In this document: in pieces, positions 1 through 64,000 of the stretch
Layout: every line of letters starts with the position of its first letter
Numbering within the stretch: position 1 is the stretch's first letter
Source of the DNA: Rugalucina vietnamica
Taxonomy: Eukaryota > Mollusca > Bivalvia > Lucinida > Lucinidae
NCBI GenBank assembly: GCA_964017185.1
Contig: OZ024884.1
Span: 15,412,048 to 15,476,047 of the forward strand
Direction of reading: 5' to 3'
Length of the DNA stretch: 64,000 nt
The notes under the pieces: generated by a model
Databases searched by the model: none
What the model was told of the DNA's origin: nothing
What the model saw: only the letters and a program-made list of their open reading frames with translations
Position numbers and translations under genes: made by a program

Positions 1-6
1 TCTCTT

Positions 7-125
7 CTACGATGCATATTTGGAGAAGTTGGAGTTTGGAGAAGTTGGAGTTGTCTCTGTCCAGCATGTTGAAATTTCTTCGAATGTATACACATCTGTC
101 ACTGGTGCGGCATTGTCATCTATAC
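7..125 (-). CDS. Gene 1 candidate terminal exon
   Basis: A good acceptor (ATCATTTCAG) is followed by a phase-1 compatible open frame of 38 codons: GIDDNAAPVTDVYTFEEIS, then TCWTETTPTSPNSNFSKYAS, ending in TAG at 7-9. Its Asp/Thr/Pro-rich character resembles candidate exon 5. The last part is made of a repeated Asn-Phe-Ser-type minisatellite. Which donor joins it is not settled, and the coding run could continue differently off the left edge. Confidence 0.3.
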
Positions 126-128
126 CTG

Positions 129-529
129 AAATGATTCCATTTGCAGGAGTTAATAACGTAATATACATTTTGACCTCTCAAGTTTTTACACGTTTAACCG
201 TAACGGTTCATAATCTGTCAGGTGAGACTTCTGATTTTTATTTGACAAGCGTAGTTTTTTCATTGTTTGTGCATGTAACAATGACTGATTTTGTATCAAG
301 TTAAGAGATATGATTGACTTTTTGACGTCATTGTGTTTGGCTCAAACGGCATGAATGGAGTATTACGATGTTCTTGTTTGTATATAATATTTATAATTAG
401 AATTACGATTGTTTTTTTATCCTTCAAATTGCAGATAGAAGAAGTCGGTTAATGAAAACAACTAATTATTTATGAGACGAATTTATTGTTTTGTTTATCT
501 TACGTTATCAAACAGTTAAACTTTTCAAC
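129..529. other. Intronic gap, nothing recognised
   Basis: Non-coding by eye. Gene 1 would be spliced across it. Confidence 0.5.
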
Positions 530-807
530 CATCAGGAAAACATGTCCGTGAAATGTTTACTCCCTCATACCCCACTTTTACACAGAAAAACTGGGATATG
601 CAGGGGTATATCTATTTTTCTTATTTTTGCTCCAAAACATAGATTGTGGCGTTAGAACCGCCTCGGCGAGGCGGTTCTAACGAGTACCTACAATCTATGT
701 TATAGAGCAAAAATAAGAAAAATAGGTATACCCCTGCATACCCCACTTTTGCTTTATAAAAGTGGGGTTTAAGGGGGTATTCATTTGTCAGACATGTTTT
801 CCTGATG
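530..807. mobile_element. Family A MITE, symmetric L-L copy
   Basis: Both ends are the CATCAGGAAAACATGT type, so the copy is one long palindrome centred on GAACCGCCTCGGCGAGGCGG. Its right end abuts candidate exon 5 of gene 1. Confidence 0.9.
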
Positions 808-812
808 ATTTC

Positions 813-932
813 CTACGTTAACTGAGGAAGTCGTGGTCACTGGATCACCAACGAAGCCATCATCGACAAAGTCTGGGCACCCTTCACCCTCTGTTCCGTC
901 ATCTATATTGATGCTACCCATCTCCTCCTGCC
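813..932 (-). CDS. Gene 1 candidate exon 5: acidic, Thr-rich stalk
   Basis: After an ATTATAG acceptor, two bases complete a Gly codon left by exon 4, and the frame then reads QEEMGSINIDDGTEGEGCPD and FVDDGFVGDPVTTTSSVNV. The phase agreement with exon 4 (5.7 kb away) and the codon-like text support an exon. The right limit is uncertain: either a donor GTAGGA follows GTT AAC, or the frame reads on into the adjacent family A MITE and stops about 30 bases later. An internal G|GTGATC donor would join the candidate last exon in frame. The composition suggests an extracellular linker, possibly O-glycosylated. Confidence 0.42.
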
Positions 933-1018
933 CTATAATTTAACTCATTTAAGCCTGGCGTCCCTTTTATGGGACATAGGCAAATAGATTAATCAATTTT
1001 GTGACGAATTTGGCTATG

Positions 1019-2822
1019 TCACAGAAAACGGACTCCGTGCTCCGTTAAAGAAATTTTGTGTCGGCCTTTCAGGTCACGTGAGGAGGCTGAAATCGCGTAG
1101 AGAAAAACGTAAGATTTCCATTTGTTCCCAAAGACTGTTTTAGCGAAAACAGGAGAACGTGGTTCCGGGCGCTGGACTTTTGACTTACTATTTTGTTTGT
1201 GGCGAATTCCAAACTCACGTGGTTTCAGTGTATAAATCAGTTGTGCCGTCGGGTTAATAAAGGCCAATTTGTGTGATGACTGCAAACATTTTATCGTTGT
1301 TCCCGTTTAAAAGATTGTAATATATATGAGTGTTTCGATTGTCCAAATATATGAATTTCTCCGCATGCGAAATATTCAAATGAAATGAAAATAACGAAAA
1401 TGGAGCAAAAATAAACAATGGCTCCGTCCATATCGTATTGCTCTGTTAATATCGGCTGGCTCTGATGTATGAGGGTGAAATAACCACATATACATTTAAA
1501 AGCGACACAGACAATATAGTATTATTACACTGATTTCTAACCAGAACTTATCAACATATGCGTGGCTTTTCTACAAAGTTTTGAGACACATGGATTGCAT
1601 GTTTTCTCAAACGCATTAGTAGTATTAATTGTGTGCTGATCAAACAGACTGCCAAATTGGAAGCTTCAGATTTAGTTTGTGAAAATTGACCTGCTTCGGT
1701 TAAGCCTATTTATTAGCCTAGATTTACTGTATTTAGCATATGTATTTTATGACAGAAATTTGAATGTAAAATATGCAATAAATGGCAACTTTCGTAACAC
1801 CTGCTCTAGCGCTTTGCACCGGCGTAACAGTGTTTAAAACGCTACTGATTTAAAACGGATGCATCCAGCAGTACTAAAATTGGAACCCTATTTCCCGAAG
1901 GACAACCTCTTAGTATCAAGTCACTCAGATCGTTGTCTCCGTTCAAATCGCCAGAGCCCAAAAGAATGCGATCGGACGTTCGACCTCAACGACTGCCATC
2001 ATCACCAAGTCCTTTCATAGTATCATCTATTAATCTATCCCGAGCGTACGCTTACATATTCTACTCTACGAAAGATTCGTCTTTAATTGACCACCAGAGT
2101 TCGTTGGAAGAGGGAGAAAAACTTCGAAATGACATTGTAATGACAGCCGCTTCTCAAGAGACCAACCATTACTCATGACAAATGTTGATTTGCTACTGCT
2201 TTGCGTTTGAGAAAACATGCTAAGCCTTGTGTCTCAAAACTTTGCTGACAGCCCACGCATATGTTGATAAGTACTGGTAAGAAATCATATTAGTGAATAT
2301 TGTCTGTGGCGCTTCTAAATGTTTCTGTGGTTATTTCACCCTTATATATCGGAGCAGCCGTTATTGACAGAGCCAGCCGATATGGACGGAGCCATTGTTT
2401 ATTTTTACTCCATTTTCGTTATTTTCATTTCATTTGAATTTTTGCACGTGGAGAAGGTAACACAATAAATTTCATTCATTTGGACAATCAAAACACCCTG
2501 ATTAGTATCTTTTAAACAGGAACAGCCATGAAATGCTTGTAGTAATTATACAAATTGAAATTCGTTTACACGACGACAAAATTGATTTGTACAAAACAAT
2601 GTGCAGTTTGGAATTCGCCGCAAACAAAAGATAATCGCCCGTAACCACATTCTCATTTTTTCGATAAACAATAAATTAAAACAAACTTTGACAACAAATG
2701 GAAAACGATTTTTCTCCGCAATTTAAGTTGATATGATATGGCGCCACACTTGACCAGAAAGGCCGACACAAGATTTCATTAACGGAGCCAATGGCTCCGA
2801 TTGCGAAGTTTCCTCACCCTGA
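1019..2822. mobile_element. Foldback element 1 with about 600-bp imperfect inverted arms
   Basis: Sequence at 1029-1615 returns as reverse complement at 2190-2815. Matching landmarks are TTGTGTCGGCCTTTC against GAAAGGCCGACACAAG, the TCGGCTGGCTCTG block, and the GTTTTCTCAAACGCA block next to the spacer. The arms have diverged by roughly 15-20 percent and by small indels. The spacer (about 1620-2185) holds the 110-codon open frame. No transposase was found. Confidence 0.75.
1849..2178 (+). CDS. Unidentified 110-codon open frame between foldback arms
   Basis: The open frame runs from 1849 to a TGA at 2178 and reads, in part, GTLFPEGQPLSIKSLRSLSP, KSPEPKRMRSDVRPQRLPSS and EEGEKLRNDIVMTAASQE. It is Ser/Pro/Arg-rich with SP-type phosphorylation-like sites, as in a disordered protein tail. 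There is no credible ATG at the start, so if real it would be a 3' exon or a captured exon. It sits exactly in the spacer between the two inverted arms of the 1.8-kb foldback, so it may be cargo of that element. No family was recognised. Confidence 0.25.
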   Translation, partial: FKTDASSSTKIGTLFPEGQPLSIKSLRSLSPFKSPEPKRMRSDVRPQRLPSSPSPFIVSSINLSRAYAYIFYSTKDSSLIDHQSSLEEGEKLRNDIVMTAASQETNHYS

Positions 2823-3427
2823 TCATAATCAAATAATATATATTCAAACACGTCAAAATTGGGTCTGGAATAAATATGAAATGAAGTTTCTTCGGAAAAG
2901 ATAGCTATTCATATGGAACGCCAAAGCTGTCTAGTGGTAAGGAATAAAAACATTTGATTAATCGTCGTCATTATATCCTGCTCACATTTGATTATATGTT
3001 GTATAGTGTGCATTATACATGTATAATGAGAAAAGTCCATTATATGCTGGACCAGGTTCTTTATATTATTAAAATTTTCATTATACGAGTACGTTTGATG
3101 AGTAAACATCTTTATATTATGGTAGACTTACATTATATGATGAGTAAACATCTTTATATTATGGTAGTCTTACATTATATGCTGATACAACCTCATTATA
3201 TTATGTATGTTTCTCATTATATTATGGGCTATTGTCCTTATATGCATCAAGTTGATTATATGGTTCGATAACTTCATTATATGTGCAAACTTCATTATAT
3301 GCGCAAACTTCATTATAATTTTTATTATGATGTAACAACTACATTATTTGCGAGAAGAAGAATTACATTGACACCGTTTAGAGAGTTATTGTATACATGC
3401 CGGGACTACCGGACATACTGCTGATTC

Positions 3428-3428
3428 A

Positions 3429-3510
<82 letters not shown>
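3428..3510 (+). repeat. (ATCT)n microsatellite, left arm
   Basis: About 20 uninterrupted ATCT repeats, complementary to the AGAT array at 4233-4298. Confidence 0.97.
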
Positions 3511-4099
3511 ATATCTTCATCATGATCGATCATCATCATGGTCGATCATCATGATCGATCATCATCCAGATCTATCATCATCATCATGATCGATCATCAT
3601 GGTCGATCATCGTCATTGTCGATCATCATCATAATCACCATGACTTATCTTGATTTACGATGTTGATCAATCATGATTATCATAATGATGATAGATCATG
3701 ATGATTTAGATAGATCATGATGATGATCACGATCTACTACCATCATCATCATCATCATTATGATCTATCTAAATCATCATGATCATCATGATCGATCATC
3801 ATCAATAATCAAGATAGATCATAATGATTATGATGATGATCGATTATGATGATGATCGACATGGATGATGATGGTGATCGATGATGGTCGATGATGATTA
3901 TGATCGATCATCATCATCTTGATCGACGATGATGATCGATCATGATTATGATCGATCATGATGACGATGATCGATCGTCATGGTGTTGATCGATGATGAT
4001 GATGATCGATCATAATGATCGATGATGGTGATGATGATGTTCGATGATGATGGTGATAATGATGATGATGCTGATGTTCAATTGATGATGATGATGATA

Positions 4100-4139
<40 letters not shown>

Positions 4140-4230
4140 CGATGATGATGATCGATATTGATGCTGATGGATGATAATGACGATGATGATGATGATGATG
4201 ATTGTGATGATCGATCATGATCATGATGAT
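3511..4230. repeat. ATC/GAT triplet core with GATCGATC palindromes
   Basis: The block is composed almost only of ATC, GAT and ATCGAT words that switch strand several times. Open frames here are low-complexity His/Ile/Met runs and are not genes. Confidence 0.95.
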
Positions 4231-4231
4231 T

Positions 4232-4232
<1 letters not shown>

Positions 4233-4298
<66 letters not shown>
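4233..4298 (-). repeat. (AGAT)n microsatellite, right arm
   Basis: About 16 uninterrupted TAGA repeats, the reverse complement of the left tetranucleotide array. Confidence 0.97.
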
Positions 4299-4300
<2 letters not shown>

Positions 4301-4777
4301 ATCAGCAGTATGTCCGGTAGTCCCGGCATGTATATAATAACTCTCTAAAGTGTGTCGATGTAATTCTTCTTCTCGCAAAATCGTCCACATCATATAATGT
4401 AGTTGTCACATCATATAATGATGTTTGCGCTCATAACGAAGTTTGTGCATATAATGAAGTTATCGAACCATATAATCAACTTGATGCATATAAAGACAAT
4501 AGCCCATAATATAATGAGAAACATACATAATATAACGAGGTTGTATCAGCATAATAATTATAATGTAAGTCTACCATAATATAAAGATGTTAACTCATCA
4601 TATAATGAAAATTTTCATAATATAAAGAACCTGGTCCAGCATATAATGGACTTTTCTCATTATATAATGCACAGTATACAACATATAATCAAATGTGAGC
4701 AAGATATAATGACGATGATGAATCAAATGTTTTTATTCCTTACCATCAGGCAGCTTTGGCGTTCCATATATTCATCT

Positions 4778-5167
4778 ATGTTTACTAAAATGATATGATA
4801 TTCACATGCATGCGTGTAAAACTGCACATTAATTGTATCGAAACACAACGAGCCAATACAAACCTAACGCCTTGGTGGTACACTGGCGTGGACTTAGACG
4901 GCTGAATGGCGGGACAGCTTGAACTCAGACCCAGGTGCAATTAAGAGAGGATGATTTGATATTTCAGTTGACAATGCTTAACAAAACTTTTGTTTGAATA
5001 AAAAAAAGTTATCATTTTTTTTCCAAGCTGTAAAATCACATCCTACCGTATTCATCAGGAGTGTCATCCATTTGTCGACGTCTCCTTCTTCCGTCTGGAA
5101 CAATTATTGCAAAATAGTGCTTCATGCATGAATAACACTTGTATTCGGGTTTTCCGGAAACCAAACC
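4778..5167. other. Gene-free stretch
   Basis: No repeat or exon recognised. Confidence 0.5.
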
Positions 5168-5375
5168 CATCAGGAAAACATGTCCGTGTAATGTATACCC
5201 CCTTGAACCCCAGTTTTATATGGCAAACTGGGGTATGCAGGGGTACACCTATTTTTCTTATTTTTGCTCCAAAACATAGATTGTGGGTACTCGTTACCAA
5301 CTCGTTTCAACTGAATGTTTTCATTTTTTAAAGCTCAAAAAATCTCTGTGTATTGCATGGGCAAGTTTCGTAATG
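5168..5375 (+). mobile_element. Family A MITE, centre deleted
   Basis: The left end CATCAGGAAAACATGTCCGT and right end GGGCAAGTTTCGTAATG are intact. The GC-rich central palindrome and part of the right half are missing. Confidence 0.88.
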
Positions 5376-5798
5376 GGTCTAAACCAAACCGAATTGAGTC
5401 CTCCGTAAAACCACCCATCATTAATATTCATTTTTATATTGACCATTCAAATCTGCACATTATCTAACGGTCAATGACGGTTAGACAACACGTGGGTTAG
5501 ACAAACAAACCAACACGTGCTTTTTACAGGTAAGTACAGGTACAAAAACACAATGTTTGTCTAAGGAAATATGGGTGGGCGTGGCTATACCTTGCTGGCG
5601 GAGGAGTCAATTGAACAACCCGAAATGATTGCTTCAGGCTTTGAGCTGACATGGTACAGTTTAATAATGCTAAAATTAAATGAATTTGGATTTATGTGAA
5701 CCAAACGGAAAAAAACTGAGCAAACAAAAAAATTAATAGTGTTATGAATTTTTGAAGTTAATTATCTGTGTATGTTCAATGCTACATGTACATGTATC
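5376..5798. other. Gene-free stretch
   Basis: Contains CAGGTAAGTACAGGTA-like short repeats only. Confidence 0.5.
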
Positions 5799-6082
5799 GT
5801 TACGAAAGCATGCCCGTGCAATATACAGATATTTTTAAAAGTTGTAAAAGATGAAATTTTTTTCAGTAGAAAAATTTTGATATTTTCTTATTTTTGCTCA
5901 AAACATAGATTGTGGGTACACGTTAAAACCGCCTCGGCGATGCGATTTTAACGAGTACGCACAATTTATGTTTTGGAGCAAAAGTAAGAAAAAAAGGTAA
6001 ACCCCTGCAAACCACAGGTTTGCCATATAAACGTGGCTGGCTTTCAAGGGGATATACTTTTCATGGACATGTTTTCCTGATG
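5799..6082 (-). mobile_element. Family A MITE
   Basis: Right-type end (GTTACGAAAGCATGCCC) comes first, then the central palindrome, then GACATGTTTTCCTGATG. Confidence 0.9.
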
Positions 6083-6190
6083 GGAAAGGGCTTTCGTCGT
6101 TGTTATGTCAGGATTCAGACGCCATTAAGGCAATTATTTAACATTATTCTTAAGCCTGGTACATGTACAATGGTTATTGTGCTCATTTAG

Positions 6191-6425
6191 CAAGTAGCCA
6201 CCTCGTGGGAAAACCATCAATATGGGAAAACCATCAATGTGGTTTCCGAACAGGTCCGACACAAACCGAGCTGTACAAGCACAGAAAAGAGCTAGAAGCT
6301 TGAAATTTCGGATTTAGACAGAAGAGGAATTATACTATCCGATTAGCGAAAACAAAGGCGCTGATCAGCTTCGCGGTTACCGCGAAGCTGATCTGCGTCT
6401 TTGTTTTCGCCTATGCAGATTGTTT
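6191..6425 (-). mobile_element. Family B MITE, end degenerate
   Basis: Carries GGTCCGACACAAACCG, TTTCGGATTTA and the long core hairpin TGATCAGCTTCGCGGTTACC; the right terminus is lost. Confidence 0.82.
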
Positions 6426-6618
6426 AAATGCTTAAATAGCTATGATCAGCAGTGATGCAATTAATTCACTGTTTGGCTCTTGGTTTCAAACAGCTGGAAT
6501 TATTAGGATGTTTGTTTTTTTATAGTATGATAATGCAGTTGGTACATGTAATCCAGGTCATGCATGTACCTTTTGCTTTCGTAAGTATCGTTCACGACTG
6601 CTTATAAAAGACATTTAC

Positions 6619-6831
6619 CTGTGGGCTCTCCAACAATTTTTATTTCACAAAGTACAAACTGTGATTGTGCCCCTGTTCCTCTCACCCCAATAAACATTCC
6701 GTCGATTGGTGGCTCACATTGTACGACAAATTTGTCACTTTGTGGGCCATTGCAAGTCACCACACCACACGACTGCCCAATCCCGTCCTTTGTCTCGCTT
6801 ACAAACACTGACACCGTGCAAAGTTGCTCTT
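6619..6831 (-). CDS. Gene 1 exon 4: C-terminal half of the F5/8C-like (FTP) domain
   Basis: This 213-bp phase 1-1 exon starts after TAAATTCAG. Joined to exon 3, the reading frame runs ADCC-QEQLCTVSVFVSE and then QSCGVVTCNGP, FVVQCEPP, GMFIGVRG and FVLCEIKIVGEPT, which matches the second half of the FTP fold with its paired cysteines. The donor is ACA G|GTAAAT. A longer open frame extends 5' beyond the acceptor, but that part lies inside a PIF/Harbinger-like MITE that ends 22 bases before the AG, so it is intron. Together exons 3 and 4 give a domain of about 140 residues, the normal family length. Confidence 0.8.
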
Positions 6832-6856
6832 CTGAATTTACAAGCACACAACGTAA

Positions 6857-7674
6857 CCAGTCAGAGCACTTACTTAAACAGGTGATTATGAAAATCACCT
6901 TGTGCAGTACATTTTTTTATAAATCAGTCACAAGATATAAGATTTGTTTCCCTTTGTTTGAAATAATTATCTTAAATATCACTCCCTCAGGTGATTATTT
7001 TGATCTATCAAATCACTTGCATAGGTGATTTAAGTAAATACGAAAAAGGGACGGTGCTGTCTGTTCATTTTGCCAGGCACAAATGCCAACATGTTAAGGG
7101 AGATGACGAGCATTGTCAGCTAAGATGAAACCAAGAAACATAGAAGCCATATCGAGTTTTGTGGTTTTTATTTCATTGAGAAAGTGTTACTTGAAAAAGT
7201 GATCGGCCAAACCGATCAATGGCCGATCACAATGCGGAGTGATTTTTTGGGGTTACCCTTCAACTTTTAACCCACTGCGCGCAGTACTTATTTGAATGCG
7301 CGCACCACACTTTCTTTTCACTATTCAACGAATAAGACTCCAAACTTATCAAAAAAATAGGCGCTGTCTTCACAAAAAATAGGAAATCCTTCAAAACTGA
7401 ACTTGAAAATCACGAAAATTTCACATAAAACTCACAGTTTTTCTCGATTTTCTCTGCGATGCTTACACTTTGGCTGCCACTGACCATCTAACTGAATGGC
7501 GCGTCTTTGCATTGACCCCTCGGATAGCTTAGAATTAGGAAAACAGCGCGAAATTCTAAATAAAACAAAAAAAAGTTGGCATTTATTCATGCTATTGCAG
7601 TCTTCTCTTGGAGCCAAAAAATCACCCGAGAACGTGATTTTAAGATCACTTGTTTATGTAAGTGCTCTGACTGG
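6857..7674. mobile_element. PIF/Harbinger-like MITE in gene 1 intron 3
   Basis: Ends are CCAGTCAGAGCACTTAC and its complement GTAAGTGCTCTGACTGG, flanked by TAA on both sides (6854-6856 and 7675-7677), the 3-bp TWA duplication typical of PIF/Harbinger. The 818-bp interior has sub-terminal inverted blocks around GTGATC but no transposase. It ends 22 bases from the acceptor AG of exon 4. Confidence 0.8.
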
Positions 7675-8015
7675 TAACCAGAATTAGTTAAATTACAGTC
7701 AGGATGATGCGATTACACGTAAATGTTTGAAGCATTACACTAAACTCAGGATTAAGTTTGTGCACCTTATAAAACAAATGTTTTGAACCATCAGCATTTT
7801 GCCTGTGACAATACCAGGGTTATCGTGATTAAGATGTAATTCTTACGACCGGAAATTGGATTACTGTTGCCCCGTTTCGTGGTCTTTGCTTACTTTAAAC
7901 TTGTCTTAAATGGCCCAAACTAATCCCTTGGCCATCATTTCGTCAAAAATGACTCAGACTTACCCTATGGCCAGCAATTAATCAAACAAGTACAAGTTTT
8001 TCTTTCAAAAATACA

Positions 8016-8017
<2 letters not shown>

Positions 8018-8059
<42 letters not shown>
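8018..8059. repeat. (AAAT)n microsatellite beside the exon 3 donor
   Basis: About ten TAAA repeats begin about ten bases inside intron 3 of gene 1. Confidence 0.95.
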
Positions 8060-8069
8060 AAACTCTTAC

Positions 8070-8279
8070 GGCAGCAATCAGCACTGTTAAAAAGCACAAC
8101 ACTGGAGATCTTGTAACGTTTGTCCAGCTTTCCCTGCCACCATGGGTTGTTTTGTGCCGTAATCTTTGCACACTCGTCGTAAAGATCGTTGTACCTCCCA
8201 TCGATAGCCTTATCCGACTCAGTGTGCCCGTCGCTCTGGCAGCTTTGGTTAGTGCTCATGATGAGAACATCTCTTATAT
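8070..8279 (-). CDS. Gene 1 exon 3: N-terminal half of an F5/8C-like (fucolectin/FTP) domain
   Basis: This 210-bp phase 1-1 exon encodes about 70 residues containing NQSCQSDGH, SDKAIDGRYND, an NPWW motif and SSVVLFNSADCC. This is the order expected for the first half of a fucolectin/tachylectin-4 type discoidin fold. In fucolectins recalled from the family, the His before NPWW and the Arg in NRxDCC contact fucose; here Lys (CAKIT) and Ser (NSADCC) stand in their places. The lectin may therefore not bind fucose in the usual way. The acceptor is TTTACAG and the donor is C|GTAAGA. A run of AAAT repeats begins about ten bases into the downstream intron. Confidence 0.8.
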
Positions 8280-8866
8280 CTGTAAACAAGAATTCTTATC
8301 TTGCAGTTATGCACCTATTATGTAAATTAACTAATTAACACCTAGAGTCTTCAGCTACAATTACCTGTATTTTGTTACATTTTCTTTACCTTAACAAAGT
8401 ATTAAAAATGTTATTTTTTGGTCAAATTTAACGTTTGAAAAACAAAATTCAATGAACTTTTCCCTCTCTTTAAAGCTATAGCCTTAAAATTTTTGTACAA
8501 TTTAAAAACTTAAAATTTATATATTTTCCATTCTTTTGATTGTGGATTACCTTTTAATGACCAAGCAGATATCAGACTCTGACTACTCCAGCATTTTATT
8601 GCATTAATTACTATCGGATGAATTAGAACCACCTGTTATCAGCAGGAAGCCTCAAAACCTCACTTCCTTATCTAACCCGAGTTAGCACCTAGTTTCTCGG
8701 GTAACCGCACTTAATTTTATAAGAGTATGTTCTCAGCATGCTGATGACTGTAGCTACGTTGACCTCTTAAATTGAAATAAGATTGTAAAAGTGTTTGTTT
8801 GCGTTTGTTCGTGCAGCTCCTGATCATTGCTTATTTTCACATAATGCATCTTTGAAATAAGATAAA
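8280..8866. other. Gene 1 intron 2, no feature seen
   Basis: AT-rich, no exon with flanking splice signals found. Confidence 0.5.
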
Positions 8867-9105
8867 CATTACATAAACTTGCCCATGCAATAAACAGAGA
8901 TTTTTCATCTTTAAAAATTGAAAATTTTCGACTAAAAATTTTTGATATTTTTCTTATTTTTGCTCAAAACATAGATTGTGGGTACCCACAATCTATGTTT
9001 TGGAGCAAAAATAAGAAAAATAGGTATACCCCTGCATACCCCAGTTTTTCTATATAAAAGTGGGGTTCAAGGGGGTATACATTACACGGACATGTTTTCG
9101 TGATG
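8867..9105 (-). mobile_element. Family A MITE with minimal core
   Basis: The centre is reduced to GGGTACCC with no GAACCGCC arm; both ends are present. Confidence 0.9.
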
Positions 9106-9135
9106 AGTACATCATTGTTTAAGAAAGTAATTGTA

Positions 9136-11590
9136 CAGAAGGTGGACAAAAGTATTCGTCGCGTTTGTAAAACTCCATTGACTTCAATGTATTTTCATGT
9201 TTGCTAGAAAAATTATCCTGCTTCTCCTAGTTAACGTATTTGAATGTTTTTGGTGTCATTTGAAAGGTAAATAAATAAAGCAATAAACAAGATATTTTCA
9301 TTTAATTTCATGCATGCGTTTTCAAGCTACAAATTTTTAAAAAGTTGTGAAATATTTTTTGACAATTTTTGGGCGACGTCACCATTGACGTCAATGGGAA
9401 ATTGACTTTTTCAAAATTTCCTGAAACTTTAAACTGTTGCTTTTGAAAAATGCAATGTCGGATTTTCGTCAAATGACCTTTGTTTATTGCCTTATTTATT
9501 TATGCTACAAGATAATTGTATCCTTGGACTAAAATCGAAATAAAAGTGGGGAGTCACCGGCCTCGTTTCCATGGTATCAGAACTTTTTGGATGTTTCTCA
9601 TGCATTTCAGAAAACAGCACTCGTAGCGGACATGTGTTTTAATATATATGTTTTTACTGCACAAACAACTTAAACACACGATGAGTGTTATTTCCTTACA
9701 TTTTGATACTATTTGCTCTTAAATTGAGGAGACTACGTGCAAAATTAACTTTCCCGCCATCTTTTCAAACCTGGAAAAAGTACGTATTTTTGCGATATCT
9801 CCTAAACTACGCATATGATTTTGATTAAATTTCACCAAGAGATAGGAAACGTGGTAACCATTTGAAAGTTCAAATAAAAAGTGGGGGTCGCCGGTTTGCT
9901 TTGGAAGATATAGAGAAAAAACGTTCAATATTCCCGCCTTTTTCGTTTTAACGCCAAACGTTACACTGTCGTCGCGTATATTTATGCGACGTCATCAACT
10001 GTTACAGCGAAATAAACTTTTTCACATATAATTAACCTTATACACGAATTTGGGTATATCAATTGCCACAGAATTTCTTTAAAAATAAAAAAATAACAAT
10101 ATGTATACCCGCTTTACACTCCTACATCCATCGCCAAAAAACAGCTCCAATGGAGCTGGCATGATTGGGCAATAAATCTCGGAAAATATCTTGTAGCTTT
10201 CAACTTTTATTATCATTATCAGTAAACTGTGAAAATAACAAGAGCAACAGTCTCCAGACGTCTGATATCAGATTTCTTCAGTTTTTTTTTCTTCTCATTT
10301 GGACCATGTTGAGTTAGAAATGTCATATTTCGAGCCTGTGGGTACGAATATATATGGGTACTCACAATTGTGGGTATTCAAAATTTGGGAGCACTTTTGC
10401 TATGTTTTGGAACATTTTATACTTTTTTCTAAAATTTTGGGCAGTTAAAATTTGTGGTCTTCAATTTTTTTGGTACTCAAAATATGTGGGTATTCAAAGT
10501 GTGGATGATCAAATTTTGTAGGCACTCAAAATTAGTGGCAATCAGAAGATAGATATTTCAGTTAGATGTTATTCACATAAAGATGCGGCTCTCAAAATAT
10601 TTATGAGTCTTCAAATTTGAGTGTATTTAAAATAAGTGGGTATTCAAAAGTGCATATAAATATTTTGGGGTATTGAAAATGTGGGAAATTATATTTTCTT
10701 GTTACACAAAGCATGGGCAAATTATGTTGGTCTTCACTATAAGAATGTTCACAAAATTCAATCACAAAATTGTGGGTATTCAAAATAAGCTGGTTCATAA
10801 AATTATGAGTCAAGACTGAAATTGTTTGTATGAAACTGGTGTGGTCTTAGGGTACTCATGGAATCTTTGTGTTCATGTTATTTGTATGTACATGTATTCA
10901 TCAATTATAGAATTTCACTCAGTATTTGTGGGTACTCAACATGTGGGTACCTAAAATAGTTTGGTAAAAATGCGGAAAGTATGCACATTCATATGAACTG
11001 AAAGTCTCAGTATGGAAAATTGCCACCTTAATGTTTTATAGACTCAGATCAGTGTATCATTTAGTTTGATCAGACACTGTATCCATAGTCTAATATTGAG
11101 ACAAAGAGTAAATTGGAAGTTAATGGCATATTTCATCTAATTCTTTAAACAAACAGGTGGCCAGAGTCAAGAACTCATTATCTTTATCTAACTGCTGTGA
11201 AAAAATTATCTTCTTGTAAGAATTTATTGTGACAGCCTTAATGATTAGAAAAACCAGCAAAAACTCTGAAAACTGGCGATAGATGTAGGAGTGTTTAGGA
11301 CTTAATTATGCAGAAACAAACAGTATAAGATTTTACAGCTTGCAACGTCATTGAGAAATCAAAACAAAACGGCGTTAAAAACTACGCGTAACATGCAGAT
11401 ACTAAACGCCGACGTTGTGCAAACAGTGTGCTCATAAACAATAGTAATGTTTACCCTTAACTTTCAAATGACACCAAAATCATGAAAATATGTTGACCAG
11501 AAGAGGCAGGATAATGTTTCTTGTAAACATGAAAATACATTGAAGTCTATGGAGTTTTCAAAAGTGACGAATACTTTTGTCCACCTTCTG
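9136..11590. mobile_element. Tc1-type TIR element, non-autonomous, 2.46 kb
   Basis: The left end CAGAAGGTGGACAAAAGTAT and the right-end complement agree over about 130 bp, and a TA flanks each side (9134-9135, 11591-11592). The TIR resembles those of Tc1/mariner elements. No transposase frame was seen. A second inverted pair inside (ACTCCTACATCCATCGCCA at about 10,120 and its complement at about 11,275) suggests nesting. Confidence 0.8.
10325..10960. repeat. Degenerate GTGGGTATTCAAAA repeats
   Basis: Variants of TGTGGGTATTCAAAAT recur every 20-40 bp with no clean unit. Looks like an ancient minisatellite inside the Tc1-type element. Confidence 0.6.
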
Positions 11591-11689
11591 TAGCATATTT
11601 AATCATTCAATTTATATATCATTCCTTTAAAAAAAATCCTTCAAGATCTGTGTTAAAGCGATAGATTTTTTTTTTTAAATTCAGTTTTA

Positions 11690-11925
11690 CGTCCCTTTGA
11701 AGATTATTTTGAGCTCATATGAGATGGGCCAATCAGTAAGTGGGCGAAAACGGGAGAGCTCCTAGAAAAGCCACCGGGCACATCCGCAAGCAGAACTTGG
11801 CTTGTCTCACATATGGCCAGTGCGGTGCTCGGTCCCGCTCAAGGCTCACTACTGAGATGATCGAGTGATTAAGAAACAGCGCCCACGGGGCTGCCCCGCG
11901 ATGGTTTTAACTTGGTCTCATATAT
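11690..11925 (-). mobile_element. tRNA-derived SINE, copy 1
   Basis: Reverse complement contains GCACTGGCCATATGTGAGAC and AAGCCAAGTTCTGCTTGCGG, shared with the copy at about 21,870. Degenerate B-box region and no poly-A. Confidence 0.7.
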
Positions 11926-12693
11926 GTACATGTATGTAGAGAATTTAAAACTTAAGGCATCCGTGTTTTAAAGAATGGATCAGTCAACCTTTGTAAATTA
12001 AATGATAAGTAGTAAATTAATCACGTCGTAGATTTCTTTATAGACGAAGTGACGACCCTACACTTGTCAGTGTCGAGACACAAAGTCCATGTTTGCTACA
12101 TGTATCATTTTTGTATACACCATACGAGTGAAAGCGCGTTCGTACTGCACATGATGTTGGACATTACGCGTTTCTATTATCATATTCATTTAATTTTACG
12201 AAAAATGTTTTACACATACCCGCGGCATATTATAAACACTGTCTAGCAAACTTTTCTTTCTTTGAAACATTTATTTACATGAAGAACACTTCAGAACTTT
12301 AAAGTTAATTTATGCATCACTATTACCCATAGATGCGGTTAGATACGGCTACTAAAGGATGAAAAACGTATACTATAACTCTTGATTATAATTTTACATG
12401 TGTTTGCATGATAAGGTATGATTCGGGTGTTGCCAGTTACTTGCGTATAGAGACATTCACTAAGGCGTCAGCAACATCATGAAACCGGTAACTTATCTGT
12501 TATTATCTACCAAGAGTTATCCTTTAGTACACGCACCAAACTGCATTCATATGTAATATTAGTGATGCATAATATATTTAAGCCCCGCCCAAAAAGTTTA
12601 AGAATTCCATCCACAACTATACGAAATTGCTAGTGTAACCGAAGCCTTAGTGTGACGGTAGGTGGTGCAAAATTATTTTTGTAATATATTTAC
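11926..12693. other. Gene 1 intron 2, right part
   Basis: Weak inverted pair ACTAAAGGAT/ATCCTTTAGT at about 12,350 and 12,525; otherwise nothing recognised. Confidence 0.45.
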
Positions 12694-12810
12694 TGTGTTC
12701 ACAGTGAGTGCCGGTGTAGCCATCCAAACAGTGACACTTAATAAATCCATCCTGTGTATTTTCACAGTATCCGCCATTCTCACATGGATCAGGGACACAA
12801 GGGTCAACAT
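12694..12810 (-). CDS. Gene 1 exon 2: EGF-like domain
   Basis: A 117-bp phase 1-1 exon encodes one complete EGF-like module with six cysteines in the usual order (DPC, DPC, YC, KC, HC, HC) and the typical ENGG turn and GYTG near the last cysteine. It opens with DVDPC, which resembles calcium-binding EGF domains, but the spacing before the fourth cysteine is not canonical for that class. The acceptor is CTTTCAG and the donor is A|GTAAAT. EGF modules of this kind usually act as extracellular spacers or binding units. The end of a family A MITE lies only four bases upstream of the acceptor AG, so nearly the whole branch-point and pyrimidine region of the preceding intron is transposon sequence. 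Confidence 0.82.
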
Positions 12811-12817
12811 CTGAAAG

Positions 12818-13029
12818 CATTACGAATACATGCCCATGCAATGTCTGAAGCTGTAAAAATCGGAAACAGTCAATCGAAAATATCTTATTTATTTATTTTT
12901 TTAAATACTTCAAAGCATACATTTAGGGTACACGTAACAACCGCCTCGACTACTCACAATGTATGTTTTGCATCAAAAATAAAAAAAAGATATATATATG
13001 CAAACCCCAGATTTTCTGTATAAAAAAGT
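12818..13029 (-). mobile_element. Family A MITE, truncated by a retroelement fragment
   Basis: It starts CATTACGAATACATGCCC four bases upstream of the exon 2 acceptor AG of gene 1 and breaks off at 13029, where retroelement tail sequence begins. Confidence 0.85.
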
Positions 13030-13195
13030 ATAAGTAGGCAATGATCAGGAAATGGCGCAATCAGAAAGAAATTCCCATTCCAAAACCCGAGGTGGGAGGG
13101 AAAACACTTAATTTACAATCAGGTACCTATACTAAGAAAATATATTGTAAGCCCAATGGGCAGCCATTTTCCCCAATAGGTAGCCACGCAATCAC
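13029..13195 (-). mobile_element. RT retroelement 3' tail, fragment
   Basis: Matches the extreme 3' end of the family (AGTAGGCAATGATCAGG, AATAGGTAGCCACGCAAT). It separates two family A MITE pieces. Confidence 0.82.
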
Positions 13196-13354
13196 CCACG
13201 CAACAACCGCAGAGGCGGTTCTAACGAGTACCCACAATCTACGTTTTGTAGCAAAAATAAGAAAAAAATAGATATACCCCTGCACACTCCAGTTTTACTA
13301 TATAAAAGTGGGGTTTAAGGGGGTATTCAATACACGGACATGTTATCCTTATGT
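13196..13354 (-). mobile_element. Family A MITE, L half
   Basis: Runs from the central GGCGGTTCTAACGAGTACCC to CACGGACATGTTATCC. Confidence 0.85.
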
Positions 13355-13604
13355 TTAAGTCGGGGCCATCATTACGCTTAAAGCCCGGCCCACCGCCGTC
13401 CATTGATCAACCGTGAATGAGTTCAGACTGTCGCATCACCTTAAGTTTTACTCCATACTGTCATTATCCTCGTATGAATAAGCAATTTACTGACATTCGC
13501 CCGGACCTTATTTTTATCAGCTATGACGTTTCACAACTAAATCAACAGGTGTTATTTTCGAAATAGAAAACAATCTCATTATAAAACAATCAAAAATAAC
13601 TTAC

Positions 13605-13689
13605 CTCGGGCATAAGCTTTCGCTTCCAAAAACAGCCACATGAGCAGTAAAATTACTGCTGTTTTGATCATTTTGTCGGAGGTTTTCAT
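13605..13689 (-). CDS. Gene 1 exon 1: signal peptide exon of a secreted EGF-FTP lectin-like protein
   Basis: Reading the minus strand from the ATG at 13689, this exon encodes 28 residues beginning MKTSDKMIKT, followed by a hydrophobic core (AVILLLMWLFL) and an AKA-YA site that fits signal peptidase. It ends CGA G followed by a GTAAGT donor, which is phase 1. The next exon starts with two bases that complete a GAT codon (Asp), so the reading frame continues into the EGF exon. This ATG is the first clear start; a second Met at residue 7 is an alternative. The protein is expected to enter the secretory pathway. No convincing TATA box at a normal distance was seen. I infer the gene from exon phases and domain logic; no transcript was available. 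Confidence 0.72.
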
Positions 13690-13993
13690 TGCTCTATAAA
13701 CCACTTGTTGGACCCAATTTTGGCTGGTTCTTCATATGAATTCACAGTTATCAGTAAATCTGCGTCAGTCTAATTGTGTGCAATCATATGGGGGCATTGT
13801 TTTGTATGAATCTATTGTAAATGGGGATGTAAATTGTTGCATAATTATGATAATGCATATTAATTGTCAATGCACCCAAAGTTAACAAAGTTAACACGCT
13901 TTGACCCTGTCGGTTTACCTCATGCGATACAGTTTTGTAATACTAGGATATGCTTCAGTTAGAACCATTTACACCCAGGTGGTAAGTAGTAAT

Positions 13994-14135
13994 TACCCGC
14001 TGAGCGACAGGTGGGTATGATATTTTCCTGACCTGTCCAGCCAAAAGCATGTACCGAGAGCCCGAAGGGCTCGAGGTACATGCTTTTGGCGGGACAGGTC
14101 AGGAAAATATCATGCCCACCTGTCGCGAAGCGGGT
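13994..14135. repeat. Terminal hairpin of left arm
   Basis: ACCCGCTGAGCGACAGGTGGG pairs with CCCACCTGTCGCGAAGCGGG-type sequence about 100 bp later; the loop is GAGCCCGAAGGGCTC. Confidence 0.88.
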
Positions 14136-15075
14136 AATTAACTTACCTTATGACCCCACATAGTGAAATTTTAGTTTTTAAGATCTACACAACGATAAAG
14201 AACACCGGTAAAGTGACTTTTCTCGCGGTGTAACTATTGACCGAACACTGCACGTGCAAAACGAGGAGGCTTGTTAACTGTACCGCGTCGCTATTGTCAA
14301 AAATAGATCACAATGGAGTATCTTCCCTTGTGCATTTAAAACATTTTGAAACCTATTTTTTATTTTGTATTGACCGTTTCTTTCTCAAATTGTCTAATCA
14401 ACAATAGAAATTATCTTTTATTGAAACAGTTAACAAACTGGGAGAGCAAATATAAATTACCTTTTCTTTTATATGCTAAAACGTAATACCATTTCGTTAT
14501 GATTTTCAGATAAGTATATATAGCGTGTGTAGGTTTGTAATTGTAAGGTTTGAAACCGATGGACCTAATTTTCTAAAATCCTCATAGAAAGTTAGGGGAC
14601 CAGTGTACAAATGCCCAACTGTATTTAAGGGATACAGCTGGTCGTTTATCATAAACATAATCGCAATGCAAAAATGTGTGAAATTGGTTTCTGGTTCATT
14701 GTTCTTGCACTTCAACAACAATAACCCACTAACAATAATATGAGAACCAGAAACCAATTCCAACTCAAGAAGACTCTCAGCTCAGTGTAACTGTCCAGTC
14801 CGATCAGTGCACCGCAATTGATATTCATGTGCGCTGGTCATGTTGATGACGTAGATTTTTGCAAGGAAGTAAAAGCAGTTACGTTGGTGAAGTCTGCATC
14901 AGAATGGATACCCACGCTTTAGTGCATTTTTATTCATCAGCTGTCAGAAGGTAGGAAAGTCACTTTCACCACCGATCTGGAAGTAAGGAAAGTACTTTCC
15001 TTACCTGCAGGCAGGTGTGAAAGTATTTTCTCTACCTCCATAACTGCCCTAGACACCGCACATGCGGTAAGGTAT

Positions 15076-15913
15076 GGAAAATATTTCCCCATGATTAACA
15101 TTGCAGTCATAAGGTAAAAACATATAAGCAGCTTTTTACCTAACAGTAGCCACTGTTACTTGAACTTACCAATGATCTCACACATAAAAGGCACAGACAC
15201 CAAAATAATGACAACAAACATATATCAAATATAGCCACAACAGTAGAATCGCCTTGGAACGGCGAGTAATATAAAATTATTGTTTTACCAGTTTCCCAGG
15301 CGCATAATCCTTCCCTCAGCTTCTGCTGTGGACCACAATATTAAGTTAGTTGTCTGGTTCTTTCTGGTGGTGATTCTTAAACTTACATTATACAATAATA
15401 TTAGGCCTAAAACAATTTTGAGTTTCCGCTAACGGTCTAAAAATAGGGCAGGTAGGTAGGAAAATCTTTTTATGTTTATACAGGTACGTAGGTAAATGTA
15501 TTTTTATACGCAGTTTTTATCGAAAAAGGTCAAATGATCAAAGCCTCGCAAAGGTATGAAAGCAATTTTCTACAGCCATGTGAACACATCAATGAAAAAC
15601 AGACTGTCAATATATTTTATAAATAAGATTCAGTCTCCTGGCCTAAAATGAGGTGTTGGAGCAGCCACTATACTGTAGTAAACGCTGCACTTTGTCATTG
15701 AAGAAGAAATAAAAAAAAAATCCGCATTCTGATTCTACTCTGCAGTCGGTTGTTGAAAGTGGTTTTTATTATTTCAAAGAACTCATTCTTATACAAATAC
15801 GAAACTAGTGAGGAAATACAGAAAATCAAATAATTTAGTCTTGGAGTTTGATCTCTTTTACCACATGCGCAAAGCGTAACATATGCAAAGCGTACCACAA
15901 GAGAAGTGACACA
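15076..15913. other. Interior of the 7.3-kb unit, nothing recognised
   Basis: Short match to retroelement-tail text near 15,240-15,350 (CGCCTTGGAACGGCGAGTAA); no coding frame. Confidence 0.45.
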
Positions 15914-16153
15914 CATTACAAAAGCACGCCCATGCAATATACATAAATTTTTTGGAGTTGTAAAAATTGAAAATTTTCAGTAGAATTTTTTATTTTCCTT
16001 ATTTTTTGCTCGGCGAGGCGGTTCTAACGAGTACCCACAATCTATGTTTTGGATCAAATATAAGAGAAATAGGTATACCCATGTAAACCCCAGTCTTACT
16101 ATATAAAAGTGGGATATGAGGGGTATACATTTAATGGACATGTTTTACTGTTG
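15914..16153 (-). mobile_element. Family A MITE
   Basis: Both ends are recognisable (CATTACAAAAGCACGCCC and GGACATGTTTTACTG); part of the core is deleted. Confidence 0.85.
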
Positions 16154-16293
16154 AAATGGATATCAAATCGAAATGTGTATGGTGTCTACCACATCATCAT
16201 ATATAAATGCAAACATACCCGAAAACGTGTGTGTAATATTCTTTTGTGTCACCAAGGCAGAAAGCATCTCTTTACCAAGATCTCGATTTAAAT

Positions 16294-16457
16294 GACAGGA
16301 ACGAAACACGCCCAATATACAGAGATTTTCTCGCGCTGTAAATATTGAAAATTTCATTGGAAAATCTTTTATATTTTTATATTTAACGCGTACCCATAAT
16401 GTATGATTTGGATAAAAAATAAGAAAATAGGAATACCCCTGTATACCCCAGTTTTAC
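16294..16457 (-). mobile_element. Family A MITE fragment, head to tail with the next copy
   Basis: Degenerate R half plus part of the L half (CCCCTGTATACCCCAG), ending where the next copy begins. Confidence 0.75.
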
Positions 16458-16742
16458 CATCACGAAAACATGTCCGTGTAATGTATACCCCCTTGAACCC
16501 TACTTTTATATAGAAAAACTGGGGTTTGCAGGGGTATACCTATTTTTTTATTTTTGCTCCAAAACATAGTTTGTGGGTACTCGTTAGCCACGAGGCAGTT
16601 CTAGAGGCGGAGGCGGTTCTAACGTGTACCCACAATCTATGTTTTGAGCAAAAATAAGGAAACTATCAAAATTTTTCAGCTGACAATTTTTAATTTTTAA
16701 AGCTTAAAAATCTCTGTATATTGCATGGGCAAGTTTTCGTAA
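16458..16742 (+). mobile_element. Family A MITE, full length
   Basis: Full L-R copy with ends CATCACGAAAACATGTCCGT and GGGCAAGTTTTCGTAA. Confidence 0.9.
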
Positions 16743-17156
16743 TTCTGAGCATCGGACATCACTTAACAATTGTTGACAATAGGCCTTAACCAGACAAAAA
16801 CAAAAATTTAGTTAAAATTGACAAACCACGTCTTCAGAAATAATGTCGTCAAAGATATATCAAGAAAAAAGGTCTTTCCAATTAGTTTTTCGTTTTTCAG
16901 AAAACGACAACTCATAAGCTATATGTTGCCACTAGCACGTATTGGTTCTATACCTTAGGCTATGAGATATTCTGAAATACGAAATATACAGATTTTTCTC
17001 ATAAAAACTGTATAAATATTTGTTGAAATTATTTGATATTGTCTATAGTACTTGCTCAAAAATAAATTGCGGTTATACGTTAAGACCACTATACAGAGGC
17101 GGTCCGATCCAGAATTACCAGGAATTCTAAAAAAGATTCAAACGTGCGTAATATTT

Positions 17157-17418
17157 CATCAGGAAAACATGCCCCCCTTAAACCCCACTTTTATATAATA
17201 AAAATGGGGTATGCAGGGGTAAACCTATTTTTCTTATTTTAAGTTCAAAACATAGACTTTGGATGCTCGTTAGAACCGCCTCGGCGAGGCGGTTCTAACG
17301 TGTACCCACAATCTATGTTTTTAGCAAAAATAATAAAAAAAAATCAAAAATTTTCAGCTAAAAATTTTCAATGTTTGAAGCTAAAAATATGTTATTGCAT
17401 GGGCAAGGTTTCGTAATG
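17157..17418 (+). mobile_element. Family A MITE, full length
   Basis: Intact L and R ends and a perfect GAACCGCCTCGGCGAGGCGG centre. Confidence 0.92.
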
Positions 17419-17649
17419 TGTATTAATACACTAATTTTGCCGTCATCCTGTACATAATTACATTACCTTAAATAACCGTGGTAACGTCATCGCGGAGCAC
17501 ATTGTAAAATACAGCATACGCTGATTATTCTAATACGTCGAAACTACAGACAGAATACGAAAATTGTCATCAGTTTACCAGGACATTTTGTTATGTTTAG
17601 TCATTTGACCGCTAGAATCTAACGTAAACAATTTTCAACTATAATAAGA

Positions 17650-17713
17650 ACTAAGTAGGCAATGATCAGGAAAAAGACGCAATCAGAACGAAACCACATC
17701 AAAAACCGAGGTG
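17650..17713 (-). mobile_element. RT retroelement 3' tail, 64-bp stub
   Basis: AAGTAGGCAATGATCAGG through AAAAACCGAGGTGG: only the last bases of the element, as expected of very early termination of reverse transcription. Confidence 0.75.
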
Positions 17714-17750
17714 GAATTCTTCTGTAATCCCATCACAATTAAACATTTTT

Positions 17751-19740
17751 AGCTCACCTGAGCCGAAGGCTCACAGGTGAGCTTATAGTATACCCATGCT
17801 CCGGCGTCCGTCCGTCGTCCGTCGTCCGTCCCTCCGTCCGTCGTTCACAATTTCAAAGATCTTCTCCTCTGAAACTGATCGGCCAATCAAAGCCAAACTT
17901 CATGTGGAGCATCCTTAGGAAGGGGGAACGAAAGTTTATATAAATGGTCCAGGTCACATGACCAAGATGGCCGCCATGGCTATAAATAGCAAAAACCTTT
18001 AAAAATCTTCTTCTCCAGAACCAGTGGGCCGATTTCCACGAAACTTGGTATGTAGCATCGGGGACGCAAGCCCATCATAGTTTATATAAATCATGACCCT
18101 AGGATGACCTTGACCTATTTTACAGCAAGGTCAACTTAGGTCGCCGATGCATTTGAATGGGGAAAATGGTAAAATGCTATTTAATGGGTAAAACTTACTG
18201 GGAATAGGCAAATGGACAGAAGATTAATGTTAATGGAAAATTTTAGCCCCTGGGGGGTTGTCTGCCCCTGCCCCGGGGCTACATGTATATACATGTATAT
18301 GACCATAATATTCAAACATCTTCTTCTTTGAAACCGCTAAGCCAATCAAAGCCAAACTTCATTTGGAGCATCCTTGGGAAGAGTGAATGAAAGTTTATAT
18401 AAATGGTCAAGGTCACATGACCAAGATGGCCGCCAGGGTTATAAATAGCAAAAACGTTTAAAAATCTTCTTCTTCAGAACCAGAAGGCCTATGATTTTGA
18501 AACTTGGTGTGAAGCATCTGGGAATGGAGCTCTACAAAGTTTATATAAATCATGACCCTGGGATGACCTTGACCTATTTTATGGCAAGGTCAACTTAGGT
18601 CTCCCATGCATTGGAATGGGAAAAAATAGGAAAATGTAATTAAATGGCAGAAATTTTGCTAGAAATGAGCAAATGGACAGAAGATTTATGTTTAAGAAAA
18701 TATTTTGGGCCAAGGGGGTTGTCTGCCCCTGCACCGGGGCTATATACATGTATATGAGCATAATATTGAAACATCTTCTTCTCTGAAATCGCTAAGCCAA
18801 TCAAAGCCAAACTTTTTGTGGAGCATCATTAGGAAGAGGGAATGAAAGTTTGTATAAATGGTCAAGGTCGCATGACCAAGATGGCCGCCATGGCTATAAA
18901 TAGCAAAAATGTTTAAAAATCTTCTTCTTCAGAAACAGAAGGCCTATGATTTTGAAACTTGGTATGAAGCATCTGGAAATGGAGCTCTACAAAGTTTATA
19001 TAAATCATGACCCTGGGATGACCTTGACCTATTTTACGGCAAGGTCAACTTAGGTCGCCCATGCATTTAAATGGGAAAAAATAGGAAAATGTCATGTAAT
19101 GGCAGAAAACTTGCTAGGAATGAGCAAATGGGCAGAAGATTTGTGCTTATATAAATATTTTAGGCCCAGGGGTTGTCTGCCCCTGCTCCGGAGCTATATA
19201 CATGTAGATGACCATAATATTCAAACAGCTTTTTCTCAGAAACTGCTTAGCCAATCAAAGCCAAACTTTATGTGGAGCATCCTTAGGAAGAGGAAATGAA
19301 AGTTTATATAAATGGTCAAGGTCACATGACCAAGATGGCCGCCATGGCTATAAATAGCAAAAAATTTTAAAAATCTTCTTCTTCAGAACCAGAAGGCCTA
19401 TGATTTTGAAACTTGGCTTGAAGCATTAAGGAATAGAGGTCTACAAAATTTGTATAAATCATGACACAGGGATGACCTTGGCCTATTTCAGGGCAAGATC
19501 AACTTAGATCACCCATGCATTTGAATGGAGAAAATTGTTAAAATGTCATTTGAAGGACAAAACTTGCAGTTAATTGGCAAATGGACTGAATTTTTATGAT
19601 TTGAAAAAGACATTGACTCCAGGAGTTATTCTGACCCTGCCCTAGGGTTATGTACATGCATTGTACCATTCTAGTCTAACAAGTTCATTTATATATCTCA
19701 GGTCTCAGGTGAGCGTTTACAGGACCATTGGTCCTCTAGT
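17751..19740 (+). mobile_element. Helitron/Helentron-like non-autonomous element
   Basis: Starts AGCTCACCTGAGCCGAAGGC and closes with CTCAGGTGAGCG, a GGACCATTGGTCC hairpin and CTAGT, followed by T. A short 3' hairpin followed by CTAGT matches Helitron ends. Elements opening AGCTCACCTGAG with internal tandem repeats are common in bivalves, from memory. The rolling-circle assignment is inferred from the 3' end; the 5' end is not the usual TC. Confidence 0.68.
17861..19690 (+). repeat. Four tandem 457-bp units inside the Helitron-like element
   Basis: The block AAGCCAATCAAAGCCAAACT recurs near 17,889, 18,348, 18,793 and 19,249. Each unit also carries ATGGCCGCC, ATGACCTTGACCTATTT and TCTGCCCCTGC. 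Units have diverged by roughly 10 percent. Confidence 0.92.
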
Positions 19741-20319
19741 TAGGAATAGCCTTCGCCTGATTTGTGGTTCATGTTTTCCTTCAGATGGAGTCACGATTAC
19801 AATATGTGCAACATGAGAACCTAGTACCTTGCTTAAGTTACGAAGGCAATTTAAACACTGACATTTGGTTACGCTAAAAAGCAAACAACGGCGTCACTCG
19901 TTTTGGATGTGGCATTCATTATTGCGAAATTAAGTTTACTGAGATTAATTTCTGTTGCCAAGAATTTGTTCATTAAACGGGCTGTCAATTTACAATGCCA
20001 TGCAGATCTCATTTGCTGTCACTCGATTCTGTCAAATTGTGCGTTAAGTAAGAGCAATAGTATTGGTATGTTGCACTACATGTTGTTGTCGCCGCGGGGA
20101 AAATTGCTACGTGGGTGAAACCTTATGTTTCTTTGATGAGCGGTATTTAGTTGTAATGCTAGGTGGGCGTTCGTATGCCAGGGAAGATCTAACTTTAGTT
20201 TATGTCATATGTCTAATGAAATGTGTATTGCTATGTCACAGTTACCCTATACTTACCTTATGACTTCAATGTAACTCATAGGAAATTATATTTCATACTG
20301 TATTGCAAGTGCGATGTTA
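19741..20319. other. Old dispersed repeat
   Basis: 19,900-20,080 recurs at 25,520-25,930 (interrupted by a family B MITE) and near 36,390 (GCGAAATTAAGTTTAC block). Confidence 0.65.
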
Positions 20320-21185
20320 TAGTCAGTTATCCAGGTGGTGAAAGTTCTTTCATACCTGTCTGGAGGTGAGGAAAGCCACTTTCCTTACCCCCAGACAGGT
20401 GGTGAAAGTGACTTTCCTTACTTCCAGACACGTGGTGAAAATTCGTTTTACAACGATTCCAATATAAAGATTTTAATTCTTGTTTGAGAACTGAGGCAAA
20501 AGTTAAAGCTGTCAAATGAATAGCTGTCGACTGAGCCGTAGAGCTGAGTCTTCTCTCGATGGAAGTTGGTTTCAGATTCGCAGATTATGGTTAGTGGGTT
20601 ATTGTTGTGCAAGAACAATGAATCAGAAACCAAGTTCACATATTTTTGCATTGGGATTATGATCATTAGAAACAACCAACTGTATCCCTTAAATACAGCT
20701 GGGCATTTCGTACTCCGGTCCCCTAACTGACCATGTGGACTTGGGAAAGTTAGGTCCGAGGGTTTTTGATTTCAAAACCTGCAATATGAACTTACACACA
20801 ATATATATACCTATCCAAAAATCATTACTAAGTGGTAGTATGTTTTTTGCATATATAAGAGATCATTTATATTGACTACCCAGCCTGTTAACTGTTTCGA
20901 TAAAAGATAATGCCTATTGTAAATTAATAAGTTTGAAAGAAAAAATGCTAAAGAGTACCAATAAAAATTGTCTCAATCATTTTAAATGCACAAGGGAAAA
21001 TACTCCCGTATGATCTATTTTTGACAATAGCGAAGCGGTACAGTGGACAAGCTTCCTCGTTCTGCACGTGCAGTGTTCGGTCAATAGTTACGCCGCGAGA
21101 AAAATCACTTTACCGGTGTTCATTATCGTTGCGTAGGTCTTACAAACTGCAATTTCACTCAATGGTGTCATAAGGTAAGTTAATT

Positions 21186-21331
21186 ACCCGCTTCGCGACA
21201 GGTGGGCATGATATTTTCCTGACCTGTCCATCCAAATACATGCACCTCGAGCCCTTCGGGCTCTCGGTGCATGCATTTGGCTGGACAGGTCAGGAAAATA
21301 TCATACCCACCTGTCGCTCAGCGGGTAATTA
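21186..21331. repeat. Terminal hairpin of right arm
   Basis: Mirror image of the left-arm hairpin; loop GAGCCCTTCGGGCTC. Confidence 0.88.
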
Positions 21332-21693
21332 CTACATAACATCTTATCTTAAGTCGAAGCTATTGAGGCATTTGTATTCACGTCATTGCCTGCTCATTAA
21401 AACTAAATACTTTTATTTTAATTTTGCAAGAAATATCTTTCTAATCCACCGTTTTCATGGAACATGCTCGCTAATCTCTATAACTTCATTGTCACTGTTT
21501 CAAGTACCTTAAGGTTATGGACGTTTTCCTTTTCCTTGCTGCAAAACATCCTTTGATCATTAAGTGAGTATGCTGTCGCGAGAAGCTTTTTACTGTCGCT
21601 AACAAGGAATAACGAAGCATGAAATGAAAGTTATTGCATTTTTACCAAGATAAAGGAGAATAGATAGCGCTGTTGAATGACACATCGTGGTAT

Positions 21694-21728
21694 ACTGGAT
21701 GTGGTATACTGGATGTGGTATACTGGAT
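21694..21728. repeat. Short tandem TGGTATACTGGATG
   Basis: Three adjacent copies of a 14-bp unit. Confidence 0.9.
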
Positions 21729-21865
21729 GGACAAGATCGTCATTTAAACTCAGATTATCACATTTGTAGTGTGAAGTGAAGCCACAATTTAACTTCACTT
21801 ACCCTTGTGCACTCAATGAACAGTTGATGGCCACGATAACATAGCTCCATGTTGCCAAATCTAAA

Positions 21866-22013
21866 GGGCCACTGACGAGACTTAAATAGTCGAAACCGCG
21901 GTTCGATCATCTCACCGCTGAGTCTGGTGCGGGTTCGAGCCCCGCACTGGCCACATGTGAGACAAGCCAAGTTCTGCTTGCGGGTGGTTTTTCTCGTAAA
22001 TCTAAATTAAAAA

Positions 22014-22054
<41 letters not shown>
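21866..22054 (+). mobile_element. tRNA-derived SINE, copy 2, with poly-A
   Basis: The head folds as a tRNA with a long variable arm: GGCCACT pairs with the closing GTGGCC-type acceptor, and the T arm GCGGGTTCGAGCCCCGC has a perfect B box. The tail AAGCCAAGTTCTGCTTGCGG is followed by about 38 A (22,017-22,054). It may belong to a molluscan V-SINE-like family; not verified. Confidence 0.78.
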
Positions 22055-22056
<2 letters not shown>

Positions 22057-22256
22057 GCGGTATGGCCCACCCCCTTTCTCATTAACGTGTTCACTGCTTT
22101 TCTGCTTTTAAAGGGTCTCAGTTTTAATTTTCATTTGCTATTTCTGCAGCTGGTGTTGTACCGTGTAGTGGCCCTAAAAAGTCTCCTCGTACACCATCCA
22201 TAGTGCAAGTTATATTTTTGTTTTGGTCCTTTGTGATCAGCAAGGATACAAGTATC

Positions 22257-22580
22257 TAGTTTAAGCCCGCCAGTAATTTTGTATTACTGATCTTTCCAAG
22301 GAGGTACGTCTGTTGTGGTTCTTGTTGTTTTATGTCTTGGTGTTGATTTTTGTGTTTTTTGCGCTTATGTGCGTTTTCATATTTAGCTACATCAGACTGC
22401 AGGGTCCAGAGACAGTCGACATAAGGATCGTGCCATCCAGTAACTAAGTGGCCGCCTATTGGTAAATAGCTGCTCACACGGTGTTTTCTTAGTACACGTA
22501 TCTAATTGTCAGTTTAGTTTTTTTTCCACTTCGGTTTTTGAAGTGATTGCTTCTTTTCCTGATCATTGCCTACTTGTATA
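22257..22580 (+). mobile_element. RT retroelement 3' tail
   Basis: TTTAAGCCCGCCAGTAATTT to TTTTCCTGATCATTGCC, with an inserted 50-bp stretch before TAACTAAGTGGCCGCC. Confidence 0.85.
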
Positions 22581-22845
22581 TTTAATTGCTTGTGTAAGTG
22601 TTGGTAAAGTAAACTTCTAATAACAAAAAAATGCTGAGCATAAGTCAATATTCATTCGTCCATAAAATCTTAAGTTGCTGACCGATTTTATTTTTGTTAG
22701 ATCATAAAGAACAAACAAAGATTTTGAGTTTGATGTAAAAGTTATTTTCCGATCGTCTTCCACACAAAGTATTTCTGCGAAAAACCGTGACAGACAAGGT
22801 TTTAAAACTATGAAAAGTAAGTATCAATGCATGCTTCAAGATATT

Positions 22846-23083
22846 TGAGCCGCGACGCCAGAAAACCGGTCTTCGGGGTTTCCGACCGGGTCTGACACAA
22901 ACCGACCTGTACAGTCACAGAAGCAGGCTAGAAGCTTGCAATTTTGGATTTAAGAAGAAGAGAAATTGTACTATCTGTGTAGCGAAAACAAAGGCGCTGA
23001 TCAGCTTCGCAGTTACTGCGAAGCTGATCTGCGCCTTTGTTTTCGCATAGGCAAAAATCCGGTTTTCTCACAATGCGGCTCAT
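22846..23083 (-). mobile_element. Family B MITE
   Basis: Termini TGAGCCGCGACGCCAGAAAA and TTTTCTCACAATGCGGCTCA, with a self-complementary core AAAGGCGCTGATCAGCTTCG and its reverse. Confidence 0.92.
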
Positions 23084-23433
23084 TTATGAGCATGTCACCA
23101 TTTCTGACCTATGTTATTTCTATGAGTGTATCACTATATTATATTTACATTTTTCTAAAACCTCCTTAGATGAACCATTAGATGTTCATCTGTGTTCATA
23201 CTTCCATGAACAACATTGTGTCACGCGACGTGACGTAAACCAAACTTGACGTCAAAAAACATGAATCTCGCCATTCTGATTGGACGTTGTAAACGTCGAC
23301 GCCGTTCCGCTGTTTGAACACACACTGTGTGTAGATTCTCTGTTTCTGGTTAATGTGACCGCCTTGGTGATTTTTCAACAAGCGATATAGAGAAATGAAT
23401 GTAAATATAAGCAATGATTTTAATTTTTCTGTT

Positions 23434-23540
23434 GTTCATGGAGCTATGAACCGCAATGGGTCGCTAGCAAAGCTTACATGAACCCCTTCGGGGTTCATTC
23501 ACTTTGCACGCGACCCACTGCGGTTCATAGCTCCATGAAC
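23434..23540. repeat. 107-bp foldback
   Basis: GTTCATGGAGCTATGAACCG pairs with CGGTTCATAGCTCCATGAAC; a second hairpin TGAACCCCTTCGGGGTTCA lies inside. Confidence 0.92.
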
Positions 23541-23644
23541 ACCAGAAAAATGAAATTCATTTCTTAAATAAGTCACTATATTTTGTTTCTTTTGTATTTT
23601 TGTTTTATCATTTTTAAGGTTTACATTCGTTTCATCGCTTATCC

Positions 23645-23922
23645 TGTGAGCAATGGTCCACCGTGAAATGTATGCTCCCTTTAAGCCTATTTTATATAGT
23701 AAAACTAGGGTATATAGGAGTATACAAATTTTCGTATTTTTGATCAAAAACGTAGAATGTAGGTATACGTTAGAACCGCATCGGCGAGGCCGTTCTAATG
23801 TGTATACCAAAATCAATGTTTTGAGAACAAGTAACAAAAATAGCAAAGTGTTTCTAATGAAAGTTTTCAATTTTTGAGGTTCAAGAAGAATATGTATATT
23901 GCATGGGCAAGGTTTCGTAATG
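23645..23922 (+). mobile_element. Family A MITE, old copy
   Basis: Diverged L end (GTCCACCGTGAAATG), recognisable centre, and clean R end GGGCAAGGTTTCGTAATG. Confidence 0.85.
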
Positions 23923-24186
23923 AACCTGACCCTAATCTAGTCCACGAAAGGTCATTAGTCCTAGAATCTGTTTTAATGACCATTCAGTGTCACTCACAAG
24001 GACCTTTGAGAAGACTGAAGAAGAAGAAAAAATACACTCGAGTTGAGGACAAATTAGTCGAGAATTCAAGCATTACAGACTTAACATGTATAATATTAGA
24101 ATCCTCCACAAGAACATTAAATGTCAAATTTGTGATTTAAGATGAACCAAGAACTATTTCAATTCAAACATATAATGCTGAAGAAA

Positions 24187-24240
<54 letters not shown>
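24187..24240. repeat. (AAT)n microsatellite
   Basis: About 17 AAT repeats. Confidence 0.97.
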
Positions 24241-24242
<2 letters not shown>

Positions 24243-24282
24243 GCTGTTCATTCAGCTTTCGATATGTTCCCTTTGCATCAAT

Positions 24283-24510
24283 TGAGCTGCCTCGTGGAAA
24301 AACCAGCAATGTGGTTTCCGACCAGGTCCGACTCAAACCGGCCTGTACAAGCACAGAAAAGAGCTAGAAGCTTGATATTTCGGATTTAAGTAGAAGAGGA
24401 ATTGTACTATCCGAGTAGCGAAAACAAAGGCGCTGATCAGTTACCGCGAAGCTGATCTGCGTATTTGTTTTCGCCTATGCAGATTGTTGGTTTTCCCATG
24501 AGGCGGCTCA
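24283..24510 (-). mobile_element. Family B MITE
   Basis: Termini TGAGCTGCCTCGTGG and CATGAGGCGGCTCA; the core lacks eight bases of the hairpin. Confidence 0.9.
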
Positions 24511-25084
24511 ATTCCTAATGTCATTTTTGATTTTTGCCTCCTAGGATTTTAGAATGGCACTTTCGTTCAGATTGCATCAATTCATTTTTTATCATTGCTT
24601 TTTTTACCGTTTTGATGACAGAGCTATACATTGAATAACACACTCTTTTCACGATATTCCGTTGTGGTTGAATGTAATGACTTGTGATCAAAAACAAGTA
24701 ATCTGACCACGATTCAAATAAAACAATTATTAAAGAAACGAATAAAATCAAATTGCATCTTTCTTGTTTGCATTTATTCTGTGTGTTTTTATCGTCTGTT
24801 TGTTTGTTTGAATTGATGCTTAACGTTTCAGTCAACAGCTATGGTTATGTCGGGACGTTGCCTCCATTTTATGGGACTTCGGATGTCATTACATCCAAAA
24901 AGGTGCTTCAAATATAACCACCCAACTAAGCCTATATATGGATGGTTTGACTTGTCCTGGGTAAGCTCAGACCTGAACGGTTAACCAGTAATCAGATGGT
25001 CAGTTAATAACAGCCCATCTATATATTTCTATAGTTTCCAATCGGCGGGGGCCTATATACCCACCCGACCATCTGTAGGAAGAG

Positions 25085-25358
25085 CATCGGGAAAACATGT
25101 CCATCAAATAAATACCCCCTTAAACCCCACTTGTATACAGAAAACCTGTGGTATGCAGGGGTATACTCATTCTTCTTATTTTTGATCCAAAACATTGTGG
25201 GTACTCGGCGAGGCGGTTCTAACGTGTATCCACAATGTTTGTTTTGAGTGAACATGTTGAAGAAATTCAATTTTTTCCAAAGAAATTTTCCAATGAAATT
25301 TTCTATTTTTGCTCCTGGAAAATATCCTTCTATATTGAATGGGCATGTTTTCGTAATG
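25085..25358 (+). mobile_element. Family A MITE
   Basis: Ends are CATCGGGAAAACATGTCC and GGGCATGTTTTCGTAATG; the centre has lost its left GAACCGCC. Confidence 0.9.
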
Positions 25359-25617
25359 CTTAGAAGAGACTGGAAGTTGTCGTTTTATGTACAGTATACA
25401 TGTATATTGCGTTATTTAATACCACGGTTTTAAACTTTATCTGCAAACATCAGTCCATAGTCCATAGGAATGATGTATTAGCGCATGACGCGGCTTTGAT
25501 TCGAACGACTTTTCTACTGTATTAGGATGTGACATTCATTTAACGCGAAATTAAGTTTACGTTGATTATTTTTTGTTGCCAAGAACTTGTTCATAAAACG
25601 GATCTGTCAATTACAAA

Positions 25618-25850
25618 TGAGCCGCCTCATGAGAAAACCAACAATTTGCATATGCGAAAACAAAGACGCATATGAGCTTCGCGGTAACCGCTATGCTGAT
25701 CAGCGCCTTTGTTTTCGCTACTCCGAAAGTACAATCCCTCTTCGTTTTAAATCCGAAATTTCAAGCCTCTAGCTGTCTTCTGTGGTAAAGCCAAGTTTGT
25801 GTCGGATCTTTTCAAAAACCACATTGTTGGTTTTCATATGAGGCGGCTCA
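25618..25850 (+). mobile_element. Family B MITE inserted in an older repeat
   Basis: Flanking sequence matches an uninterrupted relative near 19,990, which gives an approximate empty site. Confidence 0.92.
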
Positions 25851-26641
25851 AATGTCAGTCAAAGAACTCGAATTCGAACTGCGTAAATTAAGAACGTTGG
25901 TATTGGTATGTTGCGCTACGTGTTGTTGACACTGTAGAATTTCGTAAGTCAGCGACAGTAAACAAAATGGCTACCTTAACGGCACACGAAGCCAATTCAG
26001 ACAGGGTAATATGGTTTAAGTGATGGGTGAGAAAATAGTCCAATGAATGATTCTGTATGAGCCTCAACAAGGGAATTCTAGGCTCGGTTTCATATTTTCA
26101 AGTCTCACCCTTGATATAGCCTTGGGTGAGACATACATGGTCTGAAAAAGGTATTTGAGATTATCCTTGTCTCGGTCTCTACACAATCAGGGATTCTTTA
26201 AATATATTTGCTCCACCTTTTGCGGTAGAAATGCGCCTCCTTTCGGCACAATATTATTTTAAAATGTAACTAGTGGCTTTTGTTTATAGATCGTCTAATT
26301 GTTACGTTTTTTTCCTTGTTGGCTGAAACATTTTTTGGATCATGTGGTGTGGACATTGTCCTACAAGGCTAGTAGGGAATAACAAAGCATAAAATGAATG
26401 TTATTGTTAACTTGCCGGATTAAAGGAAACTTAATAGCGTCTTCCTGTTTTTGAGTAACATAATGAGAAACGCAATGTTGTGCTAATTAAGTTCAAACTC
26501 ATACTTCAATAAGGAAATATCCGCTCATTACACAGTTCTTTTGGTATCAGTGTCCAAGTGCCAGCGTGGATTTTCCCGCCAGGCTTATTTGGTAGGAAGT
26601 TCCTTTCTGAATTCACCTGTACCTGAACATGGATTATTAAA

Positions 26642-26878
26642 TGAGCCGCATCGTGAGAAAACCGGATTTTTGCCTAGGCGAAAACAAAGGCGCAGATCAG
26701 CTTCGCAGTAACTGCGAAGCTGATCAGCGCCTTTGTTTTCGCTACTCGGATAGTACAATTCCTCTTCTACTTAAATCCGAAATTTCAAGCTTCTAACTCT
26801 TTTCTGAGCTTGTACAGGCCGGTTTGTGTCGGACCTGGTCGGAAACCCCGAAGACCGGTTTTCTCGCGTCGCGGCTCA
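26642..26878 (+). mobile_element. Family B MITE, first of an inverted pair
   Basis: Termini TGAGCCGCATCGTGAG and CGCGTCGCGGCTCA; the long arm faces right. Confidence 0.93.
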
Positions 26879-26929
26879 TTTGTACTTTTAAGAGATTTTG
26901 AAGCCCCGATTTCGATGTTGAGTCTTAAT

Positions 26930-27166
26930 TGAGCCTCGACGCGAGAAAACCGGTCTTCGGGGTTTCCGACCAGGTCCGACATAAATCGGCCTGTACAGTT
27001 ACAGACAAGGGCTAGCAGCTTGAAATTTCGGATTTAAGAAGAAGAGGAATTGTACTATCCGAGTGGCGAAAACAAAGGCGCTGATCAGCTTCGCGGTTAC
27101 CGCGAAGCTGATCTGCGCCTTTGTTTTCGCCTAGGCAAAAATCCGGTTTTCTCATGACGCGGCTCA
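26930..27166 (-). mobile_element. Family B MITE, second of an inverted pair
   Basis: Opposite orientation, 51 bp from the preceding copy; termini TGAGCCTCGACGCGAG and CATGACGCGGCTCA. Confidence 0.93.
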
Positions 27167-27892
27167 ATTCATGCCAGAGCGGCAGACTCATGAATGCGTT
27201 TTTATTCGCGTGTGTTCACCAAAATATTCAAACTGTTTATATCGTCACCACGGCCAGAAATGGCCTTTCGGTATTATTCGTGCGCATGCGCAGCTATGTT
27301 CTTCAATTCATATGCATCCTTTCGTTTACATGATTAATTATACGTCATACTTAAAAACGCTTTTGTCCAGAAACGCAAAATAAAGGCAGATTAAATCCGT
27401 TTTAAAGATTCGCTAAAATATGTGAAAAGGGTGAAATATATAGCAAAAGGGTGAAATAAATGTAATTAAAAAGATAACAGTTCTGGAATCTAATTATTCG
27501 TGTGTTTTTATTACATAAATTATACTTTGGCACAAAATGCTTAATACAAATTATTCGTGTGTTTTTATTACATGTACTGTGGCTCAAAATGCTTTTCGGC
27601 AAAAGAGACTTTTTTTTTTTTCAAATATTAACAACGCCTCTGCATTGAAAAGTTTAAAAACGTCACGTATTTAATTTCCTCTTGTACACAGGCAAATATT
27701 GTTATCTTCGCAACAAATGGAAACTGCTGATTGAAATCATCAGTTTCTAAACGGCTTCCTCAATTGAGCCGCGACACGGAGTAGTAGAATGTTTGCTATT
27801 TCCCAATGTAGTCCCATAATTCATTAAAATTTAAACGAATAAGGCTATTTTAAGGTACATGTATTTACATGCCTATGTACAATAAATATTTA
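27167..27892. other. Gene-free stretch
   Basis: Holds a tandem pair of about 66 bp (ATTATTCGTGTGTTTTTATT, at 27,491 and 27,551); nothing else. Confidence 0.55.
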
Positions 27893-27934
27893 TCTTGACG
27901 CTGAATTTGGAATTTAATTCAGTGACGAGAACGT

Positions 27935-27975
<41 letters not shown>

Positions 27976-29075
27976 GATCCTTTGTTTATATAAAATGTTG
28001 TTCACAAAACCAATAGACTTAAGTGTCATGTCACATTGCCCATATCTTATAATTTGCAGACCGTTTTTACGTAACTTTCTAAGTAGCATGGTGTCCTATA
28101 CACGTCTTCATTTGTTCCGATTGTGGTCCTCAAAGTGTTCGTATAGAATAAAAGTATACATTCCTTTGACCTGAAATTGGTCCTTAATGCAAATAATTGT
28201 GTTGATGTAGGTGAACGCGCAACTTTTACCTTCGAAAAGTAAATAACTGTTTCATTGTAGGCTCATTGTCAAAAGGGGCATAAAATACTGACATTAATTC
28301 GCTCAACTTCCATTGATTCCTCCAAAGTAACATTTCCTTTATACAGAAATAATTTGTTCTTGTTTAATTGATCATAGATCCACCATTTCATCTGACAGAA
28401 ACGTGGGTTATCTGTTTCAATCAATTTGTTTACGGGCATTGCGCCGAGTCATTTACTGGCATTTTATGGTCGCTAATAAGGAACACCAAAGCATAAAATG
28501 AAAATCGTAACAGGCAATTACAAGAACAAAGAGCACTTAATTACGTTTCTCGCAACTTGACAGAAGACCAGATGAAGGGAGAAATAGATGACAATCGATA
28601 AGATATAATTTTGCACATTAATTCCTACATTATGGTAGCTCATTAGAATCGCAAAACACTTACTATAACAAGTGTTTCAAGAAGTGAACGTTTTCGTTTA
28701 ATTATCACCAATTATCATCATCTTCTCCATTTATCTCTGTGTCCTCCCATCGTAACATTATATTACACAGAATTCTACGGAGCTTTCATTAGTCTTTGAA
28801 ACAAGAAACGACATGCATGAATAGGCTTTTTGAATATGTGAAAATGTGCGTGTTGTCGTCGCTAAATTGCATGTATTTGTATTTTCAATGAGCGTCGTAA
28901 AATCTGTTATTATAATAGCTCTTGCTCTCGCAAATATGAATATCAGAAAAAAATAAATATGCAAAACTAACCCATATAATTTCTGATAAAAGGGGCTGCT
29001 ATAAAACTGAACACCAAGGAAAAAATCAGATGATTCTTATCATAATCAGATTTGAAGATGACAGTACAGGGCGAT
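27893..29075. repeat. 1.2-kb direct repeat, copy 1
   Basis: Shares TTCCGATTGTGGTCCTCAAA, GAACGCGCAACTTTTACC and GGAACACCAAAGCATAAAAT with 30,740-31,960 in the same orientation; about 85 percent identical by eye. No coding frame is conserved between the copies. Confidence 0.85.
27938..27974. repeat. Poly-T run at the start of duplicated block
   Basis: More than 35 T in a row; absent from the matching block at 30,780. Confidence 0.95.
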
Positions 29076-30739
29076 TCATTATATCTGTCCCACTTTCAAT
29101 CTTTAATAGCTTTTACCCTCCACATGCATTGTTATATTTTTATCATAATAATCTAGTACAATAATTGAAGTTTTGTTTGGTATACAATGTTAAATATATT
29201 AACCACAGTAATATATGCAAAAAAGAATTGGTCAAACCATTTCTCAAAATTTAGACAAATGCAGTTTATAACAACCAAGCTAGGGTTTGACCAAATTAAT
29301 GCATATTCAACTTTTCTCTTTTAAGAGCAGAGACATGTTATTCATTGATGCGCATGAATGTCAGTGGTACATTGTACAAAATATTTATATCAGTATTGAA
29401 TATGGCACCAAAAACATAAAATGGACGTAAAATAGAGTATAGTGCAAAAATCTGTCAAAAAGATGTATCATTAGTTTTAAGCATGTAAGAAATTAAAGTA
29501 CTAAACAGTATACACCAAAGAACATAGTATTGTGATGTAGATCTATGATGGTATATGTTAGCATAACAAAAAAATATTTACGATAATTGAAAGTAATTAA
29601 TCACCCTGCACATTGCCAGGAAGTGGTCAAGCACTTCTTGGGGGCTAAATTAGCATTTCCGCTTATAAAACAATGTAGAATTGTAACAGCAGTAAAACCA
29701 TGGAACCATTTTTGTGCTCTGTGACAAGTCAACTCGATAGCAAACGTTTTTGTTGCGAAACTCTCATTAATGATCAGATTCATTCACTTCAAGTAAATAT
29801 ATTCCTAGAATGACTAAGGCATTAAAGGCTGCAGTATTTGTGTGGCATTCCTTTTAAAAAGCCTTCCTTGTAAAGCTCGTTGAGAATTATTACAATTTTT
29901 TTAAATAAAACAGAAAAAATTGATACGATTCCAGCTATTGTCCATCGGTTTTGTCCCTTGCACATTTAGGGTTGTATTCGGATTTGTCCAATGTTGTCCT
30001 AGTAGTTTAAGCCTGGTAAATTCCTCCAGACAGCTTCATCCGGGAATCACCCCTGAACCTACATCTGATTGTATAAATCTAGAATCAGAGTCTGGAATTC
30101 CAGTATGAAAATGTTGGTGCTAACACATTTAGCACTTATAACTGGCCGTTCTAAGGCGGTAGTACTGTAGTCGCTTATTTATTTCTTTTTTTTTAAATGT
30201 CTGTTTCAGTGATGTTAACAAGTCAGATTGTACTGTTATCTTTGGTTCAGATATTGTATGTGGGTGGACACCATTTGGGAAAGAGTTGCTCACGAGGTTG
30301 ACGATATGCTTTAAATTTGTTGATTTAGTTAATACCAAATGTGGTTTCGGAATCATGTTTTGCTTGTTCCAGGTCATTGTTTAGTGTCATTTTAATAAGG
30401 AAGTAGTGGGTGGTTTTGGCTTTTGAGACTTGGACCACACCATATAAAGGAAGATGTCAGGTCACATGGTATATTGATGACATCAGAGGACCAGAATGAC
30501 ATCACACCTGATTATGTGATTTGCACTGTCAGTCATGTGACTTAAATCATGTGATCTCAGATGCATTATTGATTGACACCTGTCCAGAAAACACTTAATT
30601 AAATCAATTATCCTCATTTAAACCAATAATCTGAAACGATGTGCCAGGTACTTACGAAAAGATGAAACACAAGAACAGAAGCAAGCCCGACCAAAATAAA
30701 TGCAAAATACTGCTTAAGGCAGTATTTATTTTTATTTAT
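29076..30739. other. Gene-free stretch between the 1.2-kb direct repeats
   Basis: Short open frames at 29,990-30,108 (+) and 30,200-30,377 (-) lack splice signals and homology that I recognise. CATGTGA-rich segment at 30,450-30,590. Confidence 0.45.
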
Positions 30740-31960
30740 CTTTAGACGGCGTTGGAATTCAATTCAGTGCCTTGAACTTACCGGAGTAAAGATGGATGAA
30801 AATTTGATCGGTTCGAATATAAGATTTTTAAAAGTCAATGGGGGTCTAATAAGCTTTTTGGTATGCTTTGTTTATTATACTGTGTGGTTCACAAGACCAA
30901 TAATGTCAAGTCACCAAGCCCAAACATATTAGAATTAATGGACCGATTTTGACGGTTCTTTTTTGTAGCAATATGGCTGATACACATCTTCCTTTGTTCC
31001 GATTGTGGTCCTCAAAGTGTTTGTATAGAATAAAAGAATACATTCTTGTGACCTGAAATTGGTCCTTAATGCAAATAATTGTGTTCATGTAGGTGAACGC
31101 GCAACTTATTACCTTCGAAAAGTAAATTATTGTTCCATTGTAGCATCATTTTCAAAAGGGGCATTAAATACTGAAATTAATTCACTCAACCACCATTGAT
31201 TCCTCCAAAGTAACATTTTATTTATAGAGAAATAGTTTGTTCTTGTTTATGTGATCATAGATCCACCATTTCATCCGACAGAAACGCGGGTTATCTGTTT
31301 CAATCAATGTGTTTATAGGCATTGCGACGAGTAATTTATTGGCATTTTATGGTTGCTAATAAGGAACACCAAAGCATAAAATGAAAATCGTAACAGGCAA
31401 TTACTAGAACAATGAGCACTTCATTACATTTCTCAGAACTTGACAGAAGACTAGATGAAGAGAGAAATAGATGACAATCGATAAAAGATAATTTTGCTCA
31501 TTAATTCCTACATTATTGTAGCTCATTAGAATCGCAAAACACTAACTATAACTTAAGTGTTTTAAGAAGTGAACGTTTAATTATCACCAATTATCAACAT
31601 CTTCTCCATTTATATGGCCTTCCATCGTAACATTATATTACGCAGAATTCTATAGAGCTTTCATTAGTCTTTGAAACTAGCAACTACATGCTTGAATAGG
31701 CTTTTTGAATATGTGAAATTCTGCGTGTTGTCGTCCCTAAAATTGCATTTAATGTATTTAATTTCATTTTCAAAGTGCGCCGTAAAATCTGTGACAGCTC
31801 TCGCACTTGCAAATGTGAACATCAGAAGAAAGTTAAATCCATATAGTTTCTGATAAAAGAGGTTTCTGTAAAACTGAACTCCAGAAAAAATCAGATCTTT
31901 CAAATCATAATCATATTTGAAGGTGATAGTACATTCATTCATCTGATGCCACTTTCAACC
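30740..31960. repeat. 1.2-kb direct repeat, copy 2
   Basis: Counterpart of 27,893-29,075. A shorter piece of the same repeat (AAGCATAAAATGAA block) is also seen near 21,610 and 26,385. Confidence 0.85.
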
Positions 31961-32085
31961 CAGGTACATGTACAAGTGAATTTGTACAAATTTGTCCATA
32001 TTTCTGTTAAATCAAGAATATGCAAATTCAATCATTTGAATATAAAATGTATATTATGGTAAAATTTTAATTTGAAAATTAGGTA

Positions 32086-32437
32086 TTGTGAATGGCTGAC
32101 TAGTGAATGGCTGACTAGGCCAATTCTAGCTCTAAAATGTCGGTTGCAAATATAGCAAATAAATGTCATGTAATCTGCTGGTGACCCATCGGTCCTGGCT
32201 TTGCGTTCTTTGCTTTTTCTTTCAGCTTCACATATTATCTTTCAGTCATAGATTATAGCTGTTACTTTGTTGATGAGACCTCGACACTTTGATCGCTCAT
32301 GTGCAGTCTGTTCTCAAGACCCAATTGGTATGTCGAAATCCTTCAGAGAGGCTTTGAGGGTGCCTTTGTAGCGTTTCTTCTTGCCAACTTGAAAGCGCTT
32401 TCCCTCCTGTAATCCTCCATAGAAGACTCTCTTTGGA
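32086..32437 (-). pseudogene. LINE-type reverse transcriptase, C-terminal remnant
   Basis: The minus strand reads KRVFYGGLQEGKRFQVGKKK, RYKGTLKASLKDFDIPIGS, stop, EQTAHERSKCRGLINK and later CEAERKS, FICYICNRHFRARIGLVSH. This is the familiar end of a non-LTR retrotransposon polyprotein that finishes in a CxxC...RIGL-SH zinc-finger-like motif. A Trp-to-stop change after GS and a second stop show that it is inactive. It ends exactly where a retroelement tail starts at 32438. Confidence 0.8.
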
Positions 32438-33046
32438 AAAAGGTACAAGTTGGCAAAGATCAGGAAAAGGCGCAATCAGAAAAGATTCCTATTCAAAAAA
32501 CCGAGATGGGAAAAAATTAACAATCGGGTACTTACACCATGAAAACATATCGTAAGCCGACTGGGCAGCTATTTTCCCAATAGGTGGCCACTTATTTACC
32601 TAAACTTAACAGAAATATGAAAACATACATGAGGCGCCAACAGCACAAAAAAAAATTAAACACCAAGACATAAAACAAAAGAACCAACACAGAAGCATCG
32701 CCTTGGAACGATCAGTAATATAAAATAATGGCGGGCTTAAATCGATTTTACAGGTACCTAACCTCACCCTCAGCTTCTGCAGTGGTTCATAACATTTAGT
32801 TAGTTCTTCGGTCCTCGTGGTGAATCACGAACAAACAAATAAAACATGATAAACATCCTTATGAATCAAAAACGAGGACTAAACAAGTTCAGATCTCCGA
32901 CGATGGAGATCCCTGGGCGCCGAATAACTTATTAACTCCGGAGCAAAAGAAAAACAGCAGTTGGACCCGGTGGGCCAAGCAACAGACAAGAAGCTCCGGC
33001 CTCAGCCAACTAAAATGAATAGCTTTAAGCCGCTATTGTGGTAAAA
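32438..33046 (-). mobile_element. RT retroelement 3' tail, left of a convergent pair
   Basis: Minus-strand tail that starts just 3' of where the coding region would stop (TTAAAGCTATTC) and ends AGGTACAAGTTGGC. It abuts the LINE pseudogene on its left. Confidence 0.88.
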
Positions 33047-33136
33047 CTTAAATGTCCATATCTTACTGTTGGACAAGTCATATATAGTTTTCTACAGAGG
33101 GATGGTGCTGTGATATTAATATTTGTGTACTTAGAA

Positions 33137-33415
33137 CATCAGGAAAACATGTCCGTGCAATGAATACCCCCTTAAACACCACTTTTATATAGCAAAAATG
33201 GGGTATGCATGGGTATACCTATTTTTCTTATTTTGCTCCAAAACATAGATTGTGGGTACTCGTTAGAACCGCCTCGCCGAGGCGGTTCTAACGTGTACCC
33301 ACAAGCTATGTTTTGAGAAAAAATAAGAAAAATTTCAACATTTTTCTGATGAAATTTTCAATTTTAACGGCTGAAAAAAAATCTCTGTATATTGCATAGG
33401 CAAGTTTTCGTAATG
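33137..33415 (+). mobile_element. Family A MITE, full length
   Basis: Full L-R copy lying between the two convergent retroelement tails. Confidence 0.93.
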
Positions 33416-33884
33416 ATCACATTCAATTTGGTGTTTGGTTGGAATATATTTTCGGAATTAAGGTGGTCCCTTTAAACAAAGTGGCAGCCATGGGAATTTG
33501 TAGTGTGTAAGGCAGATCCCATAACCTTTGAACAGAAATATTTTTCTCCTGGTTGAATTCCTGAATTTCGACGTTATAATTAATATTAATATGAAAATGC
33601 AAATTAAATGATTTGATAAGTTCATTCTGAAATTGGTTAATTTATGGGTCTTAATCTTTTATGACACTTTTAATCATGTTTAACATCCATGGCTATTCAA
33701 GTTAGATAATTTGCATTATTTATCATAGAATGTAAATAATATAAACTTTACATGGCCACACCCAGTATACTAGGAAAAAGTATGATCATTTTTCTACTTT
33801 TACCCCCATTCTCAATATACAATTCAAAAATTAGAGTAATATAATAACGCTTCTACTTTAGAGTGGTAGAAAACAGGATTTTAA

Positions 33885-34160
33885 TTGATTTCCAAATATG
33901 ATGTTGGGTTAAAGAAGCTTTTAGGTGAGGGCCTTTCGGAACCAGAATTTTATGGTGACTTGGTTTACAAATTTAAGAAACTTATAGGAAGGAATGATTT
34001 TTCTTTTCAGTCCAGAAAAATCATTACACGTTACAGACGTATAGGTTATAACTTGAATGTTATGCGACAGTCTGCATGCTTAGTTTTTAACCTAATCATG
34101 GTTGATAACTATGCTGCCTTCTTTAATTGCACGCCGGCAGACTCTATGATGGCCCCGACT
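33885..34160 (+). pseudogene. C-terminal end of a reverse-transcriptase polyprotein
   Basis: The frame reads ISKYDVGLKKLLGEGLSEPE, FYGDLVYKFKKLIGR, RKIITRYRRIGYNLNVMRQS, FNCTPADSMMAPT, then stop. I recognise this as the end of a large reverse-transcriptase protein found in many invertebrate genomes; the fragment at the right edge of the window is from an earlier part of the same protein. A TAA lies immediately upstream in frame, and the usual Val-Gly before the final Ala-Ser-Asp motif is altered, so the copy is dead. Class is uncertain; the lack of a C-terminal GIY-YIG nuclease would suit a permuted Penelope-like (Naiad-type) element. Confidence 0.75.
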
Positions 34161-34859
34161 TAAAGCTATTTATTTTAGTTGGTTGGGGCCGGAGCTTCTT
34201 GTCTTTTGCTTGGCCAACCGGGGTCCAACTGGTGTTTTTTTTTTGCTCCGGAGTTAGTAAGTTATTCGGCATCCAGGGATCTCCATCGTCGGGCAGCTTA
34301 TTGAATCTGTTGAGTCCTTGTTTTTGATTCATCAGCCTGGATGTTTATCGTGATTTATCTGTTTGTTCTTGATGATTCATTGACTAGTTAGAGATTCACC
34401 ACGAGGACTGAAGAACTAACTAAATGTTATGAACCACTGCAGAAGCTGTGGGTGAGGTTATGGCCATGTAAAATCGATTTAAGCCTGCCAGTAATTTTAT
34501 ATTACTGATCGTTCCAAGGCGATACTTCTGTGGTGTTTCTTTTGTTTTATGTCTTGTTTTGTTTTTTTTATTTTTTTTGTGCTGTTTGCACCTTATGTAT
34601 GTTTTCATATTTTTAGTTAAGTTTAGGTACATGTAACTGAGTGGCCACCTATTGGTAAAAATAGCTGCCCGTTCGGCTTACGATATGTTTTCATTGTATA
34701 AGTACTTGATTGTTAGTTGTTTTCCCATCCCGGTTTTTTGATTGACCCGCATCATAAGTACTTGATTGTTAGTTGTTTTCCCATCCCGGTTTTTGGGTTT
34801 TTGGAGTGGGAATCTTTTTCTGTTTGCGCCTTTTCCTGATCTTTGCCTACTTGTACCTT
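34161..34859 (+). mobile_element. RT retroelement 3' untranslated tail, reference copy
   Basis: Runs directly from the stop codon of the reverse-transcriptase fragment, so it defines the 3' UTR from which all the tail-only copies in this window derive. Landmarks are GCTCCGGAGTTAGTAAG, TTGACTAGTTAGAGATTCAC, CTGCAGAAGCTG, GCCACCTATTGGT and a final CTACTTGTACCTTT. A 50-bp internal duplication (TAAGTACTTGATTGTTAG) occurs at 34,698-34,800. Confidence 0.85.
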
Positions 34860-35151
34860 TTGATACGTTTAGAAAATTATTGTTCGGTCCGGGACAAAGA
34901 GTGTAAGATGGAGTTCTGGAAAATAGTATTTACAGTTTCTTCTTTTCTTTAGATAAATTATCATAAGTTTAAGTGATGGAAAATGCTAAATCAGAAAATG
35001 TTTGATTAAACCAACGGCATATGATGCAAAGCCGTATAAGATGAACAGCAAAGGCACTAGGCAAACCCCAGAAGGTGCAAGGGCATGACCGCACCTATGA
35101 TTGACTTAAGGATGAAACGTTATTCATAGGAAATAACACTTATTACACCAT

Positions 35152-35618
35152 TTGCAAGGGTTCGGTAAAGACTCATCGGAAATTAATTGTGACATCATCT
35201 TTTTCCAGGAAACTGAAATACTGAACAAAGTCACGCCACAAAACTATAAAATGTTGAGAGACTGTATTGCCATTTGTCACCCTCTTAAAGAAGCCAATAT
35301 GCGCTATATCGAGAAACCCTGTGTTTTAGGTTTCAGACCAGGTCCACTATATCATCGAAATGGTTTAGGAAACAAATATAATGTGGAGGGCATGTACAAT
35401 ATTTGCAATATTCCAAAATTATATTATGCTGGAAACATGTGGCCCCAGAGTGTAAAGATTCGACCGCTATACGCATTTCTTTCAATGATAGAAATAGGTC
35501 TGATTGTCAGCTTAGTAGGTACCTTGAACTTTGATTGGCGCATTTGCGTGTTTTGGGACATAGACCTTGTCCCAGGGCCTTTCCTTTCCCCAAAATATAA
35601 GAACATTTGGGTGAAGTT
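35152..35618 (+). other. Unassigned open frame of about 156 codons
   Basis: Open from 35,152 into the retroelement tail. The phrase CDIIFFQETEILNK weakly recalls an AP-endonuclease motif (DIIxLQET) but the rest does not follow that fold, and the last 30 residues are translated repeat. Could be a decayed retroelement piece or an unspliced exon. Confidence 0.25.
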
Positions 35619-35619
35619 A

Positions 35620-35940
35620 GGTTTCGATTTAAGCCCGCCAATAATATTATATAACTCATCGTTCCAATGCGATATTTCTGTAGTGGCTCTGATTGGTTTA
35701 TGTTTTGGTGTTGAATGATTTTGCTGTTTTAGATCTTCTGGTATTTACGTTTTCATATAATATTTAGTTAGTTTGGGTAACCTTTTGGGAAATAGCTGGT
35801 CTTTCGGCTTGTGGTGTGTTTCCTTACTATAAGTGCCTCATTGTCAATTTAGCTTCTTTTCCACCTGGATTTATGGAGTTGGAATTTCTGTGATCGCGCC
35901 TTTTCCTTGTCATTGCCTATTTTTACCTTTTTACGGACGC
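35620..35940 (+). mobile_element. RT retroelement 3' tail, diverged
   Basis: TTTCGATTTAAGCCCGCCA to GCCTATTTTTACCTTTT; older copy with gaps. Confidence 0.82.
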
Positions 35941-36118
35941 GCCTTTCCTACAAAGTGCATCCAAAATATCCGACTTGTTTTTTACAAAACTCTGAAATAT
36001 TCTTATTTTGTTAAGAGGTCCCTGCAATGCAAAAAAGACAGATGCACATCTGATTGTAGCAATTCTATCACGAGTGGCAAACTGTGTTGATTCCATTTGA
36101 TGCAGCTTTTGATAAATT

Positions 36119-36352
36119 GGCCGAGACGCAAGAACATCGGAATTCCTGACCAGCACCTATACAAACCGGCCTGTGCAGTCACAGAAAGTAACTAAAAGCT
36201 AGATATTTTAGATTAAGAACAAACTTCAGATGTATGGTATTTTCTATGTGGCGAAAACATAAGCGCTGATTAGCTGTGCAGTTGCTGCGAAGCTGACCAG
36301 CGCCTTTATTTTCGAATAAACAAAACTCCGGTTTTCTCATGATGCGGGTCAA
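36119..36352 (-). mobile_element. Family B MITE, old copy
   Basis: Diverged left terminus (GGCCGAGACGCAAG); right terminus CATGATGCGGGTCA. Confidence 0.85.
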
Positions 36353-37084
36353 ATAAGATGATGTTCCGTTGCACTGCAAGCTAGTGACATTTACAAAACG
36401 CGAAATTAAATTTGTTGAGATTAATTTCTGTTACCAAATGTTCTTTATGAAATTAAGTTATTGATTCTTGGCAGTACAAGTGTCAGATTGAAAGCGTGCG
36501 TGATCATCATGTAACAAAACATCTAAAATGACATTGCACTGTTTGTGTGTATGAAGGTGCAAGATAAGATATCTATTTTTGCATATCAATTGCAAAATTT
36601 ATTCTTGCTGTATGTTCGGTTGAGACATTTGAAACATATACTAGTAAGCATTTAAATTTAAAATAATTTGGAATTGAATTCGCTGATTGCTATCCTGAGG
36701 GTAGATTTCGTAAGTCCGGGAAATGACTAAAAGCCACAAACATAATGTTTTCAAAGATTTATTTAAAATAGATTTTAAGATAAATAGAATTGAGTTAAAG
36801 TAATTAAAGACGATATATATATGGTACATGTATATCACAAGAAGATAAAATACATAAATGATACGCACAGTGTATACAGATAATAATGCATGTAAAAATG
36901 CTGAAGTGGCAAACGTTAACTTCATGAACAATTTAAATAAAAAGAAGTACCATAAATGCGAAGGTATTTAAAACACCTTTCAACCAACCCAGATGTGTTG
37001 AAGAAAATAAGCTGTAATCAGTAAATACCCTTTTAGAGTAGTGAATATATTAATGAGAAAGGGAATGGGCCATATCGCGGTTGC
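36353..37084. other. Gene-free stretch
   Basis: AT-rich; old repeat at its left end, nothing else recognised. Confidence 0.5.
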
Positions 37085-37168
37085 GGCTATCTAAGCCTCT
37101 TCTTTGACCCTATAGATTTGGCAACATGTTGCCAAATCTATAGGGTCAAAGAAGAGGCTTAGATAGCC
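37085..37168. repeat. 84-bp perfect palindrome
   Basis: GGCTATCTAAGCCTCTTCTT reads back exactly as its complement from 37168, with no loop (centre AACATGTT). Confidence 0.97.
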
Positions 37169-37634
37169 AAAGAGAACTACTGTAATTTTTGAATTGATTT
37201 AACATGATGTATCTATGTCATTGAGTTAAACAACAAAAAGATAAAACATTATACTCACAGTATCACAAACATACATGTCATAGAAAAACTGAATACGATG
37301 AAATGCTCGGAAACTGAGAATAAGCTAAACGAATAATGATTAACTGCACTGCATGCAAAATCTAAGTTGGTCTTCTGTTATTCCATATAATTCGAAGTGA
37401 GCAACATGAAAAGGAATAACATGTATCACATTAACATGAGAAAGAAACATACACTCAGCGTAAGCTAAGCGGTCAATTAGATTTTTTGTTTATTTTGAAA
37501 ACAAAAAATAATTAATTTTCAATCTATTTCTATAATCATTCTTTTGCATGTTGTATTAAAAGTTGGAGCCCTAAAGATCAATCAGAAATATCAAGTCGGT
37601 ATCATTTTATCATCGGTAATACATGTATGATAGA

Positions 37635-37870
37635 TGAGTCGCCGCATGGGAAAACCAACAACCTGCATAGGCCAAAACAAAGGCGCAGATCAGCTTTGCA
37701 GTAACTGCGAAGCTGAACAGCGCCTTTGTTTTCGCTACACGGATAGTACAATTCCTCTTCTTTCTAAATCCAAAATTTCCAGTCTCTAGCCTGCGTCTGT
37801 GATCGTACAGACCGGTTTGTGTCGGACCTTGTCGGAACACAAATTGTTGGTTTTCTCGCGCACAGACTCA
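37635..37870 (+). mobile_element. Family B MITE
   Basis: Termini TGAGTCGCCGCATGGG and CTCGCGCACAGACTCA; core AAAGGCGCAGATCAGC intact. Confidence 0.9.
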
Positions 37871-38595
37871 TATGATTTCTTTGTCTGCTAATGGTCACTT
37901 TAATTTAAATAGTCAAGCCCAATGCGACTTACTTAAAGGGGCACGTTTTATGCCGGGTGGCGAGAGATATTTACCTTGAGCTTTAGTAGTCGTAGGATCA
38001 GAATACCTATAATACGTAAGTCTCCTGATAAGAGCTGTCAAAAAGTGCACAGGTAATTTTCCTCCCTGAAGCAATATCCAATCAGAATTGACTGTTGCTA
38101 GTGATGTTGAGAGATGTTGAAGTTGGTGTCTAAGTAAAAACTGAGAAAGCCACATAATTCGGCTTTTTATACTTCAGGTGCCCATCTAATGCATCTGTTA
38201 ATGTTTGTTTTCATTTTGTATCCCATTGTTATGTATTCTTTACTGTACTGAACAAACGTGAAATCGCGACACATAATTTTAGCACATCCTTAATCAGTTA
38301 CTTGTAAGGGACAGAAATTAAAGTCAGAATATATGTGTAGCCTTTTGAATTTTGTTCAGTATAGAAATTGCATGGATATTATTAATTGTTGATCATTACT
38401 TTTGTTAAAATATAGAGCAGTGTAATTATTTCAGAAAAACATATTTTATTTAAGTGTTTTGTTTGAAAAAACATGGGAACGTTAATTCTGTGAAAAGTGA
38501 CATGTTAAAAGTAACGTAAAATGTTTTAAGATATTCGCGTAATCAAGCTTAACTTGAATTAACAGGAATGAATAATAATCTCGTCCGGCATATTT
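37871..38595. other. 3' flank of the ankyrin gene
   Basis: Likely contains the 3' UTR of the ankyrin gene on the minus strand; no further coding sequence seen. Confidence 0.45.
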
Positions 38596-39050
38596 TTATC
38601 CGTTATCAGCCCTTTCATGAATAGTCACTTTCACTTTCGGAATATTATCAGCACTAACCGGTCGCTTAAGAGAGCCTATCATGCTTTTGGAAATTGCGTC
38701 GGGCAAAATTGGCGTAGAAACGCACCTAGCAACCATTGCAAGGGGATCTTCCACTCCGTTGTTAAGTGACGATGAGCTCTGCACGTGACCGGGTAGGAAT
38801 TTCTTAATTGTTCTTTTGAATGACCTTGACTTTGCCCTTATTGGACTGACATTAAGTTTTTCCTTTGAAACTGTAAGATCTGGAACAGAATTTGATCTTT
38901 GAATTTGTTTGTTCTTGTGCATAGAAGAAAAGAAGCATTTTGTATTCAGGAAACGCGATATTTCTTCCGCGCACTCTTTTCGACCGCAGTACCTCGCCCA
39001 TTCCTCCGCGGTAAATCGTCTAGAATTATCCCTGATCTTCGAGTTCGCAC
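38596..39050 (-). CDS. ANKRD33-like: Ankyrin-repeat protein, last exon
   Basis: Joined in phase after TTTGTTTCAG, this exon reads GANSKIRDNSRRFTAEEWAR, YCGRKECAEEISRFLNTK, and then a Ser/Arg/Lys-rich tail containing RSNSVPDLTVSKEK, RSFKRTIKKFLPG and RPVSADNIPKVKVTIH, ending ADNG and TAA at 38596. The first part is the last ankyrin-like helix pair. The order NTPIIFAAQAG, TALIKAAIQGRTKC, EEWARYCGR across the three exons resembles vertebrate ANKRD33/ANKRD33B as I recall them (those have AAQAGH, ALMKAAMQGRT and EWATYTGR). In vertebrates ANKRD33 is a photoreceptor nuclear cofactor; function in this animal is unknown. The tail has several RxxS sites. A possible AATAAA on the minus strand lies near 38,447. 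Confidence 0.85.
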
Positions 39051-39273
39051 CTGAAACAAAAAGTGATGTTTTTTGTTTTCTTTTATTGTAAGCTTTAAGT
39101 AAAATGTTACGAACCAATAACATTTAGTTAGCAAAAATGCTATATATGAAAGAAAGTGGTATACGTAGCATAGGCTAAAACGTTAAATTGGGTCAAATAG
39201 TTTAACAAAAAAAATATGTCTTACAAAAACAGACAAAACAAACCCCGAAAGACACACAAAAGTACAAAACGAT

Positions 39274-39423
39274 CATCAGGAATACAACTCCATGAAAGTA
39301 TACCCCTTGAACCCAAATTACAGTAAATCAGGGTTTTTCAAGGGTTTACTTATTTTTGATCAAAAACATAGATTGTGAATATTTTAGTAATCTTCGTATG
39401 TTGCATGGGCAAGTTTTCGTAAT
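39274..39423 (+). mobile_element. Family A MITE, internally deleted, in an ankyrin-gene intron
   Basis: CATCAGGAATACAACTCC at the left and GGGCAAGTTTTCGTAA at the right enclose only about 110 bp. Confidence 0.82.
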
Positions 39424-39649
39424 TTTATTATGATGACTGCGGCTTTGTAAGTCGCGTCTTTGTGAATATATAAAGTTGACATTATCCTAAGAGAAAATGT
39501 TGTTTCGTTCTCCATAAAATAATTTTACTTACGGTACCACACGCAAAACAATAATAATACAAAAAAAATCTAGTTATATAGAGAAAAATAATAAATAGAC
39601 AGTTTTATTGTTATTGTTAACGTTAAGATTTTCATTATGTATTTTTTAC

Positions 39650-39837
39650 CTGGTAGCTGAGAAAAATTCCTTTGCTCAAAACATAGATTGTTGATGCACG
39701 TTAGAACAAGGCAGTTCTTGCAAGTACCCACAAGCAGTATGTTTTGGAGCAGAAAGATGAAAAAATGATACACATTCCTGCAAACCCCATGTTCACAATA
39801 AAAGTACGATCCATTATAAGGACATGTTTTCCTGATG
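39650..39837 (-). mobile_element. Family A MITE, partial, in an ankyrin-gene intron
   Basis: TTGCTCAAAACATAGATTGT core and terminal GGACATGTTTTCCTGATG; the R end is lost. Confidence 0.8.
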
Positions 39838-39855
39838 ACAGTTTTAGATTGAACT

Positions 39856-39905
39856 TACCAGCATATGCCTGTAGTAGTGTTTTTGCACATGTCGTCCGGG
39901 ATCAT
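39856..39905 (-). pseudogene. Duplicated 3' edge of the penultimate ankyrin exon, with donor
   Basis: Complement reads GTGCAAAAACACTACTACAG, then GCATATGCTG|GTAAGT, a near copy of the last 45 bases and donor of the exon just upstream. It has no acceptor of its own. Confidence 0.75.
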
Positions 39906-39944
39906 TGATAACATACAGGAAGGTTTTTAGAGGAGTGTACTTAC

Positions 39945-40085
39945 CAGCATATAATAATGTTTTTGCACATTTGGTCCGGCCCTGAATGGCAGCTTTGATG
40001 AGAGCAGTCATACCAGCTCTGTTTTTCTGGTCGATTTTGATTTTCCGAAAGTCATTTATCAACATCTTAACTATCTCGGCATGAC
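39945..40085 (-). CDS. ANKRD33-like: Ankyrin-repeat protein, penultimate exon
   Basis: This 141-bp phase 1-1 exon reads GHAEIVKMLINDFRKIKIDQ and KNRAGMTALIKAAIQGRTKC AKTLLYAG, one full ankyrin repeat and parts of its neighbours (TALIKAA corresponds to the TPLHLAA core). Acceptor ATCATTTCAG, donor G|GTAAGT. A family A MITE starts nine bases upstream of the acceptor AG, and a partial copy of the exon's 3' end lies about 40 bp downstream of its donor. Confidence 0.88.
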
Positions 40086-40097
40086 CTGAAATGATTA

Positions 40098-40160
40098 CAT
40101 TACGAAACTTGTCTATGAAATATACAATTTCTTTCCAGCTCTAAAAAACGAAAACTTCAT

Positions 40161-40205
<45 letters not shown>

Positions 40206-40408
40206 TTTTACATAATTTTTGCTAAAAAAGATTGATTGTGAGTACACGTTAGAACCGCTTCGGCGGTTGGTGCTAATGAGTAATCAAAATTTCAGTTTTG
40301 GAATGAAAAAAAAAAAAAAGAAAAAAATAGACACACACCTGTAAATCAGTTTTGCCATTATAAAAGTGGGGCTCGTGGGGAATACTTTTCATGAACTGTT
40401 CCCCATGA
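40098..40408 (-). mobile_element. Family A MITE with poly-T, nine bases from an ankyrin-exon acceptor
   Basis: It starts CATTACGAAACTTGTC immediately upstream of the acceptor of the exon at 39945-40085. A run of more than 40 T (about 40161-40203) interrupts the R half. The L end is degenerate (GTTCCCCATGA). Confidence 0.82.
40161..40203. repeat. Poly-T tract
   Basis: Run of more than 40 T inside a family A MITE. On the minus strand this is poly-A within an intron. Confidence 0.95.
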
Positions 40409-40615
40409 ACTACGACCAGCATATGACAAGATTCTTGCACAATAAATAGAGAACCAGGAACTCGAGGTAAACAAGTTGGGTAACAGAAAGAATTCATCAC
40501 ATTTAGGACATAAACCGACGGTTTGCACCAAGCGAATGGCGGAGTGATATACGAGTTTATTGCTACTCCTTTTAAGTCCAGACGATCTATTTGATAAATG
40601 ATCAGTGTGAGGAAT

Positions 40616-40852
40616 TAAGCCGCGTCATGAGAAAACCTGACATTTACCTGTGCAAAAACAAAGACGCAGATCAGCTGCGCAGTAACTGCTCAGCTGATCA
40701 GAACCTTTGTTCTCGCTGAAACGAAAGTACACTCCCTCTTTTCGTTTGATCCGCAATTTCAAGTTCTGAGCCTGTTTGTAGGACTGCGCTGGCCTGTTTG
40801 TGTCGAACCTGGTCGAAAACCAGGGAAATAGGTTTTCTCACGTCGCGGCTCA
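40616..40852 (+). mobile_element. Family B MITE
   Basis: Termini TAAGCCGCGTCATGAG and CTCACGTCGCGGCTCA. Lies in the ankyrin-gene intron. Confidence 0.9.
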
Positions 40853-41090
40853 GGTAATCCAGTTTTGGGAGACACGTTCAGACGAGACATTGAGATAGAT
40901 TAGCAGATAGACGATTTCCTGTGGGACATCAAAATGATGAAGATTGATTAAGTACGCAATACATATAGTGCAGAAACATTTTATTGTATGCAATAATTTT
41001 CGCGATGAGCAATCTGTGTTTAGCTATATGCATTACCAAAATATTAATAATTATGTACCTTTTACAACTTTATCAAGCGGGTTAATGATA

Positions 41091-41169
41091 CCCAGCGGGC
41101 ACATGACGTCAAAATGACGTCATATCAACGTCGATCTGATGTCATTCTGACGTTCATGTACCTGCTGGG
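41091..41169. mobile_element. 79-bp CCCAGC-GGGCAC palindromic mini-element
   Basis: Ends CCCAGCGGGCACATGACGTC and GACGTTCATGTACCTGCTGGG pair imperfectly; GACGTCA words fill the centre. Very short elements with this end are, as I recall, widespread in animals. Confidence 0.75.
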
Positions 41170-41637
41170 TTATCATTGAACGCGGCTAAAATTGGGTGAG
41201 GTACTTGCATGACAACGATGACAACGATGTCTAAAATAATTTATACAAACATTTGATTTTGTTCCAAGAATTCAGTACTTGGTGTTTTTCATTTCATGAA
41301 GCATATTTGCAGTTAAGCAGTTAAGCATATTTGCGGTTGTAATCGCGCAAGCTCAGAAATTTGAAAGCGTTCAAATTTCAAATCACTAATATTATCTAAA
41401 TATTTTTACTCTCGATAAAGATGATGTTCTATTGTGACCGTCAAATATCAAAATCGTGCAATATCTTGTTTGACTATACGGTTAGCATACGACGCTGATA
41501 CACATGCCCCCAAGTAGGTGCATTTTAACCATGATGCTAGTATTTTTAAGAAGATTACGTACAATATGGCCTTATGAGTTATAAAACTATGACTCGTGAA
41601 GTCAACCTGCCAAATCGAACATTTTTACTATACATAC

Positions 41638-41767
41638 CAGCTTGAGCAGCAAATATGATTGGTGTGTTGCCTTCTTTGTCTGGGATGTTTGCGTCCACCT
41701 CTTGGATCTCTGACAACATCTCTACAACCGGGGTAAGGCCACTTGAGCAAGCATGACTGAGCGCAGT
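41638..41767 (-). CDS. ANKRD33-like: Ankyrin-repeat protein, third exon from the end
   Basis: This 130-bp exon reads TALSHACSSGLTPVVEMLSE, IQEVDANIPDKEGNTPIIFA and AQAG, one ankyrin repeat. It starts in phase 0 after TTTCGTTTCAG and ends phase 1 before GTATGT, so the exon upstream must end in phase 0. I did not find that exon between 42.6 kb and the right edge; it may be short or lie beyond the window. Five decayed copies of its 5' edge are found to the right. Confidence 0.87.
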
Positions 41768-41839
41768 CTGAAACGAAAGAATTGCATTGTTATCATTTTA
41801 ATCAAACTGAACGTTTAAATGTTTGGTCCTTTGAAAGCA

Positions 41840-42650
41840 GGTTAAACATTCAAAGGACAGTAGTATGTTGCAAGTATATCACGTGCCGTTACGGTTAACG
41901 CTAGATGTGATGTTCGACAGTATTTCAACAACCGGAGCAAGCATGACTGGGCGCGTTCGAAAACGTACAGTAATTGTTGTGTCCTTTGAAAAGAATGAAA
42001 ATGAAAACTTTAAAATGGGGATAGTATGTTACAAGCATATCAAATGTCGTGACGGTTAACTCTAGATGTGATCTCCGACAGCATTTCCACAACCGGAGTA
42101 AGACCACTTGAGCAAGCATGATTGGGTGCGATCGGAAACGGCAGTTTTGTATAATATTATCGTAATAGCAAGTACATCGCAGCATAGTACGAAATGGATA
42201 GCATGATATCTTTAGTTAGGGACATCGGACAGTATTTCCACAACTGGGTCAATGCCACTTAAGCAAGCATGGCATGACACAGTCTGAAAGGAATGAATTA
42301 CAGTCTAATCATTATATATACATGTACATTATATATACATGTACATAATAAGTATTGTCTACTTGTAACGACGGTTTACGTTACGTCTGAGATCTCAGAC
42401 AAATTTTTCGCAACCGGAGTGAGACCACTTGAGCAAGCATTACTTAGCGCAGTCTGAAACGACAGTTTTGTTATTTAATTATCATACTACAGGATAGTAC
42501 AAAACGGATAACTGTTATCTTTAGTAAAGGATATCGGGCTGTAGTCACAACCGGGGCAAGGCCACTTGAGCAAGCATGACCTAGCGCAGTCTGAAACGAA
42601 ATAATTACAAACTGATCATTTCAATCAAAATATGAAGGTTTGACACCTTC
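41840..42650 (-). pseudogene. Five tandem decayed copies of an ankyrin-exon 5' edge
   Basis: Units of about 135-165 bp each contain the first about 65 bases of the exon at 41638-41767 (complement of the CTTGAGCAAGCATG region) near 41,905, 42,070, 42,222, 42,390 and 42,528. The third to fifth keep the TTTCAG acceptor and stay open through sequences such as TALSNACSSGLTPVAK; the second has lost the AG. None continues into the second half of the exon. Confidence 0.78.
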
Positions 42651-42856
42651 ATCAATATAACATGTCCGTGAAATGCATTCCCCCTCATACCCCTACAAAA
42701 GCAAAACTGTGGTATACAGGGGTATGCATGTTTTCTTATTTTTGATCCAAAACATAGATTGTAGGTACTTGTTAGAACCACTGGCCGAGGCGTGTACCCA
42801 AAATCTCGGATCCAAAATAACATAGTTTGGCATTCTGATGCCTGGGCACAATTCAT
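42651..42856 (+). mobile_element. Family A MITE, degenerate
   Basis: AACATGTCCGTGAAATGCAT, GGGGTATGCATG and the AACATAGATTGTAGGTAC core are recognisable; the R half is mostly gone. Confidence 0.75.
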
Positions 42857-43034
42857 GAAGACGCGTTACTTATCAAAATGTCTTGCGTATGAGATATCAG
42901 AGAGATGGACTAGTACGAGTATGACATTTTTGAAGCAAAATACCATCATTTAATATTGATTATTATTATACCTTGGGATCATCAGGTCATGTTCAAATTG
43001 CACATACATACACCATAACATATAAATACATCAT

Positions 43035-43285
43035 TATAACAAGTCATCACCCCATTGAATCCCACTTTTATAAAGTGAATCGTTGGGATGTGCAAGAGTA
43101 AGCATTTTTTTTTATTTTTGATACAAAACCTAGGATTCAGGTTCTCAAAGCGGTTCTAATGGTACCACCAATCTGCATTGTATGTTTTTATTAAAAATAT
43201 GAAAAACATTATCCAACGATTTCATTCATAATTTGCAAATTTTACATTTTTTACAACTAATAAAGAGTCTGTTCATTGCTTGCTT
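43035..43285 (+). mobile_element. Family A MITE, degenerate
   Basis: Weak matches to CCCACTTTTATA, the GCGGTTCTAATGG centre and the closing AT-rich half. Confidence 0.55.
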
Positions 43286-43424
43286 TCATAATGAATTGAA
43301 CTCTCAGCTACAATTATAAAATAAATATGAAATTGACCTTGTTTTTTCTCAAACTGTTTCTACACTCCTTTTGACTTGAATTCATAGATCAGCTACAAAT
43401 AACTGTACTCGTACACTTTTCATT

Positions 43425-43622
43425 ATAAAGATAACGTGTCCATAAAGTGTATACTCCTGCTCTCATATATTAAAACTGGGCTATACAAATTTTCTTCTTT
43501 TAGATCCAAAACTCGCTAGAATCCCAAAATACGTATATGTTATGAAAAAAAAAAAATCAACAAAAAAAAATCGAAAATTTGACATCTCCCTTTGTATATT
43601 GCTTTAGCGTGTTTTCGACATG
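43425..43622 (+). mobile_element. Family A MITE, degenerate
   Basis: AACGTGTCCATAAAGTGTAT start and TATTGCTTTAGCGTGTTTTC end; the centre is deleted. Confidence 0.6.
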
Positions 43623-43934
43623 TATTTTTGTTTCAACCTTTCTGATATAAGTGGTGCTAAGTGATGTGAAAACTTCTCAAACAAGATACAACCTTATGAT
43701 TCTCTGTTTAGCGTGTAAGAAATCACATATGTTATCACAACATAAATACAGAAATTGTAATCAGAATCAACATATTTATGGCTTTATCTCTTCCAGCATT
43801 ATCACAGCGCAAATTAAATAATAGCCAAGCTCTTGTATGCATTCATCCGATTAGCCTCCTAGATACCAAAGTGCATTTTCTAGATGTTGACAATACACCA
43901 AGTGTAACAGTAACGTTCACTGAGCAATGGCATT

Positions 43935-44022
43935 CGGCAAACATGCTCATGAAAAGAATACCTCCTCGAACCCTTATTTTATCATAAAAAATGGGATGTA
44001 CAGGGTTATATACTTTTTTCTG
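43935..44022 (+). mobile_element. Family A MITE, L-end fragment
   Basis: AACATGCTCATGAAAAGAAT, then ATACCTCCTCGAACCC and ATGTACAGGGTTATATAC only. Confidence 0.5.
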
Positions 44023-44450
44023 TTTTTACGCTGCCAGCATCAAACGTATAGTCAATCGATTTAAACGTTTTAATGCGCTGTTAGAAATTTATAAGGACTG
44101 TTAATAATACCGCACAGCTTTTTAAACCGAACTATATTGATAGGTAAATAACCAAAATATTCATTGCCGTCAAAGCATGACCCGCAGTGACCCCTTTTTC
44201 CATAATGGTAAACAGAACAGGGCGCCAGTGTTCACCTCAAAGTTTCAGAGATTCGACCCACGGCGGAACTACTCAAAGGCGAAACAACTAACGGGAGAAA
44301 CGACTCACGAGCGAAACGGGGCACCCTTTCGTATCATAAAGTCTGGGACTTATCTTTCTTTAAAAGGCTGATTAATCTGCGACACATAAAATTTATCAGC
44401 CTGAGAATGGAACATGACGGAACTCTGAACATATCGATCAACTACAATGA

Positions 44451-44486
<36 letters not shown>
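44451..44486. repeat. Poly-A tract
   Basis: Run of about 35 A interrupting a repeat that is continuous at 45,690. Confidence 0.95.
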
Positions 44487-44488
<2 letters not shown>

Positions 44489-45079
44489 CGACAAACTCAG
44501 AGGATTCCTCCTCTTATGTTCTAAAAATATGCACACATAGCGTACACATCTCTTATAAAATTTTTGTGCATTTTTTCTTCACTGAACCATGAATCTGGCA
44601 TATGGTTTCAACTATAAAACTGGGCAATAAAGTGTTCCTGATGCTGCAGCTCACTGCAGGGGGTGTGTAATTAGCTGATCATGTCAGACACAAAAATATT
44701 TTCATCAAGGTGCAAAATCGTTAATATTTCATGTAGAAAACGGATTAAAATTGCTATGTTATTCAAAAGATTCTGATTATTATGAATTTTTACTTTGCTT
44801 TTGTCTAAAATGTACAATTAAATATTTTGATTTTTATATATATATATCAATTATCAACAGATAATTAATCACGAGATAACCATACGAAAATGTGCATAAT
44901 GACCGCAGTAGCACTGGGGGAGCTAATTATTTTATTACCTTATAATTTGCACTATCTGTACCCGAGATACCTTTCATCTCAGGCAGAGTGAAAGGTATCT
45001 AGGGGTCCAAAACAATAAGACATGTGTACGCCATGAAATTGTCGTATCATAAAGTCCAGTACGTCTCTGGTTAATCAGT

Positions 45080-45338
45080 CATGACAACATGTCAGTGAAA
45101 TAAATATCCCCTAGTACCCCAAGTTTATATAGTAAATTGGTGTGTACAGGATTATTTACATTTTGTCTTAGTTTTGACCCAAAAGAGATTGTAGTCGTTA
45201 GAACCGCGTCGCTGAGGCAGTTCAAATGTCTATCCATAATCAATATTTAAAGCAAAAATAAGGGAAAATGTAAATTTTCAATTTGAATTCTAAAGCCAAA
45301 AAAATATTGTTTATTGCATAGACATGTTTTCGTAACGC
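45080..45338 (+). mobile_element. Family A MITE
   Basis: Diverged L end (CATGACAACATGTCAGTG), core GAACCGCGTCGCTGAGGCAG, and R end GACATGTTTTCGTAA. Confidence 0.8.
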
Positions 45339-45404
45339 AATAAAGAGATCTCCGTCTTACATGTCTTAAAGTGGCTGATTAATGTGCCAAGCAGAATTTA
45401 TCAG

Positions 45405-45639
45405 TGAGTCGCGTCATGCGAAAACTAACAGTTTGCATAGGCGAAAACAAAGGCACAGAACAGCTTTGCGGTAACTGCGAAACTGATCAACGCCTTTATA
45501 TTCGCAGCACGGATGGTACAAGTCATCTTTACTTAAATCCAAAATTCAGGCTTATAGCGTTCTTCTATGACTGTGCAGCCGTTTTGCGTCGGACCTGGTC
45601 GGAAACTCAAACTGTTGGTTTTCTCATGCGGCGGCTCAT
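45405..45639 (+). mobile_element. Family B MITE with a nearby empty-site relative
   Basis: The flanking repeat is also present uninterrupted at about 44,395 (TTTATCAGCCTGAGAATGG), showing that this is a discrete insertion. Confidence 0.92.
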
Positions 45640-45889
45640 ATCTCAGTCTGATAATGGAACATGATGAAACTCTTAACATATCGATCAAATGCAAAATGTA
45701 AAAATGAGAAATGTGACAAGTTCAGAGGATTCCTACGCTATAAGATATGTTTTGTTCCATCTAGATTGATGTTCAGATGGTAAATTGTTTCCGACAAGAA
45801 AATTAAAGACGCCATTACTTGCCATAAGCGAATAAATTGTACGGGTTTTGACATCGAACGATGGGGCAGCAATTTCGACAATGTCTATC

Positions 45890-46024
45890 TCGTCGAGGTG
45901 GTTCTAACGTGTACCCACAATCTATGTTTTGAGCAAAAATAAGAAAAATACCAAAATTTTTCTGGTGAAATTTTCAATTTTTACAGGTGAACATGTGTAG
46001 AATGCATGGGCGTGTTTTCGTAAT
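45890..46024 (+). mobile_element. Family A MITE, R half only
   Basis: Starts inside the central palindrome (CGAGGTGGTTCTAACG) and ends GGGCGTGTTTTCGTAATG. Confidence 0.85.
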
Positions 46025-46125
46025 GTATGCACTGTATTTTCATTGAGTATCTACAAACAGTTGGCTGGTAAAGAGGAGGCAAAGCGGCATGGTCAAAGAA
46101 AAACACCCATTTTCTAGAAAAAGGT

Positions 46126-46309
46126 ACGAATAGGCAATGATCAGAAATGGCGAAATCAGAGAGAAATCCCTACTCCACAAACCGAGGGGTGGGAAAAAAC
46201 TAAAATGACACAAATACTTATACCAAGAAAACATATCGCAAGCCGAATGATGCAGCTATTCCCCAATAGGCGGCCACTCAGATACCCGAACTGAACTAAA
46301 AATATGAAA
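46126..46309 (-). mobile_element. RT retroelement 3' tail, left part, split by foldback
   Basis: AGGTACGAATAGGCAATGA to ACTAAAAATATGAAA; the remainder resumes at 50383. Confidence 0.88.
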
Positions 46310-49300
46310 TAGACCAGGGGCTGTTTTCTGTACCAGCCTTAGTTTTTGACCTGGCACAACTTACCTCCCAGAAAAGATTTGACGGTGGATATGTAATCAT
46401 TGAACCTTCAACAACATTTCTAGGCACGTCGTACGGTCAAATTGTGGTAGCAGTTTTTACCTAGGACGAAATCTTTACGCCTACCCAACGTAGTTTTTAT
46501 AATAGCAGAAATCAGAGGAAAATGCGCCTGGTGCTCCCGTTTTGATATTTTCTGAACAAATATTTTTTTAAGAATTATACTTTACACTCAAGCAATAGCG
46601 TTTAATTATTATCAAGTAGAAAACTATATGTTTAAACAGTATATTAGATGGAAAATTGCCTCTAGTATGAGGTAATGTTACCCCACCCCCAGTGGTAGTC
46701 GTTGGCGCTTGTTCTTTTGCTTTTGTTTTCTTTTTTCAATTCGGAACATTACAACATTGTTCTTTGGGACTTTAGAAATGCAAATAAGTTTTGTTTTTAA
46801 AGATAAACTCGTTTGCACTATGAAAAAAAAAACGCATGTTTCCATGGCAACCGTTAACATTATTCTTGAACATGGGGGTGTACATGCAAAATTGTCAATG
46901 TCTCCACTATTACTTATCCTGGACAACTGAACCTGGTCTCAGTTCAAAGGTAAGACATAACCCTTTTATCATATGGTAAATAATATAAATTATCTTTCAT
47001 GCATATTCATGAAATTTAATGAAAACTTAAAAAAGACAGAAAAATCGTTAAAAATACAAAAGTAAACTAATTTCAGGCACAAACTATCATTGTGTCACTT
47101 TGTTATTGACCCAGTAAATCAAATGACGTATTTATTAATATCATGGGCCTAGATGTAAAATATCTCATCTGCATATTCATGAATATTAATAAAAATGTCG
47201 AAAATCTAGAAAAAAAGAGGGAAAACTATGGTCTTTGCAAGGTTGTGGATGGGTTACAAGATCTATCTTGCATCCCTGAAATCAATTTTCATAGCTGCCA
47301 GTGTGGTCAGAGGGACTACCTTAAAGCCATAAAATATTATCCTCAACGATTTACACATTTGCATATTTGCATGATATAAAATTTCATAGTTTCAACACCC
47401 ATCCCTAGTGCAGTGTGATTCTAAAGAAAAAGGTGTACCTACAAAACAAGTCATATACCAACAATAACATGCATTGGTCTCATAGGAATGCATGGACCAA
47501 GCAATTTAACCTAAATACATATTATTCAAATCGTTGAATTTGCTTATTCATGAGAATTAATGAAACACATAAAGAATGGGAGAAAAATCTTAAAAAATAG
47601 GGGATATACTACAAAATCACATGTACCAGAGCCGTTTACAAACCCAGGATGCTGAAAGAAGTATCAAATGAAGCTATGCCAATGTATTATGACCCTAAAA
47701 TCTGATATTAGCATGATATGAGTTTCAATTTCATGAATTTAAATGAAATCTTCATAAATATGAATGAAGAGGTGGAACAATTTAACGGGTAAACCTACAA
47801 AATGACTTCGGCAACCAAAAGCCCTAACATGCTGAAAATTGATTGCTAGGACAATATCATACCATCCTGTACTACAAAATATAAGTCATTTGATTTTCTT
47901 TGTTTCGTGAATATAAACAAAACCTTTCTAATCAAGACGAAAATTACGGAAAACTAAGGTGGTATACATAGAAAAGCACATGTATCTTTCTTACTGATAG
48001 ACCTAGTGAGTTATAATTAGAATCAAATGATTGCTAGGAACCTAGTGAGTTATAATTAGAATCAAATGATTGCTAGGACAATATTCTATAACTATAATTT
48101 GATATATAAATTATAAGATATTTCTTTTGTATGGATAATAATGAAATCTATATAAAGAAGAGAAAATCAACGAAAAACAAGGGGGTATACCAACAAAATG
48201 GCTTATATCTCGACCTCCAATAATGTAGAGAACTCAAAATAGCATCAATTCATAGGTAGGACAACATTGCCATGTATTGAGATATACAGGGAATGTGTGT
48301 AGCTGGCAACCAAGATTCAATAAATTTTGTTGGCGCACATGCTTCAATTTTCGGCTAATACGTACTACAAATTTTCGAAAATTTATGTAACATTTACAGA
48401 ATTAAAAAAAACAACAACATATGGTTAGGCTATCAGACTCAATGGTAAAAGTGCATTATCCTAGCTTTCTATTGGTACCATTTTCAGCGCTCTAAGGAAA
48501 CTGGCAGCTGAGATATGGACCTGGTATACCCCTTCCTTTTTGTTGATTTTTCTCTTGTTTATAAAGATCTCATTAATGCCCACACATTTAAAATCACTTA
48601 TGATTTATATATTAGATGTATATGGTTATCGAAAATTTATCCTAGCAATCATTTGATACCAATTATAGCTCTATAGGGCTATCAGTATACATGATATTTG
48701 TAAATTTCTATGTATACCGCCTTATTTTGTCCGTAAATTTCATCTAAATTCGAAAGGGTTTGTTAATATTCATAAAACAAAAATTCAAATGACATATATT
48801 GTAGTACATGATGGTAAACTATTGCCCTAGCAACCATTTGATGGTATTTTTATCATGTAAGGATTTTTGGTTGCCGAGATACAAGTAATTTTGTAGATTT
48901 ACCCATTCAATTTTTTCACTTTTTCATTCCTATTTATGATGTTTTCATTGAAATTCATGAAATTGTAACTCAGATCATGCTTATGTTAGACATTTGAGTC
49001 ATAGTATATTTCCATAGCATTCATTTGATACATCTCAGCATTTTTGGTTAACAGCTCTGGTACACGTGATTTGGTATGTATACTCCATTTGTTTATCAAT
49101 ATTTTTCTTCGATTTCTTGTGTGCTTTATTAAGTTTCACGAATAAACAAACTCAACGATTTGAATAATAGGTTTTAAGGTTAAATTGTTGGGTCCATGCA
49201 TCACTATCAGAGCAATTATAGTATTCTAGAGCATGCTATTTTTGGTTATGCGTTTTTTGTGAGTCCACCCTACTCTTTATAATCACACTAGGGGTGGGTG

Positions 49301-50382
49301 TGGAAACTATGAAATTTTAAATCATGCAAATGTGTTCAGTGTTGAGGACAATATTTTATGACATTTAAGTAGTTGCCATGACCACACTGGCATCCATGAG
49401 AATTTGTTTCAGGAATGCAAGACAGATCTTATAACCCATCTAAAACTTTGCAATGTCTATAGTTTCTTTCCTCATTTTTCCTCCATTTTTGACATTTCTA
49501 TTAATAATCATGAATATGTAAATGCGATCGTTTTCATTTAGGTGCATGACATCAATAAATTTGTTATATGATATTACTGGTTCAATAACAAAGTGTCACA
49601 ATGATAGTTTGGACCTGAAAGTAGTATATAGATTTTTTTACGATTTTTCTGTCATGTTTGATGTTTTCATTAAAATCCATGAATATGCAAATTAGATAAC
49701 ATACGTTACTTACCATAAGATGGAAGGACTATGTCTGAGCTTTTCAATGAGACCAGGTTCAATGGTTTAGAATATGTAACAGCGTATATCTGACCAATTT
49801 TGCATGTACACCCCCATGGTCAAGAATCCCGTCGACGGTTGACATGGAAACCATCCATTTTTGCATATTGTAAACAAGTTTATCGTTGAGGACAAAATTT
49901 CTTTGCATTTAGGGGGTCCTAATGAATGACTTGGCTCCCATAAAAATTGTCCTAGGGGTTTCAAGGCAGATCAAATTGGCCCCCGGGTTAAAATACATGT
50001 ATTCGTAATATTGTGTATAACTGGATGGGTGGGGTAATTAGGACTGCATAGATGTGGCATAAATAATACATGGACGTGTTTCTAGATGTAAACATATGTC
50101 CCCTAGTCGCATAGGTGTGTAAACAAGTTTTTAGCAGTAAAGAACGAGTTTAAGGATCATCTATATAAAATTCGTTTTACCTATGTCACACTTTTTCTTA
50201 AGTAGTTACAAAATGGGGTGCTTGTACAAAACGTTTGCTCCTGAAAAATTGCTACCACAATTTGACCGTACGACGTGCCTAGAAATGTTGTAGAAGGATA
50301 GTTCTTATCGTCTATACAGCCAAACCTTTTCTGGCGGGTAAGTTGTGCGGATCGAATTTTCAAATTTCTAGCCCCTTGACTA
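46310..50382. mobile_element. Foldback element 3: 4.07 kb, arms made of degenerate tandem modules
   Basis: The right half is the reverse complement of the left. Examples are AACATTTCTAGGCACGTCGT (46420) against its complement near 50,275, CATGGGGGTGTACATGCA (46871) against 49,800, and CAAACTATCATTGTG (47084) against 49,600. The ends read TAGACCAGGGGCT and AGCCCCTTGACTA. Each arm is built of modules of about 170-200 bp, each with an ATTCATGAATATTAATGAAA-like block and a GGTATACCTACAAAAT-like block. No coding frame was found. It sits inside a retroelement tail, which fixes its borders. Confidence 0.85.
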
Positions 50383-50706
50383 AAAACGTACATAAGGCTC
50401 AAACAGCACAAAAATTCGACTCCAAAATACAAAACAATTTGAACCACAACAGAAGTATTGCCTTGGAACGATCAGTAGGGGGCTTAAACCGGTTTTACAG
50501 GCGCCTAACCCCATCTTCATCTTCTGCAGTGGTTCACAACATTTATATACTAGTTGTTCGGTCCTCGTGGTGAATCTCGAACTAGTCAATGAATCATCAA
50601 AGACAAACGAATAAATCATGATAACCACCCTGATGAATCAAAAACGAGGACTCAACCGATTCAGTTAGCTGCCCGACGATGGAGATCCCTGGGCGCCGAA
50701 TAACTT
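50383..50706 (-). mobile_element. RT retroelement 3' tail, right part
   Basis: Continues AAAACGTACATAAGGC to GATCCCTGGGCGCCGAATAA, in the same orientation and register as the left part. Confidence 0.88.
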
Positions 50707-51181
50707 TAGTTTACATATCTAGTCATTTAAGGTAACTCGCCACGGTAAAAGTGGGTTTACAATAAAGTATAGAGTATTTAAATCAATTGGCGTATTGTCA
50801 GTTCCTTTCAATTATTGCGCTTTTTTCGCCCAGATTTGTCAAATGTTTGTTCAATTTCAAATATTTTCATGAACTGAATTATGTTCATTTGCTTAATCAT
50901 TGTCATTTCCACTTTTCATTTATTGCTATTCAGACATTCAATAAATACCATTTCTCTTCTCAAAATGTAGTTCTTGTCATTTGACAGACAAGCGTCATTC
51001 CGCAGCCATAGTTTTATATGTTAGAAAGCCCATACGACATTAAATATTGTAACCGAGACTTGATGTTTTGGTACCATTGCCGCAAATTTACTAAATTTTC
51101 ATCTTAAGATGTTTTAGTAGATGGAACCGCTGCCTAGGACAAGAAACTTTCAATTTACACAGTGTGATTTACTTATTTACA
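50707..51181. other. Gene-free stretch
   Basis: No recognisable feature. Confidence 0.5.
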
Positions 51182-51376
51182 TTATGAAAACTTCCCCATG
51201 CAATGTACAGGTATTTTTGAGATGCAAAAAAAAGAAAGTTTTCCATATAATTTTCTTATCTTTGATCAAAACATTGATTGTGGGTACACGTTAGTAGGTA
51301 TACCCCACTATACCCCAGTTTTACTACATAAAATGGGTTATGAGGGGGTTTACATTACACGGACATGTTTGCATGA
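51182..51376 (-). mobile_element. Family A MITE
   Basis: Ends are CATTATGAAAACTTCCCC and GGACATGTTTGCATGATG; the central palindrome is missing. Confidence 0.82.
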
Positions 51377-51805
51377 TGAGATAAAAAGTATAATAGCCTT
51401 TTTGTGACAATGTTGTAATTTTGCCTGCTTCAATCTCATGCTTTGAAACGATCAGTCATGCTCAGAATAGCATGTTTATGACTACAAAAGACACTTTATT
51501 CCTCCAATGTTTCCTGTTAGATGGATTTGATTAGGATTAATTGTCAATTGGATTGATGTCTGTATTTCCGATGTGAAACAAAATGCCTTCAAGACTAAGG
51601 CTGATGTGAGTGCTGGACGTAAACCTTGTATAAAATGTAAACGGATAATATTAATTGCGTATCGAAAAAAATACGTTTTGCGATTTGCGAGCAATTGTTC
51701 TGAATCTGTAGTGGACAAAGTATACATAAATTCATGAGACTGCCATGCCCATCAGACTGTCCTCAAGCACTTAAAGTCTTTGGCAGTGTAAATAATTCAT
51801 AACAT

Positions 51806-52064
51806 TATGACAACTTGCCAATGCAATATATAGAGGTATTTTCCGCTGTAAAAATGGAATACTTCACTAGAAAAAAATGATACGTATTTTTTATTATTTT
51901 TGCTCAAAACATACATTATGGGTACACGTTAGAACCGCCTAGCAACACTGTTTGTTTTTGATAAAAAAAAAGAAAATTAGGTATACCCCTGCAAACCTCA
52001 GTTTTTTTTCTATGTAAAAGTGGGGTTCAAGGGGGTATCCTTTGCGTGGACATGTTTTGCTGAT
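51806..52064 (-). mobile_element. Family A MITE
   Basis: Both ends are present; the core is shortened to GAACCGCCTAG. Confidence 0.82.
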
Positions 52065-53222
52065 GAAAAACGCCCATTTTTGAAACCCAAACAGGAGTTA
52101 ACTTCACTAACAGAAAGATGCAATGAAATAGCAAAACTCGATAGTAATAATTTTGTTTTATATAATAAACACGAAATCTTAATCGAAAGACAATTAACGT
52201 CACAATTAACGTCACATAATATTGTATACATTGTCAGAATGTGTTTGACAATCCGCCAATCGATACATTTCTGAGACATCAAATTCCTTAAAAGGCTAAT
52301 AACTAGAAAAAAAAATTGTAAGTTACTAATTTACCACATTTTCCTTTTAACATTATTTGTTCAGTGGTAATGGATGGCCTCAATGATGCATTGTATTGCT
52401 GGCATTTGGTAGCGCTGGAGTGATAGATGGCGAAACACGAAACAATGATCAATAAACGGAAATAATGTTGAGATCTTGAAAAACGAAATGCCAGCTTTTG
52501 GTAATACGTGACAATAATGGTCTTCTTCTGCATCGACTTTTATTGAATATACATGTACTTCCTGTGGGTTTGCGAACAATTTAAGTGTCTACAAGAATTT
52601 AAGACAGGCCTTAAATCATATATAAACGCTGCAAGACACATATACATAAGTATTCCTAGACCTAAAGTATCTCTGTAACGAAGGATACAATCAACTCATG
52701 AAGCACATAATTCCATACTTATTGTTTTACACGTTTGTTGTAGTATCAGCGTCTGTGTGTCTACTAAGTTTAAAATGTTTTGATGTAAATGATAAAATGA
52801 CCGAATTACTAATATGTTATCATTTTGAAGTGTTGCAGAAAGGCATTAAATAAACTAAAAAGGGCCGGGTAATTATGCTTTGTGAAAAACGATTATCATT
52901 GTTTTTGAGGATCATCTATTTGACCGCACTGACCCAGATCGAAGCATTCTATGAAAAACAATTTGCAGTCACATAAGAGTATGCACAATCACATCTACTT
53001 CAACACTGACATTTACTTCGAAACAAACTAATTCCTCAATTTTCCATTATTTAGCCGGCTGTATTATAAAGACTTTTAATGTTAATACTACATTATCTTC
53101 ATGATTTATTTTACAGGTTTTCATTTTATTGTAAAAATAACGAGTACCCGCAATCTATGTTTTAAGCAAACATTCTGAGAAAAAATGTATAGCCTTCTGC
53201 ATCCTAATTTCGCTAAATGATG

Positions 53223-53495
53223 GTAGTGTACTTGCCCATGCACAATACAGAGATTTATTTCAGCTGTAAAAAATGAAAATTTCGTTGGAAAGAATTTGAC
53301 ATTTTTAATATTTTTGTTCAAAACATAGTTTGTGGTTACAAGTTAGAACCGCCTCGACGTTCTAACGAGTACCCACAATCTATATTTTGGAGCAAAAATA
53401 AAAAAAATATAGGTATACCCCTGCATACCCCAGTTTTACTATATAAAATTGGGGTTTAAGGGGGTGTAGATTTCACGGACATGTTTTCCTGATTA
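53223..53495 (-). mobile_element. Family A MITE (duplication copy 1)
   Basis: The same insertion is found at 59641-59908 in duplication copy 2, so it predates the duplication. Confidence 0.88.
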
Positions 53496-54714
53496 GTAAT
53501 GGGTCTAGATTTTACGGATGTTTCAGAACTTGGGACCTGGGCGACATTGGATACAAACACGAATGGAGATCGATCTTTACGAACGAAGACCTGAGGTATA
53601 AAATCCCAATTTCGGATTTGGATCAGCTGGCTAACCTGCACTCCGATTCATTTAGTGACCTTGCTCCTCTTCCAAGAGGTCTAACGGAATTCCGTCCATG
53701 TCTGGTCGATTAAAATTGACATGTTATCGAGGCTTTTAATTCGACTTCTAGGTACCTCGATGACAGCAGGTATCACAGCATAAGTGGACACCGCACTTTC
53801 CCACAAAAAAATAGGAAAAGTGGGGTAAAGTGCGGTCAGTTAGATAAGAGGTTGTACACAGTTTGTGGCCAAGCTTCATGCACTGGTACTGCTATGCCAT
53901 TACTTATGAAATAAATCGCTATGTACTAAACTTATAAAACGAACCTGCACATTACATCTAGCCTCGTTTCTAATTGTACTTAAAGTGAATACGATAATGG
54001 CGTTTCCTCATTTATTGTTGATGTTTCTTTATTATAAAGGAGAGAAATAAGACATCGATATGCACATTGTATAGTGAGCAGAAAGTTGTTGATGAAACAA
54101 GATATTAACAAGTAATAACATAAAACCGCATCATAAAAGTGCAAATGCATTTCTTTGAAATCCGTTGTTAATTTGATGCTGTGCACATCCAATACCACAA
54201 CAACTAATGCATTTTAAACGACAGAGAAATTATTGATAAAGAACCATAAATATATTGAATAACATAAATATTTGGTACCTAAAGAAAAACCTGTATAATT
54301 CCCATCTTTGACACCAAAAAAGGCAAACTACCAATACAACAAACAAACAGGTTTTATAAGGTGTTATATATATGATATTAGGACATTGAGTTTGATCATT
54401 GTTGGAGTCGGTAATAATAAATTATTGTGAATCTCGGATGGATCTCCCTCGTCGTATGTATCACGCATAGTGTATTTAATTGGCTACAGACAGTAACTAT
54501 TTGCTTCGTCCTTCATTTGTATATCATCTCCATGTACAAAACAATACTTTTTCCATGAGACAACTCAAACAGAAGATTAAAAAGCATTATACTATCGTTG
54601 TATTCATTATGTAAGAAACGTTCAGTGTGCAACTTAATTTACTCTGGTATTTGCGAAAACAGTTCACATTTGTACATGTAGGTAGTCACATGTAACTTAC
54701 AGAGTCGTCGGAAG

Positions 54715-54968
54715 GGCTCAGTAAATAAATACCTCCTTATACCCCACATTTATATAGCAAAACTGGGGTTTACAGGGGTAAACCTATTTTTTCTTATTTT
54801 TGCTCTCAAAAATAGGCTGTAGGTACTCGTTAGAACCGCCTAAAGAGGCGGTACTAATGTGAACCCATAATCTATGTTTTGAGCATTATATAAAAAATAT
54901 CAGCTGAATTTTTCAATTTTAAATGAATAAAATATGTATATATATTGCATGGGCGTGTTTTCGTAATG
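54715..54968 (+). mobile_element. Family A MITE (duplication copy 1)
   Basis: Counterpart of 61912-62161; R end GGGCGTGTTTTCGTAATG. Confidence 0.85.
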
Positions 54969-55556
54969 GGGTTATCAGCAGTAAACACTCTAACACAATC
55001 ATGAATGATTTTGCACCACAAACAAGTAACTTCTCTTTCTGAAAATGGCTGAAAAATCTGCCAAATAGCATTGGTCAGACTTGAAATGGAACTTTTGTTT
55101 TCAATACAACATCCATCTTGTGCGCAATATCAAGTTGATGACAAGTTCAGAAGATTTCTACAACATAAGTTATGCTTTGTTCCATCTTGCTTGGTGTTCA
55201 AATTGTAAATTGCCTCCGACAAGAGAATTTAAGGCACCATAACTTGTCAAAATTTAGTTAGTTATAAGAGTTTTGACATCAACTAATGGGACAACAATTT
55301 TTAAAATGTCTGTCTCTGCAGGAAAGAATGTGATTTATTTTATACACCATAATGCCATTTTGAGCACACTTCGGAGATGACACATAATAAGCATGTTTCG
55401 TTTAACGGTACAGACGTTGTTTTTCACAAATTTCCTATATCGAGCTTGTTTATACTATTATAGTGGTTTCATTTGTTTTGTAATTTAGTATCAAGGTGTT
55501 GTGTTGTTGGCACCATTTATTTGCGTTCATGTTATAGATATAATATACTGATTTTG

Positions 55557-55678
55557 CTTCAAGTACATAGCTTTGTAAATCAGTCCATAGATTCAATGAC
55601 CTTTCATCCTTAGGGATGTGAAAGGCCGGGACGAAAGATCACTCAGACTATATTAATTTACAAAACCATGTACTTAAG
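55557..55678. repeat. Short inverted-repeat element
   Basis: CAAGTACATAGCTTTGTAAAT and ATTTACAAAACCATGTACTT are inverted. The copy 2 counterpart is at 62,759-62,882, where the TRIM landed at its right edge. Confidence 0.7.
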
Positions 55679-55925
55679 CAAAAATTATTTGATTATCTGT
55701 TTTATCCTATAGGCTGTAAGATCCCAACCAGCCTGCTACAACTGTGCGGTTGATATGTGTCTTTGTCTTACTGTAACTGTATAAATAGTGCTGTTTATAA
55801 GATAAGTCTTGCTGTGACACAGCTTTGTTTTTCAAATTTTGACACTTGCGGTGGTTATGGGTAATAAACCACATCATGAAAAAGGCACCTCTGCAAATCA
55901 ATAATGTAAATGTATAATATGATCA
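55664..55925. repeat. Family B-related satellite-like unit 1
   Basis: Contains ACTGTAACTGTATAAATA and GGTAATAAACCACATCATGA; related to the units at 55,955, 56,335, 63,290 and 63,550. Confidence 0.7.
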
Positions 55926-55954
55926 GCAGTTCAAAACCATACATTTAAAGCAAA

Positions 55955-56610
55955 CAAGATTTGATCATCAGTTGATTTTTTTCCGCTGTATGATCCAGAT
56001 CAGCTTGTTACATACGTGCAGTTGATCAATGTCTTTGTCTTTCTGTAACAGTTACTGTAAAAATACTAATGTTCATTAACACAAGTTTTGTTGTGAAACA
56101 GCTGTTTCAAACTTTTATGTATTGGGTATTAAGCCACATCATGAGAGAGGGGTCTCTGTAAGTGTATTATGTGATAGCAGCACTCGGCAGTGCAAATTAA
56201 CTTGCAGTGATAGGACTTTTTAGTACAAACTAAAGATTGAGATCAGCTTTGTGACAACAGTGCAGTTTATCGATATATTTGTTTTCATTGTACGGGAAGA
56301 TAGACTTTGTTGTATCATGGCACTCATGAACAAGAGTTGATCATCAGTTGATTTTTTCCGCTGTATGATCCAGATCAGCTTGTTATATATGTGCAGTTGA
56401 TCAATGTCTTTGTCTTTCTGTAACAGTTACTGTAAAAAATACTAATGTTCATTAACACAAGTTTTGTTGTGAAACAGCTGTTTCAAACTTTTATGTATTG
56501 GGTATTAAGCCACATCATGAGAGAGGCGTCTCTGTAAGTGTATTATGTGATAGCAGCAATCGGCAGTGCAAATTAAGTTGCAGTGATAGGACTTTTTAGT
56601 ACAAACTAAA
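55955..56610. repeat. Two near-identical units of about 280 bp
   Basis: 55,960-56,240 and 56,335-56,612 repeat GATCATCAGTTGATTTTTTC through GGACTTTTTAGTACAAACTA with only a few differences. Confidence 0.9.
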
Positions 56611-56741
56611 GCCCATATTAAACACGATGCATGAAACACGTGCAAATAAGTAATTGTTTATTCCTATTTCACTGTATTATTTCTGTACACAGTATCCTTC
56701 CTTAAACTGACATATTGAACAATTTTATCAAAAGCTTATTT

Positions 56742-57061
56742 CATCAGGAAAACATGTCCGAGAAATTTATACCCCCTAAAACCCACTTTTATATAGCAAA
56801 ACTGGGGTATGCAGGGGTATACCTATTTTTCTTATTTTTGTTCCAAAACATAGATTGTGGGTACTCATTAGAACCGCCTCGCCGAGGCGGTTCCAACGTA
56901 AACCAACAATCTATGTTTTGAGCAAAAAAAAAAAAATAAAATAAATAAATAAATAATAAAAAAAAAATAATAAAAAGTATAAAAAAAAACTTTCAGTTGA
57001 AACTTTTCAATTTTTAAAGTTAAAAAAATATCTGTTTATTGCATGGGCAAGGTTTCGTAAT
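56742..57061 (+). mobile_element. Family A MITE with expanded A-rich stretch
   Basis: Intact ends and centre; a stretch of about 60 A/T bases (56925-56985) lengthens the R half. Confidence 0.9.
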
Positions 57062-57436
57062 TTTCATGCACTGAACCAATCAGTCATACTAGACATAACA
57101 GGTTTATAACTCCAAAACACGTCGTTTCTCTAACGTTTCCTTTGAGATGAATGTAATCAAGATTAATGGCGTTTTAGGCTGATTGTTGTATTTCCGATAT
57201 GAAACAAAATGCCATCATAAATACGATTGATGTGAGTGCTAAAATGCCGTAAAATATTGCATGTGCTTGATTGTCTCCGATTTGCATGACAAAAGAAACG
57301 CGTGCGATATTTCATCTAGCTTTCACGAAAACGATTGTGTTACTGTTTACCTTTAATCCAGAAATATATCATGCAACAATAGAATTATGCTGCACAAAAG
57401 CTATAGAGACTTTTACAAAACGCTTCCATCAAAAGC

Positions 57437-57620
57437 TTATTTACCCCCTTAAACCCCACTTCTATATAGCAAAACTAGGGTATGCAGGGGTATACCTTTT
57501 TTCTTATTTTTGCTCCAAAACATAGATTGTGGGTACTCGCTCGCCGAGGCGGTTCTAACGTGTACCCACAATATATGTTTTGAGCTAAAATAAGAAAAAT
57601 ATCAAAAAAATTTCAGCTGA
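57437..57620 (+). mobile_element. Family A MITE, 3' truncated
   Basis: Starts within the L half (TTTACCCCCTTAAACCCC) and stops at TTTCAGCTGAAGC, where duplication sequence resumes. Confidence 0.85.
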
Positions 57621-58580
57621 AGCATCAAATTCCTTTAAAGGCTAATAACTAGAAAAAAAAATGTAAGTTACTAATTTACCACATTTTCCTTTTAACATTA
57701 TTTGTTCAGTGGTAATGGATGGCCTCAATGATGCATTGTATTGCTGGCATTTGGTAGCGCTGGAGTGATAGATGGCGAAACACGAAACAATGATCAATAA
57801 ACGGAAATAATGTTGAGATCTTAAAAAACGAAATGCCAGCTTTTGGTAATATGTGACAATAATGGTCTGTTGTATATACTCAGGTCCCGGTCTGCTCTAT
57901 GTAATCGCTCGTCTTCTTCTTCTGCATCGACTTTTATTGAATATACATGTACTTCCTGTGGGTTTGCGAACAATTTAAGTGTCTACAAAAATTTAAGACA
58001 GGCCTTAAATCATATATTAACGCTGCAAGACACATATACATAAGTATTCCTAGACCTAAAGTATCTCTGTAACGAAGGATACAATCAACTCATGAAGCAC
58101 ATAATTCCATACTTATTGTTTTACACGTTTGTTGTAGTATCAGCGTCTGTGTGTCTACTAAGTTTAAAATGTTTTGATGTAAATGATAAAATGACCGAAT
58201 TACTAATATGTTATCATTTTGAAGTGTTGCAGAAAGGCATTAAATAAACTAAAAAGGGCCGGGTAATTATGCTTTGTGAAAAACGATTATCATTGATTTT
58301 GAGTATCATCTATTTGACCGCACTGACCCAGATCGAAGTATTCTATGAAAAACAATTTGCAGTCACACAAGAGTATGCACAATCACATCTACTTCAACAC
58401 TGACATTTACTTCGAAACAAACTAATTCCTCAATTTTCCATTATTTAGCCGGCTGTATTATAAAGACTTTTAATGTTAATACTACATTATCTTCATGATT
58501 TATTTTACAGGTTTTCATTTTATTGTAAAAATAACGAGTACCCGCAATCTATGTTTTAAGGAAACATTAAAAAAAATGTA

Positions 58581-59597
58581 CGTGGCTTGTCCCAAAAGTC
58601 CCGTTACACATACATTTTATTCTGAACGCATAACAGGAACATACAACAGTTACTCATGCAGAATAACTGGCCATATAGGAACTTATTTTACTGTTCAAAA
58701 TGATACCCACTTCGTTGACCTCACTGCTACAGTTACCTTGGTTACCATAAGTAGGCATGACCGGAGCAAGTCAAATTATGCAAAATGTTTTCGTAATTTC
58801 TATTTTTCACAATCTGCTAAATCAATATAGGTATAATGCGATCATTTAGAAAAATATACCAGCCTACTACTATTCTAGGAGCATTATTTAGTAATAATTT
58901 TATGAAATTTGAGAACGATTTGATAGTTTGGGAGACAAATAAAGACGCTTACCTATAAAAATTCAACGACAAAATTACGACGTCGGCAAAAACATGCGGA
59001 GCAGAAAATACAGGGTCGTTATATTTAAGCATCTAAAACGTGTTCTTTAATGGAAACAAAGCAAATGTTTAGCTTGATATTAGTTGGTGACTTCATTACT
59101 AGAACACAACACCTACTTTTAAAACGATACAGCAGCTTACAGTAATATTACTTGACCTAGTGCAACATGCGCAGTAATTTACAGTGTATAGCATTTGGTT
59201 AATTATTCTTATTTTGCATGGATGATCTTTATAGCATTATTTTGACAATTTGCTTATAATTGTTTTACTCAGATTTTCAAATATATGCTACGGTATCGTT
59301 TAGCTAAATATAAATCAAATTTTGAAATTTTTTTATTTGTTTGTAGTGTATTTATCCAAACGGCAAAATATTAAGAAAAAATCAAAATTAACGGCAACGT
59401 AATTAGACCTGCTCCGGTGCAGTAGGGGTACAAGGGTTCAAACTTCCACTGCATTTTAACAAATGCACGTAGCAGTACGAAAATTTGCCCCCAAAGCTCT
59501 TAGACATAGTACTTGGTGATCATAAGTGCTGTAAGCTCTGACGAGTTCTTATCGTGGCAAAACAGTGAGTGTAATGGGACTTTTTGGACAACCCTCG
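58581..59597. mobile_element. Mariner-like TIR element, 1,017 bp
   Basis: Ends are CGTGGCTTGTCCCAAAAGTC and the complement of GACTTTTTGGACAACCCTCG. TA flanks both sides (58,579-58,580; 59,598-59,599), while copy 1 of the duplication has a single TA at 53,188-53,189. An open frame of about 80 codons (TFYSERITGTYNSYSCRITG onward to 58,828) is not transposase-like. The element is non-autonomous. Confidence 0.92.
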
Positions 59598-59640
59598 TAT
59601 AGCCTTCTGCATCCTAATTTCGCTAAATGATGGTAGTGTA

Positions 59641-59908
59641 CTTGCCCATGCACAATACAGAGATTTATTTCAGCTGTAAAAAATGAAAATTTCGTTGGAA
59701 AGAATTTGACATTTTTAATATTTTTGTTCAAAACATAGTTTGTGGTTACAAGTTAGAACCGCCTCGACGTTCTAACGAGTACCCACAATCTATATTTTGG
59801 AGCAAAAATAAAAAAAAAAATATAGGTATACCCCTGCATACCCCAGTTTTACTATATAAAATTGGGGTTTAAGGGGGTGTAGATTTCACGGACATGTTTT
59901 CCTGATTA
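59641..59908 (-). mobile_element. Family A MITE (duplication copy 2)
   Basis: Nearly identical to 53223-53495. Confidence 0.88.
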
Positions 59909-60221
59909 GTAATGGGTCTAGAATTTACGGATGTTTCAGAGCTTGGGACCTGGGGCGACATTGGATACAAACACAAATGGAGATCGAGCTTTACGAACGA
60001 AGACCTGAGGTATAAAATCCCAATTTCGGATTTGGATTAGCTGGCTAACCTGCACTCTGATTCATTTAGTGACCTTGCTCCTCTTCCAAGAGGTCTAACG
60101 GAATTCCGTCCATGTCTGGTCGATTAAAATTGACATGTTATCGAGGCTTTTAATTCGACTTCTAGGTACCTCGATGACAGCAGGTATCACAGCATAAGTG
60201 GACACCGCACTTTCCCACAAA

Positions 60222-60584
60222 AAGGTACAAGTAGGCAAAGATCAGGAAAAGGCGCAATCAGAAAAAGATTCCCACTCCAAAAACCGAGGTGGGAAAAAAC
60301 CAAACCAACAATCAGGTACTTATACCATGAAACATATCGTAAGCCGAATGAGCAGCTATTTTCCCAATAGGTGGCCACTCAGTTACCTTAACTTAACTAA
60401 AATTATGAAAACACACATAAGGCGCCAACAGCACAAAAAAGTTTTTAAACACCAAGACATAAAACAAAAAGAACCACCACAGAAGTATCGACTTGGAACG
60501 ATCAGTAACACAAAGTTACTGGCGGGCTTAAACCGATTTTACATGGCCATAACCTCACCCTCAGCTTCCGCAGTGGTTCAGTGA
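60222..60584 (-). mobile_element. RT retroelement 3' tail inserted in duplication copy 2
   Basis: Absent from the matching place in copy 1 (53,806). Runs AGGTACAAGTAGGCAAAG to CCGCAGTGGTTCA. Confidence 0.92.
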
Positions 60585-61001
60585 TATACAAGAAATAAGA
60601 AAAAACATATTAAGAAAGTAATAAACATAGATACCAACGTTTAACATGGAAAACGGAAAGCAGGGTGAGCAGCTATTGAAGGTATTAGGTGGTCACAGTG
60701 CTAGCTTGGACAGAACAAGTAAAATGCAGAGGGCTAAGTGAACAGCCAAATTATAATCGGGTGGCCACAAAGCCATGCAACATGAAACTCGTAATAGGAA
60801 TAACTTTGATAAGTGTGAACCACAACAGTAGTACCGCCTTGGAACGGTCAGTTATAAATAACTGGGGGGCTTAAACCGGTTTTACATGGCCATAACCTCA
60901 CCCTCAGCTTCTGCAGTGGTTCATAACATTTAGTTAGTTATTCGGTCCTCGTGGTGAATCTCTAACTAGTCAATGAATCATCAAGATTCATTGACTAGTT
61001 A
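60585..61001 (-). mobile_element. Second RT retroelement tail segment with snap-back 5' end
   Basis: Repeats the CCACAACAGTAGTACCGCC to GGTGAATCTCTAACTAGTCA part of the tail after 230 bp of other sequence. It ends with a hairpin, AACTAGTCAATGAATC / GATTCATTGACTAGTT, at 60,970-61,001. Confidence 0.8.
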
Positions 61002-61911
61002 AGTGGGGTAAAGTGCGGTCAGTTAGATATTAAGAGGTTGTACACAGTATGTGGCCAAGCTTCATGCACTGGTACTGCTATTCCATTACTTATGAAACAA
61101 ATCGCTATGTACTAAACTTATAAAACGAACCTGCACATTACATCTAGCCTCGTTTCTAATTGTACTTAAAGTGAATACGATAATGGCGTTTCCTCGTCTA
61201 TTGTTGATGTTTCTTTATTATAAAGGAGAGAAATAAGACATCGATATGCACATTGTAAAGTGAGCAGAAAGTTGTTGATGAAACAAGATATTAACAAGTA
61301 ATAACATAAAACCGCATCATAAAAGTGCAAATGCATTTCTTTGAAATCCGTTGTAAATTAGATGCTGTGCACATCCAATACCACAACAACTAATGCATTA
61401 TAAACGACAGAGAAATAATTGATAAAGAACCATAAATATATTGAATAACATATTTGGTACCAATAGAAAAACCTGCACAATTCCCATCTTTGACACCCAA
61501 AAAGGCACACTACCAATACAACCAACAGACAGGTTTTACAAGGTGTTATATACATGATATAAGAACATTGAGTTTGATCATTGTTGGAGTCGGTAATAAT
61601 AAATTATTGTGAAACTCGGATGGATCTCCCTCGTCGCATGTATCACGCATAGTGTATTTAATTGGCTACAGACCGTAACTATTTGCTTCGTCCTTCATTT
61701 GTATATCATCTCCATGTACGAAACAATACTTTTTTCCATGAGGCAACTCAAACAGAAGATTAAAAAGCATTATAATATCGTTGTATTCATTATGTAAGAA
61801 AAGTTCAGTGTGTCACTTATTTTTACTCTGGTATTTGCGAAAATAGCTCACAGTTGTACATGTAGGTAGTCACAAGTAACTTACAGAGTCGTCGGAAGGG
61901 CTCAGTAAATA

Positions 61912-62161
61912 AATACCTCCTTATACCCCACATTTATATAGCAAAACTGGGGTTTACAGGGGTAAACCTATTTTTTCTTATTTTTGCTCTAAAACATAGG
62001 CTGTAGGTACTCGTTAGAACCGCCTTGAAAAGGCGGTACTAATGTTTTCAAGGCGGTACTAATGTGTACCCATAATCTATGTTTTGAGCAATATAGCTGA
62101 ATTTTTCAATTTTAAATCAATAAAATATCTATATATATTGCATGGGCGTGTTTTCGTAATG
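61912..62161 (+). mobile_element. Family A MITE (duplication copy 2)
   Basis: Counterpart of 54715-54968. The core has an extra tandem AGGCGGTACTAATG unit. Confidence 0.85.
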
Positions 62162-62882
62162 GGGTTATCTGCAGTAAACACCCTAACACAATCATGAATG
62201 ATTTTGCACCATAAACAAGTAACTTCTCTTTCTGAAAATGGCTGATAAATCTGCAAAGTAGCATTGGCGAGACTTGAAATGGAACTTTGTTTTAAATACA
62301 ACATCCATCTTGTGCGCAATATTAAGTTGATGACAAGTTCAGAGGATTTCTACATCATAAGTTATGCTTTGTTCCATCTTGCTCGGTGTTCAAATTGTAA
62401 ATTGCCTCCGACAAGAAAATTTAAGGCACCATAACTTGTCAAAATTTAGTTAGTTATAAGAGTTTTGACATCAACTAATGGGACAACAATATTTGAAATG
62501 TCTGTCTCTGCAGGAAAGAATGTGATTTAATATATACACTTTAAGCATGATGCTATTTTGAGCACACTTCGGAGAGGACATATAAGCATGTTTCGTTTAA
62601 CGATGCAAACCCCGTTTTTTCACAAATTGCCTATATCGAGTTTGATTATACTACTATAGTGGCTCCATTGGTTTTGTAATTTAGTATTGAGGTGTTGTGC
62701 TGTTGGCACAATTTATGTGCGTTCATGTTATAGATAATCAACCGTTGAACTGATTTTGCTTCGAGTGCATAGTTTTGTAAATCAGTCCATAGTTTCAATG
62801 TCCTTTCATCCACAGGAATGTGAAAGGCCGGGACGAAAGATCAATCAAACTATTGATTAATTTACAAAACTCTGTACTCAAG

Positions 62883-63035
62883 TGTCACAGGGTATAGGTA
62901 TATAGCACACTTGTACTGCCTTGCGCAGGGGCGGAAAAAGAACGTGGCCCGACCGGGACTCGAACCCAGGGTCTCTCGCTTACCGTGCGAGCACTCTACC
63001 ACTAAGCTACCGAGCCACTCGATCGACCGGTTACA
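62883..63035 (-). repeat. 3' LTR of the TRIM (153 bp, with 38-bp extra segment)
   Basis: Identical to the 5' LTR except for one C/T difference in the A box and an additional stretch at about 62,891-62,928 near its end, bordered by repeated CAGGG. Confidence 0.83.
62945..63016 (-). ncRNA. tRNA-like cloverleaf in the 3' LTR
   Basis: Same as the 5' copy with A box TAGCTTAGTGG. Confidence 0.82.
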
Positions 63036-63047
63036 TTTTCCCCCTGC
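63036..63047 (-). promoter_or_regulatory. Polypurine tract of the TRIM
   Basis: GCAGGGGGAAAA lies directly before the 3' LTR. Confidence 0.75.
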
Positions 63048-63132
63048 TTAATTAGATTCGTCCCCGAATCTGCTCTGAACCATGCCGGAACCGACGAGAC
63101 AGTCCCTTTGCTGCTCGCAGCCCGAGCACGGA

Positions 63133-63148
63133 CCCACACTGGCCACCA
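63133..63148 (-). promoter_or_regulatory. Primer-binding site of the TRIM
   Basis: TGGTGGCCAGTG two bases after the 5' LTR complements a tRNA 3' end CACTGGCCACCA. The SINE head at about 21,950 ends in CACTGGCCAC, so the primer tRNA may be the same one that founded the SINE. Confidence 0.65.
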
Positions 63149-63150
63149 AA

Positions 63151-63265
63151 TGTCACAGGGGCGGAAAAAGAACGTGGCCCGACCGGGACTCGAACCCAGG
63201 GTCTCTCGCTTACCGTGCGAGCACTCTACCACTGAGCTACCGAGCCACTCGATCGACCGGTTACA
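63151..63265 (-). repeat. 5' LTR of the TRIM (115 bp)
   Basis: Begins TGTAACCGG and ends CTGTGACA, giving TG..CA termini. Almost all of it is tRNA-like. Confidence 0.85.
63175..63246 (-). ncRNA. tRNA-like cloverleaf in the 5' LTR
   Basis: Folds as acceptor GGCTCGG/TCGGGCC, D arm GCTC/GAGT, anticodon arm CTCGC/GCGAG and T arm CTGGG/CCCGG with loop TTCGAGT. A box TAGCTCAGTGG and B box GGTTCGAGTCC fit the Pol III consensus. The anticodon loop ACGGTAA has C in place of the universal T33 and a GGT anticodon unusual for animals, so I call it tRNA-like, not a working tRNA. Confidence 0.82.
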
Positions 63266-63289
63266 CAAGCACAAATAAGATGCTTATCT

Positions 63290-63756
63290 GTTTTATTCCA
63301 TAGACTGTAAGATCCCGATCAGCATGTTACATCTGTGCAGTTGATCAGTGTCTTTGTCGTACTGTAACTGTATAAATAGTACTATTTTAAGACAAGTTTT
63401 GTTGTGACACTGCTTTGTTTTTTTTTTAAATTTTGACACTTCCGGTGGTACATGTAATGGGTAATAATCCACATCATGAAAAAGGCACCTCTGTAAATCA
63501 GTAATGTGAATGTATAATATGATAAGCAGTGCAAAACCCTACACTTGAAGCAAACATCAGTTGATTATCAGTTGAATCTTTTTCCGCTGTAAGATCCAGA
63601 TCAGCTTGTTACGTCTGTGCAGTTGATCAGTGTCTTTGTCTTACTGTAACTGTATGAATACTACTGTTCATTAACACAAGTTTTGTTGTGAAACAGCTGT
63701 TTTCAAATTTGGACATTTCTGTATTGGGTAATAAGCCACATCATGAGAAGGGCGCC
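63290..63756. repeat. Two diverged units of the same satellite-like repeat
   Basis: Units at about 63,290 and 63,550 share GATCAGCTTGTTAC, GTGCAGTTGATCAGTGTC and a terminal CCACATCATGAGAA, which recalls the family B terminus. Confidence 0.8.
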
Positions 63757-64000
63757 TCTGAGAAAGAAGCCCCCTTTTTAGATCTACATCTTTCTGTTGC
63801 AAATGGATTTGTTTCTTCTAAAATTTATGATAAGCGCGATGATTTTGATTTTGATATAGTAAATTTTCCGTTTTTGGATGGTGACGTTCCTCGTCGTGCT
63901 TCTTATGGTGTATACATTTCGCAACTTATTAGGTTTGCTAGAGTCTGCAATCATGTTACAGACTTCAACGCTCGAAATAAATCTTTAACGGCCAAACTTC
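63757..64000 (+). pseudogene. Reverse-transcriptase fragment, cut by window edge
   Basis: An open frame of 81 codons reads KEAPFLDLHLSVANGFVSSK, IYDKRDDFDFDIVNFPFLDG, SYGVYISQLIRFARVCNHV and onward to the end of the window. The FLDL-x-I/L motif sits where RT motif 6 lies in Penelope-like and related reverse transcriptases, and the family is the same as the C-terminal fragment at 33,885. No stop is present in the visible part, so the element could be intact beyond the window. Its 5' part is missing: the frame begins directly after satellite-like sequence at about 63,755, so this copy is probably 5' truncated. Confidence 0.72.

Follow-up and report, generated by a model that had tools for sequence, protein, structure and literature searches.

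A recombinant Helenus-kind TRIM with tRNA-like LTRs in Rugalucina vietnamica, and composite insertions that point to a likely Gypsy helper

The window, a 64,000-nucleotide stretch of the R. vietnamica genome (C16:15412048-15476047), contains at positions 62883-63265 a 383-bp TRIM, i.e. a short gene-less LTR retrotransposon, on the minus strand. Its LTRs contain tRNA-like sequence, and it belongs to the Helenus kind of TRIMs. We are confident in an overall reading in which this element would use a cycle of Pol III transcription and passage through Gypsy particles, the window copy is a recombinant, and a Gypsy element designated Gypsy-G, or a close relative, is the likely helper. The tRNA-LTR kind of TRIM is already known; what is of interest here is the recombinant window copy together with a set of composite insertions that point to the helper. 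No report of Helenus-Gypsy composites was found in the literature searched, which took in few subscription journals.

Read on the minus strand, the window element begins with a 115-bp 5′ LTR (63151-63265; TGTAACC..GTGACA), followed by a 115-bp internal region that encodes no protein (63036-63150). The primer-binding site (PBS), TGGTGGCCAGTGTGGG (63133-63148), is a perfect 16-nt complement of the 3′ end of the genome's tRNA-Ile(AAT) with CCA, and the polypurine tract (PPT), AGGGGGAAAA (63036-63045), abuts the upstream side of the 3′ LTR. We refer to this family as family A. The 3′ LTR (62926-63035) consists of positions 1-110 of 115, its last 5 nt being replaced by the opening 43 bp of an LTR from another family, family B; this piece is fused to it in inverted orientation (62883-62925, plus strand) and was recognized from identical 43-mers that head family B LTRs. 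The 110-bp repeat pair within the unit is 99% identical, and the target site duplication CAAG lies on both sides of the unit (62879-62882 and 63266-63269). The TG..CA ends, 4-bp target duplication, PBS and PPT described in the first-pass annotation of this DNA were all present. Its bounds of 62883-63265 do enclose a single insert, but 62883-62925 is not family A LTR sequence, and the reading strand is minus.

A local segmental duplication within the window (53818-56158 / 61001-63760) holds an empty counterpart of the insertion site in two stretches that are 92% and 84% identical. Positions 53818-55678 matched 61001-62882 at 91.6%, and 55676-56158 matched 63267-63760 at 83.8%. The duplicate neighbourhood near 55675 is without exactly the 383-bp insert; the empty target site reads TAAG (55675-55678) and bounds the entire unit. 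These two matches bear out the earlier claim of an empty site in a paralogous duplication. As the target duplication and the empty site both lie outside the 43-bp family B piece, we conclude that this piece and the A element entered the chromosome as one unit. The same neighbourhood contains a short dispersed repeat (61907-62091) with an internal inverted repeat (61991-62031 / 62045-62085); this repeat has more than 20 partial copies within the window and is MITE-like in appearance.

Both LTRs contain tRNA-like sequence on the minus strand that ARAGORN called as tRNA-Thr GGT, at 63174-63246 in the 5′ LTR and at 62944-63016 in the 3′ LTR; the tRNA-like parts themselves are placed at 63175-63246 and 62945-63016. 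The corresponding scores with Rfam RF00005 were 58.5 and 57.2 bits, respectively, where the gathering score of the tRNA model is 29. These calls and scores substantiate the proposal that each LTR carries a tRNA cloverleaf with A and B boxes. The A box reads TAGCTCAGTGG in the 5′ LTR (63229-63239) and TAGCTTAGTGG in the 3′ LTR (62999-63009), and the B box reads GGTTCGAGTCC in both (63186-63196 and 62956-62966). Past the tRNA-like part is a TTTTT run in each LTR (63165-63169 and 62935-62939), all of these features being on the minus strand. In coordinates of the 5′ LTR the A box, B box and T run occupy positions 27-37, 70-80 and 97-101, with matching places in the 3′ LTR, and both boxes were also found in the majority LTR of 25 copies. 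The T run in the 5′ LTR is a possible Pol III terminator and, judged from its sequence, would be expected to end many Pol III transcripts within the 5′ LTR. An Rfam scan of 60001-64000 identified tRNA where the LTRs lie but no 5S rRNA. A retrozyme reading was rejected, as the same scan gave no hammerhead match in this interval at E up to 5.

The base preceding the anticodon of the tRNA-like part is C rather than T. U33 is near-invariant among working tRNAs, and Thr-GGT is not known to be used by eukaryotes; for these two reasons the tRNA-Thr-like part is probably a promoter rather than a working tRNA. Counts of tRNA-Thr genes in Helenus-bearing genomes may be inflated by LTRs. The full tRNA gene scores of both units would also suit two ordinary tRNA-Thr genes that lie in tandem and had been duplicated together. 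This explanation is exceedingly improbable given the C before the anticodon, the 4-bp duplications, the empty site and the hundreds of dispersed places at which the LTR/PBS junction was found. A tandem tRNA gene pair conserved in place, which had been named as the outcome that would overturn the element, is ruled out by the last two of these observations.

Family A copies were collected by a search of the 1.09-Gb genome in which 40 of 1087 candidates were scored, giving at least 60 matches. The 40 spans comprise 38 extracted loci, a second unit in one of these (L013) and the window. Among the genome matches listed, the recurring unit corresponds to query positions 44-383 only. The LTR-internal-LTR order was found in all 38 loci, with parts shortened or repeated in some of them, although this order was partly selected for because the loci are the best matches to the whole unit. 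Single two-LTR copies measure 342-357 bp, and tandem arrays also occur, e.g. in L011 and L014. The LTR/PBS junction was present at 302 places genome-wide (up to 2 mismatches) and the reversed pattern at none; this recurrence is not due to chance. Exact 4-bp duplications flank 24 of the 40 spans (22 before manual adjustment of the ends of L015, L034 and L040), compared with 14 of 1560 mismatched flank pairs (0.9%) that agree at 4 bp. Four of the 16 spans without an exact duplication (two in L013 and one each in L015 and L020) are parts of composites that end further out. Thus, other copies do show the LTR-internal-LTR structure and target duplications that the first-pass annotation had proposed to look for. 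For the solo LTRs that it also proposed to look for, 528 LTR ends against 302 LTR/PBS junctions (both at up to 2 mismatches), counted with patterns of unequal length, give no clear excess. As an observation apart, the flank of the A copy in L042 contains an adjoining array of short tRNA-like repeats (CACTGAGCTATCCGGGCGCC) at about 1800-1960.

In 25 simple two-LTR copies selected from the 40 spans, the LTRs differed at a mean of 3.08 positions within a copy versus 4.59 between copies, and none of 5000 permutations gave a within-copy value as low. This result bears on whether the unit could be a SINE dimer moved by a LINE, with no LTR element involved. Such a dimer would share the tRNA-like promoter and the small size of SINEs, but it is a very unlikely source of LTR pairs that are closer within than between copies, of TG..CA ends and 4-bp duplications, or of a PBS beside the 5′ repeat and a PPT beside the 3′ repeat. 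The LTR structure, PBS, PPT and 4-bp duplications likewise distinguish family A from SINEs in general. The copies, duplications and empty site uphold the description of the unit as a miniature LTR retroelement whose LTRs are tRNA-like and which is an animal counterpart of Cassandra.

Family B has a 149-bp tRNA-like LTR and a 117-bp internal region, and L028 contains a copy with both LTRs. The initial 43 bp of the B LTR occur at 215 places genome-wide (up to 3 mismatches), of which those in L020, L028, L034, L047-L078, L088 and the window were inspected. The B piece is cut at 42-44 not only in the window but also in L051, in L034, where the A internal region follows, and in L078, where an inverted B PBS and LTR follow; the 43-mer search is blind to shorter B pieces, so that the 42-44 cut is not a measured hotspot. 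A TATATA motif has its first base 27 bp upstream of the 43/44 point of the B LTR, and this point, which also coincides with the edge of an inverted-repeat loop, may correspond to the U3/R boundary of family B. L075 was considered as another broken family B LTR and rejected; it is an ordinary insertion within the LTR with its own GTACAA duplication.

The outer ends of seven composites, which combine different families or include inverted parts, are marked by exact 4-bp duplications. These composites are the window copy (A + B; CAAG), L013 (A + Gypsy-G + inverted A; TTGA), L015 (Gypsy-G LTR + 10 nt of PBS + A; ATTC), L020 (B LTR + A; GTCG), L034 (B + A; CTGT), L078 (B + inverted B; TTTG) and L087 (Gypsy-G LTR + a tRNA-Lys-like 20-nt run + inverted and direct A; TTCA). 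As these seven are bounded by exact duplications, A, B and Gypsy-G were probably reverse-transcribed together. The seven duplications and the empty site are our main grounds for inferring that the composites were produced by template switching within shared particles. No target duplication was found at the outer ends of a further B + A composite in L028. In L088 an A LTR is joined to an inverted B, and its right outer end falls beyond the extracted stretch, so this case is not decisive. L077 was not counted: its B LTRs, arranged head to head, lie in a GATA repeat, and a duplication there carries no weight. Elsewhere, two opposed Gypsy-G LTR pieces were noted about 10 kb apart (C2:5947514-5948146, plus strand, and C2:5958516-5959155, minus strand), possibly another inverted composite.

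Nested insertion followed by later deletion or recombination is another way in which the composites, the window copy included, could have arisen after integration rather than by template switching before it. Tandem arrays such as L011 and L014 can form by inter-LTR recombination, and the lack of a duplication at L028 is in keeping with such a history. We nevertheless regard this origin as unlikely, given that exact duplications lie at the outer ends of different families or opposite orientations in all seven composites, that the empty site in the paralogous duplication delimits the window unit as a whole, and that PBS or tRNA 3′-end sequence is present at several junctions (L013, L015, L052, L078 and L087).

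The primers and junctions were compared through the tRNA genes of the same genome. The tRNA-Ile(AAT) gene in L085, with CCA added, gives the expected PBS TGGTGGCCAGTGTGGGGG, which the window PBS matches over 16 nt. Self-priming by the LTR's own tRNA-like part was rejected, its 3′ end giving an 8-nt run versus 16 nt for tRNA-Ile. The 38 loci and the window contain 51 A-type PBS sites. Of these, 17 match tRNA-Ile over 16-20 nt, the longest match being 20 nt in L038, and three over 10-14 nt; the other 31 have a 7-nt match due to one extra T. The family B PBS, TGGCGCCCAACGTG, fits tRNA-Lys rather than tRNA-Ile, matching the tRNA-Lys(CTT) gene in L089 over 14 nt; on this basis family B may use a helper other than that of A.

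Two junctions contain tRNA-like runs. A 20-nt run in L087 matches the tRNA-Lys 3′ end and a 22-nt run preceding a B LTR in L052 matches the tRNA-Ile 3′ end, in both cases with the CCA, which is not encoded by the tRNA genes read (L089 and L085). These runs may be copies of primer tRNA. The PBS of other elements could be an alternative source; the L052 run is only 2 nt longer than the most extended A-type PBS match, and at the L013 junction the PBS of A fits as well as the tRNA does.

The Gypsy body to which an A array is joined in L013 has reverse transcriptase, RNase H and integrase domains as well as a PNMA-type gag; the gag and pol frames of the Gypsy of the composites are open. An ordinary 11.7-kb copy of Gypsy-G is present at C14:51297337-51309048; its own LTRs agree at all 291 bp compared, and it has a PPT and a CAGG duplication. 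Its PBS, TGGTGGCCAGTGT, recurs in two further Gypsy-G copies (L083 and L084). Because composites join A to B and to Gypsy-G, and because the Gypsy-G PBS shares 13 nt with that of A, Gypsy-G or a close relative is likely to be the helper of A, as judged from a comparison with Gypsy-G alone. Alternatively, A could be mobilised by a different Gypsy, with Gypsy-G merely sharing a particle at times. We give this appreciable, though lesser, credence: A and Gypsy-G had no common sequence outside the PBS in the parts compared, and the match of the Gypsy-G PBS to tRNA-Ile ends at 13 nt, but Gypsy-G parts occur in three composites (L013, L015 and L087). Two further features of L013 were noted. A 535-bp direct repeat (2629-3163 and 3241-3775; 99.8%) lies inside the Gypsy-G 3′ LTR, and a 25-nt stretch on the minus strand, TTTTGGTTCCCAACGTGGGCCACTG, directly follows the A array at 9253 and separates LTR A from the Gypsy-G body. 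The latter had no match in the other Gypsy-G copies found and fits neither the tRNA-Ile nor the tRNA-Lys tested.

In the cycle that we propose with Gypsy-G or a close relative as helper, Pol III would transcribe A from the tRNA-like A and B boxes and the RNA would enter a Gypsy particle. There tRNA-Ile, which matches the PBS, would prime reverse transcription, and the Gypsy integrase would insert the DNA, an event that leaves the 4-bp duplication observed. The window copy would be a recombinant cDNA in which the 3′ LTR end was extended with a piece of B LTR during reverse transcription, presumably by template switching, and the duplication and empty site support integration of the fused A-B DNA in one step. 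More broadly, we lean towards the view that the two tRNA-LTR TRIM families, with tRNA-Ile and tRNA-Lys PBS, and a Gypsy were repeatedly co-packed, their reverse transcripts fusing in particles. With the same measured preference we suggest that the fusions often fell at PBS or tRNA 3′-end sequence or 42-44 bp into the B LTR.

The first-pass annotation was wrong to regard tRNA-LTR elements in molluscs as undescribed. Helenus, the name given by Kojima (2024; PMC10886601) to TRIMs with tRNA-derived LTRs, includes 51 families in pteriomorph bivalves, and seven bivalve families can encode a tRNA-Thr. According to that paper, Helenus elements measure 311 to 1263 bp and have a PBS, a PPT and, in animals, 4-bp duplications. 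Every feature tested in family A fits this description, the assignment being to the kind rather than to a named family. Both A LTRs contain tRNA-derived sequence with the A and B boxes that are conserved in Helenus, and the window element and its two-LTR copies lie within the Helenus size range and encode no protein. The PBS and PPT stand between the LTRs, although 31 of 51 sites have an imperfect PBS, the animal-type target duplication is exact in 24 of 40 spans, and the tRNA-like part of the LTR is not the primer of its own PBS (8 versus 16 nt), as in Helenus. Pol III transcription, predicted for A from its boxes, is left undecided in the portion of PMC10886601 available, which also does not include composites or a link through fused units to one defined Gypsy, both features of A.

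Plant Cassandra resembles A in that a small-RNA gene provides the Pol III promoter of its LTR, but that gene is 5S rRNA rather than tRNA (PMC10886601). The bivalve biv-TRIM (PMC6934838) resembles A in its solo repeats and tandem arrays. It differs in that its authors did not identify a canonical PBS, and tRNA-like terminal repeats are not reported in the available part of that description, on which the comparison with A is based. Complex insertions in Triticeae (Sabot and Schulman 2007, PMC1950507) are likewise fused elements that arose by template switching during reverse transcription and were inserted as one unit; these are plant elements, and tRNA-LTR TRIMs are not mentioned in the part of that paper available.

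Mobilisation of animal Helenus by Gypsy was inferred from PBS similarity, and no helper was given for Cassandra, in the available portion of PMC10886601. If our reading is correct, integrated fused cDNAs reveal directly which helper an animal Helenus uses, something beyond the reach of PBS similarity by itself. Units in which Helenus is joined to another tRNA-LTR family and to a defined Gypsy within single duplications are physical evidence for a shared reverse-transcription complex, and they bear on the recruitment of helpers by gene-less TRIMs that have Pol III promoters. Such fused units can be searched for in every Helenus-bearing genome. Finally, a tRNA-Lys-like 25-mer, GCCCGGATAGCTCAGTCGGTAGCGC (e.g. 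C1:9511369-9511393), occurred at many dispersed places among the 100 matches listed. The pattern has 321 places at up to 3 mismatches, tRNA genes included, and is possibly a further SINE or Helenus-like family.
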